A stretch of 64,000 bases of DNA, taken from the NCBI GenBank assembly GCA_024760545.1, contig CP060501.1, positions 186,001-250,000 of the forward strand, written 5' to 3'. Under the pieces are notes generated by a model. The model was not told the origin of the DNA and did no database searches. It worked only from the letters and a program-made list of their open reading frames with translations. Below, one piece after another: positions 1 through 64,000 of this stretch; position 1 is the stretch's first letter; every line of letters starts with the position of its first letter. The DNA comes from Nitrospira sp. GTDB lineage: Bacteria; Nitrospirota; Nitrospiria; Nitrospirales; Nitrospiraceae. The position numbers and the translations under genes are program-made.

Positions 1-1
1 C

Positions 2-1693
2 AATAAATCATCGATGTGGTTCCTGAACGGTGGAGAGGCGACCACGGGCAGCGGCTACAGTATGCGTGTCGAGCCGTTGAGCGTGCGCCTTGCCAACAAT
101 CCGGATCCGTCAAAACTGTTCGTGTCCGGAATTCACGGGGACCCGGGCACTCCATTGTTGCGTGCCTACCTCGGCGATCCGATTCTCGTTCGTGCGCTGG
201 TCGGTTCGGCCAATGAGGTGCATACGTGGCACGTGACCGGTCACTGGTTCCCGATGGAGCGGTATGGTACGACCGCTATGCCGCGCAGCACCATCCATCT
301 GGCGATCGGTGAGCGCTATGATCCGGCAATTCCAGCCGCCGGCGGGCCTCAGAAGCAGGCGGGTGACTATCTCTACTACAGTGGACGCGCATCGCACTTT
401 GCAGAAGGCAGTTGGGGGATCTTCCGTGTCTTCGATGAAATGCAAGGTGACCTGAAGCCGTTGCCAGGCCGTGAGCAAATTCAGAAGTCTGCTCCATCGG
501 TTTGTCCGGCGGATGCGCCGGTGAAGACCTTCAACGTGTCCGCGATCGATCAACAGCTCCGGTACCACGATGGGGCACCGGGAGTTATGGAAGTCGATCT
601 CGAGCGTAAGATGGTCTTCGGCAATGAGCAAGGTAAGATGTATGTACTCGACGGCGATCGTGGACGGGTCAAGGCCGGAGAATTGAAGCCGAGCCCGCTG
701 ACTCTGCACGTGAATGTCGGCGATTGCATGAAAATCAATCTGAAGAATGAAATGGCGAAAGAGCGAGCCGGGTTCCACGTCGATATGATGGCGTTCAACC
801 CGAAGGACTCGTTCGGTGCCAATGTCGGGAACAACCCCGGTGATCAAACCGTCGGTCCAGGCGAGAGCAAGACGTACACCTATTATGCTCATCCGGAGTA
901 TGGTGAACTCGCTGCCCTCATTCAGGACTGGGGGAACGTGGTTGAGAACCCACGGAACGGGTTGTTCGGCTCTATCATCGTCGGTCCAAAGGGTTCACGG
1001 TATCGGGATCCGGTGACCGGTGATGACGTGACGATGAAAAGCAGTTGGCGCACCGATGTTCTGGTGGATCGGACGCTTCCGGGAAATGAAAATCGGAAGA
1101 ACTACCGGGACTTCTCCTTGATGTTCCAGGATGAGGATAATATCGTGGGCGTCAGCTTCATGCCCTACATTCAACAGGTAGCCGGAATCACAGCGGTCAA
1201 TTACCGGTCTGAACCGACTGCCTGGCGGATCGAAAAGGGGTGTGAGGTAGCCGAGGTCTTCAGTTGCGTCAAAGCGGGTGATACACCTTCAACCCCGTTG
1301 TTGCAGGCACACGTCGGAGACCCGGTGGCCATTCACGTGTTAGGTGCATTCAGCGAGCAGGTGCAGTTGTTTACAGTTGATGGCCATGAGTGGCCGCACG
1401 AGCCCTACATGCAGGGTGCCGACCAAGTGAGCACCATGGAGTTCGGCGGGTCCGAGGTTATCAACGCCTACCTCACGGGTGGAGCCGGCGGTCCGAACAA
1501 GATCGTGGGCGACTATCTGTGGAAAAATCAACGGCCGGCACATGCCAATGCGGGACAGTGGGGTATGTTTAAGGTCCTGCCAGTCGATGATCAACGGATC
1601 AAGCCGTTGATGCCGCAGATTCCGCCGGCCAAGACGGCGGAGCAATTGCTCGGTGAAGGGAAAGCTTCACCGACGTCGCTGAATGGACAGTAA
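2..1693 (+). CDS. Large multicopper-oxidase-like protein, C-terminal part (5' end outside window)
   Basis: The reading frame is open to the left edge, so only the last ~560 residues are visible. They hold cupredoxin-like domains. Two internal repeats are clear: one around residues 46-150 (counted from the ATG at 14), with the His-rich stretch HTWHVTGHWF, and one around 425-545, with VDGHEWPHEPYM. Both start with a TPLL-A--GDP pattern and end with an H----G-WG-FKV pattern. A middle segment (HVDMMAF, then YYAHPEYG and GLFGSIIVGP) is also multicopper-oxidase-like. The classical C-terminal HCHxxxH copper motif is not in the visible part and could lie upstream. Very large repeated multicopper oxidases include the MnxG-type manganese oxidases, but substrate is not readable here. 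It is followed by a strong terminator. Family call fairly sure; substrate unknown. Confidence 0.8.
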   Translation, partial: NKSSMWFLNGGEATTGSGYSMRVEPLSVRLANNPDPSKLFVSGIHGDPGTPLLRAYLGDPILVRALVGSANEVHTWHVTGHWFPMERYGTTAMPRSTIHLAIGERYDPAIPAAGGPQKQAGDYLYYSGRASHFAEGSWGIFRVFDEMQGDLKPLPGREQIQKSAPSVCPADAPVKTFNVSAIDQQLRYHDGAPGVMEVDLERKMVFGNEQGKMYVLDGDRGRVKAGELKPSPLTLHVNVGDCMKINLKNEMAKERAGFHVDMMAFNPKDSFGANVGNNPGDQTVGPGESKTYTYYAHPEYGELAALIQDWGNVVENPRNGLFGSIIVGPKGSRYRDPVTGDDVTMKSSWRTDVLVDRTLPGNENRKNYRDFSLMFQDEDNIVGVSFMPYIQQVAGITAVNYRSEPTAWRIEKGCEVAEVFSCVKAGDTPSTPLLQAHVGDPVAIHVLGAFSEQVQLFTVDGHEWPHEPYMQGADQVSTMEFGGSEVINAYLTGGAGGPNKIVGDYLWKNQRPAHANAGQWGMFKVLPVDDQRIKPLMPQIPPAKTAEQLLGEGKASPTSLNGQ

Positions 1694-1703
1694 GTGAGAT
1701 CGG

Positions 1704-1740
1704 GCGGCGTACGTGCTGATCAGCACGTACGCCGCTTTTC
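1704..1740 (+). terminator. Intrinsic terminator of the multicopper oxidase gene
   Basis: A perfect 32-nt palindrome (1704-1735, starting GCGGCGTACG) is followed by TTTTC. It lies 11 nt after the oxidase stop codon. Confidence 0.85.
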
Positions 1741-1766
1741 TGACAAACCTATCTGACTTCATACAT

Positions 1767-1797
1767 CTGGGGAGCTATAGCTCCCCAGTGTTTTTTT
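1767..1797 (+). terminator. Second intrinsic terminator, directly upstream of the cupredoxin gene RBS
   Basis: A perfect palindrome (CTGGGGAGCTA and its complement, 1767-1788) is followed by TG and seven T residues. The run ends 15 nt before the ATG at 1813 and abuts the AGGAG ribosome binding site. No room is left for a promoter between terminator and gene, so it may act as an attenuator. Confidence 0.8.
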
Positions 1798-1812
1798 GAC
1801 AGGAGCATACCT

Positions 1813-2595
1813 ATGAGATGCTTCACTCGTGGCTTGGTGTCCTGCTTTCTTGGCATGTTGCTGATGACGCTCGCGGTCGGCGTCGGTGCATCTGAACAGG
1901 CGTCCGCCTATGAATCCATGGCTGTGGTTGATGGAGGGGCGGTCAAAGGGATGGTCCACTTCAGCGGTGATTTGCCTGATCCATTTGCGTTCAAACTTCA
2001 TCGCTACCCTGACCAAGCCTATTGTGGCGCCCTATCGGATGGATCAGGCGATCGTCTGCTTCGCGAAGTGATCGTGGGCTCACAAGGTGGACTCAAGGAT
2101 GTGATCGTGACGATCCATGGAGTTAACAAGGGAAAGCCGTTTGATTTTGAGGAAACGAAGCTGGAGGCGAATATCTGTCAATTCGTGCCCTTCGTGTCCG
2201 TCATGCGAGATCAGCATCCTCTGACGGTACAAAACCTTGATTCCGTTGCCCATGACTTACAGATCTATGAACGTGACCGTGAGCATGTCTTTATCATGTT
2301 TCACCGTCCGGCTCTGACCAAGGCCGGAACTCAGGACGTCATCCGTTTCACCGGGGATCGTCGTGGTGTCATCATGCAATGCGGGATGCATCCTTACATG
2401 CAGGGGCATGGGCTCGGGGTCGATAATCCCTACTATGCCGTGACAGGCGGAGAGGGCACGTTTGATATTCGTGATCTCCCGGCCGGGACCTACAGGATCA
2501 AAGCCTGGCACCCGACTCTTGGGGAACAAGAGCAGGATTTCACCGTGACCGCCGGGGGTAGTGCTTCGGTTGAATTTACCTTTGCCGCAAAATAA
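1813..2595 (+). CDS. Exported cupredoxin-like protein
   Basis: A protein of 260 aa with an N-terminal signal peptide (hydrophobic stretch about residues 8-27). A cupredoxin-like core follows: a His in AHDLQIYE (about residue 150) and, later, Cys-x2-His-x2-Met in QCGMHPYM (about residue 195). That spacing fits a type-1 copper site. The C-terminal ~50 residues (FDIRDLPAGTYRIKAWHP) resemble a carboxypeptidase-regulatory-like beta sandwich. The likely role is periplasmic electron transfer or copper binding next to the multicopper oxidase. The AGGAG site 9 nt before the ATG supports the start. It precedes two short exported proteins with 6-nt gaps, suggesting one operon. Confidence 0.75.
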   Translation: MRCFTRGLVSCFLGMLLMTLAVGVGASEQASAYESMAVVDGGAVKGMVHFSGDLPDPFAFKLHRYPDQAYCGALSDGSGDRLLREVIVGSQGGLKDVIVTIHGVNKGKPFDFEETKLEANICQFVPFVSVMRDQHPLTVQNLDSVAHDLQIYERDREHVFIMFHRPALTKAGTQDVIRFTGDRRGVIMQCGMHPYMQGHGLGVDNPYYAVTGGEGTFDIRDLPAGTYRIKAWHPTLGEQEQDFTVTAGGSASVEFTFAAK

Positions 2596-2601
2596 TACTC
2601 C

Positions 2602-3108
2602 ATGCGTCTGCGCCGATATCTGATCAGTTTGATGCTCATGGTCATGGCAGGCTTTCCTGCCATGATACCGGCCTTCGGTGAAACTCCACCGGCGCCGGCG
2701 GTGAGCCGTATCGAGGTGGTGCTGGCGTACCAGTATCGCACTCGGGAAGCAGAGCTCAAACAGGAGTTTGCGCAAGCAGGGCTTTTGAATGTTCACTTTC
2801 AGTTTGCCCGGATGGGTCAGCCACCCCAGAACATCGGGCTTGGTCGGGACGTACCGGCCGATAAGGCGCGAGAAGCGATACGGCTGGCCCTCAAGTACAA
2901 TTTGGGTGTCGGCATCTTGCTGCCGGAGAGACTGTTTCCGCCCCGGTTTATCACGATCGCTTCGTCGAACTATGATGACACCGTCGAGTATCCCATCACT
3001 GAAGATGCCCTTGCCAAGCTGCGGGACCCCGAATTGAGCACGGAGGGATTTCATCGCCTCTATCGGGACCTCACCTCCGTCACACTTGAGCCGAAGGGGC
3101 GCTATTAG
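2602..3108 (+). CDS. Exported protein of unknown function
   Basis: A protein of 168 aa that begins 6 nt after the cupredoxin-like gene, so translation is probably coupled. The first ~27 residues form a signal peptide (MRLRRYLISLMLMVMAGF, ending near AFG). The rest is a soluble periplasmic domain without a motif I recognise; it has several Tyr, Arg and Pro residues and no Cys. Context suggests an accessory role to the adjacent copper proteins. Confidence 0.7.
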   Translation: MRLRRYLISLMLMVMAGFPAMIPAFGETPPAPAVSRIEVVLAYQYRTREAELKQEFAQAGLLNVHFQFARMGQPPQNIGLGRDVPADKAREAIRLALKYNLGVGILLPERLFPPRFITIASSNYDDTVEYPITEDALAKLRDPELSTEGFHRLYRDLTSVTLEPKGRY

Positions 3109-3114
3109 GCAATT

Positions 3115-3549
3115 ATGAGGCTATTTTCAAGATGCAGGTCAGGCAGACTGTCGGTCATCGCGCTCTGTGGCCTCATCGTCGGCTGTGTTCTGACGAACGA
3201 TGGGATGGCTGTCTGGGCTGCTCAGCCAGATCAAAGCTTGCAAGAAGCGGGGGATAGTCTGAAGGTGAATGTGGAAGATATGGTGGCGCATGGCGGAATG
3301 GGCGATGCGAAAGCGATTCTCCATCATTGCGGCGAAGCCTCCCGTTATGCCGAGTCTATTCTCAAGCAGCTATCAAACTCGCATCCGGGCCGAGACGAGA
3401 GTGTCACGTCGCTCAATGAGGTGATTCGGCACTGTAAGCGGGTATCGGAAATCGGTGCCCAGGCCGACCCAGGAGTGCTTCTTAACCCTGCCATCAAAGC
3501 CCGCACGGCTGCCCGATCAGCGCTCAAGTCACTCGGACTTGCCAAGTAG
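3115..3549 (+). CDS. Small exported helical protein, SmbP-like
   Basis: A protein of 144 aa in the same apparent operon. It has an N-terminal signal peptide ending near WAAQ (about residue 36), then a mostly helical region with His and Cys pairs (ILHHCGEASRYAESIL and VIRHCKRV). The pattern of helices bearing His residues resembles the small metal-binding protein SmbP of nitrifiers, though His content is lower. Metal binding is an inference. Alternative: an unrelated periplasmic helical protein. Confidence 0.65.
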   Translation: MRLFSRCRSGRLSVIALCGLIVGCVLTNDGMAVWAAQPDQSLQEAGDSLKVNVEDMVAHGGMGDAKAILHHCGEASRYAESILKQLSNSHPGRDESVTSLNEVIRHCKRVSEIGAQADPGVLLNPAIKARTAARSALKSLGLAK

Positions 3550-3582
3550 ATCCGCATATCAATATTGGTGGGTGGCACAGCG

Positions 3583-4563
3583 TCAACGCGCGGCGCAGCG
3601 GCGCAGTCGATCCATGATTGCGAGCCCCAGCCCTTCTTCTTTGCAAGGCTCTGCATAGATCCGGGCGAGGCCCAAGGCATCCAGACGCCGGAGCGCGGCG
3701 AAGAGATTGCGCGCAGCTTCACGGAGATCACCGGTCGGAGAGAGAACTTCTACAGCGGCAAAGCGGGTGTCGCTCTCACTCGCTTGCGAGAAAATCAGCA
3801 AACCTGCGCGTTCATCCCGTCCACGGTCTGGTCTGGCTCCGGCGGAAGGTAAGATTGTTACGGGAGTCTGTGTTGCGTAATGACGTGTCAGTTGCCCGGG
3901 CGCAATGGGCATTGCTTGTTCGGATGACGCTCGCCGCAGAGGACCGATGACGGCGGTGAGTTGTTCGAGGGTAATAGTGCCGGGCCGCAACAGTTCGGGC
4001 TGCGGACCGACCAGGGAGACGATCGTCGATTCCACACCGACTGTGCAAGGTCCTCCGTCTAAAATCACATCTACCTTCTTTCCTAAACCTTCGACGACGT
4101 GCTGCGCTGTCGTGGGACTGACGTAGCTAAACGGATTGGCGCTGGGAGCGGCGATGGGGGTACCTGCCTCTCGAATAAGCGCTTGTGCCACAGGATGGTT
4201 CGGCATTCTAACTGCGACGGTGGTCAAGCCGGCGGTTACGAGATCCGGGACAGCCAACTGTTTCGGCAAGACCAAGGATAACGGGCCTGGCCAGAAGGCA
4301 TCTATGAGTTGTTGAGCGGCCGTGGGGAGAGACGTGACCACCATGTGTAACTGTTCTCGATCGGCGATATGCACGATGAGGGGATCAAACTGCGGGCGTT
4401 GTTTGGCCTCGAAGACTTTCGCTGCTGCGTCGGGGTTCATGGCGTCGCAGCCGAGTCCATAGACCGTTTCAGTTGGAAACGCGACGAGCCCGCCCGCCTT
4501 GATCGTCTCCGCTGCCAGCTGTATGGCCTTAGGAATGGTGGCTGAAAGGATTGTTCCATTCAT
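3583..4563 (-). CDS. tsaC: Threonylcarbamoyl-AMP synthase, Sua5 type
   Basis: A protein of 326 aa. It makes threonylcarbamoyl-AMP from threonine, bicarbonate and ATP, the first step of t6A37 tRNA modification. The YrdC core is clear: PTETVYGLG near residue 31, KQRPQFDPLIVHI, the APSAN motif, then STIVSL. The length and the C-terminal ~110 residues after the YrdC domain indicate the longer Sua5 form rather than a short TsaC. It reads leftward, opposite to the copper operon, whose end is 33 bp away. Confidence 0.92.
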   Translation of the reverse strand: MNGTILSATIPKAIQLAAETIKAGGLVAFPTETVYGLGCDAMNPDAAAKVFEAKQRPQFDPLIVHIADREQLHMVVTSLPTAAQQLIDAFWPGPLSLVLPKQLAVPDLVTAGLTTVAVRMPNHPVAQALIREAGTPIAAPSANPFSYVSPTTAQHVVEGLGKKVDVILDGGPCTVGVESTIVSLVGPQPELLRPGTITLEQLTAVIGPLRRASSEQAMPIAPGQLTRHYATQTPVTILPSAGARPDRGRDERAGLLIFSQASESDTRFAAVEVLSPTGDLREAARNLFAALRRLDALGLARIYAEPCKEEGLGLAIMDRLRRCAAR

Positions 4564-4714
4564 CGGATTGGCCTTTACGGACAGAGGGCTTGTACGATCC
4601 GATCAGGGTTTCACTGGGCGATAAGGAGGACGATGGGATCGATGCACCCGTGAAGCGCGTGTCGCCGGCACAGGTGAGGCGAATATCGGGACAGATAGCC
4701 GTGCATCTCGCACG

Positions 4715-5236
4715 TTATTCTTTCACGGTCATCACGATCCTGATCGGCTCCAGTGGATTGTCTTGCTCGTCGCGAGGGACCTCGACAATTTTATCGACTA
4801 CCTCGATCCCGCGAAAGACCTCTCCGAATACCGTATAGCGCCGATCCAAACCACTATTGTCTCCCACGCAGATGAAGAACTGTGAGCCATTATCATTGAA
4901 GTCGCGCGTGCTGTTACTCTCACGCGGCATTTTCGCCATGGACAGAGCTCCGCGTTTGTGCGGACGATCGTTCGGCTCAGGTGAAAGGAAGTAGCCCGGT
5001 CCTCCGGTGCCATGGAGCGTACGGTCGGAATGTTTGCTCAGAGGATCGCCGCCTTGAATGATGAACCCAGGCACAACCCGGTGGAAGGTCGTGCTGTTAT
5101 AGAATCCCATCTTCACCAGATTGATCAGGTTCTCCACGTGGCGAGGGGCCGCGTCTGGGTAGAGGCGAATCTTGATCTCCCCGAACCTCGTCGTGATCGT
5201 CACACGGGGGTCCTTTTTTTGAAACTGCAGTGTCAT
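4715..5236 (-). CDS. Cyclophilin-type peptidyl-prolyl cis-trans isomerase
   Basis: A protein of 173 aa that catalyses prolyl isomerisation during protein folding. The cyclophilin signature is present: TFHRVVPGFIIQGGDP, then GSQFFICVGDN and a YTVFGEVFRG segment. There is no signal peptide, so it is probably cytoplasmic. The 151-bp gap to the Sua5 gene on the same strand shows no clear signal. Confidence 0.92.
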   Translation of the reverse strand: MTLQFQKKDPRVTITTRFGEIKIRLYPDAAPRHVENLINLVKMGFYNSTTFHRVVPGFIIQGGDPLSKHSDRTLHGTGGPGYFLSPEPNDRPHKRGALSMAKMPRESNSTRDFNDNGSQFFICVGDNSGLDRRYTVFGEVFRGIEVVDKIVEVPRDEQDNPLEPIRIVMTVKE

Positions 5237-5282
5237 GGTTACGAATGTAGCAAGGCGACCTTCCTGGTGACAAGGACCGCGT

Positions 5283-6641
5283 TTAGTTCTGATTGATGGA
5301 TGGTACGTGCTCAGCGCTCAAGCCTCCGCGCCCAGTGTCATCTTTTGCGAGCCCATCTCCAGGCTTGATGCGTATCCACATGATTCCGCCGATGAAGGCG
5401 ATGAAGGCTGCGAAACCGAGTGAGGCGGACCAACCCCACTGTTGAGCGAGCCACGGCGTGAGCGTTGGAGAAATGGCCCCGCCGAGATTGGCTCCCATGT
5501 TCATGAGGCCTGAAAGACTGCCGGTATGGGTCGGTGAAAGATCGCTCGTCGAAGACCAATAGGCGCCGATTGTGAAGTAGAGCCATCCGGCACCCAATGA
5601 TAGACTGGCGATGGCGAGATAGGGGGATTCCAGCGCCGAGCCCAACGCGATGGAGCCTGCCGCCAGCCCCATCCCCACCATGCCTACGATTTGACGGCCC
5701 TTCGTTACGCCTTGCCTGATCGTCAATCGATCGGTTACCCACCCGCCGAGAGGACAGGACACAAGAATTGTGAGGAAGGGGGCGGCCGCAAACAATCCTC
5801 CGCGCAAGACAGTGAAGCCGCGCTCATTGACGAGGTAGAGATAGAACCAGGACATATAGACGTACGCGACATAGCCCAGACATCCGTAACTCAGCATGAG
5901 CCACCAGACGCTCGGTGTGTTTCGCAACGTGGTCCAAGGAATCGACGGTCGTGTTGTGGAAGCAGGCGTTGTGCAAGGGGTCGCCACACGATGTGTTGTC
6001 CACGGATGAGTTGCTGGACGGTCGGCAGCCAAGAACCACCAAATAGCGGCAAGGCCGATGCCGATCCCGCTCGAAAGATAAAATGCAGTTTGCCAGCCAT
6101 AGTTGACCATGACCCAAGCGGTGAGAGGCGGCGTGATGGCTGCGCCGATCCCAATTCCACCTATTGCGGTGCCGATGCCCAGACCTCGCTCATGGGGCGG
6201 AAGCCAGTCTGTGACGGCTCGATTAAAGGTCGGCAATGCGGCCGCTTCTCCGACGCCGAGAAGAAATCGGACAAGAGCAAGCGCACCGACGATTCCCAAT
6301 GACCCGGCCAGGAATGATGTTGCCGCCATGGCTGTCCAAGCGGTAAAGCAAGACCACCAGATGAGCGCGATCGTCAAGACGATACGAATACCCCATCGGT
6401 CGCTGAGCCATCCACCGGGAACTTGGAACAGCGCATATCCGACGACGAATGCGGAGAAGACGTACCCCATCTGTTGATCGGTGAGCCCCAATGCCGGCAT
6501 CATTTCGCGGGCGGTGACGGATATATTGACTCGGTCGATGTATGTGACCACGCTGATGGCGAAAAGTAATCCGAGGATCATCCAACGCAGGGGAGAAGGA
6601 GGGGAAGGCTCTCTGCGATCAGGATGAATGGTCTCGCTCAC
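5283..6641 (-). CDS. MFS transporter, anion:cation symporter-like
   Basis: A protein of 452 aa with about 12 membrane segments in two halves and a longer cytoplasmic loop around residues 210-235. The sequence near the N-terminus (YIDRVNISVTAREMMPALGL) and the loop-2 motif GGWLSDRWG are typical of the ACS family of the major facilitator superfamily, which takes up organic anions such as hexuronates or tartrate. The substrate cannot be read. It may be co-transcribed with the cyclophilin gene (46-bp gap). Confidence 0.88.
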   Translation of the reverse strand: MSETIHPDRREPSPPSPLRWMILGLLFAISVVTYIDRVNISVTAREMMPALGLTDQQMGYVFSAFVVGYALFQVPGGWLSDRWGIRIVLTIALIWWSCFTAWTAMAATSFLAGSLGIVGALALVRFLLGVGEAAALPTFNRAVTDWLPPHERGLGIGTAIGGIGIGAAITPPLTAWVMVNYGWQTAFYLSSGIGIGLAAIWWFLAADRPATHPWTTHRVATPCTTPASTTRPSIPWTTLRNTPSVWWLMLSYGCLGYVAYVYMSWFYLYLVNERGFTVLRGGLFAAAPFLTILVSCPLGGWVTDRLTIRQGVTKGRQIVGMVGMGLAAGSIALGSALESPYLAIASLSLGAGWLYFTIGAYWSSTSDLSPTHTGSLSGLMNMGANLGGAISPTLTPWLAQQWGWSASLGFAAFIAFIGGIMWIRIKPGDGLAKDDTGRGGLSAEHVPSINQN

Positions 6642-6712
6642 GATGATTCAAACATCAGACGTATGGAGAGGCATGTGCTCTGATGGTGGAAGGATTCGAA
6701 TGCATGAACGGA

Positions 6713-6739
6713 TTGCCGCCTCTTTGTCAGAGGCGGCAA
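6713..6739 (-). terminator. Hairpin downstream of the FKBP gene
   Basis: An 11-bp perfect stem (TTGCCGCCTCT and its complement) with a 5-nt loop lies just after the FKBP stop codon. No T-run follows on the minus strand, so it may be a weak terminator or a 3'-end stabiliser. Confidence 0.55.
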
Positions 6740-6747
6740 CGTCGTCT

Positions 6748-7425
6748 TTACTTGCTGAGGATTTCGAGTAATTCCACCTCGAATACCAAGGTCGCTCCGG
6801 GCTTGATAGTCGGCGGTGATCCGCTGTCTCCATAGGCCAGATTGGACGGGCAAATCAGCCTGCTTTTTCCACCGATCTTGATCTGCTGGACACCTTCCGT
6901 CCAACACTTGATGACCTTGTCGAGAGGAAATGTCGCCGGTTCCCCGCGCTTGACGGAGCTATCGAATACCGTCCCATCGGTCAGGGTGCCATGATAATGG
7001 ACCTTGACGGTATCCGTTGCCTTTGGTGCTGCGCCGGTTCCAGGCTTGATGGCGGTAATGACGATGCCCGACTCGGTCTTGGTCGAGCCTTTCTCCGAAG
7101 CGGCTTTTGCCGTAAATGCAGCGCCGGTCTTCTTTTCACCCTCCGCGACAAGAGCCAGTCGAGACTGTTGAAGGATTTGAATTTTGGGTCCGAATGTTTG
7201 GAGATCGGCCTTCGGAGGACGCTTGAGCACGCCGTCGGTCATGCCCGTCTTGACCATCTCGAGTTCGGTCTCACTCAAGGAAAAGGTCCCCAGCGATTGA
7301 CTGATGGCCAGCCCTAGGGCATACAAAGTTTTCTGGTCATCGTTGACAGGATCTTGCGATGCCGCCAGTAGTGGCGCGCTGAGGACAAGAAGCCCGGTGG
7401 CAAGGCACAATGTACGAATTCGCAT
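6748..7425 (-). CDS. Periplasmic FKBP-type peptidyl-prolyl isomerase
   Basis: A protein of 225 aa: signal peptide (about residues 1-22, ending LLAAS), an N-terminal dimerisation-like helical domain (about 25-110), and an FKBP domain (about 120-225) with VHYHGTLTDGTVFDSS, WTEGVQQIKIGGK and LAYGDSG. The layout matches the Mip/FklB group. The usual VIPGW motif reads VIKCW here, an uncommon substitution near the active site. It should assist folding in the periplasm. Confidence 0.9.
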   Translation of the reverse strand: MRIRTLCLATGLLVLSAPLLAASQDPVNDDQKTLYALGLAISQSLGTFSLSETELEMVKTGMTDGVLKRPPKADLQTFGPKIQILQQSRLALVAEGEKKTGAAFTAKAASEKGSTKTESGIVITAIKPGTGAAPKATDTVKVHYHGTLTDGTVFDSSVKRGEPATFPLDKVIKCWTEGVQQIKIGGKSRLICPSNLAYGDSGSPPTIKPGATLVFEVELLEILSK

Positions 7426-7768
7426 GGATTGAGGGTCCTTTCTTGTGATGGGCTAAGGTAGCACGTAAGAATACGATAGCTTTCCTGATCTCACAATAGA
7501 AATTTTCTCCAAAGCCTCATGAACTCATCGTGGAGATTCAATGGGATGACATGCTGCCCATTGCGTCGCTCGCTCGTCGGTCATGGATGACCATGGAAGG
7601 GGGTGTCCTTGGGAGGAAGAGGACACCCCCATGCCGGTAGGTGTTCCATAGTACTCAGAATTACTTTTCAGTGGCGCTCAGAATTTGACTTCCCGGCAGG
7701 AAACCCGTATTCGTAGAGGCCTTCGTTTTTTCTTATCCACCGGGCGCATTGAATGAGGAAGGTCGGTC
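7426..7768. other. Divergent intergenic region with an 11-bp hairpin (7599-7630)
   Basis: 343 bp between the divergent FKBP and persulfide dioxygenase genes. It holds a perfect 11-bp inverted repeat (GGGGGTGTCCT at 7599-7609, complement at 7620-7630) with a 10-nt loop TGGGAGGAAG and no T-run. It could be a regulatory RNA hairpin or an operator. No other feature seen. Confidence 0.45.
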
Positions 7769-8503
7769 ATGGGGATGAATGAGTCATATCTCGTCACGGC
7801 CTTATTGGATGTCAACGATGTACAAGACGTAGACGATCGAGCAGAAGCACGTACCTACCTCATCTCCGACCGTATGTCCGGCATGGCTGCCATTATTGAC
7901 TCCGTCCTAGAAAACATCGAACGTGATTGCAAGGTCATTCGAGATCTTGGTCTTACCTTACTATTCGCCCTCGAAACGCATATTCATGCGGATCACATTA
8001 CGGGCGCATCGCTGCTCAAAGCTCGGACCGGTGCACAGATTGTCTATGGAGGCGGTGCAAAGGGTGTGGTGATGGGTGCGGATCGATTTCTTTTCGATGG
8101 CGAAACATTGTCTCTCGGCGATACGCGCATCCAAGGGCTCGCCACACCGGGGCACACCGATAGCTGCATCAGTTATGTGTTACCCGGCGCAGTATTCACA
8201 GGTGATTCCTTGTTTATCGGGAGCAACGGCCGCACGGACCTGCAAGGTGGCTCGGCGGAGAAGCTGTTCGATTCCATACGCCACAATCTCTTTGCTCTTC
8301 CGGACGACACCATCGTCTATCCCGGGCATGACTACAATGGTCGGGTGTCCTCAACCATCGGCGAAGAAAAGCGATGCAACCAACGACTGAACCTGTCCAT
8401 TTTGAAGGCCGCATTTATCGAAACGATGAATGCCAGGAAAGTGCCACCCCCCGCGAAAATGAGCATTGCCATTCCGGCGAACATGCGGGCCGGCAATATC
8501 TGA
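7769..8503 (+). CDS. ETHE1-like persulfide dioxygenase (metallo-beta-lactamase fold)
   Basis: A protein of 244 aa. ETHE1 enzymes oxidise glutathione persulfide to sulfite with O2 at a mononuclear iron. The HxHxDH motif is THIHADHITG (residues 71-76), followed by TPGHTDSC, FTGDSLFIGSNGRTDLQ and YPGHDYNG, all typical of the ETHE1 branch rather than glyoxalase II. A GAGGAAGG site precedes the ATG. No rhodanese or sulfide:quinone reductase gene is adjacent. General metallo-hydrolase activity is the fallback call. Confidence 0.85.
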   Translation: MGMNESYLVTALLDVNDVQDVDDRAEARTYLISDRMSGMAAIIDSVLENIERDCKVIRDLGLTLLFALETHIHADHITGASLLKARTGAQIVYGGGAKGVVMGADRFLFDGETLSLGDTRIQGLATPGHTDSCISYVLPGAVFTGDSLFIGSNGRTDLQGGSAEKLFDSIRHNLFALPDDTIVYPGHDYNGRVSSTIGEEKRCNQRLNLSILKAAFIETMNARKVPPPAKMSIAIPANMRAGNI

Positions 8504-8575
8504 TCTGTAGCCGTCTATAGCCTCTTCACCACCACAGTTGTGTAGGGTGTCGTTCTATCGAGCTTGTATCGTGGC

Positions 8576-8677
8576 CTAGAACCCTGCCGTCATCGAAGCG
8601 AACACCAAAATCGCTATCATGACAATGGTGACTGTGATGAGCAGGAACGGAGGATGAGTAGCAAACCCTCTAGTCAT
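8576..8677 (-). CDS. Putative 33-aa single-span membrane peptide
   Basis: A short frame with ATG at 8677 behind a near-consensus ribosome binding site (GGGAGGAG, about 6 nt upstream). The peptide starts MTRGFATHPP and continues as one hydrophobic helix (FLLITVTIVMIAILVFASM). No homologue is recognised. Position antisense to the downstream region of the dioxygenase gene and a single transmembrane helix suggest a small inner-membrane protein. Confidence 0.45.
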   Translation of the reverse strand: MTRGFATHPPFLLITVTIVMIAILVFASMTAGF

Positions 8678-8867
8678 GGCTTACTCCTCCCGTTATATGG
8701 TGATAACTTAATCCTACCGCTGATGGGCAGAGTGTGTCTAGCCGGGTTGCTGTGGCTTCTATAGCCCCCTGATATGTTCTCCTTGAATTGGGAATCTATC
8801 TCGTGTACAAAGCCGCCTCCGTTAAGACACGGTCATCGGGCGAGCACACTACAACAAAGGAGTCGTG

Positions 8868-9071
8868 ATGGGAGATCAGTGGTCCTTGAGTCAAGAAGAA
8901 GAAGACCTGAATCGCCGGAGTCTGTTTCGCAAGGCGAGAAAGGGCGACGAAAAGGCCAGGCTGGAGTTACAGGAAGTGTACGGCGTGCGATTGTGGTCAG
9001 AGCATGAACGTGCAGAGTTGGTGTATGAAAATCCCCGACACGCTGCCAAGCGCGGTGCCAAGAAGGCTTGA
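8868..9071 (+). CDS. Small charged protein, '63-aa family', copy 1
   Basis: 67 aa, starting at the ATG behind AAAGGAG (a GTG one codon upstream is less well placed). It is one of four related copies here; the others are minus-strand at 12228, 13301 and 14657. The shared core is LFRKARKGDEKARLELQ, then YGVRLWSEHERA-LVYENP, with a lysine-rich tail. This copy and the pseudogene at 14657 share a PRHAA insert before the tail. The family is unknown to me. The basic, helical, very short form and the placement beside repeated attachment-like sites suggest a DNA-binding accessory protein, which is only inference. Confidence 0.65.
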   Translation: MGDQWSLSQEEEDLNRRSLFRKARKGDEKARLELQEVYGVRLWSEHERAELVYENPRHAAKRGAKKA

Positions 9072-9290
9072 ACTCAACAAGGCATGGATCGGGCATCGAC
9101 AGGGTCTCAAGTCTAGCAATCAAGAAGGCTTTGAAGGGCGACAATGTTGCTCCTCGAAAATGAACCAGGATTATCGAGGCAGTCGCAAAAGACGCCGAGG
9201 CTCTAAAGAAACTATGGGGGCGGGGATATGGGGTCTGGCGACGGGGTCCTATGCGGGATTATTCGAGATGCCAGTTGTGGTAAGCGATGG

Positions 9291-9383
9291 TGGCGGAGAG
9301 GGAGGGATTTGAACCCTCGGTAGAGATTTTGTCCCTACGACGGTTTAGCAAACCGTTGCCTTCGGCCACTCGGCCACCTCTCC
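9291..9383 (-). tRNA. tRNA-Ser(GCU)
   Basis: The minus strand folds as a class II tRNA: acceptor stem GGAGAGG with CCTCTCC, discriminator G and encoded CCA; anticodon arm ACGGT-TTGCTAA-ACCGT giving anticodon GCT; a long variable arm; T arm GAGGG-TTCAAAT-CCCTC. The anticodon stem-loop is a near-palindrome, typical of tyrosine-recombinase target sites. Fragments of its 5' half recur at 10796, 12671 and 13751. Confidence 0.96.
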
Positions 9384-9705
9384 GCGCCGTACTGGATATG
9401 ATTAGTCAATCACTTAGGAGATTTGCATTCTCTCGTGTTCAGTCGAGTCGACATTTGTCCCATTTTATAGGCCATCCGGTCAACTAGTTTCCGCTCGGAG
9501 GGGAGTGACGCTCTCCTCAACACTCAGATTCACCCTCCAGAACTACGCCAGCGCGTACACGCCCAGGCAGAGATTCCCAGTTGCTCTCAACTGGTGTGAG
9601 GCCATCCAGCAATTCCACTGCCGCCCGTAAAATGTACGTTAGACGATTGAACTACCCTATTGGATCAGTCTGCCTTCAAAAGTCAGTTTTGAGATCCCTC
9701 CCTGA

Positions 9706-9727
9706 TGTGGCCAAACTGTGGCAGAAC
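9706..9727 (+). repeat. Paired 11-bp direct repeat, TGTGGC type, unit 1
   Basis: TGTGGCCAAAC is followed at once by TGTGGCAGAAC. The same pair recurs 76 bp after the tRNA core at 10873-10894 and at 12747-12768. It could be a recombinase or accessory-protein binding site on the cassette left arm. Confidence 0.6.
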
Positions 9728-10016
9728 GATCCTGTCCGACGTGGTTTCATCTGTTCCTTCCATACCCTTTATCCGTCTGAAGGAGCACACTGCATATCCC
9801 ACTTGACGACACGGCCTCTCGGCGCCTAACATCGACGCACGACGTTCCAGCCGCGCTGACTGGCGTGACCTGGAGCTTACCTACCCCTCCAGTCTCCGCC
9901 GCTCTAACGCCAGAATTCATCTACACCTCTCATCAGGAGGCACACTTTGTGTGGCCAATCGTAAATCCGATGGTCTCTTCCCTCTGCTGGAGCGAAGAGA
10001 TGAAAGGAGGGGCATT

Positions 10017-10523
10017 ATGCATCCCATTCTTGTCAGCATCGTTGTGGCGGCGGGTCTTGTGTGGTGTGGGAGCCAAACATTTGCCCATGAAGGCGACCTC
10101 GCTAAGCATTCTGTGCACCAATACCGAACGGTCACGGTCGAGAAGGTCGAATCGGGTTTAGTGTTTTTGGGCCAGCCGACTGGCGTGGGGCAGCGTACGG
10201 TCAGCGTCCACAAAGCTGAGCGCATGGGGCTATTAAACCCAAAGAAAGGCGATGAAGTCATCTTGATAATCGATGAGCACGACATGCTGATTGATCTGCA
10301 TGCGAAAGGAGTTCAGCCCGCAGGACATCGCCTGATCACTGGCAGGCTGACTTATGCGGACCCCACGTGGGAGGTAATTGAGATTTCCAATGCCGAAGGG
10401 AAGCACATGTTGGCGATGGATGAGGATGCGAGCAGCAAGGTGTTCACTATGATGGGCTACGAACTCGTAGTGGCGGAGTTGAACGAAGACAACTTGGTAA
10501 TCGATATCCACCATCTCCGCTAA
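10017..10523 (+). CDS. Exported protein of unknown function (cargo of unit 1)
   Basis: 168 aa from the ATG at 10017, chosen because a strong AAAGGAGG lies 7 nt upstream; a longer frame exists but lacks such a site. The N-terminus is a signal peptide (MHPILVSIVVAAGLVW, cleavage near TFAHE). The mature part contains several His residues and beta-rich segments (VTVEKVESGLVFL, ELVVAELNEDNLVIDIHHLR) and no Cys or haem motif. A periplasmic location is likely; function not recognised. It is the only supported gene in its unit. Confidence 0.75.
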   Translation: MHPILVSIVVAAGLVWCGSQTFAHEGDLAKHSVHQYRTVTVEKVESGLVFLGQPTGVGQRTVSVHKAERMGLLNPKKGDEVILIIDEHDMLIDLHAKGVQPAGHRLITGRLTYADPTWEVIEISNAEGKHMLAMDEDASSKVFTMMGYELVVAELNEDNLVIDIHHLR

Positions 10524-10690
10524 ATGTATGGATGTTGTGTTCACGGTATTTTTGCATGAGAGGGAGGCATTGTTGCGGATCTGCCTTGGATCGACTCAAC
10601 GCTAGGGTAGTGTCTGAGGCAGATCCTTCTGCGACGTTGGCGGATTTCTTAGGCGTCGCGAACGCGGGGGGACGCGCGCCCAGAAAATGA

Positions 10691-10715
10691 CGGAAAACGA
10701 CGGTACAGGACGGTA
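10691..10715 (+). repeat. 10-bp-phased CGG(T/A)A iterons, right end of unit 1
   Basis: CGGAA at 10691, then CGGTA at 10701 and 10711, exactly 10 bp apart. The last is 86 bp before the tRNA core at 10797. The arrangement matches the iteron blocks at 12554 and 13634. Confidence 0.7.
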
Positions 10716-10795
10716 ACGCCAGTTGCAACGTTACAGCTAGTGTTTATGCTGTGTTTCGAGTCTTTTGGCGAAGTTCGAGATGGACCATTTCGGGA

Positions 10796-10835
10796 TTTAG
10801 CAAACCGTTGCCTTCGGCCACTCGGCCACCTCTCC
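10796..10835 (-). repeat. tRNA-Ser 5'-half fragment B (attachment-like site)
   Basis: 40 bp identical to the tRNA gene from the anticodon loop to the first base of the acceptor stem (starts TTTAGCAAACCG on the plus strand). The tRNA 3' half is absent, so it is not a functional tRNA. The perfect match suggests a recent or maintained site. Confidence 0.9.
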
Positions 10836-10872
10836 CTGAGCACCGCACGACTTATTCAGCTTGTCGCTGACT

Positions 10873-10894
10873 TGTAGCCAAACTGTGGCAGAAC
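10873..10894 (+). repeat. Paired 11-bp direct repeat, TGTGGC type, unit 2
   Basis: TGTAGCCAAAC followed by TGTGGCAGAAC, 76 bp after the tRNA core. Same spacing as in unit 3. Confidence 0.6.
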
Positions 10895-11001
10895 GATGCC
10901 AGCCATAGATTCCTCGTCCCCACCGACATTGACATGCCGTGCTTGAGTCGGTAGCATCACTTGCCCCACGTTGAACACACTGCCGACGGCCGAATGGAAG
11001 G

Positions 11002-11035
11002 CCAGTCCGCCGACTCTGTGAGAAAGGCGAACTGG
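11002..11035 (+). promoter_or_regulatory. Leader hairpin a, ending 1 nt before the start codon
   Basis: CCAGTCCGCC (11002-11011) pairs with GGCGAACTGG (11026-11035), 9 of 10 positions, around the loop GACTCTGTGAGAAA. The ATG is at 11037, so the purine-rich ribosome-binding region lies in the loop and 3' arm. Leader b has different bases that still pair, which supports a real RNA structure. Confidence 0.6.
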
Positions 11036-11036
11036 T

Positions 11037-11390
11037 ATGCTCCCTCTACGTACAGAACTCAGCGACTATTCCCGCGCGTGCGAACGCCTCATTGCTGCCG
11101 CGGCATCCGCCGATGACACTGCGTTCACCCAAGACGAGACTGATTGGATCGCGTATTACGTGGCTGAGATGACCAATCTGGTCGACCAGCTCGTGCGTAA
11201 ATTAAAAGCTCAGGTCCTCCGCGACCGGGAAACGCTCCAAGCATTCGCCGTCGCCTCCGAGGCGTTGTTCCTCACGGATACTCTTTCGAAAGGGGAGCGA
11301 GACAGCATCCGCCACTCGGTCTCCTATGTAACAAGGAAGATTCTCGTTGAAAAGGATGGTCCAGCGGGAGACCCGTCCATCGAGGGGTGA
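11037..11390 (+). CDS. Unknown helical protein, '117-aa family', copy a
   Basis: 117 aa, no signal peptide or membrane segment. It is one of three paralogues in this block. The family pattern is MLPLR-E--DYS--CE-LIAAA, then FTQDE-DWI-YY--EMTN-VDQLVRK and F-(I/V)ASEALFLTD-LS-GE-DSIR-S-S-VT. It looks all-helical and cytoplasmic. Function is not recognised. The gene follows a conserved hairpin leader, and its second copy starts 471 bp downstream, so a tandem duplication of leader plus gene is likely. Confidence 0.75.
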   Translation: MLPLRTELSDYSRACERLIAAAASADDTAFTQDETDWIAYYVAEMTNLVDQLVRKLKAQVLRDRETLQAFAVASEALFLTDTLSKGERDSIRHSVSYVTRKILVEKDGPAGDPSIEG

Positions 11391-11474
11391 TGTAGGCCCC
11401 TTGACATCACTTTTTCATCGGTTCAACCTACAACTCTACCCTAGCCACATCTGCCGACGGCCTCATGGAAGGCC

Positions 11475-11506
11475 CGACCGCCGACTTGTGTGAGAAAAGG
11501 CGGTCG
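11475..11506 (+). promoter_or_regulatory. Leader hairpin b
   Basis: CGACCGCC (11475-11482) pairs perfectly with GGCGGTCG (11499-11506) around a GACTTGTGTGAGAAAA-like loop. The GTG start of the next gene is at 11508, again one base after the stem. Compared with leader a, several stem bases change together. Confidence 0.6.
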
Positions 11507-11507
11507 C

Positions 11508-11855
11508 GTGACGATACCTCTCCGAAAAGAAATCAGGGACTATTCCTCCTTTTGCGAACATCTCATTGCTGCAGCGGTTTCGCCAGATTCCATTCCCTTT
11601 ACTCAGGACGAGATTGACTGGATATCGTATTACACCGCTGAGATGACCAACGTTGTCGACCAGCTCGTCCGTAAATCCAAAACTCAGGGGCTACACCACC
11701 GGCAAACGATACGAGACTTCGCCATCGCCTCCGAGGCCTTGTTCCTCACGGATGGCCTCTCGGAAGGGGAGAAAGACAGCATCCGCCAATCGCTCTCCGA
11801 TGTCACAAAGAAGATTCTCGATGAACAGGAAGATCCTGTATTGGAGCGGTCGTGA
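11508..11855 (+). CDS. Unknown helical protein, '117-aa family', copy b
   Basis: 115 aa, starting at GTG 11508. This start is chosen because it sits at the same place relative to the leader hairpin as the ATG of copy a, and because the encoded VTIPLRKEIRDYS aligns with MLPLRTELSDYS. It keeps the FTQDEIDWISYYTAEMTN and SEALFLTDGLSEGEKDSIR blocks. Reading may continue upstream into the leader, but that would break the hairpin geometry. Confidence 0.72.
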   Translation: MTIPLRKEIRDYSSFCEHLIAAAVSPDSIPFTQDEIDWISYYTAEMTNVVDQLVRKSKTQGLHHRQTIRDFAIASEALFLTDGLSEGEKDSIRQSLSDVTKKILDEQEDPVLERS

Positions 11856-11936
11856 GCGACTTGACGCAGTCCTCCAATCTCGTCAGACTGCTTTTTCATC
11901 CTCACACACAACTGCCGGCGACATCCTAAAAGGCTC

Positions 11937-11963
11937 GACCGCCGACTCGTGGGAAAGGCGGTC
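11937..11963 (+). promoter_or_regulatory. Orphan leader hairpin d
   Basis: GACCGCC (11937-11943) pairs with GGCGGTC (11957-11963) around a 13-nt loop like that of leaders a and b. No 117-aa gene follows; a 61-codon frame begins with a GTG inside the loop. Confidence 0.5.
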
Positions 11964-12134
11964 AACGTCATTAGCCTTTTTATCCTTCGAACAGACAAGA
12001 ACGGCAACCGCTGGGAGATTAGACTTCGAGCAGATGGGACGACTGAACACCGCCGAGAGGGCCGAACGGACTGGCTGGAAGGATGGGCTCCTACGCTGCC
12101 ACTGCCAAAACAGACAGAGATACCGGATCAATGA
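11949..12134 (+). CDS. Possible small protein behind orphan leader
   Basis: 61 codons from a GTG in the hairpin loop. The segment NRWEIRLRADGTTEHRREGRTDWLEGW reads like a genuine, charged small protein. Start choice is weak because the purine-rich region lies after the GTG. It may have replaced a third 117-aa copy in the duplicated leader-gene unit. No homologue recognised. Confidence 0.35.
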   Translation: MGKAVNVISLFILRTDKNGNRWEIRLRADGTTEHRREGRTDWLEGWAPTLPLPKQTEIPDQ

Positions 12135-12227
12135 TCGTGACCGGATCGCCATTATAAGACGAGAGGGGGGCAAAAGGGGGTAATTCTCCGTTTCTAGCGA
12201 GACTCACAATTTTCCATATAGGGATTC

Positions 12228-12419
12228 TTAAGCCTTCTGCTTTCCGCGTTTGGTGTTGTCATAGACCAACTTTGCACGTTCCTTCTCTGACCAGAGTCGC
12301 ACGCCATAGTCTTCTTGTAATTCCAACCTGGCTTTGTCGTCTCCCTTTCTCGCCTTGCGAAACAGACTCTGGCGATGCTCGTCTTCTTCCTCTTGATTTC
12401 CAGACCACGGGTGAGCCAT
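12228..12419 (-). CDS. Small charged protein, '63-aa family', copy 2
   Basis: 63 aa (MAHPWSGNQEEEDEHRQ then the family core). The ATG follows AAAGGA. It is transcribed leftward, away from the iterons at 12554-12588, so its promoter region lies between gene and iterons. The same gene-plus-iteron block of ~370 bp is repeated at 13301-13668 and at 14657-15030. Confidence 0.7.
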   Translation of the reverse strand: MAHPWSGNQEEEDEHRQSLFRKARKGDDKARLELQEDYGVRLWSEKERAKLVYDNTKRGKQKA

Positions 12420-12553
12420 CTCGATTCCTTTGTTGATGGTTACTCTTTCCGTGAGACTACCGTGATGGAGACGGGGTTGATAACGAGTGTGATCCCCAGC
12501 TCAAGGGGAGAAAAAGCGGAGTGAAAAGCGTAGTGAATGAAACCGGGAAATGG

Positions 12554-12588
12554 CGGTAAATCGCGGTAATTAACGGTAGACGGCGGTA
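12554..12588 (+). repeat. Four CGGTA iterons at 10-bp spacing, right end of unit 2
   Basis: CGGTA at 12554, 12564, 12574 and 12584, one helical turn apart. The last is 87 bp before tRNA core C. An upstream block (GTGAAAAGCGTAGTGAAT) is also shared by units 3 and 4. Confidence 0.8.
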
Positions 12589-12670
12589 CTCACGAGAGCA
12601 GGGGAATCGCCAGTGTTTGAGCGGTGTTGCGAAGTTTCTCAGGGAGTTACGGCGCGGTGCTCAGGGCGAG

Positions 12671-12709
12671 TTAGCAAACCGTTGCCTTCGGCCACTCGGC
12701 CACCTCTCC
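12671..12709 (-). repeat. tRNA-Ser 5'-half fragment C (attachment-like site)
   Basis: 39 bp identical to the tRNA gene from TTAGCAA to the end of the 5' acceptor strand. The sequence before TTAGCAA differs from the tRNA, which places the crossover at or after the anticodon loop. Confidence 0.9.
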
Positions 12710-12746
12710 CTGAGCGCCGCACGACTTATTCACCTTGTTGCTGACT

Positions 12747-12768
12747 TGTGGCCAAACCGTGGCAGAAC
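12747..12768 (+). repeat. Paired 11-bp direct repeat, TGTGGC type, unit 3
   Basis: TGTGGCCAAAC followed by CGTGGCAGAAC, 76 bp after the tRNA core, as in unit 2. Confidence 0.6.
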
Positions 12769-12891
12769 TATCCTGGCCATAGGTTCTTCGTCCCCACCGC
12801 CATTGACACGCCCTGCTCAGCGGGGTAGCATTTTATACTTAGATCAGATACACATAGCCGTCCGCCGACTCTGTAACAAAGACCAACTGGC

Positions 12892-13218
12892 ATGCTTCCT
12901 CTTCGTAAACAGATCAATGACTACTCCCGCTCGTGCGAGCATCTCATCGCTGCGGCCGCAGAGATCGATGCCATTCCGTTTACTCAAGACGAGATTGATT
13001 GGATCGTCTATTACACGACGGAGATGACCAGCCTGGTCGACCAGCTCGTGCGTAAATCTAAAACTCAGGTCCTACACGACCGGCAAACGATCCAAGAGTT
13101 CGCCGTTGCCTCCGAGGCGCTGTTCCTCACGAAAGGCCTTTCGGAAGGGGAGAGAGACAGCATCCGCCACTCGGTCTCCGATGTGACCACGAACATTCTG
13201 GATGAACAGGAGCGGTAA
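12892..13218 (+). CDS. Unknown helical protein, '117-aa family', copy c
   Basis: 108 aa, from the ATG at 12892, which aligns with copies a and b (MLPLRKQINDYSRSCEHLI). The C-terminus is shorter, ending LDEQER. The leader before it keeps the loop bases (GACTCTGTAACAAA) but the stem has largely decayed, so hairpin control may be lost here. Cytoplasmic, function unknown. Confidence 0.73.
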   Translation: MLPLRKQINDYSRSCEHLIAAAAEIDAIPFTQDEIDWIVYYTTEMTSLVDQLVRKSKTQVLHDRQTIQEFAVASEALFLTKGLSEGERDSIRHSVSDVTTNILDEQER

Positions 13219-13300
13219 AAAGCGAAGCGATATTCGGGGAGACATCGTTAGGTATAGGGTGGGTAACCGGCAGGGTTCACAATTTTCCGTATCGGGATTC

Positions 13301-13492
13301 TCAAGCCTTCTTCTTACCGCGTTTGGGATTTTCATAAACCAACTTTGCACGTTCATGCTCTGACCAGAGTCGCACGCCATAGACGTCTTGTAATTCCAAC
13401 CTGGCTTTCTCGTCGCCCTTTCTCGCCTTTCGAAACAGACCCTGGCGATGCACGTCTTCTTCTTCTTGACTCAGAGACCACCGTTGGGCCAT
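13301..13492 (-). CDS. Small charged protein, '63-aa family', copy 3
   Basis: 63 aa (MAQRWSLSQEEEDVHRQ, then LFRKARKGDEKARLELQ). The upstream region CAAGGAGTCGAA is close to that of copies 1, 2 and 4. It sits at the right end of unit 3, reading away from the iterons, and is the copy closest to the family consensus. Confidence 0.72.
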   Translation of the reverse strand: MAQRWSLSQEEEDVHRQGLFRKARKGDEKARLELQDVYGVRLWSEHERAKLVYENPKRGKKKA

Positions 13493-13633
13493 TTCGACTC
13501 CTTGGTTGAGGGTTGCTCTTTCCGTGAGGGCGTCTTAAACGGAGGCGGGAGTAGACAGTCAGTCTGACCCTATTAAGGGGCTGCGTCAAGGAAAAGTGGA
13601 GTGAAAAGCGTAGTGAATTAATCCGGGAAATGG

Positions 13634-13668
13634 CGGTAAAGCGCGGTAATTAACGGTACACCGGGGTA
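13634..13668 (+). repeat. Four 10-bp-phased iterons, right end of unit 3
   Basis: CGGTA at 13634, 13644 and 13654 and GGGTA at 13664. Fragment D begins 87 bp after the last one, the same distance as for fragment C. Confidence 0.78.
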
Positions 13669-13750
13669 CTCACCAACGCAATAGAATCCACAATGTTTAA
13701 GCGGTCTTGCAAAGTTTATCAGGGAGTTATGTCGCGGTGCTCACGGCGAG

Positions 13751-13809
13751 TTAGCAAACTGTTGCCACTCGGCCACCTCTCCGCGCCGTACTGGATATGA
13801 TTAGTCAAT
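13751..13809 (-). repeat. tRNA-Ser 5'-half fragment D with its upstream flank
   Basis: Matches 9345-9410 of the intact tRNA locus, including 27 bp outside the tRNA (GCGCCGTACTGGATATGATT and on), but has lost 7 bp in the D-arm and carries a C-to-T change. It is a decayed remnant, older than B and C, and either the original tRNA 5' flank or the end of an older unit. Confidence 0.88.
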
Positions 13810-14088
13810 TGTGTGGGAGATATGCATTTTCGAACATCCGGCAACTTGTTCACGCCCAGGTCAGCGCGCACGTTGTAAACTCCCAACCCCTGTGTTACGG
13901 TTCCTTCGCCGTCGTACGGGCCTTGCGACGAAGCCGGTTTGAGAAAGGCTCGGATCATCGATGTTGCCTTGTCCGGGAATTCTGTCGGAAGTCAGACCTG
14001 AGTCGCCGTATTGCCCGCGTCTTCGGCCCGCTGCTTCCCTCCGTTCCTCCAGTTCAAGACAATGTCTTCATTCAAGGAGGAACTCCAC

Positions 14089-14424
14089 ATGGGTTCGAAG
14101 CTTTATGTCGGTGGGTTGCCGTATTCGGTGACCGAGCAGCAGTTGACCGAAACATTCGGAGCACATGGCACGGTGGCTTCGGCGAGGATCATCTCAGACA
14201 AGTTCACGGGACAGTCGCGTGGATTTGGTTTCGTGGAGATGTCCTCGGATGCTGAGGCGCAAGCCGCGATCACGGCACTTCATGGGACGGAGATGGGAGG
14301 CCGCACGTTAACGGTCAATGAAGCGAAACCCATGGAGCAGCGTTCTGGAGGTGGTGGTGGATTCGGTAGCGGCGGAGGCCGTCCAGGTGGCCGTAGTGGC
14401 GGTGGAAAGCGTGACCGCTGGTAG
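14089..14424 (+). CDS. RRM-domain RNA-binding protein
   Basis: 111 aa, starting at ATG 14089 behind AAGGAGG. One RNA recognition motif: RNP2 KLYVGGLPY (residues 4-12) and RNP1 RGFGFVEM (44-51). A glycine-rich tail with Arg and Ser follows (about 85-111). This is the common bacterial/cyanobacterial cold-shock-type RRM protein, a single-stranded RNA binder in the cytoplasm. The long GC-rich leader after fragment D could matter for expression. It lies inside the decayed unit 4, so it may be cargo or an old chromosomal neighbour. Confidence 0.92.
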   Translation: MGSKLYVGGLPYSVTEQQLTETFGAHGTVASARIISDKFTGQSRGFGFVEMSSDAEAQAAITALHGTEMGGRTLTVNEAKPMEQRSGGGGGFGSGGGRPGGRSGGGKRDRW

Positions 14425-14656
14425 CGGGTGCTGCTAATAGGAACGGGGCTCTCCGGCCCATGCCTTCCTCAACCGCACCTCAATGGTATTACGCGGCGCG
14501 GGCCGGAATCTCCGCTGAAAACGGAAGGACGAGGTATTCAAACGGCGTGGGTAAGTACACTCTTTCCCGTTGGAGAAACTCAGCCGAGTATACCCTCCAA
14601 AATCCTTGATACTCCGTGATGCATCTAGAAGGCAAGCTTAGCATGCTGTGAGAGTT

Positions 14657-14857
14657 TCAAGCCTTTCGGTTACCGCGTTCGGCAGCATGTCGGGGATTTT
14701 CATAGACCAACTTTGCGCGTTCATGCTCTGACTATAGTCGCACGCCATAGACGTCTTGTAATTCCAACTTGGCTTTCTCGTCGCCCTTTCTCGCCTTTCG
14801 AAACAGACCCTGGCGATGCAGGTCTTCTTCTTGACTCAGAGACCACCGTTGGGCCAT
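14657..14857 (-). pseudogene. 63-aa family, copy 4, with in-frame amber codon
   Basis: The frame from ATG 14857 encodes MAQRWSLSQEEDLHRQ and the family core, but a TAG at 14734-14732 replaces the conserved Trp of VRLWSEHERA (residue 42). Beyond it the frame continues with SEHERAKLVYENPRHAA to a stop at 14657. The single base change and otherwise intact frame suggest recent inactivation. Confidence 0.75.
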
Positions 14858-14995
14858 TTCGACTCCTTGGTTGAGGGTTGCTCTTTCCGTGAGGGCGTCT
14901 TACGGAGGCGGGAGTAGACGGTCGGTCTGACCCTATTAAGGGGCTGCGTCAAGGAAAGCGGAGTGAAAAGCGTAGTGAATTAATCTGGGAAATGG

Positions 14996-15030
14996 CGGTA
15001 AATCGAGGCAATTAACGGTAGACGGCGGTA
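14996..15030 (+). repeat. Decayed iteron block at the right end of unit 4
   Basis: CGGTA at 14996, 15016 and 15026; the site expected at 15006 reads GAGGCA. Phasing of 10 bp is kept. The tRNA core expected 87 bp further on is not recognisable. Confidence 0.65.
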
Positions 15031-15131
15031 CGCACCACAGCAGGGAAATCGCCAGTGTTTAATAGGTCTTGCGAGGGTTTTCAGCAGGCTAGGTCAAGGC
15101 GGCCAACGCCATTGAGTAGTATGAGGAAGGA

Positions 15132-15632
15132 TCAAGGCTTCGTTTTAAGATTCACTGTCAGGATGCATCCTGGCATCAGGGCTTCAACAATGTCTTGCTC
15201 TTCAGTTGGGAGCGCGACGGTTTCTACCTCAAGAGGCAACACGATATCTGGAAACGGCAGCGCACAGCGAGAAAAGTTCAAGAATAATATTTGTAACACT
15301 TCAGGTACGACGGGATTACTCGCCAACTCTTCGATGATCGTCAGCAGCATGCGACTTGGGAAGACGATTTGGTCGCTCGCAGTCCGACCGAATTGAATCG
15401 GTGATGGTTTCCGTCGAAGCTCATCATCATAGGGATCTGCCGGTAAGGGTGAAACGAGTAACAACGAGACCACCGGGCCCTGCGACGGAAGCACGATGAA
15501 TCGACCCAATGCCACATCGCCATAGGCATTCAGATGGCCTTGGGACTGCAGAAGATTCATCACGTCAACGGCAAAGGCTTCCGCATTGTCCTGAGGTTCC
15601 ACTAGGCCGTGTTCCACCAGGATCTCAGCCAT
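15132..15632 (-). CDS. Protein of unknown function
   Basis: 166 aa, cytoplasmic by appearance (no signal peptide or membrane span). It starts MAEILVEHGLVEPQDNAEAF and contains hydrophobic beta-like segments (VVSLLLVSPLPADP, MLLTIIEELASNP, DIVLPLEVETVALP). A GGGAG site lies upstream of the ATG. It is the first ordinary gene after the cassette array. No family recognised. Confidence 0.6.
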   Translation of the reverse strand: MAEILVEHGLVEPQDNAEAFAVDVMNLLQSQGHLNAYGDVALGRFIVLPSQGPVVSLLLVSPLPADPYDDELRRKPSPIQFGRTASDQIVFPSRMLLTIIEELASNPVVPEVLQILFLNFSRCALPFPDIVLPLEVETVALPTEEQDIVEALMPGCILTVNLKTKP

Positions 15633-15808
15633 GTGTGCAAACTCGCTCCCATAGCCGCGTTACTGTAAGGAACCATTTTCCGACCTTTGCGTGCCATTCT
15701 CGGCTCCTTCAACGCCGATCTATCAAGGAGAAGTCACGGGCATTCGCTCGCACTGGTGCGATAGTCGACAATGCCGCCGTCGGTGGAGAGTACGGATACG
15801 GAGCGAGG

Positions 15809-16111
15809 TTAGGCAGTCGGACTTTTCGAGAACACACTGATTTCGCCATGAGGTCCGACTTCCAGTCGCCGGTCTGGATTGGCGAGCAGCGAGGGAATCA
15901 CCGTGGTGTCTATATACGGCTGTAGGTCTTCTACGGGTTGGACATTCTCCAGGAAGTCGCGATTGAATCGCAGTTGCCAGCTATGTCCGTCCTGATGCAC
16001 GACAAACAACGTCAGGCGCTCGCCGACACTGATGTCGTCGGAGATTTGTTCCAGACAATCGAGGATGATTTGAATTCGAACGGGATCGACATCCTCCTCA
16101 TGAGTGGTCAT
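15809..16111 (-). CDS. Small unknown protein, paralogous to the next gene
   Basis: 100 aa from the ATG at 16111, preferred over a longer frame because GAGGGAAC precedes it. It shares layout with the 97-aa product of the neighbouring gene at 16254: an N-terminal helix (VRIQIILDCLEQISDDISV), F-V-DG-HS-QLRF, then a segment ending in a long helix and ALLANPD-RLEVGPHG. A recent-looking tandem pair; function unknown. Confidence 0.6.
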   Translation of the reverse strand: MTTHEEDVDPVRIQIILDCLEQISDDISVGERLTLFVVHQDGHSWQLRFNRDFLENVQPVEDLQPYIDTTVIPSLLANPDRRLEVGPHGEISVFSKSPTA

Positions 16112-16253
16112 CGTTCCCTCCGCAGTCTGAACGTGAGGAACCCACGTGGTCGCGGTGATCTCCTTGCCGCATGCCCGCATACAATAGCATTCGAAGCGGC
16201 CTGATTGTTATCTAGGGAAAATACTAAATTCGGTGAAGAGGGTGGGCAGGAGA

Positions 16254-16547
16254 TCAGGCTGGCACGGTGTCCCTCACGCTGAGGCCATCAGTCCCATAAA
16301 ACGTTTGCATGCCTGGGTTCTGAACGATCAGTGAAATAGCCTCGGTTTCCATGAACGTTCGGAGTCGATCCAAGGGGAGAGCTTCCATGGCGGGACGGGA
16401 GAATCCAAACTGGAACGAGTGCGCGCCATCGTTAAAGACAAACCGATCTTGTTGAGGACTATGGGGAAGCACATCATGGAACCGCTGGGCAAGGCACTCT
16501 CGAATAAGGTGAATCTTCAGCTGAAGATCGTCTCGAGTAGGGCTCAT
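16254..16547 (-). CDS. Small unknown protein, paralogous to the previous gene
   Basis: 97 aa from the ATG at 16547, which follows GGAGGG. The product (MSPTRDDLQLKIHLIRECLA, then FNDGAHSFQFGFSRPAMEAL and LIVQNPGMQTFYGTDG) parallels the gene at 15809 in order and spacing. Cytoplasmic, unknown function. Confidence 0.6.
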   Translation of the reverse strand: MSPTRDDLQLKIHLIRECLAQRFHDVLPHSPQQDRFVFNDGAHSFQFGFSRPAMEALPLDRLRTFMETEAISLIVQNPGMQTFYGTDGLSVRDTVPA

Positions 16548-16567
16548 GGTGCCCTCCATTGGGGCAT

Positions 16568-17089
16568 TCAAGATTGGTTGCTGGATGAATGAGGAACGTG
16601 TGAATCAATTTCACCTTGCGCGACTTCCATTGCGGCAGCCTCTGCCTCGTCCCGAGTTGAGAAACTCCCGGTGGTACGGCCGGTGGCCCTCGATATTTGT
16701 GTCAGCCCGTGTTGGAGAATGGTGTACTCACAGATCCATGTTCCATCCTCTTGCTGGCCGGCTCTCAGCTTGATGGCGCGTCCGTTGTAGCTCGATTCCG
16801 TCACGGGGTTCTCCCGCGCTTGGTGCGCCTGTGAAACGGGGGCAGCTCCCGTTCCTGAACGTGAATCGATGATCGTTTTTGCCATCAACAGGGCGGCGGC
16901 TCTAGCCTCGCTCGAAGAAGGAAAACTGCTGTCTGTATAGCCCCTCGTGGACGGTGATTCGGAGATGACAAACTCAATGATGACATATTCACAGACCCAT
17001 GTCCCATCATCCTGTCTATGAGGAGTCAACACAATCTGCAGGCTTTTATAGGTGTCCCTTGTTGGGCGAGAGTTGAGATCCTCCTCCAT
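16568..17089 (-). CDS. Unknown protein with two tandem ~60-aa repeats
   Basis: 173 aa from ATG 17089 (GGGAGG upstream). Two repeats are visible: residues ~20-75 with QDDGTWVCEYVIIEF and SSEARAAALLMAKTIIDS, and ~105-165 with QEDGTWICEYTILQH and TRDEAEAAAMEVAQGEIDS. Each repeat looks like a beta-hairpin followed by an alpha helix. The linker is polar. Function unknown; the stop lies 21 bp from the next gene's start, so an operon of three genes is likely. Confidence 0.65.
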   Translation of the reverse strand: MEEDLNSRPTRDTYKSLQIVLTPHRQDDGTWVCEYVIIEFVISESPSTRGYTDSSFPSSSEARAAALLMAKTIIDSRSGTGAAPVSQAHQARENPVTESSYNGRAIKLRAGQQEDGTWICEYTILQHGLTQISRATGRTTGSFSTRDEAEAAAMEVAQGEIDSHVPHSSSNQS

Positions 17090-17101
17090 AGCACCTCCCA
17101 A

Positions 17102-17426
17102 TTATGCGGATCTTCATAGTGGTCCACGGCTAAAAGCGACCAAGGCATCTAGTTGCCTTGGGTAGATGTGATAATTGATCGTTTACTCCCATTCTTGAGC
17201 TGGCGATTTCCCTAGTACGTTCGCGGTGGCAGGCGTAGGGCATTGGCAGATTTCATCGGTGTAAGCGCGCGTGCTCACGCAGGTGGGCATGACACAATGG
17301 AAAGAAAAGCGGGGAGTCGTGTGAAACTAAGGCTTAGTCGGTATCGATGAGAAGGTAGGTCCGTGTATATCGATCAGCGCTTTGCCTTCCGGCAGGGGAT
17401 TTCAAATGGTCAAGTCGTCACGGTCT
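17102..17426. other. Intergenic region with an 8-bp inverted repeat
   Basis: Between the repeat-protein gene and the cytochrome c gene. CCAAGGCA (17140-17147) pairs with TGCCTTGG (17154-17161). It lies about 50 bp upstream of the minus-strand gene at 17089 and could be an operator. Nothing else seen. Confidence 0.4.
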
Positions 17427-17798
17427 TTAACATCCGCCCGCTTTCAAAACTTCCAGATACTCAATCAGCAGTTGAATTTCATTTTCATAGAGCATGCCTC
17501 GGAACGGCGGCATGCCGGTTCCTGGAATGCCGTCTCGTATGGCGTTGTAGCGTGCCATGTCAGTGTGTAATCGTAAGACGGCGGGATTTCTCAAGTCTGT
17601 CGGCTTGGGATTGAGCTGCTCAACATCCGGAGTCACGTTGGTCTTTCCATCGGCGTCGGTGCCGTGGCATTCCCAGCAGACCGCACTTCCATTGAAAAGT
17701 TGTTTCCCCTTCTGGACCAACTCCATGTCATCGCTCTGGCATGCGTTGGCCTGTCCCGTGATGAACAGCAACACGACTACTATGGCAACGGTATGCAT
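17427..17798 (-). CDS. Monohaem class I cytochrome c
   Basis: 123 aa from the ATG at 17798 (another ATG at 17846 would add 16 residues; neither has a clear ribosome binding site, and the shorter form starts with a clean signal peptide MHTVAIVVVLLFITGQANAC). The haem motif is CWECH (41-45) and the likely distal ligand is Met in GTGMPPF (about residue 96). It should be a periplasmic electron carrier of the small cytochrome c type. No oxidoreductase partner is adjacent. Confidence 0.88.
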   Translation of the reverse strand: MHTVAIVVVLLFITGQANACQSDDMELVQKGKQLFNGSAVCWECHGTDADGKTNVTPDVEQLNPKPTDLRNPAVLRLHTDMARYNAIRDGIPGTGMPPFRGMLYENEIQLLIEYLEVLKAGGC

Positions 17799-17846
17799 CA
17801 GCGAAGGACACTGACAGGTTTTGCCACGATATTCAAAACCCCACAT

Positions 17847-18312
17847 CCGTAGTTGTCTTTACCAGTCGATGATGACTGACCGCTGCCCATGTTTTGCAAA
17901 TGTGTTTTAGTCGGTCTTTTTTGGTCGTGGATGAATTTTACGAGCGGTAGCCTCTCCCAAGCCTGAGCCGAGTCACTCCAAGTCGCTCCAACATCATAAC
18001 CTCATTTTGAGTGGGTTAGAAGATGCTGGACAGAAAATGCCGCAGTGAAGGCCTTCTCCGTCCGTCTGGTCATTCAAAATCGGAAAACGTGGGCACAGGC
18101 AAGGCACCTGACTCGGGTGGACTTTGAGACGTGGGGATTCCGCCACAACGCAGGCCGCGCAGGAGAAGCGTCATGCGCAGTTCACGGTGGCAACAAAATG
18201 GCTATTCCTCGCCATTCCCTCGTCACCGTTTTCCGCGCCCGGATCAGCAATACAACGTGCGGCCGCGTTGCGCGCTGAGTCGAAGTGCCTCAAGCTCCAA
18301 GTGAGGAGCGTC
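17847..18312. other. Intergenic region without a supported gene
   Basis: About 470 bp. Open frames on both strands look unlike protein and have no ribosome binding sites. No hairpin or repeat stands out. Confidence 0.4.
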
Positions 18313-18486
18313 TTAGCGTGCGGCAACAGTTTGCGATTCTCGCGCAGACAGACTCTTGCGGCGATTATTGGAGATGGTGCGGTCGATAAGGGCGCCGCAA
18401 TTGATGCATTTCCATGCATAGAAGACGAGAAAGAAATCCGAGAAGCGCTCCAACATCATCATCCCCTTGCACTTCGGACATTCCAT
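18313..18486 (-). CDS. Small zinc-ribbon protein
   Basis: 57 aa from the ATG at 18486 behind GGGAGG. Two CxxC knuckles: MECPKCKGMM at the N-terminus and WKCINCGALID about 25 residues later, with a hydrophobic segment between (FSDFFLVFYAW). A single zinc ribbon is expected. The Lys/Arg-rich tail (RRKSLSARES) could bind nucleic acid. Role unknown. Confidence 0.75.
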   Translation of the reverse strand: MECPKCKGMMMLERFSDFFLVFYAWKCINCGALIDRTISNNRRKSLSARESQTVAAR

Positions 18487-18610
18487 CGATCCCTCCCAGG
18501 TGGTTACGTTCACAGCTGATGGAAATGGGAAGCAAGAGTTGCACCAAAATGTGCAATTGCAGAATGCCAATGATTTGGATGCTACGTAATTGCGCTTGCG
18601 TATAATGTCC

Positions 18611-18652
18611 AAAACATTGACGGTGTAAGAAAGGTTAATCCGTCAATGTTTT
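18611..18652. other. 13-bp perfect inverted repeat behind a TATAAT box
   Basis: AAAACATTGACGG (18611-18623) pairs with CCGTCAATGTTTT (18640-18652) around a 16-nt spacer. On the plus strand TATAAT occurs at 18601-18606 just before it. It may be an operator with two 13-bp half sites, or the 5' hairpin of a small RNA. Confidence 0.5.
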
Positions 18653-18717
18653 GTCGGCTTGCGCGGGGAAACAATCGTAGGAGTTCTCTCTTTGGCCATC
18701 CTTAGGGAGAATGAACA

Positions 18718-18912
18718 ATGTCTGTAGGCGCAGCTTTGCGGAGCTTGGGCATGCAATTGAGTACGCGCAGTCTGAGTGATCGGTTGTCTTTCAGGAGCCG
18801 GATCATGAATCCGAAGCACTTTCGGAAAACGCTCAAGCGTGCAACAGAGGCAGCATGGTTATTGTGGGAATTGTCGGTTGAATCTTCAACGATCGAGAGC
18901 GGGAGCGTATAG
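18718..18912 (+). CDS. Possible small basic protein
   Basis: 64 codons from an ATG preceded by AGGGAGA. The product is Ser/Arg rich (MSVGAALRSLGMQLS, then LKRATEAAWLLWELSVESS). An overlapping minus-strand frame (18702-19022) also has a plausible GAGGG site, so the choice of strand is uncertain. The downstream ~160 bp hold no other signal. Confidence 0.25.
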   Translation: MSVGAALRSLGMQLSTRSLSDRLSFRSRIMNPKHFRKTLKRATEAAWLLWELSVESSTIESGSV

Positions 18913-19074
18913 CGAAGCTCAACGTGGCCTGGTCGTACGACGCCGCTGAGCGCCAGCATGTGCAAAGCTTTCCGTTTCTGTCTGGTTCGTTCTATGTGAG
19001 TTTGCAGGTGACGAAACGACATATGATGACCCTCGTTAGGATTGTTGGGTTACTCGCGCACCAACTGCCGCAAC

Positions 19075-19275
19075 TCAGATCCACAGGATACTCTTGAAGT
19101 CCGAATCCAAACTTTTCGGATGGCCGCATTGACGGCAACGAACGAACAAGGTTGACTTGTTGGATGGGCCCGACGCTCGAAGAACAAGTTGATAGGTCTT
19201 CCCTCCACAGAAGAGGCACGCCTTTCCATGAACTTCCTGTCGGATAGGTCTTGTCGTGCCAGGTTGTTTTTCCAT
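19075..19275 (-). CDS. Small zinc-binding protein
   Basis: 66 aa from the ATG at 19275 with GGAGGG upstream. Two pairs of cysteines (CLFCGGKTYQLVL and VRCRQCGHPKSLD) separated by ~25 residues make a zinc ribbon. Cytoplasmic, role unknown. It resembles the gene at 18313 in size and motif spacing but not in sequence. Confidence 0.7.
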   Translation of the reverse strand: MEKQPGTTRPIRQEVHGKACLFCGGKTYQLVLRASGPSNKSTLFVRCRQCGHPKSLDSDFKSILWI

Positions 19276-19477
19276 TGTCATCCCTCCTGGTCATCCGTTG
19301 CGTTGCAATCGATCTGGCGTCAGGATATGCCTCGTAAGATGTGCCGAAAATACCGTGGAGGTAGGATGATACGAACCAAAGAGGGATACTCGATTCCACG
19401 TACTTGTCATGGTGCAGGCATAGGGGCTCAGCATAGTCGATAAGCAAAATGGATGGAGACTGAGGAAGATGGGATTA

Positions 19478-19562
19478 TGGGTGAAGGTAGGCTTCCTCTG
19501 GAGGGAGAGAAAGCCTTTTGCCGCCCATGGGTGGGCACTCCACAAGCAGCGACCTTCACCCA
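19478..19562. ncRNA. Candidate structured RNA or short inverted-repeat element (85 nt)
   Basis: TGGGTGAAGGT (19478-19488) pairs with ACCTTCACCCA (19552-19562), 11 bp. Inside are two more stems: AGGCTT plus CTCT with AGAG plus AAGCCT (19489-19516, loop GGAGGG), and GCCCA with TGGGC (19523-19536, loop TGGG). The result is a three-way junction. No T-run follows on either strand. No known riboswitch or SRP motif is matched. A tiny transposon-like element with 11-bp ends is possible, but no target duplication is obvious. The rest of 19282-19644 shows nothing. Confidence 0.4.
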
Positions 19563-19644
19563 AGTAATACTTCATCAAACGTTTGCGTCGACAACAAGGT
19601 AGTAATTTCCCTAGGTGACCGGGATCTGAGTTGGGCATCGACTT

Positions 19645-20001
19645 TCATGCGCGAATCAAGATTTGCTCGATCATCTTGAGTGAAGAAGATGCGGAGTGCC
19701 CTTCAGAAGCTACGAACTGCTTGAGCCTCGCCTTGTCCTTGGGTGAGACTGCGAGAATGTCGACTTTGATCCAGTGATTCTTGACCCATTGAATTTCCGC
19801 CAGCTCGATATAGATGTGTGAGCTTTCATCGGGGAACCACAGGCGAAGCTTGACATAGTCACCCGGACGAATTTTTTCAGGGTTTGAGATAGTTGGGGGA
19901 GAAGACGATAGTTCATAGATGCATCCGTCCCCCCTCAAATCCTCCGATCCCTTTGAAAGAATGCAGTCGATCTCGATTCTGGAGAGTAGTCCTGGAGACA
20001 T
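19645..20001 (-). CDS. PilZ-domain-like protein
   Basis: 118 aa from the ATG at 20001 (GAGGAAG upstream). The order of segments resembles a PilZ domain: an early Arg (LLSRIEIDC), then RPGDYVKLRLWFPDESSHIYIELAEIQWVKNHWIKVDILAV, the strand pattern typical of PilZ barrels. The usual RxxxR and D/NxSxxG c-di-GMP motifs are incomplete, so binding is uncertain. Soluble and cytoplasmic. Confidence 0.5.
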   Translation of the reverse strand: MSPGLLSRIEIDCILSKGSEDLRGDGCIYELSSSPPTISNPEKIRPGDYVKLRLWFPDESSHIYIELAEIQWVKNHWIKVDILAVSPKDKARLKQFVASEGHSASSSLKMIEQILIRA

Positions 20002-20149
20002 GTTGCTTCCTCTTTAAGGGAATGCTGACTGTCATCGCACGGTAATATGGGAGTGGGAGTTCGAGCTACTACCCTGGTAGGTGGCAAGACCCAACTAATG
20101 AGGGCGACACCATTTTGGATCGATCGACACTCAAGCGCGGAGTTAAGCA

Positions 20150-20262
20150 AGATAGCTATTTAGATGCTGCCTCCAGATTTATAAATTAAACTAAGACATT
20201 ATGTATATCTCTTAAATATCTTATATATAAATGTTTAATACATATTATAAATTAGATATAAA
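20150..20262. other. Strongly AT-rich segment upstream of the PilZ-like gene
   Basis: About 110 bp made almost only of A and T (for example TTATATATAAATG), in sharp contrast with the GC-rich surroundings. It lies between the 3' end of the first NDH-2 gene and the PilZ-like gene. It may be a promoter or nucleoid-protein binding region; no DnaA boxes seen. The rest of 20002-20440 holds no gene. Confidence 0.5.
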
Positions 20263-20440
20263 ACCGAGACGGTTTAAGCCAGCAATAGGTTAATCGGAGA
20301 TGAATGCCGTGAGCTTTCTCGGGGTATACCTGATGACTGTCACCGAATATCTATATCAAGATGGTTTGTCGGAGACTGGAGGGAGAATCAAACACGAAAG
20401 AAGTGGCTGTACGCGGTGGGGTGCCCCCACGTGACTGTCG

Positions 20441-21769
20441 TCATGCGGCTTTGACCCTTGGACGTGCCTCCTCTGTCCGCATCGATATACCTTGAGGTTC
20501 TTCCTGCCGCCCAAAAAGCAACTTTGCTCCTGGTTTGAAGGTGAGATAGTACCATGTCCATTCAGACATCACTCGTACTCTGTTTCTGAATCCAATAAGG
20601 AAGAAAATGTGGACCACGCACCAGAGTGTCCAGGCTAGGAGTCCTGATGCACGGACCGGCCCGATCTGGGCGACGGCTTGGGCTCGGCCGATCGTGGCCA
20701 ACATACCGCGGTCTACATAAGCAAAAGGCGAACGTTGGTCGGGCTGAACCTCCTCATTGATTAATCTAGAGACATACTGCCCCTCACTCATGGCGACTGG
20801 AGCGATTCCCGGTAAAGGTTTGCCGTCGCGGCCAGCGCAATGGGCAGCGTCACCGATGACGAAGATCCAGGGATCATCCGGAATCGTCAAATCCGCTCGG
20901 ACCTTGACTCGACCGCATGAATCCTGAGGGACTGCCAAGGTGTTCAGAAGAGGTGATGCTTTATTCCCGGCTGCCCAGATGACATTGGCGGAGGGGACCC
21001 ATTCAGTGCCGACCATCACCCCGTCGGAGCGGACCGCGCTCACCGGGTTGTTCAGCATGACTGTCACACCCATACGTTCGAGCACACCAAGGGCTTTTGC
21101 CGACAGCTTGGCATCGAATCCCGGCAGAATACGCGGGCCGGCTTCCACGAGGATGATCGAGAGATCCTCAAGGCGTAAGTGAGGATAATCCGGCCCCATC
21201 GCTTTTCTCCCGATCTCGATGAGCGAGCCGGCCAACTCGACTCCTGTCGGACCTCCTCCAACGATGACGAACGTGAGGCGATTCTGTGCCCCGGTCTCGG
21301 CTCGTTGCCGTTCCGCCTCTTCAAATGCAAGTAACATCCGCTCGCGCAAATGGACGGCATCAGCCATGGTCTTGAGTCCAGGAGCCAACGCTTCCCACTC
21401 ATCGTGTCCGAAATACGCGTGACGCGATCCGGGAGCGACAATCAACGCGTCAAAGGCAATCGGCGCGCTTTCCCGGAGACGGACCGTTCGAGCCGCCCGA
21501 TCGATTGCCAGCACGTTGTCCATGACCACGCGGACGTTGGGCTGTGAACGAAAGAGTGTGCGCAACGGCCAGGCGATGTCGCTTGGAGACAGGGCGGCGG
21601 TGGCGACTTGATAGAGCAGCGGTTGAAAGACGTGGTGATTCGTTCGGTCGATCAGGACCACGTCGACGTCACGCAGGAAACGTGCGGCCGTCATGCCGCC
21701 AAACCCGCCCCCGATAATGACGACACGCTTTCGAGTCATTGGATGAAATAAAACGGCAGGCTCAATCAA
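20441..21769 (-). CDS. ndh: Type II NADH:quinone oxidoreductase (NDH-2), copy 1
   Basis: 442 aa. NDH-2 passes electrons from NADH to quinone at the inner membrane without pumping protons. FAD-binding motif VVIIGGGFGGMTAARFL near residue 15; NAD-binding motif FVIVGGGPTGVELAGSL near 165; FVIGDAAHC near 310. A C-terminal hydrophobic/amphipathic segment (LLAWTLWCVVHIFFLIGF) would attach it to the membrane. It is highly similar to the gene at 22819, so a local duplication is evident. It extends ~16 residues beyond copy 2 at its C-terminus and begins with an extra MIEPAVLFHP stretch. Confidence 0.9.
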   Translation of the reverse strand: MIEPAVLFHPMTRKRVVIIGGGFGGMTAARFLRDVDVVLIDRTNHHVFQPLLYQVATAALSPSDIAWPLRTLFRSQPNVRVVMDNVLAIDRAARTVRLRESAPIAFDALIVAPGSRHAYFGHDEWEALAPGLKTMADAVHLRERMLLAFEEAERQRAETGAQNRLTFVIVGGGPTGVELAGSLIEIGRKAMGPDYPHLRLEDLSIILVEAGPRILPGFDAKLSAKALGVLERMGVTVMLNNPVSAVRSDGVMVGTEWVPSANVIWAAGNKASPLLNTLAVPQDSCGRVKVRADLTIPDDPWIFVIGDAAHCAGRDGKPLPGIAPVAMSEGQYVSRLINEEVQPDQRSPFAYVDRGMLATIGRAQAVAQIGPVRASGLLAWTLWCVVHIFFLIGFRNRVRVMSEWTWYYLTFKPGAKLLFGRQEEPQGISMRTEEARPRVKAA

Positions 21770-22018
21770 GGATCAACCATCCCGGATTAGGCTGTAAATC
21801 ACGCCACGTGCCAAACAGAACTGTGTCAAATGCTTCCTTGACATCTGCTGATTCACCTTCTCTCTAAGAATCGGTCGGTCTTGTGTTTTCTTGAGTCCAT
21901 CAAGCGCCGCACAGCAGATGTCCTAGCGGTAAGGATCGGCGCTGCTACACTTACTTCATCAGCTTGGGGCTCTCACCGGAGTGGCCTCATGCGAATGAGG
22001 ATGAAGGAGCCAGAATTC

Positions 22019-22765
22019 ATGGATGCCAAGGACAGTCATGCGATTGGGATGATCGTTGCCAGTAGTCTTGTAGCGGCATATTTCATGATGGTGGCCTGTT
22101 CAGGCAGCTACTACACGGCAAACCTGAACGGCGGGAAGAAGGTCTATCGCGTCGACGATCATGGCGCCAAGACGCTCGTGTATGAGATCGACCAGAATGG
22201 GAAAACCACTATTCACGACGCGGACGATCCGGTGGCAAAACGGCAGGCAGCAGCCCAAGAAATGGAAGAACAATTCAGCGTGAGAAGGACTGAACAACTG
22301 GCGCAACTGAATCGTGCTCCGAGACGGCAACCGAACGATCCCATTTATGTGAACCTCGTTCCGGCGGTGTTGGATGGACAGATGCAGAAGGCCGAGCGAA
22401 CAAAAGGCGCGGTGGAGCAGCAGATTCGAAGCGAACTTGCCGCCGATCCCATCATCAAGCTCCTCGAAGATAATCGGAATCGATCAGGTCTGTTGAAACC
22501 GCATGTGTTGTCCGGCGCCGACGTCGAGGTGTCTCCAAAAGTATCGCTAAGGGAGGCCCACGGGATCGATCGGAAGACGGGAAAGCCGGGCAAGACGTTG
22601 GCCGTGGTGTTTGAGGCGACGATCACCTCGGAAGCCTTTCCGGCCACATACAAGGTATCCGAGTCCGGTCACGTCCTGCGGAACCTGGAAATTTCCAAGC
22701 GCTTCGCGAAACAGGTCAAGCAAGTCATCCTCGAAAAGATCGGTCCTAACATCCCGGCCCATTGA
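22019..22765 (+). CDS. Exported protein, possible lipoprotein
   Basis: 248 aa from the ATG at 22019 (AAGGAG 10 nt upstream; in-frame ATGs further upstream would only add a polar leader). A hydrophobic segment ends in MMVACSGSYY, a plausible lipobox. The mature part starts with a short repeat-like region (KKVYRVDDHGAKTLVYEID), then a helical stretch and a C-terminal beta-rich part. Function unknown. It sits between two NDH-2 copies, on the opposite strand. Confidence 0.7.
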   Translation: MDAKDSHAIGMIVASSLVAAYFMMVACSGSYYTANLNGGKKVYRVDDHGAKTLVYEIDQNGKTTIHDADDPVAKRQAAAQEMEEQFSVRRTEQLAQLNRAPRRQPNDPIYVNLVPAVLDGQMQKAERTKGAVEQQIRSELAADPIIKLLEDNRNRSGLLKPHVLSGADVEVSPKVSLREAHGIDRKTGKPGKTLAVVFEATITSEAFPATYKVSESGHVLRNLEISKRFAKQVKQVILEKIGPNIPAH

Positions 22766-22818
22766 ACAGACGGTTCCCTTACGCATCGTGAAACAGGAGT
22801 CCGGGCGTCTCAATCGGG

Positions 22819-24099
22819 TTAGCGATTGGAATGATCTTTCGGCGATGGGGTACGGGAAACCTTAGGCCGGTCAAACAGCAACCTCGCCCCTGGTTTGAAG
22901 GTCAGGTAGTACCAGACCCATTCCAACATCACCCGTATTCGATTCCGAAAGCCAATCAGGAAGAAGATGTGGACGATGCACCACAGTATCCAGGCAAGGA
23001 GCCCTGAGGCACGGATAGGACCGATTTGCGCCACGGCTTGTGCGCGCCCGATTGTGGCCAGCATGCCACGGTCTGCATAGACAAAGGGCGGGCGCTGTTC
23101 CAGATCGACGTCACGATCGATGAGATCGGCAACATATCGCCCCTGTTGCATGGCGACGGGTGCCAGACCCGGCAATGGTTTCCCATCAGCACCCACACAA
23201 TGTGCGGCATCACCGATGATGAAGATCCAGGGATCCTCGGAGATCGTCAGATCCGGCCGAACCTTGACCCGACCGGGAGCGTCCTGAGGGACTGAAAGCG
23301 TCTGTAGAAGAGGCGAAGCCCGATTGCCTGCCGCCCAGATGATGTTTGTCGAAGGCACCCATTCGTTGTTGATTGTCACGCCGTCGGCACGAATCGCGCT
23401 CACAGGGCTGTTCAGCTTAATCGTCACTCCCATACGTTCGAGCGCCTTTGCGGCTTTTGCCGAGAGTGCGGTGTCGAAGCCGGGAAGAATGCGGGAGCCG
23501 CCTTCCACGAGCATGACGGAAAGGTCATCGAGCCGCAAGGTCGGAAAGTCGGGCCCCATGGCTTTTCGCCCAATCTCGGCCAGGGCCCCAGCCAACTCCA
23601 CTCCTGTCGGACCTCCTCCGATGATCACGAAGGTAATTCGATCTTGCTTGTCCGTGGCCACTCTTCGTCGTTCAGCCTCCTCAAACGCAAGCAACATCTT
23701 CTCACGCAGCTGAACCGCGTCGGTCATTGTTTTGAGCCCCGGCGCAAACTCCTCCCACTCATTGTGTCCAAAGTAGGCGTGTCGCGATCCAGGAGCGACC
23801 ACGAGGACGTCAAACGCGATCGGCGGGCTCTCCCGGAGGTGAACCAGGCGAGCCACTCGATCGATCGACAGTACCTCGTCCAGCACCACTCGGACATTCG
23901 GTTGGGAACGAAAGACCGTCCGCAACGGCCATGCGATATCGCCAGGAGATAATGCGGCGGTGGCGACTTGGTAGAGCAGCGGTTGGAATAGGTGGTGATT
24001 CGTGCGGTCAATCAGTATGACGTCGGCACGATGAATGGCGCGGGCCGCCGTCAGACCTCCAAACCCGCCCCCAATGATGACGACTTGCTTGCGATTCAT
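22819..24099 (-). CDS. ndh: Type II NADH:quinone oxidoreductase (NDH-2), copy 2
   Basis: 426 aa, same domain layout as copy 1: QVVIIGGGFGGLTAARAI, FVIIGGGPTGVELAGALAEIG, FIIGDAAHC, and the C-terminal LLAWILWCIVHIFFLIGFRN membrane segment. Many stretches are identical to copy 1, and the conserved regions cover the entire length. Differences cluster in the loop after residue 130 and at both termini. Both copies appear intact, which argues for two expressed isoenzymes rather than decay. Confidence 0.9.
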   Translation of the reverse strand: MNRKQVVIIGGGFGGLTAARAIHRADVILIDRTNHHLFQPLLYQVATAALSPGDIAWPLRTVFRSQPNVRVVLDEVLSIDRVARLVHLRESPPIAFDVLVVAPGSRHAYFGHNEWEEFAPGLKTMTDAVQLREKMLLAFEEAERRRVATDKQDRITFVIIGGGPTGVELAGALAEIGRKAMGPDFPTLRLDDLSVMLVEGGSRILPGFDTALSAKAAKALERMGVTIKLNSPVSAIRADGVTINNEWVPSTNIIWAAGNRASPLLQTLSVPQDAPGRVKVRPDLTISEDPWIFIIGDAAHCVGADGKPLPGLAPVAMQQGRYVADLIDRDVDLEQRPPFVYADRGMLATIGRAQAVAQIGPIRASGLLAWILWCIVHIFFLIGFRNRIRVMLEWVWYYLTFKPGARLLFDRPKVSRTPSPKDHSNR

Positions 24100-24333
24100 A
24101 AGATGGGATGAAAAGTCAGGCTACGTGTCTCAGAGGACCGTGTCAACGGTGAAGAACAACTCCCACTCGAACGGAGATTCCGTTACAGCCCGCTGCACGG
24201 TCCGTGGCGCACGGCCGGCTGCTCCTCCGCCGAGTGCACTTGACCTGGGACGCAGTCGCTCACGTTGCCACCTTTTCCCTCCCGGTGATACACTTTGAAC
24301 CCGTGATTCTTCTACTCGCCATCCTGCCGCCGG

Positions 24334-26736
24334 ATGAGTACGATGTCGCCCTCCGAACCTGAACCTGTTCCGCTCCACCCCGTCGACGAGACGGCGGGAA
24401 CCGGGGCGCTCATCCGTAGAATCCTCGAAGGGGTCGGAGCGAGTGTCGGCGAGCACTTCTTTCCATCGCTCGTGGAGCAACTGGCGATCGCGCTGGAGGC
24501 CGACTATGTCTACATTTCGGAACTGACAGAGGACGGTACCACCTTTAGATCCAAGGCAGGGTGGGGGAAAGGCCGGGTATTGCCGACTTTCGAAGTTCCC
24601 TCCAATGGTCCCTGCGAAACCGTGCTCACAAAAAAATGTGTTCATCATCCCGATGCCCTCCGCAGCCTCTATCCTCATGTGCGGTTAATCCAGGATATCG
24701 GTGTCGACAGTTATTGCGGTGTCCCGGTTGTCGATTCATTGAACCGCGTCGTGGGCCATCTGGCCATCATGAACTCGAAGCCGATGCCGGACCACGTGGG
24801 CCCCACTTCGGTTCTGGGCATCTTCGCTGTTCGCGCTGCGGCGGAATTCGAACGGTTGCGTTACGAACAGACCTTGAGGAAGAGCGATCTGACGCTCCGT
24901 AAGATTGACGAAGGAACCGCGGCAGCCACCGGAGCCGCCTTTTTCCCGTCGTTGGTGAAAAATCTGGCCGAAGCACTGCAGGTGAAATACGCCTTCGTGT
25001 CCAAATTCGTTGAGGAGACTCGCACGCGCGTCAGAACCTTGGCCTTCTGGAAAGGGGACGGGTTTCTCGATAATTTCGAGTACGACCTGCTCCACACGCC
25101 TTGTGAGCGCGTGCTGGCCGGTGAGGTCTGTTTGTTCCCCGAAAAGGTTCAAGACCTGTTTCCGGAACACCGGGAAGACTTGGCGAAACTGGGCGTGGAG
25201 AGCTATCTGGCGATTCCTGTCGTAGATCGCGCAGGGGGAGTGATGGGACATCTGGCGGTGATGGACACCAACCCGATGCGTGACGATCCACGGGTTCTCT
25301 CGGTCTTCAAGATTTTCGGCGTTCGGGCCGGCGCCGAACTCGAGCGAGAACGAATGGCGGCCCAACTGAAAGACAATGAGGAGCGACTACGCGATCTCTT
25401 CGACGAGGCGCCCATTGCCTATGTCAACGAAGGCTTGGATTCTAAGTTCATTAGGGCGAACAAAACGGCCTTGAGAACGTTGGGGATCACACCGGATCAG
25501 GTTGAAGGCACCTACGGCGCGTCCTTCATTCCTGACACACCGGATGCGCAGCGCCGTTTGAAAGATGCCTTCGAGTCCATTGGCAAGGGCATCGACACGA
25601 GCGGGGTCGTGCTCGAATTGCGCCGGAAGGATAACGGTCAGCCTCTGTGGATCAGATGGTGGTCGAGGCCGGACCCTACCGGCACCTACACTCGCACCAT
25701 GTTTATCGATATTACCGAACAAGTGCTGATGGAACAGGAGAAAGCGCGGCTCGAGGCCGCCAATGTGTACTTGCAAGAAGAAATCAAGGGGAGCCATAAC
25801 TTTGAAGAGTTGATTGGCTCATCGACTTCACTGAAGAAAGTACTCAAAGGCGCCGAGCGGGTTGCGCCGACTGATTCCACCGTGCTGATCACCGGCGAAA
25901 CCGGAACCGGCAAGGAGCTGATCGCCCGGGCCATCCATAACTTAAGCCCGCGGAAGGACCGGCCCCTAGTCAAGGTCAATTGTGCGGCTATCCCCGGCGG
26001 GTTGATTGAAAGCGAGCTGTTCGGTCATGAAAAAGGAGCCTTTACCGGAGCTTTGACCAGGAAGATGGGCCGTTTCGAGGTAGCCGATAGAGGAACGATC
26101 TTTCTCGACGAAATCGGTGAACTCCCGCTCGACCTGCAACCCAAACTGTTACGTGTCTTGCAGGAGGGTGAGTTTGAGCGAGTCGGGGGAACACAGACCT
26201 TTAGAGTGAACGTGCGTGTGATCGCCGCCACAAATCGGAACCTTGAGCAACTCTCGAAATCGGGCCATTACCGGCTCGACCTCTACTATCGCCTGAACGT
26301 GTTCCCGATTCATGTGCCCTCCTTGCACGAGCGAGAGGGAGACATTCCGTTGCTGGCCCAATATTTTGTCCGAAAACATGCGACCCGCCTCGGAAAGAAC
26401 ATTACCCATATCCCAGAGCGAATGATGACGGCATTGCAACGCTACCGGTGGCCGGGAAACATCCGCGAACTCGAGCATGTCATCGAGCGAGCGGTCATTT
26501 TGAGCGAAGGCTCGGAACTGGAACCGATCGACTGGCTTTCACCCGTGGGTGGGAAAGCATTCGGCAACGGGCAAGCACTCACGCTCGAAGAGATTGAACG
26601 GCAGCATATCGTCGAAATTCTGGAGCAAACCAGTTGGCGCGTGAGCGGCCCTAAGGGCGCGGCGGCAATTCTTGGATTGAAACCCACTACGCTCGAAGCC
26701 CGCATGAAGAAATTGGGGATCAACCGTCCTGCATAA
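24334..26736 (+). CDS. Sigma-54-dependent activator with two GAF and one PAS domain
   Basis: 800 aa. Order: GAF (about 25-175), GAF (about 205-340), PAS (about 350-460), AAA+ sigma-54 activation domain (about 490-720), and a Fis-type helix-turn-helix (about 755-800). The AAA+ part has Walker [16 protein letters not shown], the sigma-54 contact loop GAFTGA in [12 protein letters not shown], and LDEIGELPL. It resembles FhlA-type regulators. GAF and PAS inputs indicate control by a small ligand or redox state, not phosphorylation, since no receiver domain is present. No clear -24/-12 promoter was found next to it. Confidence 0.93.
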
Positions 26737-26765
26737 GCCAGTGACGATTGCTTTTCGCTAATAAG

Positions 26766-28124
26766 ATGAGAGTCCGTACGCCGATTCTGTTCGTAGCCCA
26801 TGTCACATTTTATCTCAGTGTGCTTGCAGTGCTGTCGTCGTTCAGCATTCCGACGACCGCTGTCGCGCAGGTCCAGTGCTGGACCCCGCGTCAGGACGAA
26901 GGACCGGTCACCGACAAACGATGGGCGCGGTACTTCAAAGCCATGAGCGCCGCCGAAGCTATTGTGAAACAATCACGCGAACTCATGGATTCACCGGTCC
27001 CGGTTCGCATGCGGACCACGATGGCGGCCAGCCCGCATAGCCTATGGAACTCACGCTTGTTCATGCGTGCCTATCCGGAGCAGACGTCGGTGGGTATCAA
27101 AATCTGGGAGGGGGACTGCAGGGTCAACCCTCAGGCGGACCGAGTGGATGGATCGATCGGGAGAGTCAGTGTGTATTTCAACTATCTGTCCAAAGAGATG
27201 TTCATGGGTTCCGACGACATCCCGAAACGGACCGGTACCGTGGCCGGCTATCCCGACTATGGCGGATGGGTGCTAATTTCCAAGCAGGAGCGGCTCCCAT
27301 GGATTCCTCAAACACTCGGGGATCGGCTTGATCGCCTTGGCGCCTCGCGCGAAAAGGCCATGGCCGATTGGCACAGGGGTAAGGCTGTGCGCAAAGCACC
27401 CGATCGGGCGATGGTTGAACGCACTGCGGCACTGCTGAGAAGGAACGATCCGGCCGGTGCCGATAACTACATGGAGAACATGAGGCGGCTTACCGCAGAC
27501 GTCCAAGCCGCGCAGGCCAGGGATGCGGCGCGGGATGCATACCTCTCGAAATTGCTCAGTGAATACCGAACCTACCGGGCATCGTTCACCGCCGAGCAGC
27601 TTGCCAAGCCGGCGATGTGGGCCGATCCGGAGGACTCGGCCCGTAAGGCGCTTGAGGCCCGTATTGCCACGATACAAGAGCTGAGCACGGACGACCGACG
27701 AAGAGTGGACGAGGCACTGGCTCAAAGTTTTGCGCTGGACCGGGAAGCGGTGGCAGCAGGGAATGCCGGCAACCATGCGGAGGCACAACGACTGCGAGCT
27801 CAAGCCAACAGCTTGTCGATGGAAGCTGAACTGGTTCGCAAGGACCACATGGAACGTGCCGCCATGCAGGCTGAGGAATTACGAGACGCCTTTGAATTGA
27901 ACAGCCTGAAACCTGGCACCATAGATCAGGCACTCGCCTTCAAGATGGATCCGGCCTTCCCGGATCGGAGCAAACCAGGAAAGATACAAGTCATCGCCGT
28001 CTTTGTCCCCACATTTACCGAAGACGATGTGTACAATCGGCCTGAATTGGCCCAGCGCAAGGCTTGGTTGGACCAGGTCAAATCCTCAATCGACTACGCG
28101 TCGCTCGCAGCGCTCTTGGACTGA
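26766..28124 (+). CDS. Exported protein of unknown function with coiled-coil region
   Basis: 452 aa from the ATG at 26766 (a TTG 18 bp upstream is in frame but less likely). Signal peptide with cleavage near AVAQ (about residue 35). The first third contains a compact domain (WEGDCRVNPQADRVDGSIGRV region, FNYLSKEMF). From about 195 to 370 it is rich in Ala, Glu and Arg and probably coiled. Two cysteines, no metal motif. It follows the activator gene by 29 bp and may be its co-transcribed target. No family recognised. Confidence 0.65.
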   Translation: MRVRTPILFVAHVTFYLSVLAVLSSFSIPTTAVAQVQCWTPRQDEGPVTDKRWARYFKAMSAAEAIVKQSRELMDSPVPVRMRTTMAASPHSLWNSRLFMRAYPEQTSVGIKIWEGDCRVNPQADRVDGSIGRVSVYFNYLSKEMFMGSDDIPKRTGTVAGYPDYGGWVLISKQERLPWIPQTLGDRLDRLGASREKAMADWHRGKAVRKAPDRAMVERTAALLRRNDPAGADNYMENMRRLTADVQAAQARDAARDAYLSKLLSEYRTYRASFTAEQLAKPAMWADPEDSARKALEARIATIQELSTDDRRRVDEALAQSFALDREAVAAGNAGNHAEAQRLRAQANSLSMEAELVRKDHMERAAMQAEELRDAFELNSLKPGTIDQALAFKMDPAFPDRSKPGKIQVIAVFVPTFTEDDVYNRPELAQRKAWLDQVKSSIDYASLAALLD

Positions 28125-28425
28125 TGGACTTCGAGAAAAGCAAAGCGGCGAGCTCGGTATGGCGTGCTACTTCAACCCTGGCTGCAACCCTATAATCTAA
28201 GTCACGGTCTTCTCCCTCGACTCACCGTAGATTTTCCCATTATGCCGTGATGATCCCAATATTTTGGGAATACCCATTCCTGTGATTTTCGATCCTGCGC
28301 GAAGTTCCCACTAAAAATCATAATTCATTCCATCACTTAGCACGACCTCTGGCCGTATCCGCGGCATGGCATTGCGGTTGCTCAATAGCCGGCATCAGGC
28401 CACAGCTGAAGGAGACCGGAAGACG
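28125..28425. other. Intergenic region upstream of the STAS/ECF operon
   Basis: About 300 bp. A weak palindrome CCAATATTTTGG occurs near 28256-28267. It must contain the operon promoter, but no copy of the GAAAT/TTGCCAG-TAGAC promoter found at 42942 and 43422 is visible here. Confidence 0.4.
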
Positions 28426-28695
28426 ATGCTGAAGATCACAAAAATAGAGGAGAACAGGCGAGACGTGCTTTTCAAACTGGAAGGAAAAGTCACGGAGCAA
28501 TGGGCGGCGCTGCTTGAGGGTGAATGTCGTTCGTATCTTCGAAAGAAGAAGGCGGTGCGTTTGGATTGTTCGAATGTCGACTACATCGATGCGAATGGAA
28601 TCGAGGTCATCAACAACTTATTGAGGACAAACGTGACCCTCAGGGGCACCCCGTCATTCGTCACGGAGTTGCTTCAAATTGGAGACCGATCATGA
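28426..28695 (+). CDS. STAS-domain protein (anti-sigma-antagonist-like)
   Basis: 89 aa from the ATG at 28426 (GAAGGAG upstream). STAS fold with LFKLEGKVTEQWA and the VRLDCSNVDYIDANGIEVINNLL motif. In classical anti-anti-sigma factors the phosphorylated Ser lies in D-S-S/G; here the sequence is DANG, so regulation by serine phosphorylation appears lost. It overlaps the ECF sigma gene (ATGA), so the products are made together and may interact. Confidence 0.8.
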   Translation: MLKITKIEENRRDVLFKLEGKVTEQWAALLEGECRSYLRKKKAVRLDCSNVDYIDANGIEVINNLLRTNVTLRGTPSFVTELLQIGDRS

Positions 28696-29429
28696 ATACA
28701 GCCACTGGAACTCTGAGCGCATCGATCGAACAGCAGATGATGCCTGACCGTGTCAGGTCGGGCGTCGCTGTACCCGAAGATGAAGATAGCCTGATCATCC
28801 GGTTACGAAGAGGTGATGAACGGGCGTTCGATGAATTGGTCGATAGGCATCATAGCGCACTCATTCGCATGGCCATGGGCTATGTGACGGATCGCGAAGT
28901 GGCGGAGGAAGTCGTTCAAGATACCTGGATAGCCGTCATCAAAGGGTTGAATCGATTTGAGGGTCGATCATCCCTACGGACCTGGATTTTCGGGATCGTC
29001 ATTCATAAGGCCAAGGATCGAGGAGTGCGCGATAAGCGACAGGTCGCATTTTCCGCCTTTGAGTCGCCCGACGATGCAAGCGAGGAGGGCATCGACCCAT
29101 CTCGATTCCAGCAATCCGGCGAACGGATCGGCCACTGGGCGTTTCCCCCTCAGCCTTGGGACGAGCAAACGCCTGAAAAGCTGTTGGCCGACCAACAGGC
29201 CGTGACCGCGATGAACAAGGCCATTGAAGCATTGCCCTCGACACTCAAAGCAGTCTTGATCCTGCGCGACGTTGAGGGAGTGGAGGCCAAGGAGGTCTGC
29301 AAAGTCCTCAATATCACGGAAACAAATCTCTATGTCCGGCTGCATCGCGCAAGGGAACGAGTCAGAGCGGCGGTCGAACAGGCATTCGCCGATGAAAGGT
29401 CGGTCGACGGATACGCCAAGGTCAGGTAG
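28692..29429 (+). CDS. ECF-type RNA polymerase sigma factor
   Basis: 245 aa from the ATG at 28692, overlapping the upstream stop codon. Region 2 (about residues 35-115, with ALIRMAMGYVTDREVAEEVVQDTWI) and region 4 (about 175-235, with LPSTLKAVLILRDVEGVEAKEVCKVLNIT). A linker of ~50 residues joins them. The following gene encodes a zinc anti-sigma factor and the one after that a Met/Lys-rich exported protein. A second Met/Lys-rich gene at 43521 could belong to its regulon. Confidence 0.9.
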   Translation: MNTATGTLSASIEQQMMPDRVRSGVAVPEDEDSLIIRLRRGDERAFDELVDRHHSALIRMAMGYVTDREVAEEVVQDTWIAVIKGLNRFEGRSSLRTWIFGIVIHKAKDRGVRDKRQVAFSAFESPDDASEEGIDPSRFQQSGERIGHWAFPPQPWDEQTPEKLLADQQAVTAMNKAIEALPSTLKAVLILRDVEGVEAKEVCKVLNITETNLYVRLHRARERVRAAVEQAFADERSVDGYAKVR

Positions 29430-29521
29430 GAACCTCTTTTCTCCCTAGTGCCTGGCGTATGTGTAAGAAATTTGAGAGACGGAGGACTCACGAATGAATA
29501 GTCCACAACCAGAGGCTTTGC

Positions 29522-29815
29522 ATGGAAGACCACCCTTCTCAATGGATCGACAGCGGAATGACATGTCGCGAACTGACAGATCGTGCTTCGGATTATCTGG
29601 AAGACCGTCTTTCGGACTGTATGAAGCTGGACATCGGTCTTCATCTTGCGTCATGCGTCGGCTGTCGGGCCTATGTCAGACAGATCTCACTTGTGCGGGC
29701 TGCGGTAGCACTCATTCCCAAAGAGTTCCCATCACCGGTCAACCGGCTTCGACTACGACAACGGTTTGCCGGATGCCGTTCAACCATCACTTACCAACGA
29801 GGAGGCGTTCAATGA
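29522..29815 (+). CDS. Zinc-finger anti-sigma factor
   Basis: 97 aa. The H-x3-C-x2-C core of the ZAS domain is HLASCVGC, preceded by MTCRELTDRASDYLEDRL, which is the usual N-terminal helix. There is no membrane span, so this is a soluble anti-sigma factor. It should hold the upstream ECF sigma factor inactive until a signal releases it. The ATG at 29522 is used; an internal Met 12 residues later is an alternative start. The stop overlaps the next start (ATGA). Confidence 0.85.
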   Translation: MEDHPSQWIDSGMTCRELTDRASDYLEDRLSDCMKLDIGLHLASCVGCRAYVRQISLVRAAVALIPKEFPSPVNRLRLRQRFAGCRSTITYQRGGVQ

Positions 29816-30087
29816 AGAAGATCCTGTTATCGATTGCTGTAGCTGGGTGTCTTATGGGGGGTGGCACTATTTCCTATGCCGATGAAATGGGGAAGATGAA
29901 AGATGAGACGAAGAGTGAGATGAAGGCTGACATGAAAAGTGAAATGAAAGCGAAGCATGACGAGATGAAAGCCCAAAAAGGTGAGATGAAAACCGACATG
30001 CAGATGAAAAAGAATGAGATGAGCGGTGAAATGAAGGCGAAGAAAGACGAGATGAAGGGTGGCATGAAAGGCGCGATGGGTTATTAA
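29812..30087 (+). CDS. Exported Met/Lys-rich repetitive protein
   Basis: 91 aa from the ATG at 29812 behind GAGGAGG. Signal peptide (MKKILLSIAVAGCLMGGG, cleavage near YADE), then an irregular repeat of EMK-type units (for example MKSEMKAKHDEMKAQKGEMK), giving an extended, strongly helical, charged and Met-rich protein. Met-rich periplasmic proteins often bind Cu(I) or are oxidised, which is inference. A paralogue is at 43521. A strong terminator follows. Confidence 0.8.
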   Translation: MKKILLSIAVAGCLMGGGTISYADEMGKMKDETKSEMKADMKSEMKAKHDEMKAQKGEMKTDMQMKKNEMSGEMKAKKDEMKGGMKGAMGY

Positions 30088-30115
30088 GGGAAGCAGCCCA
30101 ACCTATTCTCTCTCC

Positions 30116-30162
30116 AGCGGCCTGCGCTCGGGTCTCCCGGTTGCAGGCCGCTTCGTTTCTTC
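30116..30162 (+). terminator. Intrinsic terminator of the ECF operon
   Basis: AGCGGCCTGC (30116-30125) pairs with GCAGGCCGCT (30143-30152), followed by a T-rich stretch (TCGTTTCTT). It lies 28 bp after the Met/Lys-rich gene. Confidence 0.8.
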
Positions 30163-30246
30163 AGAGATACCTCATCCAGTATCTTGTAAGAAATAGACAA
30201 CGTCTCCGACGAAGAGCTATGTGAATGCCTTCCAAGGAGAGGTAAA

Positions 30247-31161
30247 ATGAAGCTGTTACTTATTCAGCCCGATTGGAGAGGGGAACACGTGCCGATTTCA
30301 GAACCTACGGTATCGGTACCGCCTCTGTTGAACGATCAAACCGCTTCAACCCAGCCTTCCGTTGAACAGGTGTACCGCCATCGACTGCCGGTGCGGATCA
30401 GCCATTGGCTGAATGTCCCTATTCTGATCATCCTGATCATGAGCGGCCTGCAGATCTTCAATGCCCATCCTGCACTGTATTGGGGTGATCGTTCGGATCG
30501 TGATCAACCGTTGCTGTCGATCCGGTCTATTGTAAACGAGCAGGGGAAAATGAAAGGGGTCACAACTATTGTCGGCCATCAGTTCGATACGACCGGTGTA
30601 CTGGGCTATTCCGATGGAATGCGCCGCGCGTTTCCGGCCTGGGCGACCGTTCCGAGCGCCAGGTGGCTTGCCATGGGGCGGCAATGGCACCTGTTCTTGG
30701 CCTGGCTCTTTGTGATCAACGGCCTAATTTTTACGGCGTATGCATTGGCAAGCCGACACGTCACACGTGATCTGGCGCCAACTCGTCAAGATCTGCGCGG
30801 AATCGGGAAATCCATCAGAGATCACCTGATCTTGCAACATCCTGTAGGCGAAGCAGCCAAGCGGTATAACGTCCTTCAAAAGCTGACCTATGCGAGCATC
30901 TTGTTCATTGTGGCCCCACTGATCGTGCTGACCGGCTTGGCCATGTCGCCGATGATCGATGCGGCATTCCCCTGGATTTTGACTTTCCTAGGAGGTCGCC
31001 AAGGGGCGAGGACGCTTCACTTTCTTGCCTGTTTTTCATTCGTCGGATTCATCATGATTCACGTCCTGCAGGTGATCCTCACAGGATTCTTCAACAACAT
31101 CCGCTCGATGGTCACCGGGTGGTTCATTGTCAAACATAGAGGAGTGGGCCATGAAGTATGA
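30247..31161 (+). CDS. Cytochrome b561-type membrane protein
   Basis: 304 aa, four main membrane segments. The first (HWLNVPILIILIMSGLQIF) and later ones (HLFLAWLFVINGLIFTAYAL, ILFIVAPLIVLTGLAM, FSFVGFIMIHVLQVIL) each carry His residues suitable for two haem b groups. The layout resembles the membrane subunit of thiosulfate reductase and Ni-Fe hydrogenase. AAGGAGAGG precedes the ATG. It overlaps the following molybdoenzyme gene and likely links it to the quinone pool. Confidence 0.88.
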   Translation: MKLLLIQPDWRGEHVPISEPTVSVPPLLNDQTASTQPSVEQVYRHRLPVRISHWLNVPILIILIMSGLQIFNAHPALYWGDRSDRDQPLLSIRSIVNEQGKMKGVTTIVGHQFDTTGVLGYSDGMRRAFPAWATVPSARWLAMGRQWHLFLAWLFVINGLIFTAYALASRHVTRDLAPTRQDLRGIGKSIRDHLILQHPVGEAAKRYNVLQKLTYASILFIVAPLIVLTGLAMSPMIDAAFPWILTFLGGRQGARTLHFLACFSFVGFIMIHVLQVILTGFFNNIRSMVTGWFIVKHRGVGHEV

Positions 31162-31921
31162 ACGCGCGATGAGACGACGAAGCTTCCTTAAAGGGACCTT
31201 GGGTGCCGCGAGCCTGGTTGTAGTCTCCGGTTGCGACAATCTCACGCAAAGCAGTTGGTTCCCGTCCATCCTCGGTAAGACCGAACGGTTGACCGAAGCG
31301 GCGCAACGGGCGGTGACTTCCAAGAATGCGCTGGCCAAAGAATATGGTGAGGCCGATATCTCGGCGGTGTTTCCGGCGAATGGATCCATCGATCCGGGGA
31401 CAGAACAGTATGCCGAACATGTCGCACGAAACTTTTCAGAGTGGATGTTGGAAGTGAGTGGTCTGGTCAAGACGCCCAGGAGTTGGTCGCTGGCCGCGCT
31501 GAAGGAACTCCCTTTTCGGACGCAAATCACTCGCCACGACTGTGTGGAGGGTTGGAGTGCCATAGGAAAATGGACCGGGGTTCCGGTCAGCGACTTACTG
31601 CGAGAAGTCGAACCATTGCCGAATGCCCGCTATGCGGTGTTTCATTGTGCTGATGTGGATGATGAAGGGATCGCTTACTACGAGAGCATGGCCGTGGCCG
31701 ATTGCTACCACCCTCAGACGATTCTGGCCTATGAACTGAATGGTACCCCATTAGATATTCCGCACGGCGCCCCGCTCCGCCTTCGCTTCGAACGTCAGCT
31801 CGGGTACAAACATGCAAAATATGTCATGAAGATCGAATTGGTCGAATCCCTTGCCGGCATCGGCGGCGGGAAGGGGGGCTATTGGGAAGACCAGGGATAT
31901 GAATGGTACGCCGGTATCTAG
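31151..31921 (+). CDS. Sulfite-oxidase-family molybdoenzyme, Tat-exported
   Basis: 256 aa, ATG at 31151 overlapping the cytochrome b gene. Twin-arginine signal RRRSFLKG (8-15), followed by a possible lipobox Cys at 28 (VVSGC). The molybdenum ligand is Cys 131 in TRHDCVEGW, typical of YedY/MsrP and sulfite oxidase. The single molybdopterin domain, without a haem domain, suggests electrons go directly to the adjacent cytochrome b. The substrate could be sulfite or another sulfoxide/organic S=O compound. Confidence 0.88.
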   Translation: MKYERAMRRRSFLKGTLGAASLVVVSGCDNLTQSSWFPSILGKTERLTEAAQRAVTSKNALAKEYGEADISAVFPANGSIDPGTEQYAEHVARNFSEWMLEVSGLVKTPRSWSLAALKELPFRTQITRHDCVEGWSAIGKWTGVPVSDLLREVEPLPNARYAVFHCADVDDEGIAYYESMAVADCYHPQTILAYELNGTPLDIPHGAPLRLRFERQLGYKHAKYVMKIELVESLAGIGGGKGGYWEDQGYEWYAGI

Positions 31922-31958
31922 GCATAATGAAACTGTGCAAGCCTGCTATCGAGAAGGC

Positions 31959-32684
31959 TCACCGCCGTCCGTCATACCAGACGGAGAGCTGCTTTTTGTC
32001 GTGCAAGGTTCTCCTTGGAAGCAGAAGGACTCGGAAGATTTGTGCGGCGATCTCTCGGCCTGAATAGAGCGAGACCTTGCGCGTCGATGTCTCCAACGGA
32101 TGTCCGGTTAAAATGGTGAATTGAAGGCCGCGTGTGCGCCCCCATCGCTTGAGCTGCTTGCTGAGAGAGATTTCGTCCAACGCATAGAGGGTCTGGTCGA
32201 ACCCGCCGACTTCTTGAAAGGCATCGCGGCGGCACACGACCAAGGCCCCTGCCGCCCATCGACACAGAATCGATGCTCCGGTCCAAATGCGCAGTGTCAG
32301 GTGTGCCCACCAAGGCAGCCCGTCCATACGCAAGGTACTGCCGCAACCGACGTGTTTCCCTCCTTCGATCACTCGTAGAATATCGGCAAGCAGGCCCGGA
32401 CTGAGCAGACTGTCGGCGTCCAAAAAAAGCAACCAGTCGCCGGTTGCGTGAGCGGCTCCCGCATTGCGCGCCCTACCGATCTGATTGATCGGTTCAAAGA
32501 CAACCTGCGCCCCCGCCTGTCTTGCCAGCTCGGCGGTATTATCGGTGGAATTATTGTCGACAACGATGATGCTCGATGCGAAACGTGGCGCGCGGTTGGC
32601 GGCGACCGATTCGCTGACGGATTGGAGACATCGCTCGATCAGGCGTGCCTCATTGAAGGCTGGAATAACGATGGAGAGATGCAT
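31959..32684 (-). CDS. Family 2 glycosyltransferase
   Basis: 241 aa. It starts MHLSIVIPAFNEARLIERCL and has the IIVVDNNSTDNTAELAR segment and DADSLLSPG (DxD), typical of GT-A fold family 2 enzymes. The C-terminal part contains YALDEISLSKQLKRWGRTRG, where the catalytic base is usually found. No membrane segment is evident. The sugar donor and acceptor are unknown. Confidence 0.9.
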   Translation of the reverse strand: MHLSIVIPAFNEARLIERCLQSVSESVAANRAPRFASSIIVVDNNSTDNTAELARQAGAQVVFEPINQIGRARNAGAAHATGDWLLFLDADSLLSPGLLADILRVIEGGKHVGCGSTLRMDGLPWWAHLTLRIWTGASILCRWAAGALVVCRRDAFQEVGGFDQTLYALDEISLSKQLKRWGRTRGLQFTILTGHPLETSTRKVSLYSGREIAAQIFRVLLLPRRTLHDKKQLSVWYDGRR

Positions 32685-32707
32685 GGTCAGCTATGATGCC
32701 ATAGCTG

Positions 32708-33019
32708 CTATGAGTTGCGAAACGGGAAATCGGTCCGGGGCATGACGGAGGATGGGTCCTGAGGAATCGGCAGCTGGACGTGGACAACACGATCGAGCGG
32801 GGAGTTCTCCTCATCGATATGGTGTGTCAGAGCCTTGGGATGCGCTCGAAACTCGCAAACGATGCGGAAATCATTCTCGTACGGATAACTTTCCGCCATT
32901 TCAAAACCGATGCGATTCCGTTCGGGTTGACAATCCTCATACGTGGCAAAGGTGTTCAGCACTGTGGCGGGACTTACACCGGCAGGGGGTGTCAACAAGA
33001 CAATCAAGAGAAGCCACAT
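32708..33019 (-). CDS. Small exported protein of unknown function
   Basis: 103 aa from the ATG at 33019, chosen because it begins a signal peptide (MWLLLIVLLTPPAGVSPA); a longer frame from 33079 adds 20 polar residues. The mature part has two cysteines (YEDCQPERNRIGFEMAE, FRIVCEFR), a possible disulfide. Unknown function. Confidence 0.5.
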   Translation of the reverse strand: MWLLLIVLLTPPAGVSPATVLNTFATYEDCQPERNRIGFEMAESYPYENDFRIVCEFRAHPKALTHHIDEENSPLDRVVHVQLPIPQDPSSVMPRTDFPFRNS

Positions 33020-33223
33020 GATCAGCCCTCGTTTGTCATCATACAGACACTCATATTCTCGTGTCAGAGTGTCACTCACAACCGTCTAGCTGTCCAGTAC
33101 TTTCCTTAATGTGCTCACCCGCCATCCTATACACGAGAATGAATCATGAATAAGTTTAACCAAACGAGGGCACATCCACTATTGGAGTAAACCCTAGGGC
33201 AGTCGGTCACGCGTACATATCCG

Positions 33224-36200
33224 ATGCATGGTAAGATGCGGCCGATGCCTCTCGCACAGTTTCATCCGATTATTGCCGAATGGTTTTCTTCGCGTGTCGG
33301 TCGGCCGACTGACGTCCAAATCCAAGCCTGGCCAGCGATTCACTCCGGAGCGGATGCGTTGATTGCCGCGCCGACCGGTTCAGGCAAAACCCTCGCAGCC
33401 TTTCTTGCCTGTATCGATAGCTTGTTCAAGCAGGCCCTTGCCCGCGAACTTGATGACCACACGCAGGTTCTCTACATATCGCCCCTCAAAGCTCTCAGTA
33501 ACGACGTTCAGAAAAATCTGCAGAAACCGCTGGTCGAGATCGGGCACTTGGCACTGCAAGCCGGGCTCTTGATGCCGGAGCTGCGTGTCTTAGTACGGAC
33601 CGGGGACACCCCGATGGCGGATCGCCAGCACATGCTCAAGCGGCCACCCCACATTCTCGTCACGACTCCGGAGTCATTGTTTATTCTATTGACTGCCGAA
33701 AAGAGTCGACGGCTTTTGCAGACGGTACGAACGGTCATCGTCGACGAAATTCATGCTCTCGCACCCAACAAGCGCGGTGCGCACCTTGCGCTGTCGTTGG
33801 AACGCTTGGAAGCCCTGACGATGAAGAACCCGCAGAGGATCGGACTCTCTGCAACGCAAAAACCGATCGAATTGGTGGCGGACTTTCTGGTAGGCGCTCG
33901 GTCTCGTCCGACGATCATCGACGTGGGGCATCGACGGGAGTTGGATCTTGCGGTCGAGGTGCCCAAGGACGAGTTGAGCGCGGTCGCGACGAACGCCATC
34001 TGGTCCGATGTCTATGACCGTGTTGCAGAACTCGTCCGACAACATCGCTCGACGCTGGTGTTCGTGAATACTCGGCGGCTGGCGGAGCGAGTGTCACACT
34101 ATTTGGAGGATCGCCTGCGAGACCTTGGACCGGACGCGGTGGCAGCCCATCACGGCAGTCTCTCGAGGCAGATCCGGCTGTCGACCGAAGAGCGACTGAA
34201 AAGCGGTCAAACACGCGTGGTGATCGCAACCGCTTCGCTGGAACTGGGTATCGATGTCGGGACCGTTGATCTGGTTTGCCAGATCGGTTCGCCCCGAGCC
34301 ATTGCGACAGGTTTGCAGCGGATCGGTCGTGCGGGGCATTGGGTCACCGCCATTCCCAAGGGCCGTCTCTTCGCGATGACCCGGGACGAATTGCTGGAGT
34401 GTGGAGCATTGGTACGAGCCATTCGCGACGGCGCGCTGGACCAGATCGAGATCCCGACTGCGCCGATGGATATTTTGGCGCAGCAGCTTGTGGCTGCGGC
34501 CGCTACCCAAATCTGGACGGAAGAAGATCTTTTCGCCCTGTGTCGGCGGGCCTATCCGTACCGAGATCTGTCCCATGAGGAATTTTCTCAGATCCTTCGC
34601 ATGCTGGCGGATGGTATCGCGACACAACGGGGGCGAGGGCTCGCATACCTCTACCATGACCGGATCAATCATCGGCTCAAAGGAAGACGAGGGGCGCGAT
34701 TGGCGGCGATCACGTCGGGTGGTGCTATTCCCGATACCGCCAATTATGCCGTTGTGGCTGAGCCGGAGGGAACCGTGGTGGGCTCCGTCGACGAAGACTT
34801 TGCGGTTGAAAGTCTTGCCGGTGACATCATGCTCCTCGGCAACACATCGTGGCGAATCAAAGGGGTTGAAGCGGGAAAGGTGCGAGTGGAGGATGCGCAA
34901 GGGGCTCCGCCCAACATTCCGTTTTGGCGAGGAGAGGCTCCGTCTCGGACAACCGAGCTGTCTGCTGCGGTGGCGTCTCTGCGGCAAGCGATTGCCGATA
35001 GGGTGACTTCACCTGTTCCCGATTCGAGCCGTCAGCGCTCAGCGATCAGCTTTCTGAGGACGGAGTGTGCATTGGATCAACGCGGGGCTGAGCAGGCGGC
35101 GGCATACGTCGCCTCAGGGATCGCAGTGTTAGGCGCCGTGCCAACCCAGGACCGCATCATCGCCGAGCGGTTTTTCGATGAGAGCGGGGGCATGCAGTTG
35201 GTGCTCCATGCTCCGTTCGGCGGACGGATCAACAAGGCCTGGGGACTCGCGCTGCGCAAGCGGTTCTGCGTCACCTTTGATTTCGAATTGCAGGCGGCTG
35301 CGACCGACAATGGAATCGTCATTTCCTTGGGTGAGCGCCACAGTTTTCCGCTCGAGTCAGTGTTCGGCTATCTCCATAGCCGCACGGTTCGGGACGTGTT
35401 GATTCAAGCGCTGTTGCAGGCGCCGATGTTTATGACGAGGTGGCGGTGGAACCTGAGTCGCGCGCTGATGCTCCTTCGTTTTTCCGGCGGCAAGAAAGTC
35501 CCGCCTCAGATTCAGCGGATGAAAGCGGAGGATTTGATGGCGGCTGTGTTTCCTGATGCTCTCGCATGCCAGGATAATATGGTCGGTGAACGTACGAGGC
35601 AGATTCCGGATCATCCATTGGTGGCCGAGACCGTACGCGATTGCTTGACGGAGGCCATGGACCTTGATGGGCTGACACGACTGCTTACGAGAATAGAGAC
35701 CGGAACAATCGAATGCCTTGCCATGGATACGCCGACACCGTCACCGTTGTCCCATGAAATCTTGAATGCCAATCCCTATGCCTTTTTGGATGATGCGCCG
35801 CTGGAGGAGCGTCGGGCACGGGCGGTGGAAATGCGGCGAACGCTTCCCGCAGAAATGGCCGGCCAGGTCGGCGCGCTCGATCCGGCGGCAATAGAGGAAG
35901 TGCAGCGGGAGTCATGGCCCGTGGTTCGCGATCCGGATGAACTACACGATGCGCTGCTGACCCTGGTTTGGTTACCCGCTGAGGAAGCGAAGGAGTGGGC
36001 GGCGCACATATCGCGATTGGTCGATGAGGGGCGGGCAGTTCAGTCGTCAATACAGGCGGATGGGCATGAGGCGAAGGGATGGGTGGCAACAGAGAATCGG
36101 GACAGCGTAGAACGACTGTTCATCGCCGGCGACGATGCGACCCTTGATGCCATGGTTCTTGGCTGGATGGAGAGCATCGGTTCGACAACCACAAACAAGT

Positions 36201-37552
36201 TGGCTGAACGTCTGCATCTTCCGGTTGATGCGATCAACACCTCAATGGTTCGGCTCGAGAGTTCCGGCCAAGTCTTGCGCGGCCAGTTCCGATCTTATTC
36301 AGTGATCGACTCCCGGCATTCCTCGCAATCCGGGCTTGAAACGCCCGAGTGGTGTCACCGCCGTCTGCTGGCTCGTATCCATCGTCTGACCATCGGTATG
36401 TTGCGCAAAGAGGTGGAGCCGGTCACGGCATTGGAATTTATGCGGTTCTTAATGCAATGGCAGCATGTCCTACCCGGATCACGTCAGCATGGTGAAGCCG
36501 GTCTGCAGCAAGTGATCGGGCAACTCGCGGGATTCGAGGCGGCGGCCTCCGCGTGGGAACCACAGCTCTTGCGGTTGCGCATGGCCAAGTACGAGCCGGA
36601 ACTCTTGGATCGACTCTGTCTGAGCGGAGCGGTGAGCTGGGGACGGCTCTCGCCTCATCCCAATTTGGTGCTTGATAATGACCGGAACCGACGCCGGATC
36701 ATACCCACGAGCGTCGCTCCCATCAGTCTGTTTCCGCGTGAGGACAGTGAATGGCTGATGCAGGTCTTGCGTGGAGAGACAGCCGCAACCGGATCGGATT
36801 CTGCACTGCATTTGAGTTCGGTGGCGCAAAATCTGCGTCGTGCATTGCAGGAACACGGCGCAAGCTTCTTTGCCGATCTGGTCCGGATCACACACGATCT
36901 TCCGGCGGAAGTGGAACACGGACTGTGGGAACTTGTGGCAGCAGGGTTTGTGACGGCAGATGGGTTCGACAACCTTCGAGCCCTGATGGATCCGCATCGG
37001 CGTCGTGCCGAGGGTCGTGAACGAGCTCGTCGACCCCGGCATTCAACTGGACGGTGGTCGCTGCTCCGGTCAACGAAGCCCGCAGTGGTCAGCACGCAGT
37101 TTCCGGTTGCAGCGACTTCGGCGCCTCACACGGAGCAGGTGGCTCGCCAGCTCCTGCGCCGTTATGGCGTGGTGTTTCGAGATGTGCTGGCGCGGGAATC
37201 GTTGGTTCAGTCATGGCGAGATCTTCTTGTGCAGTATCGGCGCATGGAGATGGCCGGCGAGGCGCGAGGCGGGAGATTTGTGAGCGGATTTACCGGAGAA
37301 CAGTTTGCGTTGCCGGAGGCGGTGGAGTCGCTGCGAGCGATGCGAAATAAAGGAATATCTCCCGGCACCGGCCACGAGGTCAAACTCTCAGCGACGGATC
37401 CCTTAAATCTTGCCGGTGTGATTCTCCCAGGACCGCGCATTCCATCGGTGCCGACGAATTTCTTGGTGTTCAGGGATGGCGCACTCGTGCGGACGGTGAT
37501 CGGGCGTCAACACGAAACAACGCTTTCCGTCCTAGAGCAGGCCGTCACGTGA
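33224..37552 (+). CDS. lhr: Large ATP-dependent helicase Lhr
   Basis: 1442 aa. Superfamily 2 helicase with a Q-like motif PTDVQIQAWPAI, Walker A APTGSGKT (about residue 50), motif II DEIH, motif III LSAT, and a helicase C-terminal domain with VIATASLELGIDVG and QRIGRAGH. A long Lhr-specific region follows, including the winged-helix and beta-barrel domains of the Lhr core and the bacterial Lhr C-terminal extension. Full-length bacterial Lhr proteins are of similar size. It acts as a 3'-5' helicase in DNA repair. Alternative starts at 33236 or 33245 are possible. Confidence 0.92.
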   Translation: MHGKMRPMPLAQFHPIIAEWFSSRVGRPTDVQIQAWPAIHSGADALIAAPTGSGKTLAAFLACIDSLFKQALARELDDHTQVLYISPLKALSNDVQKNLQKPLVEIGHLALQAGLLMPELRVLVRTGDTPMADRQHMLKRPPHILVTTPESLFILLTAEKSRRLLQTVRTVIVDEIHALAPNKRGAHLALSLERLEALTMKNPQRIGLSATQKPIELVADFLVGARSRPTIIDVGHRRELDLAVEVPKDELSAVATNAIWSDVYDRVAELVRQHRSTLVFVNTRRLAERVSHYLEDRLRDLGPDAVAAHHGSLSRQIRLSTEERLKSGQTRVVIATASLELGIDVGTVDLVCQIGSPRAIATGLQRIGRAGHWVTAIPKGRLFAMTRDELLECGALVRAIRDGALDQIEIPTAPMDILAQQLVAAAATQIWTEEDLFALCRRAYPYRDLSHEEFSQILRMLADGIATQRGRGLAYLYHDRINHRLKGRRGARLAAITSGGAIPDTANYAVVAEPEGTVVGSVDEDFAVESLAGDIMLLGNTSWRIKGVEAGKVRVEDAQGAPPNIPFWRGEAPSRTTELSAAVASLRQAIADRVTSPVPDSSRQRSAISFLRTECALDQRGAEQAAAYVASGIAVLGAVPTQDRIIAERFFDESGGMQLVLHAPFGGRINKAWGLALRKRFCVTFDFELQAAATDNGIVISLGERHSFPLESVFGYLHSRTVRDVLIQALLQAPMFMTRWRWNLSRALMLLRFSGGKKVPPQIQRMKAEDLMAAVFPDALACQDNMVGERTRQIPDHPLVAETVRDCLTEAMDLDGLTRLLTRIETGTIECLAMDTPTPSPLSHEILNANPYAFLDDAPLEERRARAVEMRRTLPAEMAGQVGALDPAAIEEVQRESWPVVRDPDELHDALLTLVWLPAEEAKEWAAHISRLVDEGRAVQSSIQADGHEAKGWVATENRDSVERLFIAGDDATLDAMVLGWMESIGSTTTNKLAERLHLPVDAINTSMVRLESSGQVLRGQFRSYSVIDSRHSSQSGLETPEWCHRRLLARIHRLTIGMLRKEVEPVTALEFMRFLMQWQHVLPGSRQHGEAGLQQVIGQLAGFEAAASAWEPQLLRLRMAKYEPELLDRLCLSGAVSWGRLSPHPNLVLDNDRNRRRIIPTSVAPISLFPREDSEWLMQVLRGETAATGSDSALHLSSVAQNLRRALQEHGASFFADLVRITHDLPAEVEHGLWELVAAGFVTADGFDNLRALMDPHRRRAEGRERARRPRHSTGRWSLLRSTKPAVVSTQFPVAATSAPHTEQVARQLLRRYGVVFRDVLARESLVQSWRDLLVQYRRMEMAGEARGGRFVSGFTGEQFALPEAVESLRAMRNKGISPGTGHEVKLSATDPLNLAGVILPGPRIPSVPTNFLVFRDGALVRTVIGRQHETTLSVLEQAVT

Positions 37553-37571
37553 TGTGATGCCTGAAGTCGGA

Positions 37572-37970
37572 CTATCGGGCGAATGCCTTGGATATGTCCC
37601 TGAGCTGCGCCAGCAGCGATGTGGAATCCTTGCCTACTGTTTCGGCATAACCTGCCTGGGCAGCGGAGAAAAATGCCGATTGGTGATTCCCGGGAACTCC
37701 CAACAACCTGCCCACCGATGCCAGGTATTCTCCCCGCCCTGCCGCCAGATCTTGCTGTAGATTTTCTTGATTGAAGGACACAAAGGCCGCCGCCTTGAAG
37801 TCCGGCTTGATCTGGCCGTCTTCGCTCCACCAAGCCGCTCCGGATGTCGTGCCGGTGATATTGGAGGTCGTGTCGGTGGTCTGATTGAACGTAGCCTTGA
37901 GGGTGCAACCGGTGAGTCCGAGCATCATGCTTGCACCGGCGATCACGACACTTTTTATTAGGATTCGCAT
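37572..37970 (-). CDS. Lipoprotein of unknown function
   Basis: 132 aa with a lipobox (LGLTGCT, Cys ~22) after a hydrophobic stretch. The mature part begins with a Thr/Asn-rich linker (NQTTDTTSNITGTTSG), then a helical domain (AAAFVSFNQENLQQDLAAGRGEYLASV). The overall pattern is like small DUF3015-type lipoproteins of unknown role, but that link is tentative. Confidence 0.65.
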   Translation of the reverse strand: MRILIKSVVIAGASMMLGLTGCTLKATFNQTTDTTSNITGTTSGAAWWSEDGQIKPDFKAAAFVSFNQENLQQDLAAGRGEYLASVGRLLGVPGNHQSAFFSAAQAGYAETVGKDSTSLLAQLRDISKAFAR

Positions 37971-38107
37971 AGGCCCTCCTTGCTGTAGGTCGGTATCGAT
38001 ACGGAAGTGACCGACACTATAGCACAGCGTGCCTTAAGCTGGTCTGATTATTGACCGATAGGGGAGTGGCGGAAGACTGAGCCCATTCTCATGAGTGGGA
38101 GAGATCC

Positions 38108-39040
38108 ATGCCGGTTGAAGCACTGACCAAATTTGATCCCCAACAGTTTTTTAACCTGCGTCCCATAGCCAATGCCGGCCTGCGTCGGTTGGATACTCAA
38201 GTCAGCCAAATGGCGATTTCCAATGATGTGTCCGGCCGCCTGAGCGTGACGACCACGGACGGGGACACTATTGTGCTGACAGCCGACGTCGGGTCCGACT
38301 ATCGAACCGGCAATTTTCACTCTCATGTCGAGACTGCTCAAGGAGCCGTGAATGTTGGAGCGAGTTCTGCGCAATATGCCTTTCAACGGAACTTCGGCGT
38401 CGAGGTAAAGGGCGATCTGAACGAGCAGGAGCTGCATGATCTTGGGAATCTCTTCCAGAAGCTCTCCGGAATTTTTCACGGCTTCTTTCAGGGCCAGGAT
38501 GAGGAGGCGAGGTCTCACACCGTCAACCTTGCTAAACAGTTCAGCGAGTCAGCAACCTTCTCCAGTCTCGATTTGAGTGTGGAGGTCGTGCGATCGGTCA
38601 CGGTGGTTGCGGCCTCAGCAGTTACCGCGGGTGGGGCGCCAGCGACGGCGGCGGAGATCCCGCAACCGTCCAACGGTACCACGGCGCCCACCCCGCCATC
38701 GGATTCGTCCGAGAGGGGCTCTCTCACGACGCCGATGAAGAATGCCCCACTTGCGTCGCTCATCAAACAGGTAATCGATGCGCTGAAGGAAACCGAGGCT
38801 GAGGTGCACAAATTCCAGGCGTATCTTCCGGAGTTCTTCGACAAACTCCGCGAGAGCCTCATGAGAGATTTACCGGGTGAGCCAAAACCAACAGCCGATG
38901 AGCCGGATCGTGCCGTTGCGCAGAATCCGGATCAAGCGCCATCAACTCCAAGAAATGGCAGCGTGCATCTCGCCTACAGCTCGGTGAATCTGGCCACATT
39001 TTCGTTCTCACGCACAGCCGCCATTGAGTTGGTCTCCTGA
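38108..39040 (+). CDS. Protein of unknown function
   Basis: 310 aa. The N-terminal ~130 residues look like a beta-rich domain (SGRLSVTTTDGDTIVLTADVG, VEVKGDLNEQELHDLGNLF), then a Pro/Ser/Thr linker (about 190-225) and a helical segment (LIKQVIDALKETEAEVHKFQ). There is no signal peptide. Ribosome binding site GGGAG before the ATG at 38108. Family not recognised. Confidence 0.65.
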   Translation: MPVEALTKFDPQQFFNLRPIANAGLRRLDTQVSQMAISNDVSGRLSVTTTDGDTIVLTADVGSDYRTGNFHSHVETAQGAVNVGASSAQYAFQRNFGVEVKGDLNEQELHDLGNLFQKLSGIFHGFFQGQDEEARSHTVNLAKQFSESATFSSLDLSVEVVRSVTVVAASAVTAGGAPATAAEIPQPSNGTTAPTPPSDSSERGSLTTPMKNAPLASLIKQVIDALKETEAEVHKFQAYLPEFFDKLRESLMRDLPGEPKPTADEPDRAVAQNPDQAPSTPRNGSVHLAYSSVNLATFSFSRTAAIELVS

Positions 39041-39106
39041 TCAGACGGGTTGAGCGAGCCCGACTCTGTCCGCCACAACCTCCGTCAACACACCCGTGTC
39101 TTATAG

Positions 39107-39415
39107 TCACGCTCCCTTGAAGGCATGTGTGCCGTGAGTGATCGCTCCGCCGGCACGAAGGGCGGCAGCGACAAGCACGGCTTCCGCAATCTCAGCATCC
39201 GAGGCACCCGCCTGGCGCGCGTTGTTCGCATGGATGTCGATGCAATAGGGACATTGCGTCGTGAATGCGACGCCGAGTGCAATCAGCTCCTTGTACTTGC
39301 TCGACAGCGTACCTTCCGCCAAGGCAGCCTTGTCGAACGCCACAAACGCTTTCATGGCCTCCGGCGCGTGCACTTCGAGCAGTTTCATCTTCCCTAGGTT
39401 CTTCAAGTCATACAT
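39107..39415 (-). CDS. Carboxymuconolactone-decarboxylase-like (AhpD-type) protein
   Basis: 102 aa. The motif CPYCIDIHANNARQAGASD has the CxxC and downstream His of AhpD-type enzymes, which use the cysteine pair in peroxide/disulfide chemistry. AAGGAGG precedes the ATG. It is transcribed away from the AraC gene and may be a detoxification enzyme. Confidence 0.88.
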   Translation of the reverse strand: MYDLKNLGKMKLLEVHAPEAMKAFVAFDKAALAEGTLSSKYKELIALGVAFTTQCPYCIDIHANNARQAGASDAEIAEAVLVAAALRAGGAITHGTHAFKGA

Positions 39416-39608
39416 GACGACCTCCTTCTGTTCGCGATGGTGATGATCGAACCTGCGTTGTGCTTCTGGAGCACACTATAAAAAGAAGGACGGGTGATTG
39501 CCTTACCCGAGAGACTGATTCTCTTATCAGGAGCATGCTACACTGCGTGTGATTTGACCGGGCGACCGGAAGACTTTGCCGAGACGCCGAATTGCCGCGA
39601 AGAATGAT

Positions 39609-40619
39609 ATGGACGTCTTGTCCGAAGTCCTCAAGACTGTCAAACTCGACGGCGCTGTGTTTTACAATGCGGAATTTTCAGCGCCCTGGTGCTTTTGTTC
39701 ACCTCCTTCCTCGGAGTTGGCTCCGTATCTGTCTGCCGGTGGAAACCACGTCATTATCTTTCACCTCCTGACCGAAGGCCGAGGCTATGCGCACATCGAA
39801 GGAAATCCACGACCGCTTCAGCTTGCTGCCGGCGACCTGGTCATCCTTCCGCACGGCGACCCGCATGCATTGAGAAATGGGCCGTTCGTCAAACCGACAG
39901 ACCACGCGGAACAAGTGAAGCGGGTGTTCGAACAAGGCCTCAACCTTGCCCGTATGGGAGGCGGAGGGGAAATCACCAAATTCATCTGCGGGTATATGGC
40001 CTGCGATCCACAACTCAGCCAACCGTTTTTGGGCGGGCTACCGCCCATTCTGAAAGTCAATGTGCGTACTGACACGGCAAGTCAATGGCTGGAACAAACC
40101 ATCCGGTATTCAGTGGACCACGCGGATCGGGCCCAGCCCGGCAGTCAAGCAGTCCTTGCCAGACTGTCCGAAGTCTTATTCATTGAAGCGCTGCGGCGGT
40201 ATATCGACGTCCTCACTCCTGATCAAAAAGGATGGCTGGCCGGTGTTCGCGACCCGGAAGTTGGAAAGGCGTTGGGCTTGCTGCACCGCCAGCCGGCTTG
40301 TCCGTGGACGATCGCGTCTCTCGCCGAGGAAGTGGGCATTTCGCGATCCGTACTGACGGAGCGGTTCCGGCGGTGTCTCTCGGAGGGTCCGATAGCCTAT
40401 CTCGCGCGGTGGAGGCTTTCCCTCGGTGCGCAACTGCTCGTCTCCACCAGCAACAGCGTGGCGCAGATCGCCAGCGAAGTAGGCTATGAGTCGGAACCGT
40501 CATTCAATCGCGCGTTCAAGCGACAGTTCGGGTTCCCCCCTGCGCGGTTCCGTAGCCGATCGAGAGCGGCGCGTAAGCACGAGAGATCGGCGAGTCAATT
40601 AGAGGGCAGCGCGCAATAG
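39609..40619 (+). CDS. AraC-family transcriptional regulator with cupin domain
   Basis: 336 aa, starting at ATG 39609 (a TTG at 39576 is also in frame). The N-terminal part (HVIIFHLLTEGRGYAHIEG to ILPHGDPHALRNG) is an AraC-type cupin sensor. The C-terminal ~100 residues contain two helix-turn-helix units, with WTIASLAEEVGISRSVLTERFR and VAQIASEVGYESEPSFNRAFKR. It resembles repressors/activators of AhpD- and DJ-1-type detoxification genes, and such genes flank it on both sides. Confidence 0.9.
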   Translation: MDVLSEVLKTVKLDGAVFYNAEFSAPWCFCSPPSSELAPYLSAGGNHVIIFHLLTEGRGYAHIEGNPRPLQLAAGDLVILPHGDPHALRNGPFVKPTDHAEQVKRVFEQGLNLARMGGGGEITKFICGYMACDPQLSQPFLGGLPPILKVNVRTDTASQWLEQTIRYSVDHADRAQPGSQAVLARLSEVLFIEALRRYIDVLTPDQKGWLAGVRDPEVGKALGLLHRQPACPWTIASLAEEVGISRSVLTERFRRCLSEGPIAYLARWRLSLGAQLLVSTSNSVAQIASEVGYESEPSFNRAFKRQFGFPPARFRSRSRAARKHERSASQLEGSAQ

Positions 40620-40638
40620 GACCATCCAAGGAGAGACC

Positions 40639-40947
40639 ATGCTAGAACTCAGGCCGGTCTGCGAGCAATGCTGCAAGGCCTTGCCGCCGAACTCCACCGA
40701 AGCGCGCATCTGCAGCTATGAATGTACGTACTGCTCCGACTGTGTTGAACACGTGCTGGCCAATGTCTGTCCCAATTGCGGCGGAGGGTTCGTGCCGCGC
40801 CCCATCAGACCCTCAAGGAACTGGAAAGGCGACAACTTCCTTGGTAAGGATCCGGCTAGCACAAAGGTCAAGCACCGGTCCGTGGATGTTGGCGCTCATC
40901 AACTGTTTTCGCAGAGGATTCGTGCCATTCCGCCGGAAGAGAGATAA
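40639..40947 (+). CDS. DUF1272 cysteine-rich protein
   Basis: 102 aa. Cysteines are spaced as in DUF1272: MLELRPVCEQCCKALPPN, CSYECTYCSDCVE and NVCPNCGGGF, enough for two zinc sites. It begins 19 bp after the AraC gene with AAGGAGAG before the ATG. It is a cytoplasmic, probably zinc-binding protein. Confidence 0.9.
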   Translation: MLELRPVCEQCCKALPPNSTEARICSYECTYCSDCVEHVLANVCPNCGGGFVPRPIRPSRNWKGDNFLGKDPASTKVKHRSVDVGAHQLFSQRIRAIPPEER

Positions 40948-41003
40948 CGCATGATACGACGAACGAGCAGGGGAGTGATCTCCCATCTTCGTCGTACACA
41001 CCA

Positions 41004-41579
41004 ATGAAGACCGCCTTTATCATCTTTGACCGTATGACGATGCTGGATTTCATCGGCGTGTATGATCCACTGACGCGCTTGAAGTCGATGGGATTGATGC
41101 CCGAGTTTACCTGGGACATCTGCGCCATGAGCGAGGACGTTGTTGATGACAAAAACCTCCGCATCGAGCCGTCCGTCGTGGGCCGCCCGCTTTCGGGCTA
41201 TGATCTGCTTGTAGTGCCTGGCGGGCTGGGAACGCGGGAACTACGGCATGATCGGGCATTTGTTGAATGGATACGAACTTCGGAGCCGGTCAAACTGAAA
41301 GCATCGGTCTGCACCGGCTCTCTCTTGCTGGGGGCGGCGGGCTTCTTGAAAGACAAACGCGCGACAACCCATCCGAAGGCCTTCAAAGAGTTACGGGAAT
41401 ATTGTGCGCAGGTCGTCAATGACCGTGTGGTGGATGAAGGAAATGTCGTTACGGCACGAGGCGTGACCTCCGGTATTGATCTTGGGCTTTACCTGGTCGA
41501 GCGTTTCGCTGGTGTGGAAGTACGGACTCGAATCACGACGCAAATGGATTATCCTGATGTTTCGCAAACAGCGACGTAA
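41004..41579 (+). CDS. DJ-1/PfpI-family protein (first copy)
   Basis: 191 aa. DJ-1/PfpI fold with LLVVPGGLGTRELR and the nucleophile elbow SVCTGSLLLGAAGFL; the Cys is at about residue 102. The C-terminal part carries the usual ARGVTSGIDLGLYLVE. It resembles isonitrile hydratase / ThiJ-like members, but several functions exist in this family. It is related to the gene at 42151. Confidence 0.88.
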   Translation: MKTAFIIFDRMTMLDFIGVYDPLTRLKSMGLMPEFTWDICAMSEDVVDDKNLRIEPSVVGRPLSGYDLLVVPGGLGTRELRHDRAFVEWIRTSEPVKLKASVCTGSLLLGAAGFLKDKRATTHPKAFKELREYCAQVVNDRVVDEGNVVTARGVTSGIDLGLYLVERFAGVEVRTRITTQMDYPDVSQTAT

Positions 41580-41699
41580 GCTGCATGATTTCTTTCAACA
41601 TGCGGCCTTCGCGATTCGTGCGTAACAGTATGAACTCGTCGCGTTACCGGCCAAAGCATCAGTGACTCAGACTGATACCAAGTATGCGCGTGTTTTCTG

Positions 41700-42047
41700 T
41701 TACCGAGCTTTCTGCGGAAATTCTGGAGCAGGTGGGTGCGCAGGAGTGGGAGGTGCAGGAGCAGGCTGAAATGTCTGGTTGTTCAATTGAAGGGGAGGGC
41801 CGAGGTTCATCGATGGACTTGGCGGTGGCTGTATGATGGTATGACGGCTGCCGCCAGGCGGATCGATAGTCGTCTCTACATTTCCTTGGGGATCCTTGTA
41901 TACTTGGACGCCGCCTTCGGAGCCCAGCACTTGGTTCAAGCGTTCCCTTGCGCTAGGCTGTTCAGACCCTCGATCGTCAGATGCGAGGAGCATGCTTGGC
42001 CATACAGTTCCCATTATGATGACGACAAAGACAGTGATCCAGAACAT
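41700..42047 (-). CDS. Small exported proline-rich protein
   Basis: 115 aa. Signal peptide (MFWITVFVVIIMGTVWPSML), then a charged region and a Pro-rich C-terminal tail (PAPAPPTPAHPPAPEFP). The middle part DPQGNVETTIDPPG resembles fragments of small periplasmic proteins. It reads toward the first DJ-1 gene, 120 bp away. Function unknown. Confidence 0.6.
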   Translation of the reverse strand: MFWITVFVVIIMGTVWPSMLLASDDRGSEQPSARERLNQVLGSEGGVQVYKDPQGNVETTIDPPGGSRHTIIQPPPSPSMNLGPPLQLNNQTFQPAPAPPTPAHPPAPEFPQKAR

Positions 42048-42150
42048 GGATTATTATACTGCCGACTGTGAAATCTGCGAAATTATCGAAGCGGAGCTAC
42101 CGCGTGAGGCTCCAGCCGACCGGCTGGCATGGTGGAACGGAGGGTAGAGG

Positions 42151-42813
42151 ATGATTCCAGAGAAGCGTTTGCAAGTGGCGATACTGTTGTACGATGGCAT
42201 GACGGCGCTCGATGCGATCGGCCCATACGAGGTTCTGCAGGCGCCGACGCTCGGCACCGATGTGCGCTTCGTGGCGCGCGAGAAGGGCGTGAAGCGAACC
42301 GACTTCGGCAGGCTCCGGTTGACGGCCGACTATACGCTTGCCGAAACTCCCACCCCTGACATCCTCGTGGTGCCCGGAACTGCGTTTCCGCAGGCGGTAA
42401 TGGGTGATCAGCTTGTTCTGGAATGGATTGCGCAGGCGCACCGGACCACCAAGTGGACCACGTCGGTGTGTACCGGCGCATTGGGCCTGGCAGCCGCCGG
42501 CGTGCTGAACGGGCTGAAGGCCACCACCCATTGGCTGGCGCTCGATGTGCTGAAACAATTCGGCGCGATCCCGACGAAGGAACGGGTTGTCTGTGAGGGC
42601 AAGATTCTCACTGCCGCCGGCGTGTCATCCGGCATCGACATGGCTCTCACATTAGTCGCTGAAGAGTTCGGAGCCGACGCCGCGCAACTCACCCAGCTTC
42701 TCATCGAATACGATCCCCATCCGCCGTTCGATGCCGGCAGCCCCGACAAGGCACCGCCTTCGATCGTGAATACGGCGCGCGAGGAGTTCAGCAAGTTGGT
42801 CGTCATGCCCTAA
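42151..42813 (+). CDS. DJ-1/PfpI-family protein (second copy)
   Basis: 220 aa. Same fold as the gene at 41004: ILVVPGTAFPQAV, nucleophile elbow SVCTGALGLAAAGVLNGLKATTH, AAGVSSGIDMALTLV. The C-terminal extension (~30 residues) is absent from the first copy. GGAGGG precedes the region and the ATG follows GAGGATG. Family call secure, substrate not. Confidence 0.88.
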   Translation: MIPEKRLQVAILLYDGMTALDAIGPYEVLQAPTLGTDVRFVAREKGVKRTDFGRLRLTADYTLAETPTPDILVVPGTAFPQAVMGDQLVLEWIAQAHRTTKWTTSVCTGALGLAAAGVLNGLKATTHWLALDVLKQFGAIPTKERVVCEGKILTAAGVSSGIDMALTLVAEEFGADAAQLTQLLIEYDPHPPFDAGSPDKAPPSIVNTAREEFSKLVVMP

Positions 42814-42941
42814 GCGCATCGAACATGCCAACGGGCTGATTCGCGCAACGTTTCTATTCCTACTCCCATGTCCATTAGTGACTGGTGAACGCGATTGCTG
42901 TACCCGCGTTGTCTGTCTCCGCGTTCAATTCTCCAAAACTT

Positions 42942-42984
42942 TGAAATGAGTTGCCAGAAACCCCCTCTCGCGATAGCTGTAGAC
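42942..42984 (+). promoter_or_regulatory. Candidate ECF-type promoter 1
   Basis: GAAATGAGTTGCCAGAAA lies 18-19 bp upstream of TAGAC (42980-42984). The same two blocks at the same distance occur at 43422-43464. Both precede starts coding for a nearly identical signal-peptide sequence. Confidence 0.5.
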
Positions 42985-43042
42985 GGCGCGCTGGGTTCCA
43001 GCGTGGGATAGTCTTTCACGTCATATTTGAGGGAGGGTACCC

Positions 43043-43111
43043 ATGCATTTCGTCCTCGTGTCGGCAGTTGCAGCCGGGCTGGTGTTCTTGCTATGGCAGA
43101 CGAGGTCCTAG
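43043..43111 (+). pseudogene. Truncated Met/Lys-rich protein gene (signal peptide only)
   Basis: Behind GGGAGG an ATG starts MHFVLVSAVAAGLVFLLWQT and stops after 22 codons. It aligns with the signal peptide of the gene at 43521 (MRFVILSAVAASVMLG) and has the matching promoter and terminator, but the Met/Lys repeat region is gone. It looks like the stump of a duplicated gene; translation of a 22-aa membrane peptide is still possible. Confidence 0.6.
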
Positions 43112-43258
43112 TCTCGTCTCCGACCCAAGGCACTGAATGCGCCCCATGGCTGTGAAGTCTTGGCGTGAAGGCTAGGAAAGTGAGAAGAATTCTTCGGTAG
43201 ATGTCGTATGGAGCTGAGCTCCAAGCGGCACGCCTCAGTGCGAAGCATCTTCTTGCAC

Positions 43259-43287
43259 GGCCTCCAGCGGGTCATCCGCTGGAGGCC
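43259..43287 (+). terminator. Terminator-like hairpin of unit 1
   Basis: GGCCTCCAGCGG (43259-43270) pairs perfectly with CCGCTGGAGGCC (43276-43287), followed by GTCTCGTTA. It is homologous to the terminator at 43927. Confidence 0.75.
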
Positions 43288-43421
43288 GTCTCGTTACTCG
43301 GACCCTCGTCTTATGGCACGGGGTATCTTCCAATGGATTACAACGATCTACAATGACTTGGATCGGCATGGTGAAGCCGAAGGAGTCGATCCGCATCTCT
43401 CTCATTTCTCCGTCAAAACCA

Positions 43422-43464
43422 TGAAATAGGTTGCCAGGAATTCCATCTCGGAGTACCCCTAGAC
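43422..43464 (+). promoter_or_regulatory. Candidate ECF-type promoter 2
   Basis: GAAATAGGTTGCCAGGAA with TAGAC at 43460-43464; GGAATT and TAGAC are 17 bp apart, a normal ECF promoter spacing. The region up to the ATG of the Met/Lys gene is ~56 bp. It matches promoter 1 at 42942. Confidence 0.5.
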
Positions 43465-43520
43465 TGGGCGCCGGTTCCTGGCGCCATTGGTGATACAACC
43501 TATTTCAGGGGAGGATGTCC

Positions 43521-43889
43521 ATGCGTTTTGTCATCCTATCAGCAGTTGCCGCCTCAGTCATGCTTGGCACCGGCGCACCGGTTCTGGCGGACGAAGCGAC
43601 AAGTCTCGGCTCTGAGATGAAGAGCGAAATGGGCTCCATGGCCAGCGAGGCTAAGGGCGACATGAAGGCCGAGCATCAGCAGATGCGGGAGAATTTCAAG
43701 GCCAAGAAGGACCAGATGAAGTCCGACGTGAAGGTCAAGAAAGACCAGATGAAGTCGGAGATGAAGGCGAGGCGGGACGCGCTCAAGGCCGAGAAGCAGG
43801 AGATGAAAAAATCGGTCAAGGCCAGAAAGGCCAAATCTCAGAAGGATGCAAAAGAGGCGGCAGAATCCGCGATGCCGAGCTCGCACTAG
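43521..43889 (+). CDS. Exported Met/Lys-rich repetitive protein (second)
   Basis: 122 aa from the ATG at 43521 (GGGGAGG 6-7 nt upstream; an ATG two codons earlier is poorly placed). Signal peptide MRFVILSAVAASVMLGTG, cleavage near VLADE. The remainder is a chain of ~11-residue units such as AKKDQMKSDVKVKKDQMKSE, predicted fully helical. It parallels the gene at 29812 at the end of the ECF sigma operon. A stress or metal-binding role in the periplasm is inferred. Confidence 0.8.
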   Translation: MRFVILSAVAASVMLGTGAPVLADEATSLGSEMKSEMGSMASEAKGDMKAEHQQMRENFKAKKDQMKSDVKVKKDQMKSEMKARRDALKAEKQEMKKSVKARKAKSQKDAKEAAESAMPSSH

Positions 43890-43926
43890 CGCGCAGGTCT
43901 TCTCGGTGTTCGGCAGTCATGCAAAC

Positions 43927-43966
43927 GGCCTCCATCGGGGAAACCCGTTGGAGGCCATTGCTTTTA
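43927..43966 (+). terminator. Intrinsic terminator of the Met/Lys-rich gene
   Basis: GGCCTCCATCGGG (43927-43939) pairs with CCCGTTGGAGGCC (43944-43956) with a GAAA loop, then ATTGCTTTTA. Confidence 0.8.
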
Positions 43967-44043
43967 TGTCACGTTCTGTTAAGGGTTTCAGACTGTGCTT
44001 GACGCCGGAATCATGTCACGGCAATGGGCGTCCGTAGATTCGG

Positions 44044-44349
44044 TTACACCACCTGCTCGCATGGCAGTATAAAGACGTGGAGTGGGAATGCGTTATCGCC
44101 CTGCGCTGCCTCTTGAGCCAAACGGAACCGCGTGAATCCGTCAACAAGACGATAGGCCGATTGTTCCGATACTGCCGCCAGGATCATCCGGTTGGTCGTG
44201 GGGGCGAGGAAGAACTGGCTGGTCGATCCGGTCGCTCCCTTTCCGCCGACGTTGTGCAGCTCGCTGAATCCGGTCACCTCGTATTCATTCAGCAAGGCAT
44301 GGACATGTTCCACGAGCGATTCACGAAAGACGATCACCAACATTTTCAT
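44044..44349 (-). CDS. PII-like signalling-fold protein
   Basis: 101 aa from the ATG at 44349 (AGGAG upstream; a longer frame to 44448 has no such site). MKMLVIVFRESLVEHVHALL and GFSELHNVGGKGATGS resemble the ferredoxin-like fold of PII/CutA-type trimeric proteins. The T-loop of true PII and its uridylylated Tyr are not recognisable, so this is a PII-like protein of unknown ligand. Confidence 0.6.
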   Translation of the reverse strand: MKMLVIVFRESLVEHVHALLNEYEVTGFSELHNVGGKGATGSTSQFFLAPTTNRMILAAVSEQSAYRLVDGFTRFRLAQEAAQGDNAFPLHVFILPCEQVV

Positions 44350-44582
44350 ACGCGTCACTCCTGAGCGTGAGAGATTGTCACGGAACTTGAAATTCTTTTT
44401 CGCGGTTTCATCTATTGTCGGGGTAGATACCGGCAAATACAAGATCAACGGGCTATTTCCATAGGATGAGGGATAGCTCGATAAATTGGTGCGAACGTGG
44501 GCGCCGTCTCGACAAGGACGGACGCGATAGGCTATAAATTAGCTGCTCACCGCCTACTGGAGAGCTGAAGGAGAGCGGTTCC

Positions 44583-44888
44583 ATGCAAGAATATGCCTTA
44601 TATTTCGGAATCTGCTCTATCATTCTCTCCGTCTATACACTCGTCAAAGGTTTTGTCGCGGCATCCAGGCAACGGAGCGAAGATCATTCGACCACACTGG
44701 TTCCGGCCTATATCTACGGAATCGTCGCGTCGATTCTGCTGACATTCGGGCTCGGATTTTTGAAATTAAAATTACCGTGGTGGGGATTTCGAATCGTGTT
44801 CCCCGGCACGACTCTGCTCTTTCCCGCGCTGATCTATCTCGTGGGTCGGCGCCCTCCGAAGCCTCGTCTCGATCGCGTCGACGCGTGA
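44583..44888 (+). CDS. Small membrane protein, three spans
   Basis: 101 aa with three hydrophobic segments (YALYFGICSIILSVYTLV, IYGIVASILLTFGLGFL, FPGTTLLFPALIYLVG) and a basic C-terminus. AAGGAGAG precedes the ATG. No family recognised. Confidence 0.65.
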   Translation: MQEYALYFGICSIILSVYTLVKGFVAASRQRSEDHSTTLVPAYIYGIVASILLTFGLGFLKLKLPWWGFRIVFPGTTLLFPALIYLVGRRPPKPRLDRVDA

Positions 44889-44926
44889 TCCCGTCAGACG
44901 CGGTGCGAACAGTCAGAAATCCCGCT

Positions 44927-46126
44927 CTATTTTGCGATGGTAATGCTCGGCACGCCGGCACGCGGCACTTCGGTGACCGTCATCTGGAACAGCTGCGACA
45001 GCAGCTTGAACGCTTCGCGGTTCCAACGCGCCTGTGGTCCGATCGTATTCACGGCGTAATAGTGCCCATGGGATCGCATGACGAGATCCATCCCGGACGG
45101 AGATGATGGCGACATAATCAGATCCATGGTCTTGATCGGATTCTCAGCCACCTCGGGAGTGCGGCTGTCTTTGTCGACATGGTATTCCGGATCTTCGGCG
45201 ATGGAAAGTCCGAGAAAATTCAACATGGCGTTGAAACTTCGCAGTCGAAAGTCGCCTTTGAGCGGCCAGTCACCGCCATAGTGCCCCGGGCGGATATCAA
45301 AGGTGACGTCGTGCGTGAGTCCCAGTTCGTTCTCACCCTGTAGGCGGGCGCGCTCCTCTGGTGACAGTAAATCTGGATCGTAATTGGTGATCAGCGTACC
45401 GCCTTCAACCTGTTTTCGTAACGTGTACGTCTTGTCCGGGCCGTTATACTCAACCCGATAGTCTTGTTCGAGCGCTTTGAATCCTTCCGCCGTGACCGAG
45501 TCGGCAGGGATTGTCCAACTTCGCTCGATGCTCAACGGTTCTACATAGAGGCTGTTGTGGTCTTGAATGGCTGAGAGATGCAACACGACCCGCCGGAACA
45601 TCTCATAGCCGGCCTTATCGGATGGATTATTGCGATGGGCGACAGTCCCATCGTTGTGTTTGAGCCGGAGCTCTTTGGCCATCAGCCTGAGGAGCAGATC
45701 GATATCGATTCCCTGTCGCAGGAGCAGAGTCAACTTGGCTTCATGGAACGGTGTGAGCAACCGCTGGGTAAACTCCTCGCCTTCAATCGGTGCGATACTG
45801 ATGGTCGGATTCTCGGCCACGCTTCCACCGATGACGGGTAGAATGGTCCGGCTGGCGTCCCCGGTGAGAGCCGGTGTCGCGCCGGCCGTAAATCGGAAGT
45901 CAAAGGTCGCCGCGACGTTGGAGACGCCGGTAAAGTGAATCGGCTGATGGTGTTGCGCTCTGGCGATATTGACCAATAGTTGTTTGGATTGCGCCTCGAT
46001 GATGGCCTCATCATAGGCGATCACGGCCCGATTCAAGCTGATCGGCGAGAGGCACCCTGACAGAACGAGCAGGCAGGAAACGATCGATACGTTGAGCCAT
46101 ACAGAGGCAAACACATTCCTCCTCAT
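44927..46126 (-). CDS. Large lipoprotein of unknown function
   Basis: 399 aa from the ATG at 46126 (a longer frame to 46180 would place a polar leader before the signal peptide). Lipobox LLVLSGCLS, Cys at about residue 25. The mature protein contains helical regions (FHEAKLTLLLRQGIDIDLLLRLMAKEL) and beta-rich segments (FTAGATPALTG). It is probably attached to the outer membrane. No family recognised. Confidence 0.65.
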   Translation of the reverse strand: MRRNVFASVWLNVSIVSCLLVLSGCLSPISLNRAVIAYDEAIIEAQSKQLLVNIARAQHHQPIHFTGVSNVAATFDFRFTAGATPALTGDASRTILPVIGGSVAENPTISIAPIEGEEFTQRLLTPFHEAKLTLLLRQGIDIDLLLRLMAKELRLKHNDGTVAHRNNPSDKAGYEMFRRVVLHLSAIQDHNSLYVEPLSIERSWTIPADSVTAEGFKALEQDYRVEYNGPDKTYTLRKQVEGGTLITNYDPDLLSPEERARLQGENELGLTHDVTFDIRPGHYGGDWPLKGDFRLRSFNAMLNFLGLSIAEDPEYHVDKDSRTPEVAENPIKTMDLIMSPSSPSGMDLVMRSHGHYYAVNTIGPQARWNREAFKLLSQLFQMTVTEVPRAGVPSITIAK

Positions 46127-46224
46127 CGATTCATCACCTTGCTCCGAACGTGGACGGGAATCGAATGCGATTTGTACCATATCAACACCACTATGCCTAG
46201 AAGGTAGAAAGAGAGAAGGAGGTC

Positions 46225-47640
46225 TTATGCGATGACGGGGTGCGGTTCCGCGATTCCGACTCGTTGAACCGTCATCTGCATCGGCATATTGGGGCGCAAG
46301 GTCATGAACGGTTCCGGTTGGATGACCTGCCCATCAACCAGACGCAACCGGATTTTCGACGCTACCGTCGCTAAGATCAACAGACCTTCCAATTCGGCGA
46401 AGGACTCACCGAGGCACCGATGGCCCCCGCCACCGAATGGAAAGTAGCTGAAGGCCGGACGGGTCCGTTTGTTCTCTTCAGAGAACCGTTCAGGATCGAA
46501 TCGGTTAGGATCGGGGAACCAGCGTGGATTGCGATGCAGATTCCATGGACTGATAAAAACCCGAGCGCGAGCTGGAAGCACCGCGCCGGAGGGAAGTCGG
46601 TCCTCTGCCTGCCCGATGCGGGTATGGAGAATCCAAGCAGGAGGAAAGAGGCGCAATGACTCGTCCCAGACCATCCTGGTATACCGCAAGCGAGGAACAT
46701 CCGCCGCGGTCGGGAGGCGGTTGCCGACGACAGTCTTGAGCTCCTGGGCCAGACGGTCGCGAACCGACCGAAATTGGGACAGGAGAAACCATGTCCAGGT
46801 CAGGGCATTGGCGGTGGTTTCGTGGCCGGCGAGCAAGAAGGTCATGAGTTCATCGCGGATTTCCTCATCGCGCAAAGGCTGACCTTCTGCGTCCTTCGCG
46901 GCCAGTAGCAACGACAACACGTCATCATGCCGATGAGAAGCCGTCCGCCGCTCGTGAATGAATCGGTGAACTATCGCTTCCATCGAACGGTGACCGAGCA
47001 GGAATCGGCGGTGGAGTGCCGTTGGAACCCAGAGAGGAGTCAATCGCTCCAGCGGCGAATCGTACTGGAGCTTGACGAGCTGTTGGCCGACGGTGATGGC
47101 GCTCTTGACGCCCTGAGCCTCTGATTCGATGTCCTGACCGAAGAGCAGGCGCCAGATAATCGAAAGGGTGAGGCCCGTCATTTCGCGGCCGATATCGACG
47201 GTCATCCCGTCATGCCAGTCTGCAACGAGGTCGTGAGCCTTCGTAGTAATCAGGTCGGCATAGGAGCTGACGTGGTCTCCGTGAAAAAATGGGAGGAAGA
47301 GCCGCCGTTGATGGTGGTGGATTTCGCCTTCCGTATGAAGCACGCCCTGGCCAAAAATTCGAGATTCCACCGGCGGGACTGGGGCCTTGCGATAATTGTC
47401 TTGATTGGTCACGAGCACATGTTTGACGTCGGCGGGATGATTGAGCACATAGAAGACCAGCCTCCGCTCCCGTAAAAGGAGTTCGGCGACCAATCCCATC
47501 GGGACCTTGGCCACGTCACCATAGGCCTGACATCGCAGGAGAAAGCCGAGGCTGTCCCGGCGAATTTCCGGGAAGAATCCCCACCACCGGGAGACCGGCG
47601 GGCCGGAAAGAGTTGGAGGTGAAATCGTCTGATCGGTCAT
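46225..47640 (-). CDS. Cytochrome P450
   Basis: 471 aa from the ATG at 47640 (a longer frame to 47736 would overlap the transporter gene). I-helix motif LLAGHETTANALTW, ExxR in DESLRLFPPAW, and haem-binding FPFGGGGHRCLGESFAELEG. The layout and the length match bacterial class P450s that hydroxylate fatty acids or terpenoids. No ferredoxin gene is adjacent. It shares its strand with the MHS transporter downstream of it in this orientation. Confidence 0.92.
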   Translation of the reverse strand: MTDQTISPPTLSGPPVSRWWGFFPEIRRDSLGFLLRCQAYGDVAKVPMGLVAELLLRERRLVFYVLNHPADVKHVLVTNQDNYRKAPVPPVESRIFGQGVLHTEGEIHHHQRRLFLPFFHGDHVSSYADLITTKAHDLVADWHDGMTVDIGREMTGLTLSIIWRLLFGQDIESEAQGVKSAITVGQQLVKLQYDSPLERLTPLWVPTALHRRFLLGHRSMEAIVHRFIHERRTASHRHDDVLSLLLAAKDAEGQPLRDEEIRDELMTFLLAGHETTANALTWTWFLLSQFRSVRDRLAQELKTVVGNRLPTAADVPRLRYTRMVWDESLRLFPPAWILHTRIGQAEDRLPSGAVLPARARVFISPWNLHRNPRWFPDPNRFDPERFSEENKRTRPAFSYFPFGGGGHRCLGESFAELEGLLILATVASKIRLRLVDGQVIQPEPFMTLRPNMPMQMTVQRVGIAEPHPVIA

Positions 47641-47689
47641 GCGTCCAGCGCGTTGATTATGAAAGATATCGTATGTATAGCCGGCACTG

Positions 47690-48985
47690 TCAATGAGCGC
47701 GCGCTTCGTCCTCGGTCGTCGATTGAGTCTCCTCACGAATGGTGGACAGCACGATCAAAGACAGGATGGCGCACAGGCTCACGTACCAGCCGGGAGCCAG
47801 GACATTGCCGCTTCGTTCTATGAGGATGGTCGCCAGTAACGGCGCTGTCCCGCCGAATAACGCTGCGGCGATATTATACGAGAGGGAAAGTCCGGTGTAT
47901 CGGCGCGAGACGGGAAAAAGGGTCGCGACGATGGCGAAGAAGGGACCCATGTACGCGGCCACAAACACCGTAATCAGGGTTTGAGCCGCGATAATCAGCG
48001 CGATCTGACCACTGCTCAGCCACAAGAAAAACGGGACCGTTCCAAGGGCGAGTCCTGCGGCGCCGCCGGCCAGTATCCATCGATGCCCAACTCGATCAGA
48101 CACCTTTCCCATCACCGGAATGAGCACCGCCAACAGAGCCATGCATACGGTGTTGATGGTAAGCGTGGTGCTCATCGGCAGATCAGTCACTCTGGTCAAA
48201 TAGGTGGGGAGAAAGACATAGAACATGTAAAACGCGACGCCGTGCAGCAACACGAGGCCAATTACTTGCAGGAGGGGAGCACGGTGCGAGAGGAGAAGTT
48301 CACGTGCCGGTGAAGATGAAACCGATCCTGTTTGCTGAAGTCGTTCGAAAGCCGGTGACTCAGGGATGCGCCGCCGCAGATACCACCCGACCAATGCGAT
48401 GAGACTTCCGGAGAGAAACGGGATACGCCATCCCCATTCTTGAAGCGCCTCGTGTGTGAGGCTCGCGGCCGCCACGGTACCGATGCCGGATCCCAGCAAT
48501 GCACCGATTTGCGCGCTGAAGCCTGCCCAACTGCCGATGTAACCTCGTTCGGCCGGTTCCGCATGTTCAACGAGAAAGGTAACCGAGCCGGTGAATTCCC
48601 CGCCGACAGACAAGCCCTGAAGAAATCGCAATGCCGTGAGCGCGAGCGGCGCGGCGAGACCGATCTGGGCATAGGTCGGTAACATGCCGACAAGACAGGT
48701 GGGCAGCGCCATGAGGAGAATGGACCAGGCAAGCGCCTCGCGCCGCCCTCGTGTATCACCCCAATATCCGAACAGCAACGCGCCGAGGGGCCTGGCGAGA
48801 AAGCCGACGGCAAAGACGCTAAACGTGGCGATTAACGACAACGATGGATCTGAAGAAGGAAAGAACAGGAGGGACAAGACAGGCGCGAAGTATCCGAACA
48901 GGGCGAAGTCATACCATTCCAGCACGTTTCCGACCGCGCCAGCCAGCACCGTTTTTCGCAACGGTCTCGATCCGTCTGAAATCAT
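47690..48985 (-). CDS. MFS transporter, metabolite:H+ symporter (MHS) family
   Basis: 431 aa from the ATG at 48985. 12 membrane segments. The first (VGNVLEWYDFALFGYFAPVL) and the following RPLGALLFGYWGDTRGRRE are signatures of the MHS branch, which includes ProP, KgtP and citrate transporters. C-terminal basic tail. It precedes the P450 gene, separated by ~50 bp. Confidence 0.9.
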   Translation of the reverse strand: MISDGSRPLRKTVLAGAVGNVLEWYDFALFGYFAPVLSLLFFPSSDPSLSLIATFSVFAVGFLARPLGALLFGYWGDTRGRREALAWSILLMALPTCLVGMLPTYAQIGLAAPLALTALRFLQGLSVGGEFTGSVTFLVEHAEPAERGYIGSWAGFSAQIGALLGSGIGTVAAASLTHEALQEWGWRIPFLSGSLIALVGWYLRRRIPESPAFERLQQTGSVSSSPARELLLSHRAPLLQVIGLVLLHGVAFYMFYVFLPTYLTRVTDLPMSTTLTINTVCMALLAVLIPVMGKVSDRVGHRWILAGGAAGLALGTVPFFLWLSSGQIALIIAAQTLITVFVAAYMGPFFAIVATLFPVSRRYTGLSLSYNIAAALFGGTAPLLATILIERSGNVLAPGWYVSLCAILSLIVLSTIREETQSTTEDEARAH

Positions 48986-49103
48986 GAAATCGCACGCTCG
49001 CGGGTCAAGGTCAGATTGCCGTGGCCACCATACCATGAACGAAGGCGGGGTCTATACGACACTGGGAAGGATTTGAATGGACTCAGGATGCGAGACCCAG
49101 GAC

Positions 49104-49946
49104 TCAAAATGCTTTGAGTGAAGTGAATTGCTGTGTGAGCGTCTGGATCTTTCTCAAATAAATCCGTACGTCATGGTCGCCGCATCGTTGGTGGGTGGTC
49201 AGGCGATACTTCCGTTTCACAAAGTCATGACCTGCGCCGGCGCCGCATAGATGGATCACTGCGGCAAGGTTCTGCTTCTGCTCAAGGGTCGCCTGCCGGT
49301 TCCCAATCGCTTGTGCCACCTGACGGTCGAGGAGCACAGCCGTCAACTCGATCGCGTGGCTCGGGAGCACCCTGGTATAGAGGCTGTTGAACCAGCAGGA
49401 ATCAAAGTCATACCACGGTCCCTCAGCAACAACCTGGTGGTTGTGGATGCAGTAGTGTTTCCCTTCTTGAAATGTCTCGTCGGTGAGTTGAAACATGCCG
49501 ACCGCAGTCGAAGCCGGCTGGTACCATTCCAACGGATTCCACGCAGACACTCGCCAGCGCCAGTAGGTTCGCGCGACAGGGTTGCCGGCTCCCTCAGCTT
49601 GAGCCAAGGCCGCGAGCAATTCGGGTGCGACGGTCGGCGTTGAATGTTCTTTGAACAGGGTTCCGTATTCTTGCCATGTTGCGCGCGGGCTCTTGTCCAG
49701 TGCATTCTCCACGGGGAAAAATAATTCCGTCGGCTTGTCGATCGTATGATACACCCAATTGACGGCGAGCAATCCCACCCAGAAGAGGACCAACCCGAGT
49801 CCTATCCTCGGCAGCGGCGGCGTTCTTGTGACAGCGCGCAGAAAGGCTTTCATCTCGACCCAACGCCGACCGGCAAAGCGCACCATCAGTTTGAACGGAT
49901 GGTGGTGACGAGCGCGAGTGGAACGGGTGTTGTGACGAGACGGCAT
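49104..49946 (-). CDS. Membrane-anchored lytic-transglycosylase-like protein
   Basis: 280 aa from the ATG at 49946; a longer frame to 50042 adds 32 residues. A basic N-terminus and one membrane span (IGLGLVLFWVGLLAVNWVYHT, around residue 50). The periplasmic part has LAALAQAEGAGNPVARTYWRWR and STAVGMFQLTDETFQEGKHYC, the SLT-type pattern with catalytic Glu, plus several Cys. It should cleave peptidoglycan glycan strands. Confidence 0.8.
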   Translation of the reverse strand: MPSRHNTRSTRARHHHPFKLMVRFAGRRWVEMKAFLRAVTRTPPLPRIGLGLVLFWVGLLAVNWVYHTIDKPTELFFPVENALDKSPRATWQEYGTLFKEHSTPTVAPELLAALAQAEGAGNPVARTYWRWRVSAWNPLEWYQPASTAVGMFQLTDETFQEGKHYCIHNHQVVAEGPWYDFDSCWFNSLYTRVLPSHAIELTAVLLDRQVAQAIGNRQATLEQKQNLAAVIHLCGAGAGHDFVKRKYRLTTHQRCGDHDVRIYLRKIQTLTQQFTSLKAF

Positions 49947-50092
49947 GAAGAAAGAGTAACAGAAAACTGAGACAGGTATCGGCGCTGATTGAATAGTCGA
50001 TCTTGCTTTAACGGTTCCCGACAAGCTAAATATGGCCGACAAGTCAGGAGTTCACCTAATACAGAGCGTGTTTCGGTCCATCGGAGGTTTGT

Positions 50093-50602
50093 ATGCGTCG
50101 ATTCTTGGTTCTCAATGTCGTCCTCATCACGCTGCTGACGACGCCGTGCGCATTTCCCCAATCGTTTACCGACAAGGCCAAAAAAGACCATGCGGTTGAG
50201 ATGAATGACGAAGAGCCTGCGATGCAGAAAGCCATGGAGCGCGCTCGCGCAGGTTTGGACGATTTTCTCAAGAAAGCGACGACGCCACCGCCCGATACCG
50301 ACCAGTATTCGGTGAAGGTGAGAGTAAGCGAAGGAGAGAGTCAAGAGTATCTGTGGATTTCGAACCTCAAATCACAAGGGGACATGTGGTCGGGGAGGAT
50401 CGACAACCTTCCAATGCTACGTTCCGTCAAGAAGGGGCAATCCTACTCTTTTGCAAAGAGTGAGATCGTCGATTGGACCTATATCGATAAAAGCAAGAAG
50501 AAGGTCCTTGGAAATTTCACCACCTGTGCGCTTCTCACGAAAGAACCACCGAGTGTGGCAGAAGGCATTCGCAAACAATATGGTCTCGAATGCGAGCGCT
50601 GA
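50093..50602 (+). CDS. Exported DUF2314 protein
   Basis: 169 aa. Signal peptide (MRRFLVLNVVLITLLTTPCA), then a helical part and the DUF2314 domain: YSVKVRVSEGESQEYLWISNL, MWSGRIDNLP, SYSFAKSEIVDWTYID. Two Cys near the C-terminus (TTCALL, LECER) may form a disulfide. Function of the domain is unknown; this is an exported form. Confidence 0.85.
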   Translation: MRRFLVLNVVLITLLTTPCAFPQSFTDKAKKDHAVEMNDEEPAMQKAMERARAGLDDFLKKATTPPPDTDQYSVKVRVSEGESQEYLWISNLKSQGDMWSGRIDNLPMLRSVKKGQSYSFAKSEIVDWTYIDKSKKKVLGNFTTCALLTKEPPSVAEGIRKQYGLECER

Positions 50603-50756
50603 TACCGGAATTTGAAGCGTTTCCAACTGCCGCTAATTAACCGCTCCCCTGCTCTACACGACCGGCTTGGCTGACCCTGCACAAGCCGTCAATAATTGCA
50701 CTGCCGGCCAAGCGATCTCTACATCGTGGATGTACTGCGCATACAGGGGGTTCCTT

Positions 50757-50834
50757 TTAGTAATCGTTCATGAGGAGGGTGGAAGCGGCAATCAGCAATC
50801 CAACACAGACAACGAATACGACGACAACCAGCAT
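50757..50834 (-). CDS. Putative 25-aa hydrophobic peptide
   Basis: An ATG at 50834 follows a perfect AAAGGAGG with 5-nt spacing. The peptide starts MLVVVVFVVCVGLLIAAST and is a single hydrophobic segment. The rest of 50603-51010 shows no gene; the small frame is the only supported feature there. Confidence 0.45.
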   Translation of the reverse strand: MLVVVVFVVCVGLLIAASTLLMNDY

Positions 50835-51010
50835 ACTAGCCTCCTTTGTAACCTTGCCAAGTATGGGTAGGGAGTGACTAGCCCCTACCGTTATCCTGTG
50901 TCGATCTAGTGTATCCGACCTCCGAAATCCATGCCTAAGTATTTGAAATCACGTGCTGCTTTCTCAGGCTGGTGGTACTGTGAATCGCGGGATTTCCTGC
51001 ACGGAGGTCA

Positions 51011-52516
51011 ATGGAACCGGCGCGACTTCATAGACTGTTCGACTCGGTGGAGCTGACTTCGGACGAGGCCCACAATCCATTTCAGACGAGGGGCAAGTCC
51101 CAGACGGATGCCAAGAAACAGGCGATCCGCGATCATTTTGACGCTTGCGCTGGGCTGCGTGAGTACTGGGAAAAGAAAGCCAGAGCGTATTACGAAGATC
51201 AGATCCGCTATTTCAGCTTTCTCGTGCCGGAAGGGCTGAGCGTCTTGGAAATTGGGTCAGGCTTGGGGAATCTGCTTGCCGCACTGAAGCCTCGTCGTGG
51301 AGTCGGCATCGACTTGAGTGCCGAGATGGTCAAGGAGGCGGCTCACCGGCATCCTACCCTGGAGTTCCGTGTCGGAGACGCGGAAACGATCGAGATTGAA
51401 GAAACCTTCGACGTCATCATTCTGGCCGACGTGGTCGGCCACTTGCTCGATGTCGAGGCTGCCTTGAGACGTCTCCGCCGAGCCTGTGCGGCTCACACGA
51501 GAATCGTCGTGTCTTACTATAGCCATTTGTGGGAGCCGATTCTCCGATTCTGTGAAAAAGTTGGCATGAAAATGCCGCAACGCGAGCAAAACTGGCTTTC
51601 TCCGGAGGACATCGCCAACCTCCTGCATCTGGCTGATTTCGATGTGGTGAAGGTGGAGCGGCGGCTCTTGTTGCCAAAGCGGGTTCCGCTTCTCTCTTCA
51701 TTGTGCAACAAACTTTTGGCCTATCTGCCGGGTCTCCGGGCGTTGTGTCTCTGCCACTATGTGGTGGCACGGCCTCGACTGCGAAGGCCGGAGCGCCCGT
51801 ATTCGACGACGATCGTCGTTCCTTGCCGGAATGAACGGGGAAATATCGATGCCGCGCTCAGGCGGATCCCGCGCTTCGGTGGCCGCCAAGAGATTATTTT
51901 TGTCGATGGGCATTCGACCGATGGAACGCCGGACGAGATTCGGCGTGTCATGGCCTTTTACCCGGGCAAGGACATCAAGCTGATCGTGCAGAATGGGAAG
52001 GGAAAGGGCGACGCGGTGCGCGAAGGGTTTGCGCACGCCAGGGGCGATGTGCTCATGATTCTGGATGCGGATCTGACGATGCCCCCCGAAGCGCTGCCGA
52101 AGTTTTATGAAGCGATCGCGAGCGGAAAGGGCGAGTTCATCAACGGCTGCCGCCTCGTCTATCCCATGGAGGCACAAGCCATGCGCCTGCTTAATTTAAT
52201 CGGTAATAAGCTTTTCGGGCTCGCATTTTCTTGGCTCTTGAACCAGAAAATCAAAGATACGCTCTGTGGAACCAAAGTGTTGTTTCGGCGCGATTACGAA
52301 CGGTTGGCCGCCAATCGGCATTATTTCGGTGAGTTTGACCCCTTTGGGGATTTCGATTTGTTGTTCGGCGCGTCGAAATTGAACCTGCATATTTTAGAGA
52401 TTCCCATCCGCTATGAAGCGCGGACCTATGGGAGCACCAACATTCAACGGTTTAGGCACGGCTGGCTGTTGTTGAAGATGACGGTGTACGGTTTCTTTCG
52501 CCTGAAGGCGGTGTAA
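51011..52516 (+). CDS. Fusion: SAM methyltransferase and DPM1-like glycosyltransferase
   Basis: 501 aa. Residues about 40-235 form a class I methyltransferase (VLEIGSGLGNLLAALKPRRG, then VGDAETIEIEETFDVIILAD). Residues about 255-490 form a GT-A family 2 domain (TTIVVPCRNERGNIDAALRR, FVDGHSTDGTPDEI, ILDADLTMPPEAL) like dolichyl-phosphate mannose synthases. A cysteine-containing linker (LCLCHYVVARPRLRR) joins them. The gene overlaps the following methyltransferase gene (TAATG). A role in modified polyprenyl-linked sugars or surface polysaccharide is inferred. Confidence 0.87.
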   Translation: MEPARLHRLFDSVELTSDEAHNPFQTRGKSQTDAKKQAIRDHFDACAGLREYWEKKARAYYEDQIRYFSFLVPEGLSVLEIGSGLGNLLAALKPRRGVGIDLSAEMVKEAAHRHPTLEFRVGDAETIEIEETFDVIILADVVGHLLDVEAALRRLRRACAAHTRIVVSYYSHLWEPILRFCEKVGMKMPQREQNWLSPEDIANLLHLADFDVVKVERRLLLPKRVPLLSSLCNKLLAYLPGLRALCLCHYVVARPRLRRPERPYSTTIVVPCRNERGNIDAALRRIPRFGGRQEIIFVDGHSTDGTPDEIRRVMAFYPGKDIKLIVQNGKGKGDAVREGFAHARGDVLMILDADLTMPPEALPKFYEAIASGKGEFINGCRLVYPMEAQAMRLLNLIGNKLFGLAFSWLLNQKIKDTLCGTKVLFRRDYERLAANRHYFGEFDPFGDFDLLFGASKLNLHILEIPIRYEARTYGSTNIQRFRHGWLLLKMTVYGFFRLKAV

Positions 52517-53241
52517 TGTCCGGTGAGGTGTTGCATCGGCACCGAGACCTATGGCAGCGCAAGCCTGTGCTTCGGCGGCTGTATGCTGATTGGTATCGGG
52601 AGATCGTCGCCTGGCTCGTGCCTGGACGTACGGTCGAACTCGGCGGAGGAACCGGCAATCTGAAAGAGCATGTGCCCGGAGTCTGTTGTACCGACGTGGT
52701 CCTGGTGCCCTGGTTGAACGTGGTGGCAGATGCGCAGCGCCTGCCCTTTCAATCCGATTCGTTGGGGAATCTGGTTCTCTTCGACTCCTTGCACCACATC
52801 GAAAACGTGTCGCTCTTTTTTGATGAGGCACAGCGGACCCTCCGAATCGGCGGCCGGATCATCGTCGTGGATCCATATATCTCGTGGCTGTCGTGGCCGA
52901 TCTATCGGTGGTTTCATCCAGAGCCGGTGGATTACACGCAAGACCCACTCATTCTCAAGCCTTCTCAGCCGGAACGCCGGCCGTTTGACGCCAATCAAGC
53001 CGTCGCAACGCTCCTGTTTGAGCGGAATCGGTCTGACTTCCATGCGCGGTATCCAAGGTTTTCTCTTCGACACGTCCGGCGAATGGCCTGTGTCGCGTAC
53101 CCCTTGAGTGGTGGCTTCGACCATCCCTCGCTTTTGCCGGAGTGGCTGGTGACGCCCATCCTTGGACTGGAGAGCATGCTGGAACGATTGGGCCGGCTTC
53201 TGGCTTTTCGCATGCTCGTGGTCATCGAACGGCGATCGTAG
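52516..53241 (+). CDS. Class I SAM-dependent methyltransferase
   Basis: 241 aa, start codon overlapping the upstream stop. Rossmann motif TVELGGGTGNLKEH (about residue 38), the acidic/ribose segment ADAQRLPFQSDSLGNLVLFDSLHHIE. The C-terminal half contains YISWLSWPIYRWFHPEPVDY and a likely membrane-facing segment. It is probably translated together with the fusion protein and acts in the same pathway. Confidence 0.88.
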   Translation: MSGEVLHRHRDLWQRKPVLRRLYADWYREIVAWLVPGRTVELGGGTGNLKEHVPGVCCTDVVLVPWLNVVADAQRLPFQSDSLGNLVLFDSLHHIENVSLFFDEAQRTLRIGGRIIVVDPYISWLSWPIYRWFHPEPVDYTQDPLILKPSQPERRPFDANQAVATLLFERNRSDFHARYPRFSLRHVRRMACVAYPLSGGFDHPSLLPEWLVTPILGLESMLERLGRLLAFRMLVVIERRS

Positions 53242-53371
53242 AGCTAAGCGGAATCAGACGAAATGTCCTGCTGTCCAGCTATCGGATGCTTGCAAGGGAA
53301 CTGGAGGCCCCCCTATAATGAGCCGCGTCATTCAATCAATGCTTTAGCTATCTGGAGGAACCGTAGAGATC

Positions 53372-53791
53372 ATGAGTGAAAGAACGTTGGCAATCATCAA
53401 GCCGGATGCTGTCAAGAAGAACGCTATCGGAGATATTCTTCATCGCTATGAGCAGGCGGGCTTGAAGCCGGTCGCCATGAAAATGATGTGGATGTCCCAG
53501 TCAGTGGCGGAAGGCTTTTATGCGGTGCATAAAGCCCGACCATTCTTCGGGAGTCTCTGTGCTTTCATGTCATCCGGGCCTGCGGTGGTATTGGTGTTGC
53601 AGGGTGAGAATGCCATCAAGAAGAACCGCGAATTGATGGGAGCGACGGATCCGGCCAAAGCCGATGCCGGGACCATCCGTAAAGCGCACGGAACGAACAT
53701 CGAGTTCAACGCCGTCCATGGTTCCGATTCGCCCGAAACCGCACAGTTCGAGATCGGATATTTCTTCTCCGGCATGGAGATCTTCAGCTGA
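53372..53791 (+). CDS. ndk: Nucleoside diphosphate kinase
   Basis: 139 aa, usual length. IKPDAVKKN near the N-terminus and the phosphorylated His 116 in NAVHGSDS. It balances nucleoside triphosphate pools in the cytoplasm. A GGAGG site lies 14 nt before the ATG. It stands alone; the flanking genes are not functionally linked. Confidence 0.96.
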
Positions 53792-54027
53792 ACCTTCCTC
53801 GTTAGATCTCCTCATCTCCGTTCAGTACTCGTCCAATGTGGGTAGGAGGAGCAGCATCGGCGCTGTTCCTCCACTACCTGTCTACCTCTCTGCCGGGTCG
53901 TTCCTTGACAATCCCGGTCAGCCCAAATTACCATCCTCAAAACTTGGACACTGAGGCTGAAATAGAATAGGTAGCGAGAGCTTTGCCAGCCTGAGCGTAT
54001 CCTAGAATTTCTTCATAGGGAGCCGAC

Positions 54028-54417
54028 ATGATTCCATCCGATTTGCGATTTCACAAAGAACATGAATGGGTTCGACTCGACGGGAAACGGGCCATCGTGG
54101 GTATCAGCGACTTTGCGCAGGATGCCTTAGGGGATATTGTTTTTTTGGATCTGCCCAAAGTCGGCGCGACGGTCAAGGTCGGTCAGCAGATCGGGGAAGT
54201 CGAGTCGACAAAAACGACCTCGACCATCTATACGCCGGTGAGTGGAACGGTGATACAGATCAATACCGAGCTGAAAGATCATCCCGAAGTGGTGAATTCC
54301 GACCCATATGGCAAAGGCTGGATCGCAATCATCGACCTTGCCGATCAGGGAGAAATCGATCAGCTGATGACGGCCACACAGTACGAAGCGTTTCTTGCCG
54401 GCCAAAAGAAGAGTTGA
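54028..54417 (+). CDS. gcvH: Glycine cleavage system H protein
   Basis: 129 aa. The lipoylated Lys is K62 in VESTKTTSTIYTPVSG, and HEWVRLDGKRAIVGIS is the usual N-terminus. It carries the aminomethyl-lipoyl intermediate between P, T and L proteins. The L-protein gene lpdA follows 66 bp downstream, but gcvT and gcvP are not in the window. Confidence 0.95.
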   Translation: MIPSDLRFHKEHEWVRLDGKRAIVGISDFAQDALGDIVFLDLPKVGATVKVGQQIGEVESTKTTSTIYTPVSGTVIQINTELKDHPEVVNSDPYGKGWIAIIDLADQGEIDQLMTATQYEAFLAGQKKS

Positions 54418-54483
54418 TGCCAAGGTTGAGCCGCGGCGTTTCGTGTTTGCGCGTCTGACCGCAACCTTCACGTCAACCTTGTT

Positions 54484-55917
54484 ATGGCTCTTCAAACCCA
54501 CATCGCTATTCTTGGCGCCGGGCCCGGCGGATATGTCGCGGCGATCCGCGCGGCTCAACTCGGTAGCCGTGTCACGGTCGTCGAGCGGGAGAAATTGGGC
54601 GGCGTCTGCCTGAACTGGGGCTGCATCCCGAGCAAAGCGCTTCTGTCCGTCGTTGAACTCGGCGACAAGGTCAAGAAAGCCGGTGACTTTGGGCTGGTTC
54701 TCCAAGGGCCAGCTACCTATGACCTCGCGCGGATGGTCTCTCGAAAAGATAAGGTTGTGGCCACGCTGGTGAAAGGGATTGCCACGCTCTTCAAGGAATG
54801 GGGCATCGAACATGTCACCGGACAAGGGGTCGTCAGGAATGAGCGCACCATTGGGGTGACAAAGCCGGACGGCGGTATTCTGGAGATCCAAGCCGATGCA
54901 CTCGTGATCGCGACGGGGTCCTCTTGGCCCAACCTCCCACAATTCCCAATCGATGGCCGCCAGATCCTGACCAGTCAGCAGATGCTCGACCTCACACAGA
55001 TTCCGGCCAGTCTCCTCATAATCGGTGCCGGGGTCGAAGGATGCGAATTCGCGTCCTTGTACAGCGGTCTTGGTACACGCGTGACGGCGGTCGAACTGCA
55101 ATCACGTGTTTTGCCGCTTGAGGACGAAGAAATTTCCTCGACGATGGAACGTGAACTGAAGAAGCGCGGTGTCAGGGTGCTGACGGGGACGACGGTCGAG
55201 AGTCTTGAACGGTTGCCGGAGACCGTCGTGGTCCATTTCAAAGACGGTAGCACAGAAACGGTGGAGAAGTTGTTGGTCTCGGTCGGGCGGGGACTGAATT
55301 CACGAGGGATTGGGCTGGAACAGGTCGGCGTTGAGGTCGGGCGGCGTGGAGAAATTCTTGTCGATGACAAGATGGAAACCAATAGGTCCGGCATCTATGC
55401 AATCGGCGATGTCACGGGCAAGGCCATGCTGGCCCATGTCGCATCGATGCAGGGGCAAGTGGCCGTGGAGAATATTCTGGGGCATCACCGGACCATCAAT
55501 TACGACGTCATCCCTGCCGGGATCTTTACCTTGCCGGAGATCGGACGGGTGGGACTGACTGAGCAAGAGGCCAGAGAACGGGCTCAGAAGAGCGGCCAAG
55601 ATCCCAGCCGGAGCGTGAAAGTCGGTCGTTTCCGCTACTCAGGATTAGGCAAGGCCCAAGCGACGGGCGACACCACGGGATTTTGTAAGGTGATTGTGGA
55701 CGCGGCGACCGACAGGATTCTTGGAGTCCATATTCTCGGGGTTCATGCCGCCGACCTGGTTCATGAGGCAGCGCTGGCTATGCAAGTCGGAGCGACCGTG
55801 AATCAAGTTGCCGGGATGATCCACGCGCATCCGACGCTCGCTGAAGGTATGATGGAAGCGGCCGAGGATGTCGAGGGGGCTGCGATTCACCTTGTCCGAA
55901 GGAAGACAGGCCGATGA
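54484..55917 (+). CDS. lpdA: Dihydrolipoyl dehydrogenase
   Basis: 477 aa. FAD motif ILGAGPGGYVAAIRAAQLG, redox cysteines C42 and C47 in GGVCLNWGCIPSK, NAD motif LLIIGAGVEGCEFAS, and C-terminal HAHPTLAEGMMEAAEDV with the catalytic His-Glu pair. It reoxidises lipoyl groups of the glycine cleavage or 2-oxo acid dehydrogenase complexes. It overlaps the following gene by 4 bp. Confidence 0.95.
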   Translation: MALQTHIAILGAGPGGYVAAIRAAQLGSRVTVVEREKLGGVCLNWGCIPSKALLSVVELGDKVKKAGDFGLVLQGPATYDLARMVSRKDKVVATLVKGIATLFKEWGIEHVTGQGVVRNERTIGVTKPDGGILEIQADALVIATGSSWPNLPQFPIDGRQILTSQQMLDLTQIPASLLIIGAGVEGCEFASLYSGLGTRVTAVELQSRVLPLEDEEISSTMERELKKRGVRVLTGTTVESLERLPETVVVHFKDGSTETVEKLLVSVGRGLNSRGIGLEQVGVEVGRRGEILVDDKMETNRSGIYAIGDVTGKAMLAHVASMQGQVAVENILGHHRTINYDVIPAGIFTLPEIGRVGLTEQEARERAQKSGQDPSRSVKVGRFRYSGLGKAQATGDTTGFCKVIVDAATDRILGVHILGVHAADLVHEAALAMQVGATVNQVAGMIHAHPTLAEGMMEAAEDVEGAAIHLVRRKTGR

Positions 55918-56357
55918 TCAGATCGCTGCTTCTCAAGCTGGGAATGCTCATCGTTGCAATGGGAGGCAGTTTCTGGCTGATCTGGCATGCTCAGCCTCCG
56001 AGTCATACGTCCGGAGCGACCGATGAGAAACCGGCCGAGGTCGTTCCGATTTCTCCCGTTCCTCATGAGCGGACCCCGAAGGTGGAGACCATCGGAGAGA
56101 AGGCGCGGACGATACAGCCGGATCGACGCTTGCTCGACCTCAATCGCGCAAGCGCCGGCGAGCTTGAGTCGTTGCCCGGGATCGGTGCAGTCATGGCGCA
56201 GCGTGTGATCGCCTTTCGAGAATCGACCGGAGGCTTTCGTACGGTGGAGGAACTCCGTGAAGTCAAAGGGATCGGGCCCAAGAAATTCGATCGTCTCAAG
56301 TCTTTCGTGACGATCTCGTCCGCAAAATCCAAGCAGGTGATGGAACAACGAGGATGA
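55914..56357 (+). CDS. Helix-hairpin-helix (ComEA-like) protein
   Basis: 147 aa. A membrane anchor ([21 protein letters not shown]), a polar linker, and a C-terminal double HhH domain: [30 protein letters not shown] and [18 protein letters not shown]. ComEA-like proteins bind double-stranded DNA in uptake, but similar small HhH proteins are widespread. It overlaps lpdA and tyrS by 4 bp on each side. Confidence 0.85.
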
Positions 56358-57583
56358 TGAACGAAATACATCGGCAACTGGATTTGATTCAGCGCGGCGC
56401 TGTAGAGGTCATTCAACGGGTCGAGCTGGAGGCGAAGCTCAAAAGGGCTCTTGCCGAAAATCGACCTTTGCGCGTCAAAGCGGGGTTCGACCCGACTGCG
56501 CCGGATCTTCATCTTGGACACACCGTGCTGATCCATAAATTGAAGCACTTTCAAGATCTTGGCCATCAAGTCATTTTCCTCATCGGCGATTTCACCGGGA
56601 TGATCGGCGATCCCACCGGGGTATCCGAGACGCGGAAAGCATTGACGAAGGAACAGGTGCAGGAGAACGCCAAGACCTACCAGCGGCAGATCTTCAAAAT
56701 TCTCGATCCCGCCAAGACTGTGATCGAGTTCAACAGCCGATGGATGAGTGAGCTGTCCGCGGACGGGTTGATTCAGCTGGCCGCCCACTATCGGGTGGCG
56801 CGCATGATGGAACGCGACGACTTCCATAAGCGTTACCAGGAACAGAAGCCGATCAGCGTCCATGAGTTCCTGTACCCATTGGTGCAAGGTTACGATTCCG
56901 TCGTCCTGAAAGCGGATGTGGAATTGGGGGGGACGGATCAGAAATTCAATCTGTTAGTGGGGCGTGAGTTGCAGCGGGACTACGGTCAAGAGTCGCAAGT
57001 CGTCATCACGATGCCGTTGCTTGAAGGAACGGACGGCGTGAAGAAAATGAGCAAGAGCGTCGGAAACTATATCGCGTTGGAGGACAAGCCGGGGGACATG
57101 TTCGGAAAGGTCATGTCGATCAGCGATGCTCTGATGCATCGGTACTATGAGCTGTTGACGACCGAGAACCTGGAACATGTGAAAACTCTTCATCCCATGG
57201 AAGCCAAACAGTCGCTCGCTGAATTGATCGTGGCGCGCTACCACGGGACCGAGATCGGGAGAGAGGCGAGAACCGAGTTCCAACAGAAATTTCAGGCCAA
57301 GGAATTTCCTGACAAACCCGATGCGCATGTGGCATTGCAGCTGGACGATATGACGGAGAAAGACGCTCAAGAGGGCAGTAGTATCAGGCTTGCAAGGTTG
57401 ATCTCAAAAACAGGTTTGATTTCCAGCGGCAGCGAAGCAAGGCGCTTGATCATTCAAGGTGGAATCGAAGTCGATGGAATCAAAGAGACGAATCCGGACA
57501 AGTTAATCTCGTTTGAACTCCATCAACAACGCCGTCTTAAAATCGGGAAGAAAAAGTTCGCCGTTGCGGAATTCAAGCCGTGA
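56354..57583 (+). CDS. tyrS: Tyrosyl-tRNA synthetase
   Basis: 409 aa. Class I signature HLGHT (residues 53-57, after [10 protein letters not shown]), KMSKS motif in KKMSKSVGN, and a C-terminal S4 RNA-binding domain ([19 protein letters not shown]). The sequence is the TyrZ-like type often found in bacteria. ATG at 56354, one codon before another ATG. Overlaps the HhH gene. Confidence 0.95.
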
Positions 57584-57772
57584 GGTACAACGAGCGGCCA
57601 TCATGAGTTGTGATAGGTGCGATGATGGCGCAAAAGCTCACCGAAAAGGAGAAACTACGAGGTCGAGCCAGACGAGGCCACGCAGGATTGCCGCAAATGG
57701 GACTTATACCTTGACGATCAAAATAGACGGTGCGCCCACGATGATTTTGTGTACCCCGACTCTGCAACGTAT

Positions 57773-58846
57773 TTACTGAGATATCATTTCTCGTATTTGT
57801 ATCGCCAGGGTGCTCTCATCGTCGAATGTATCCTTTGGGAAAAGCTGGCTCAGCGTGGCTTGAAAATAGCCAGCCAAGCCCTTACTCCAAATGCGCATAC
57901 CGCTCACGCTGTATGGATAGCTTATTCCACCAGCGTGAGAGTTCATGAGCATAGCCCTGAAGTCTTCTGGCGCACGAGGATCGACAACGAATAATTGTAG
58001 ATTGCTATTGTCAATGCTTTTCAGTATGACCTCGTTGATATGACTATCGCGGAATCCATACCCAATCACTAGCAGACGTTGTGAATTCTTGCTCAGCGCT
58101 GCTTCGAAGATGTCATGGTACCACTTAAACAATGGTTCTTCCTTCAGTAGAGTGCTCTTCGTGTGACCAATTGCCATAGTGCTATTGCCATCGTCTCTGC
58201 GCCAATTCCATGAGCCGTGAAGTTTTATATATTGCAAGCGGCCTTGTGCAGATGGCTTGCTATCCCTCTCCCTCAAATACGTTTGTATCGTCTCTTCCTT
58301 AGGCAACGTGAGGAAGCTTTTGTCGGTCAGCCCTTCTCCCTGCATCCCTAAAGGATGATCATCCATTCCCGGTAGGTATAGAGACACCCCATTAGTAAGA
58401 CTCATTTTGCAAGCCGAGAGCCATCGTTCGACAAAGAGATCCTGATTTAATGTGAAGATGAACTCTCGGACGGTTTCCGTTCCAAACAACTTCAACAGAA
58501 AATTCTCAAGCCTTTTGAGATCTACCCCTCCTCTCGAAATACCATATGTACGAATTCGATTGTCCATGCTCTCATATACATCGGACAGTGCTTTTAAGAA
58601 CCCATCTTGATCCCCTTTGATTTGATCTGCATCAAGCATGGTTTCGTTATGGCGGCCCTGCATCACCAAGTCATAGATTGTTTCAAAATCCAACGTATTG
58701 GAAATATCCTTGGAATCATAATTTTTCATGAAACTACAGAGACGCTTTTTTGAACGGCCAGACAACGTATTGAAGATCTGTGCCCACATCTCTTGGGCCA
58801 AGTATCCCCCTACGTCTTTAGAAAAACCGGCTCCTGTTAAGATCAC
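57773..58846 (-). CDS. SIR2-like domain protein, candidate antiphage NADase
   Basis: 357 aa, starting with GTG at 58846 behind GGAGGA. The N-terminus is directly the nucleotide-binding loop ILTGAGFSKDVGG (residues 2-14). Further SIR2-like blocks are TLNQD (132-136), KLHGSWNW (LHG 209-211) and VIGYGFRDSHI (GYGFRD 262-267). It lacks the zinc-binding cysteines of true sirtuins, and SIR2-like proteins of this shape act as NAD-depleting abortive-infection effectors. No partner gene is adjacent in the same orientation. Base use is visibly more AT-rich than in neighbours, suggesting transfer. Confidence 0.8.
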   Translation of the reverse strand: MILTGAGFSKDVGGYLAQEMWAQIFNTLSGRSKKRLCSFMKNYDSKDISNTLDFETIYDLVMQGRHNETMLDADQIKGDQDGFLKALSDVYESMDNRIRTYGISRGGVDLKRLENFLLKLFGTETVREFIFTLNQDLFVERWLSACKMSLTNGVSLYLPGMDDHPLGMQGEGLTDKSFLTLPKEETIQTYLRERDSKPSAQGRLQYIKLHGSWNWRRDDGNSTMAIGHTKSTLLKEEPLFKWYHDIFEAALSKNSQRLLVIGYGFRDSHINEVILKSIDNSNLQLFVVDPRAPEDFRAMLMNSHAGGISYPYSVSGMRIWSKGLAGYFQATLSQLFPKDTFDDESTLAIQIREMISQ

Positions 58847-59138
58847 AGGTCAATCCTCCATCGCCATTCGTTCATGATGACGGCATGTGACATTCCCTGC
58901 ATACCCACCACAAACCCGCGGACGCCAAGACTCATTTCCCGAGCGTTTGTTTGACTTGTGTTGAGCACACATCAATGAGCTGCAACGGCATTGCTACGGA
59001 TTTCCAACCGTCAGGGAAAGATTCATGACGGCTCCAGGACCGTCGCGGTGTCGCTCTTCACATCTCACAAGATTCAAAATTCGGAGAAGGCGGCCGGTCT
59101 GTAGAACATAAGCCATAGCTGACGACCTTAAAGCTGAA
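58847..59138. other. Intergenic region between SIR2 gene and unknown gene
   Basis: About 290 bp, contains the SIR2 ribosome binding site and presumably its promoter. No other structure seen. Confidence 0.4.
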
Positions 59139-59165
59139 ACTGGGGAGCCTATTGTAAGAGAGCAT

Positions 59166-59633
59166 GTGTTAGCGGAGCAAGGAGTTGAAGTCAAGTCTCT
59201 TAGAGGCGTTCCCTTGAACAATTCTCCTAGCTTTACCTTGGGTACAAACTATGTAACCATCGGTAACATGCTTATTCGAGAAGACATCGTGGAAGGAATC
59301 TATCTCAAGCAGACTACAGAACGTTACGGTATGCCGGAGGGTCTTATCGCTGTCGTTCACACGGTCGGCACAGACTGGACCGGAGAATGGTCCTTTCAAC
59401 TACGATATCTGAAGCCACCTACAGGCACACGAACCAGATTGATCTCACAATGGAACCTAAACCTTCGAGAAAAGGACCTGGCCCACTTCGAGCTGATCGG
59501 ACCATGGCTCTCCGCACAAGCCTTGTTGGCAGCTAGCCCAGCCTCCACCAAGACAAAGAAAGTGCCCAAGGTTTGGGTATGGATGCGGGGAAAAGTACAC
59601 CCGAATCAGCTTCGATTGTTTGAGGACTTCTAA
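59166..59633 (+). CDS. Unknown protein, possibly 5'-truncated
   Basis: 155 aa from a GTG at 59166 without a good ribosome binding site. The frame is open only a few codons further upstream. The sequence (YVTIGNMLIREDIVEGIYLKQ, EWSFQLRYLKPP, ELIGPWLSAQALLAASPAST) looks like the C-terminal part of a larger protein. No family recognised. It lies next to the SIR2 gene and may be a remnant of a defence island. Confidence 0.45.
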   Translation: MLAEQGVEVKSLRGVPLNNSPSFTLGTNYVTIGNMLIREDIVEGIYLKQTTERYGMPEGLIAVVHTVGTDWTGEWSFQLRYLKPPTGTRTRLISQWNLNLREKDLAHFELIGPWLSAQALLAASPASTKTKKVPKVWVWMRGKVHPNQLRLFEDF

Positions 59634-59691
59634 GTGGAACGCTCACTTGATGGTTCCGCATCACATCACCCCGGAACAAGCCTTACTTCCA

Positions 59692-59841
59692 TTAGATTCC
59701 CCGTTTTTCCCTCAGCAACGCAGAAAGACCTCTGATCTTTCTCTTCAAGGCTTCCGCCGCACCCTCGGAGAGGGCACCCTTTTCGAGACGCTTCCTGCTG
59801 GCGGCGAGATGTTCTCGGATTCCTTGACGATAGTCAGCCAT
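59692..59841 (-). CDS. Small helical protein of unknown function
   Basis: 49 aa from the ATG at 59841 behind AGGAGG (a longer frame to 59883 is less likely). MADYRQGIREHLAASRKRLE, then ALSEGAAEALKRKIRGL: one or two basic amphipathic helices. Cytoplasmic. Unknown function. 59842-60173 holds no other feature I can support. Confidence 0.55.
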   Translation of the reverse strand: MADYRQGIREHLAASRKRLEKGALSEGAAEALKRKIRGLSALLREKRGI

Positions 59842-60173
59842 AGGCAACCTCCTACAATTGCTCAACATGTCAAGAGCCGTCAACTCATAGGGTTACTGTA
59901 CATGCAGGGAAAGGTACGCCACAGCTCGGCAGTCGCCTAGTTTTGTTATAGAGAAATTTTGGATTGAACATACGTACGAACAATGTCCCATCTTCGAGCA
60001 GGCGCACCCCTCTCATCGGACCTAGCATGGGAGACCTTTTGGTTTTGCAGCGCCAAGAGACCCAATGGGTGCAGTTGGATTAGTTACAGAACCGAGACAT
60101 GAGGACACTCTCTCTTAATCTAGGGGGTTGCCTAGTATTTTTAGAACCTAGGGTGTTATCCACTCGTAGAAGC

Positions 60174-61658
60174 ATGAATCGCTTATTGTCCGTCGTCGTG
60201 GCATTGACACTCCTGGCGCCCACTATTGGTTCGGCTGATGTCTCTATCTCGCAACCCAAGGAGAAACAAACAGATGAACTGATTGGTCCGACCCTTCCCG
60301 ATCAAGAGACGCAGGGCCATCACACAACTCTTAACAGTCAGAGCGCGGTCCTCAATTGGGAAACCGGCAGCGGTCGCAGTTACCTCATTCCCGCAGGTGA
60401 GATCCTCGCCTATATCTTCCTACTCAATCAATACGACCGACATTTTACCGAGCCCAGGGACGTCTATCGCACCGACGGACATACGATCTGGCAACAGCTC
60501 ACTCATTCAAAATGGGTTCTGGACAACGATCAATTTTCCGTCAATCAATTTCTGCATCCCTACGGCGGCAGTGTGTACTACGGGCTCGCCAGATCAGCCG
60601 GCCTCAGCTTCTGGGAATCATGGCTGTATAGTTCCGCCGGAAGTTTCGTTTGGGAAATGGCAGGGGAAACAACGTCGCCATCGATCAATGACATGATCGC
60701 CACTCCGATCGGTGGAACATTGCTGGGAGAACCGCTTTTTCGCATGGCGAATCTGTTACTCGAAACCGACGACGGAAGGCCCGGCTTCTGGCGGGAACTG
60801 GGCGCAGCGGTGCTCTCACCTCCGACAGGGTTCAACCGTCTGATGTTTGGTGAGCGTTTCGACACAGTCTTCCCGAGCCGCCAACCTGCCACGTTCTTAC
60901 GTCTGCGACTCGGGGGCGTCGTCTCTACGAGCAGTCATAACGTTCCATCGGGCGTTCGAGAGCACGGTGTTATTGGAGATTTCACGTTTACGTACGGTTC
61001 GCCCGGTAAGCCGAGCTATCAGTACACACGTCCGTTCGACTATTTTGACTTTCACGTCACGGCCGTCACGACCAATACGCTGGAAAGCATCAATACGCGC
61101 GGCCTACTGTTCGGAACGACGTACGGGCTTGGCGAAGCGACCCGTGGGGCATGGGGTCTGTTCGGCAGCTATGACTATATTTCCCCTCAAGTGTTCCGGG
61201 TATCCAGCGTCGCCCTTTCGCTTGGCACGATCTGGCAATCCTGGTTGTCACGTTCGATTGCTCTTCAAGGTGTGGCACTTGCCGGTCCCGGCTATGGTGC
61301 AGCCGGTAGCATTCAGCGTACCGAAGAACGTGACTACCACTATGGAACGACAGGGCAGGGGCTTCTCGCCCTGCGGCTGATCTTCGGAGATCGTGCGATG
61401 CTCGACTTCACAGGGCGTGAATACTATGTCAGCGGTCTTCTGTCTGCAGAGCCGCGTGGGCAAGAAAACATCCTCCGTGGTGAATCGTCCTTGACGTTCC
61501 GGATTTTCGGCCCACACGGCCTGGCGCTCCGCTATGCCGTGTCGCACCGCGATGCCCGGTATCCTAATGTTGAATTTCGTGATCAGACGGTCGAAACAAT
61601 CAGCCTCATGTATGTGTTTCTCGGCAAGACCGGGTTTGGCGCTGTCGAGTGGCGGTGA
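60174..61658 (+). CDS. DUF3943-type outer membrane protein
   Basis: 494 aa from the ATG at 60174, chosen because a signal peptide begins there (MNRLLSVVVALTLLAPTIG). The N-terminal part (IFLLNQYDRHFTEP, SKWVLDNDQFSVNQFLHPYGGSVYYGLAR, SPSINDMIATPIGGTLLGE) matches the DUF3943 pattern. The C-terminal ~200 residues are aromatic beta strands that end in VFLGKTGFGAVEWR, consistent with a barrel in the outer membrane. Function unknown. Confidence 0.82.
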   Translation: MNRLLSVVVALTLLAPTIGSADVSISQPKEKQTDELIGPTLPDQETQGHHTTLNSQSAVLNWETGSGRSYLIPAGEILAYIFLLNQYDRHFTEPRDVYRTDGHTIWQQLTHSKWVLDNDQFSVNQFLHPYGGSVYYGLARSAGLSFWESWLYSSAGSFVWEMAGETTSPSINDMIATPIGGTLLGEPLFRMANLLLETDDGRPGFWRELGAAVLSPPTGFNRLMFGERFDTVFPSRQPATFLRLRLGGVVSTSSHNVPSGVREHGVIGDFTFTYGSPGKPSYQYTRPFDYFDFHVTAVTTNTLESINTRGLLFGTTYGLGEATRGAWGLFGSYDYISPQVFRVSSVALSLGTIWQSWLSRSIALQGVALAGPGYGAAGSIQRTEERDYHYGTTGQGLLALRLIFGDRAMLDFTGREYYVSGLLSAEPRGQENILRGESSLTFRIFGPHGLALRYAVSHRDARYPNVEFRDQTVETISLMYVFLGKTGFGAVEWR

Positions 61659-62337
61659 TTTTTTAATATTCTCCGAACGCATGTAAGATCGTTTCAGAGC
61701 GGACTGACTCCGTCTCAATCTTTGAATTGCGTCCCCAGCACGCAAACTGGGCAGTACAGTTATAGAGTTTCCACATGAGCGCCTTGGAACGATGAGACAC
61801 TCCAGTATAGGACTGTCATAGGATTATCTCGTTGAGCGTGTCACCTCATAGACAGCTTTCATCTCGTAAACGTGCGATTATGCACAGCCCGATTTTGAAT
61901 TTCCGCGCAAGACACGATCAACATGCGCCACACGCATCCAAGGATTTCAGCATTTCTGCAAGGTGGACCATCGCACAACCCTTTGTAACCACTATAACTT
62001 AAGTATCTATCCACTTCAGACCTGCAAAGAGCACTTCACCGTTCTAGGGATGGCACTGAACCTGCTCGGCTAAGCGCTTGCAGTGGAGTCCTCCGTCCAA
62101 ACATCGGGGCCTACCCACACTGTTAAATTTACGTGCAGTACACATTTCGCGTGCGCGCGATTAGAGGCCTATGTCGAGAAGGCACAGGTTGAGCGTGCAC
62201 AACGGTCACCTGTGCACCATGCTAACCAATAGGTACCCATCTCGGCAGACTGGTCGTCAAGGGAGCGTCGCCAGACCTCCCATTCCAAGACTCCCCGGCT
62301 TTGAGCGAATGTTCGCAGTGGCTGCGCAGGTATCCAC
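61659..62337. other. Long intergenic region without a supported gene
   Basis: About 680 bp between the DUF3943 gene and the asparagine-synthetase-like gene. No frame with a ribosome binding site, no tRNA, and no strong hairpin. It must contain the promoter of the following gene. Confidence 0.4.
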
Positions 62338-63882
62338 ATGCAACTGAACGCTCTAGCCAATCCGTCATTGCCCAAACTCGCCTGGGTCGCGGAAGTCGAT
62401 CGGACGAAAGAAGTTGTGACAGTGCAGCACGGTTCAGGTGTGGAAGTTCGGTCGACCTTTTTCATTGAGGGGGTGTGGAACGGTCCATTTGAGGATGGAG
62501 GTTTCAGCGAGACGGACTGTGTGTTCGGTACCGGCGGCATCCTCAGCGAGCATTCGATTCGCTTCGTGACAAGCGCCTGCACGACGGATTACTTGTTCTA
62601 TGCCGACACTCCGGGACAGGTCACGGTGTCTAATTCCTTGCCGCTGCTGCTGGGTGCCATCGGCGATACTCTCGATCCACGGTATTTGGAATACCCTGAA
62701 ATCTGCGATTCGATCATGGAAGGCATCAACCGGTATCGACGAGACATTCCGACACAGCGAGGAACGGTGCGGCGTCAGATGTACCGAAACCTGGATGTCT
62801 CCAGGGAGAAGGTCTTTGAGACAGAAAAGCGAATGCCGCCTCGGTTCAGGAGTTTTAAGGAGTACCGGAGTTATCTGGAGGAGAACTATGCCCTGATCGC
62901 GGCCAATGCGAGAGATCCACAGCGAACACAGCCGCTCGAAATATGGTCTACTCAATCGAAGGGCTACGACACGACCGCGGTGAATGCGATTGCACGGACC
63001 TATGGGATCGATAAAGTCTTTACCGTGACCAAAGCCAAGCAAGTCGGCGTGCTGGCCCATCAAGACGAAGGCGAGTTGCCTGACGATGACGGGGGAGCAA
63101 TTTGCGAATCGCTCGGTCTGTCGTGCATCCGGCTCAATCGGCGCGCGTTTACCGAGGAATTCGACCAAGAGTACCTGTATTACTGCGGGCTCCATCACAA
63201 TCAGGATGCCAATCTGAAGGACATCAGGAAGCACATCTCGAATGTCGGCATTCTACTGACCGGAACACATGGGGAGATCTGGTACACGAAATCGTGTTTA
63301 GGCAAACGGGCATATTTGGATTCTGAGCTGAGAAAATGGGATATGGGCGGCCATGGAATGGCTGAGCTCCGTCTGGTGGTTGGTTTTATTCATCTCCCGT
63401 TCCCGTACATCGGAGCCAGGCGTAAGGAAGATATTGTTGAGATTACGGAGTCTTCCGAGATGGATCCCTGGCGATTGGGGAATACGTATGATCGGCCGAT
63501 CGCGAGACGGATTGCCGAAGAAGCCGGCGTTCCCCGACACGCGTTCGGCCAATCCAAAATGGGGTCCGTGGTCCTTTTCCCTGGCCCGTCGGTCCCTTAT
63601 GGCCGAGCGCTACGAATCGAGTTTTTCAATTACCTGGCGAATGAAAAGATTATGATGAGATCCGCGGCGTGGTTCTGGCCGTTGGTTCGGTGGGTCAATA
63701 CCGTTCTCATGATGAAATCAAGGCGACGCTATGCGGCCGTCTACTACATGGAACGGGCGATTTCCAAGCTGACCGGACGAGACTTTCGTTTTAGGCAGTG
63801 GTGGCGGGATCGTGAGGGGTCACTGTTTTGCTTTTGCGTGAATAGAACGGCGAGCGCGTACGGGAATATCTTAAACGAGTGA
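62338..63882 (+). CDS. Asparagine-synthetase-like ATP-pyrophosphatase protein
   Basis: 514 aa. The region around residue 205 (LEIWSTQSKGYDTTAVNAIA) matches the PP-loop of asparagine-synthetase-type enzymes, but the usual SGGxDS reads SKGYDT. The N-terminus lacks the Cys2 glutaminase nucleophile, so no glutamine amidotransferase activity is expected. Later blocks such as RKEDIVEITESSEMDPW are also similar to the family. Such proteins occur in polysaccharide and exosortase clusters. Catalytic activity is uncertain. Confidence 0.65.
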   Translation: MQLNALANPSLPKLAWVAEVDRTKEVVTVQHGSGVEVRSTFFIEGVWNGPFEDGGFSETDCVFGTGGILSEHSIRFVTSACTTDYLFYADTPGQVTVSNSLPLLLGAIGDTLDPRYLEYPEICDSIMEGINRYRRDIPTQRGTVRRQMYRNLDVSREKVFETEKRMPPRFRSFKEYRSYLEENYALIAANARDPQRTQPLEIWSTQSKGYDTTAVNAIARTYGIDKVFTVTKAKQVGVLAHQDEGELPDDDGGAICESLGLSCIRLNRRAFTEEFDQEYLYYCGLHHNQDANLKDIRKHISNVGILLTGTHGEIWYTKSCLGKRAYLDSELRKWDMGGHGMAELRLVVGFIHLPFPYIGARRKEDIVEITESSEMDPWRLGNTYDRPIARRIAEEAGVPRHAFGQSKMGSVVLFPGPSVPYGRALRIEFFNYLANEKIMMRSAAWFWPLVRWVNTVLMMKSRRRYAAVYYMERAISKLTGRDFRFRQWWRDREGSLFCFCVNRTASAYGNILNE

Positions 63883-63968
63883 GCGAACCCGTCGAGTCCT
63901 ATTTGGCTACTGCATCGTTAGAAGGAAGATCACGCAATCGATCTGTTGCGGAGGGCGCAATCTTGACC

Positions 63969-64000
63969 ATGAAATACTGTTCGAAATGTTCTGATCTATT
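63969..64000 (+). CDS. Start of a gene cut by the window edge (uncertain)
   Basis: The last 32 bp read ATG AAA TAC TGT TCG and on (MKYCSKCSDL), a possible zinc-ribbon N-terminus, with GGAGGG about 20 bp upstream. Only ten codons are visible. Confidence 0.3.
   Translation, partial: MKYCSKCSDL

Follow-up and report, generated by a model that had tools for sequence, protein, structure and literature searches.

Upstream of the tRNA-Ser(GCU) gene of a Nitrospira genome lies what is very probably a stack of four non-autonomous units, members of a tyrosine-integrase element family whose attachment site includes the 5′ half of a tRNA and whose insertion displaces the native upstream DNA. We analysed a window of 64,000 nucleotides from this genome (G000), in which ARAGORN finds a single tRNA, tRNA-Ser(GCU) at 9291–9383 on the minus strand. 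This is the sole intact GCU gene found genome-wide; its 3′ half is chromosomal, and its 5′ half and flank are element-borne.

Anatomy of the stacked units

Units 1–3 share one layout: a tRNA 5′ half is followed by a flank, then by cargo and finally by an arm of CGGTA repeats with a 10-bp period. Some 100 bp separate the arm from the core, at which the next tRNA 5′ half starts. The units in the window are 1.1–1.9 kb each and stacked on one another, and no integrase frame or remnant was found in them. The features are as follows.

9291–9383 (−), intact tRNA-Ser(GCU), called by ARAGORN
9384–9628, X-type upstream flank forming unit 1's proximal end, with 95.9% identity to G065
9951–10523 (+), unit 1 cargo, 190-aa protein without a Pfam match
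10685–10795, unit 1 arm, in which CGGTA iterons with a period of about 10 bp precede the core
10796–10835 (−), displaced 5′ half (nt 1–40) of tRNA-Ser(GCU), 100% identical over 40 nt
10836–11036, Y-type flank, the proximal end of unit 2
11037–11855 (+), two paralogous genes of the 108-aa family (11037–11390 and 11490–11855)
12231–12419 (−), unit 2 edge gene, 63 aa, co-directional with the displaced tRNA 5′ half
12554–12588, unit 2 iterons, four CGGTA repeats with a 10-bp period
12670–12709 (−), displaced 5′ half of tRNA-Ser(GCU), 98% identical
12710–12891, Y-type flank, the proximal end of unit 3
12892–13218 (+), unit 3 cargo, 108-aa family
13304–13492 (−), unit 3 edge gene, 63 aa
13634–13668, unit 3 iterons
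13751–13782 (−), fragment D, a displaced and damaged 5′ half with a 7-nt deletion (TTCGGCC) and one substitution
13783–13831, unit 4 X-type flank, its first 27 bp equal to the flank of the intact gene
14011–14424 (+), unit 4 cargo, RRM RNA-binding protein
14678–14857 (−), unit 4 edge gene, 63 aa, broken by a TAG
14996–15128, decayed unit 4 arm, iteron remnants without a core or tRNA half

As originally predicted, every extra copy of the tRNA holds its 5′ half. The three displaced GCU copies share one orientation and lie on the 5′ side of the gene, and no copy of the 3′ half is present in the array: when the full tRNA was blasted against the corresponding locus of G065, a second strain of the species that also carries the array, it matched through nt 1–40, 1–39 and 1–19 only. 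A 16-mer from the anticodon side and an 18-mer from the acceptor side each occur exactly four times in the window, against 0.02 and 0.07 occurrences expected by chance. The array had been taken to end at 13809, but a fourth, decayed unit spans 13783 to about 15130, retaining the RRM gene, small genes and iterons and missing the core. The 63-aa, 108-aa and 190-aa products gave nothing above the Pfam cut-off. Close to the core, the arms of units 2 and 3 are unlike that of unit 1 and hold an unexplained 13-bp inverted repeat.

The flanks fall into two types. Fragment D had been noted to carry 27 bp of the intact gene's flank, and the identity is indeed exact (9384–9410 equals 13783–13809), fading into a 49-bp stretch of 86–88% identity. 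Because unit 4 continues beyond fragment D, this flank forms that unit's proximal end, and the identity over 27 bp places units 1 and 4 in one type (X) and units 2 and 3 in another (Y). The shared sequence is best interpreted as an end that units 4 and 1 brought with them, rather than as the chromosome's original flank. The 9384–9628 flank was absent from the remaining 77 genus genomes searched. Units 2 and 3 have similar flanks (z = 14) which, in agreement with the original prediction, show no relationship to the intact gene's flank (z about 0), with the alignment of X to Y no better than that of shuffled sequences. The X–Y–Y–X order would be accounted for by insertion of units 2 and 3 at the displaced half lying between unit 1 and unit 4.

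In G065, unit 1 measures 5.2 kb as opposed to 1.45 kb in the window and contains, besides the gene for a 1381-aa HTH protein, a small element gene that is also conserved among relatives; all that the two versions have in common is their proximal 245 bp (96%) and distal 151 bp (91%). Tandem duplication of the tRNA 5′ region by homologous recombination, with no integrase involved, would account for the paralogous genes and flanks that units 2 and 3 have in common at 73–90% identity. We consider such an origin very unlikely, given that neither unit 1 nor unit 4 has cargo related to the cargo in units 2 and 3, that unit 1 cargo differs between the two strains while its ends are conserved, and that the same iteron arm and core recur at other tRNA genes elsewhere, some of them with an integrase.

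Integrase-bearing relatives and the polarity of integration

The iteron pattern is present in 14 of 79 genus genomes, with at most one control match per genome, and lies mostly beside 5′ halves of tRNA-Ser(GCU) or tRNA-Ser(UGA). Full-length relatives of the window units are about 14–16 kb and carry an integrase directly upstream of the tRNA and reading into it, a primase, a terminase-like protein and defence cargo; their integrases match Phage_integrase and the PHROG integrase families. In G037, a complete 14.7-kb integrase-bearing element occupies tRNA-Arg(CCU), with the integrase stop just upstream of nt 1 of the tRNA, an exact copy of nt 1–39 located 14.6 kb away and, in its interior, a CBASS pair alongside a primase and a terminase-like protein. 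A search of named genomes returned one match to this element, Nitrospira sp. ACE_NIT7, which is G037 itself. In G036, the gene for a 357-aa tyrosine integrase stops about 12 bp short of a tRNA-Ser(UGA) 5′ half. Integrase C-terminal remnants persist just upstream of intact tRNA-Ser genes in G034, G077, G052 and G054, and the G034 unit carries a GajB-like helicase.

The genome of the window itself has a 16.3-kb element in tRNA-Ser(UGA), where the whole tRNA gene falls within a 447-aa integrase reading frame. An exact 41-bp 5′ half (nt 1–41) lies 16.3 kb away and bears the native flank, which resembles the flanks of intact UGA genes in relatives (z = 12 and 10).

These observations also bear on whether the array could be an integron-like system, in which a fixed integrase beside the tRNA gathers cassettes at tRNA-derived sites. 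The row of small integrase-less units with exchangeable cargo, the 13-bp inverted repeat that units 2 and 3 have around the 5′ half, and the integrase remnants left beside the tRNA in several genomes would all suit it. Such a system is nonetheless highly improbable, as the full-length relatives are complete elements with the integrase inside the displaced segment, the iteron arms resemble phage attP arms and the integrase belongs to an ordinary phage integrase family. Integrons are defined by an IntI-type integrase and attC sites; judged by integrase family matches and arm sequence, the relatives instead have Phage_integrase/PHROG-type integrases and iteron arms. That an ordinary 3′-half integration system has been read in the wrong direction is scarcely credible, even though most genus integrases of this kind are convergent with tRNA 3′ ends and 3′-side traces exist at this tRNA in G065, because the array consists of 5′ halves only, all upstream, which already refutes that reading for the array, and integrase-bearing relatives of the same polarity have exact 39- and 41-bp 5′-half copies.

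The 3′-side traces in G065 are a fragment of a DUF6538 integrase, flanking tRNA-Ser(GCU) on its 3′ side, and a 17-nt tRNA 3′ fragment on another contig. We considered this integrase as the motor of the array and rejected it, since in the relatives G036 (tRNA-His) and G056 (tRNA-Leu) displaced 3′ ends lie beside such an integrase, and G065 itself has the 17-nt 3′ fragment.

Integration opposite to that of the array, which the original prediction had raised as a counter-indication, was not seen in the integrase-bearing relatives, with the exception of a related element of G064. This element, in tRNA-Thr(UGU), restores the 3′ half, has displaced nt 29–76 and contains a relative of the 108-aa family. 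Its integrase and the 357-aa integrases are joined in a tree at 100/100 (long branches make the depth of this join uncertain), and its terminase-like protein and the one in G036 share 71% identity. Together, the join and this identity indicate that polarity differs within one lineage; integration polarity thus appears not to be fixed in the wider lineage and to have switched within a single integrase/terminase lineage.

A cognate integrase of the 357-aa clade was not found in G000 or G065 (the best match, at 35% identity, is a 3′-type integrase), so the window units may be immobile relics and the array perhaps inert. In IMG/VR, terminase-like proteins of 26–53% identity were detected, none of them near a matching integrase, and the integrase scan there was empty. 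An iteron scan of viral sequences yielded 96 stretches, with a tRNA-Ser half in none of the loci examined.

A UGA 5′ half upstream of lexA was evaluated as an integration at a non-tRNA site. Eight genomes share its junction and the neighbouring DNA looks, by eye, like an old element arm, so we read it as a displaced fragment and set the candidate aside. In G036, the integrase-side half abuts this apparent older arm upstream of lexA, which suggests entry at a displaced 5′ half.

Replacement of the tRNA upstream region

We propose that the attachment site of the element carries the tRNA from nt 1 as far as the anticodon loop, at about nt 40. Exchange of strands, probably near that loop, would fuse the 3′ half on the chromosome to a 5′ half brought by the element. 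The tRNA would be kept whole, but the original 5′ half, together with the native upstream DNA and its promoter, would end up at the far end of the element. The tRNA would then be transcribed from element DNA, either by read-through from the integrase or from a promoter in the element end. Units such as those in the window would presumably be mobilised in trans, and could insert either into the intact tRNA or into a displaced 5′ half. By comparison of the genomes, we could demonstrate the polarity, the boundaries, the displacement of native flanks and the geometry of the integrase.

The native tRNA-Ser(GCU) flank is common to many congeners and is missing beside the gene in genomes with element traces. 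It has been replaced in G000, G065, G052, G054 and G064, and in G073 it is displaced and found at a decayed 5′ half. Among more distant congeners, flanks have also diverged in the ordinary way, and we scored a replacement only where element traces were present. The window yielded no match to the original chromosomal GCU flank, which means that an empty site for the first insertion cannot be reconstructed here.

The original prediction had gone on to propose that the incoming unit replaces the promoter region of the tRNA, and had named conserved bases common to both flanks as the place where a promoter might otherwise lie. No such bases were found, as X and Y share 0 bases beside the tRNA. Combined with the same polarity in relatives, the UGA flank 16.3 kb away and the GCU flank replaced in congeners or displaced in G073, this supports replacement of the promoter region, as judged from sequence. 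Because a single intact GCU gene and a single intact UGA gene were matched in the genome, both would depend on their present upstream DNA.

A scan with consensus sigma-70 promoters found none upstream of the tRNA in the X flank, and its overall yield was 3 sites against 3.3 expected. In G052, G054 and G064, which represent three species, about 90 bp of element-borne flank are conserved and the DNA farther upstream is scrambled, a pattern that fits selection on a promoter without being proof of it. The new flank may drive transcription of the tRNA or change its level; the one observation that speaks for such a function is this conservation in three species.

Promoter capture might further act as a tether, although we find this doubtful. 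With the native promoter of a sole-copy essential tRNA moved and decayed, the cell could not lose the element's proximal end, and the displaced native promoter, reading inward, would drive the edge genes and free 5′ tRNA-half transcripts. If this were true, domesticated ends would outlive the integrase, as in G052, G054 and G064.

Relation to known systems and consequences

In the usual mode of integration at tRNA genes, the tRNA retains its own promoter. Integration through the 5′ half is a known but rare mechanism. Among the 3919 islands of Islander, 3760 have 3′ fragments and 159 have 5′ fragments (PMC4383910). The window resembles the latter in having an intact tRNA gene and upstream fragments in the same orientation that reach the 5′ end, and the full-length relatives resemble them in their tyrosine integrase, which is present in G037, G036 and the UGA element of the window's own genome. 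The window units differ in being integrase-less, stacked and, at 1.1–1.9 kb, below the 2–200 kb length range of Islander, which unit 1 of G065 falls within at 5.2 kb. With an integrase and a minimum of 2 kb among its requirements, Islander would miss the window units.

According to a review of archaeal recombinases, recombinant tRNAs in bacteria retain their promoter in nearly all cases, and pTN3-like elements are an archaeal exception (PMC8371274). In pTN3, a 41-bp shared site covers the tRNA 5′ half and the tRNA is separated from its promoter (PMC5495485); the restored tRNA is expressed from the integrase promoter, according to the same review (PMC8371274). As in pTN3 (PMC5495485, PMC8371274), the attachment site of the tRNA-Ser(UGA) element of G000 overlaps the integrase gene and shares the tRNA 5′ half, and integration parts the tRNA from its native promoter region, a likeness that holds at the level of sequence. 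The archaeal system differs in that its integration splits the integrase gene, whereas in the bacterial host the integrases are different ones whose frame stays open after integration with only the C-terminus changed.

Full-length relatives also recall phage satellites of the P4-like and PICI-like kinds, in that they are 14–15 kb long and carry an integrase, a primase and defence cargo (CBASS in G037). They differ in their large terminase-like protein, and the comparison is one of gene content. The G037 and G036 elements have an integrase, a primase and a terminase-like protein, with no capsid gene noticed among the frames scanned; the window units are mere remnants with neither integrase nor primase. 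As in ICEKp1, integration rewires the promoter serving a gene at a tRNA attachment site, but there the tRNA keeps its promoter, which drives the integrase, whereas here the tRNA loses its native promoter region (PMC13023037).

Our literature search returned no paper on such elements in Nitrospira; what is new is the element family in this genus, the way its units are stacked and the record, from genome comparison, of flanks being replaced. An essential serine tRNA gene now stands behind DNA from a mobile element, its original promoter region lost. A single genus offers many natural replacements of the upstream region at sole-copy tRNA-Ser genes, and because empty, occupied and decayed states occur side by side, the effect of insertion on tRNA supply is directly testable.

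Edge genes and an inverted repeat of the stacked units

The 63-amino-acid edge genes of the array start about 250 bp downstream of displaced tRNA 5′ halves and run in the same direction; with this spacing and orientation, a displaced tRNA promoter could drive their expression. The arrangement is not universal among relatives.

Window 12231-12419 and 13304-13492, 63-amino-acid edge genes
Window 8871-9047, + strand, relative of the edge gene, 69% identity
Window 10825-10846 and 12654-12675, 13-bp inverted repeat, GCGGTGCTCAGGG / CCCTGAGCACCGC

The edge-gene relative lies inverted on the 3′ side of tRNA-Ser(GCU). Separately, the inverted repeat brackets the tRNA 5′ half in units 2 and 3, which share flank type Y.

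A tRNA 5′ part and 3′-type elements in other genomes

L046:4400-4492, tRNA-Ser(GCU) 5′ part, G066
L034:328-618, DUF6538 integrase N-terminus, 3′ side of tRNA-Ser(GCU), G065
L142:11112-11128, 17-nt tRNA 3′ fragment, G065
L140:10251-10298 and L217:5480-5555, element in tRNA-Thr(UGU), G064

The G066 5′ part bears a native-like flank; its 3′ part is not recognisable there, and that genome gave no further matching copy. In G065, the second strain of the species, the integrase N-terminus gives way, where its contig ends, to transposase-like sequence and, together with the 3′ fragment on another contig, represents a separate 3′-type element. The G064 element encodes an integrase and a terminase-like protein akin to those of 5′-half elements, despite restoring the 3′ half.

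Integrase frame and cargo of related elements

L394:1398-2741 (G000:C1:4299398-4300741, outside the window), 447-amino-acid integrase frame
L215:10822-13228, CBASS pair, tRNA-Arg element of G037
L034:1567-5712, 1,381-amino-acid HTH protein, unit 1 of G065

Because its frame crosses the entire tRNA-Ser(UGA) gene, the integrase takes its C-terminus from the host tRNA. The overlap recurs in three other genomes, with different C-termini in two. As cargo, the tRNA-Arg element encloses a DncV-like cyclase and a patatin-like effector, and the HTH protein, which matches phrog_18693, is possibly a defence gene.
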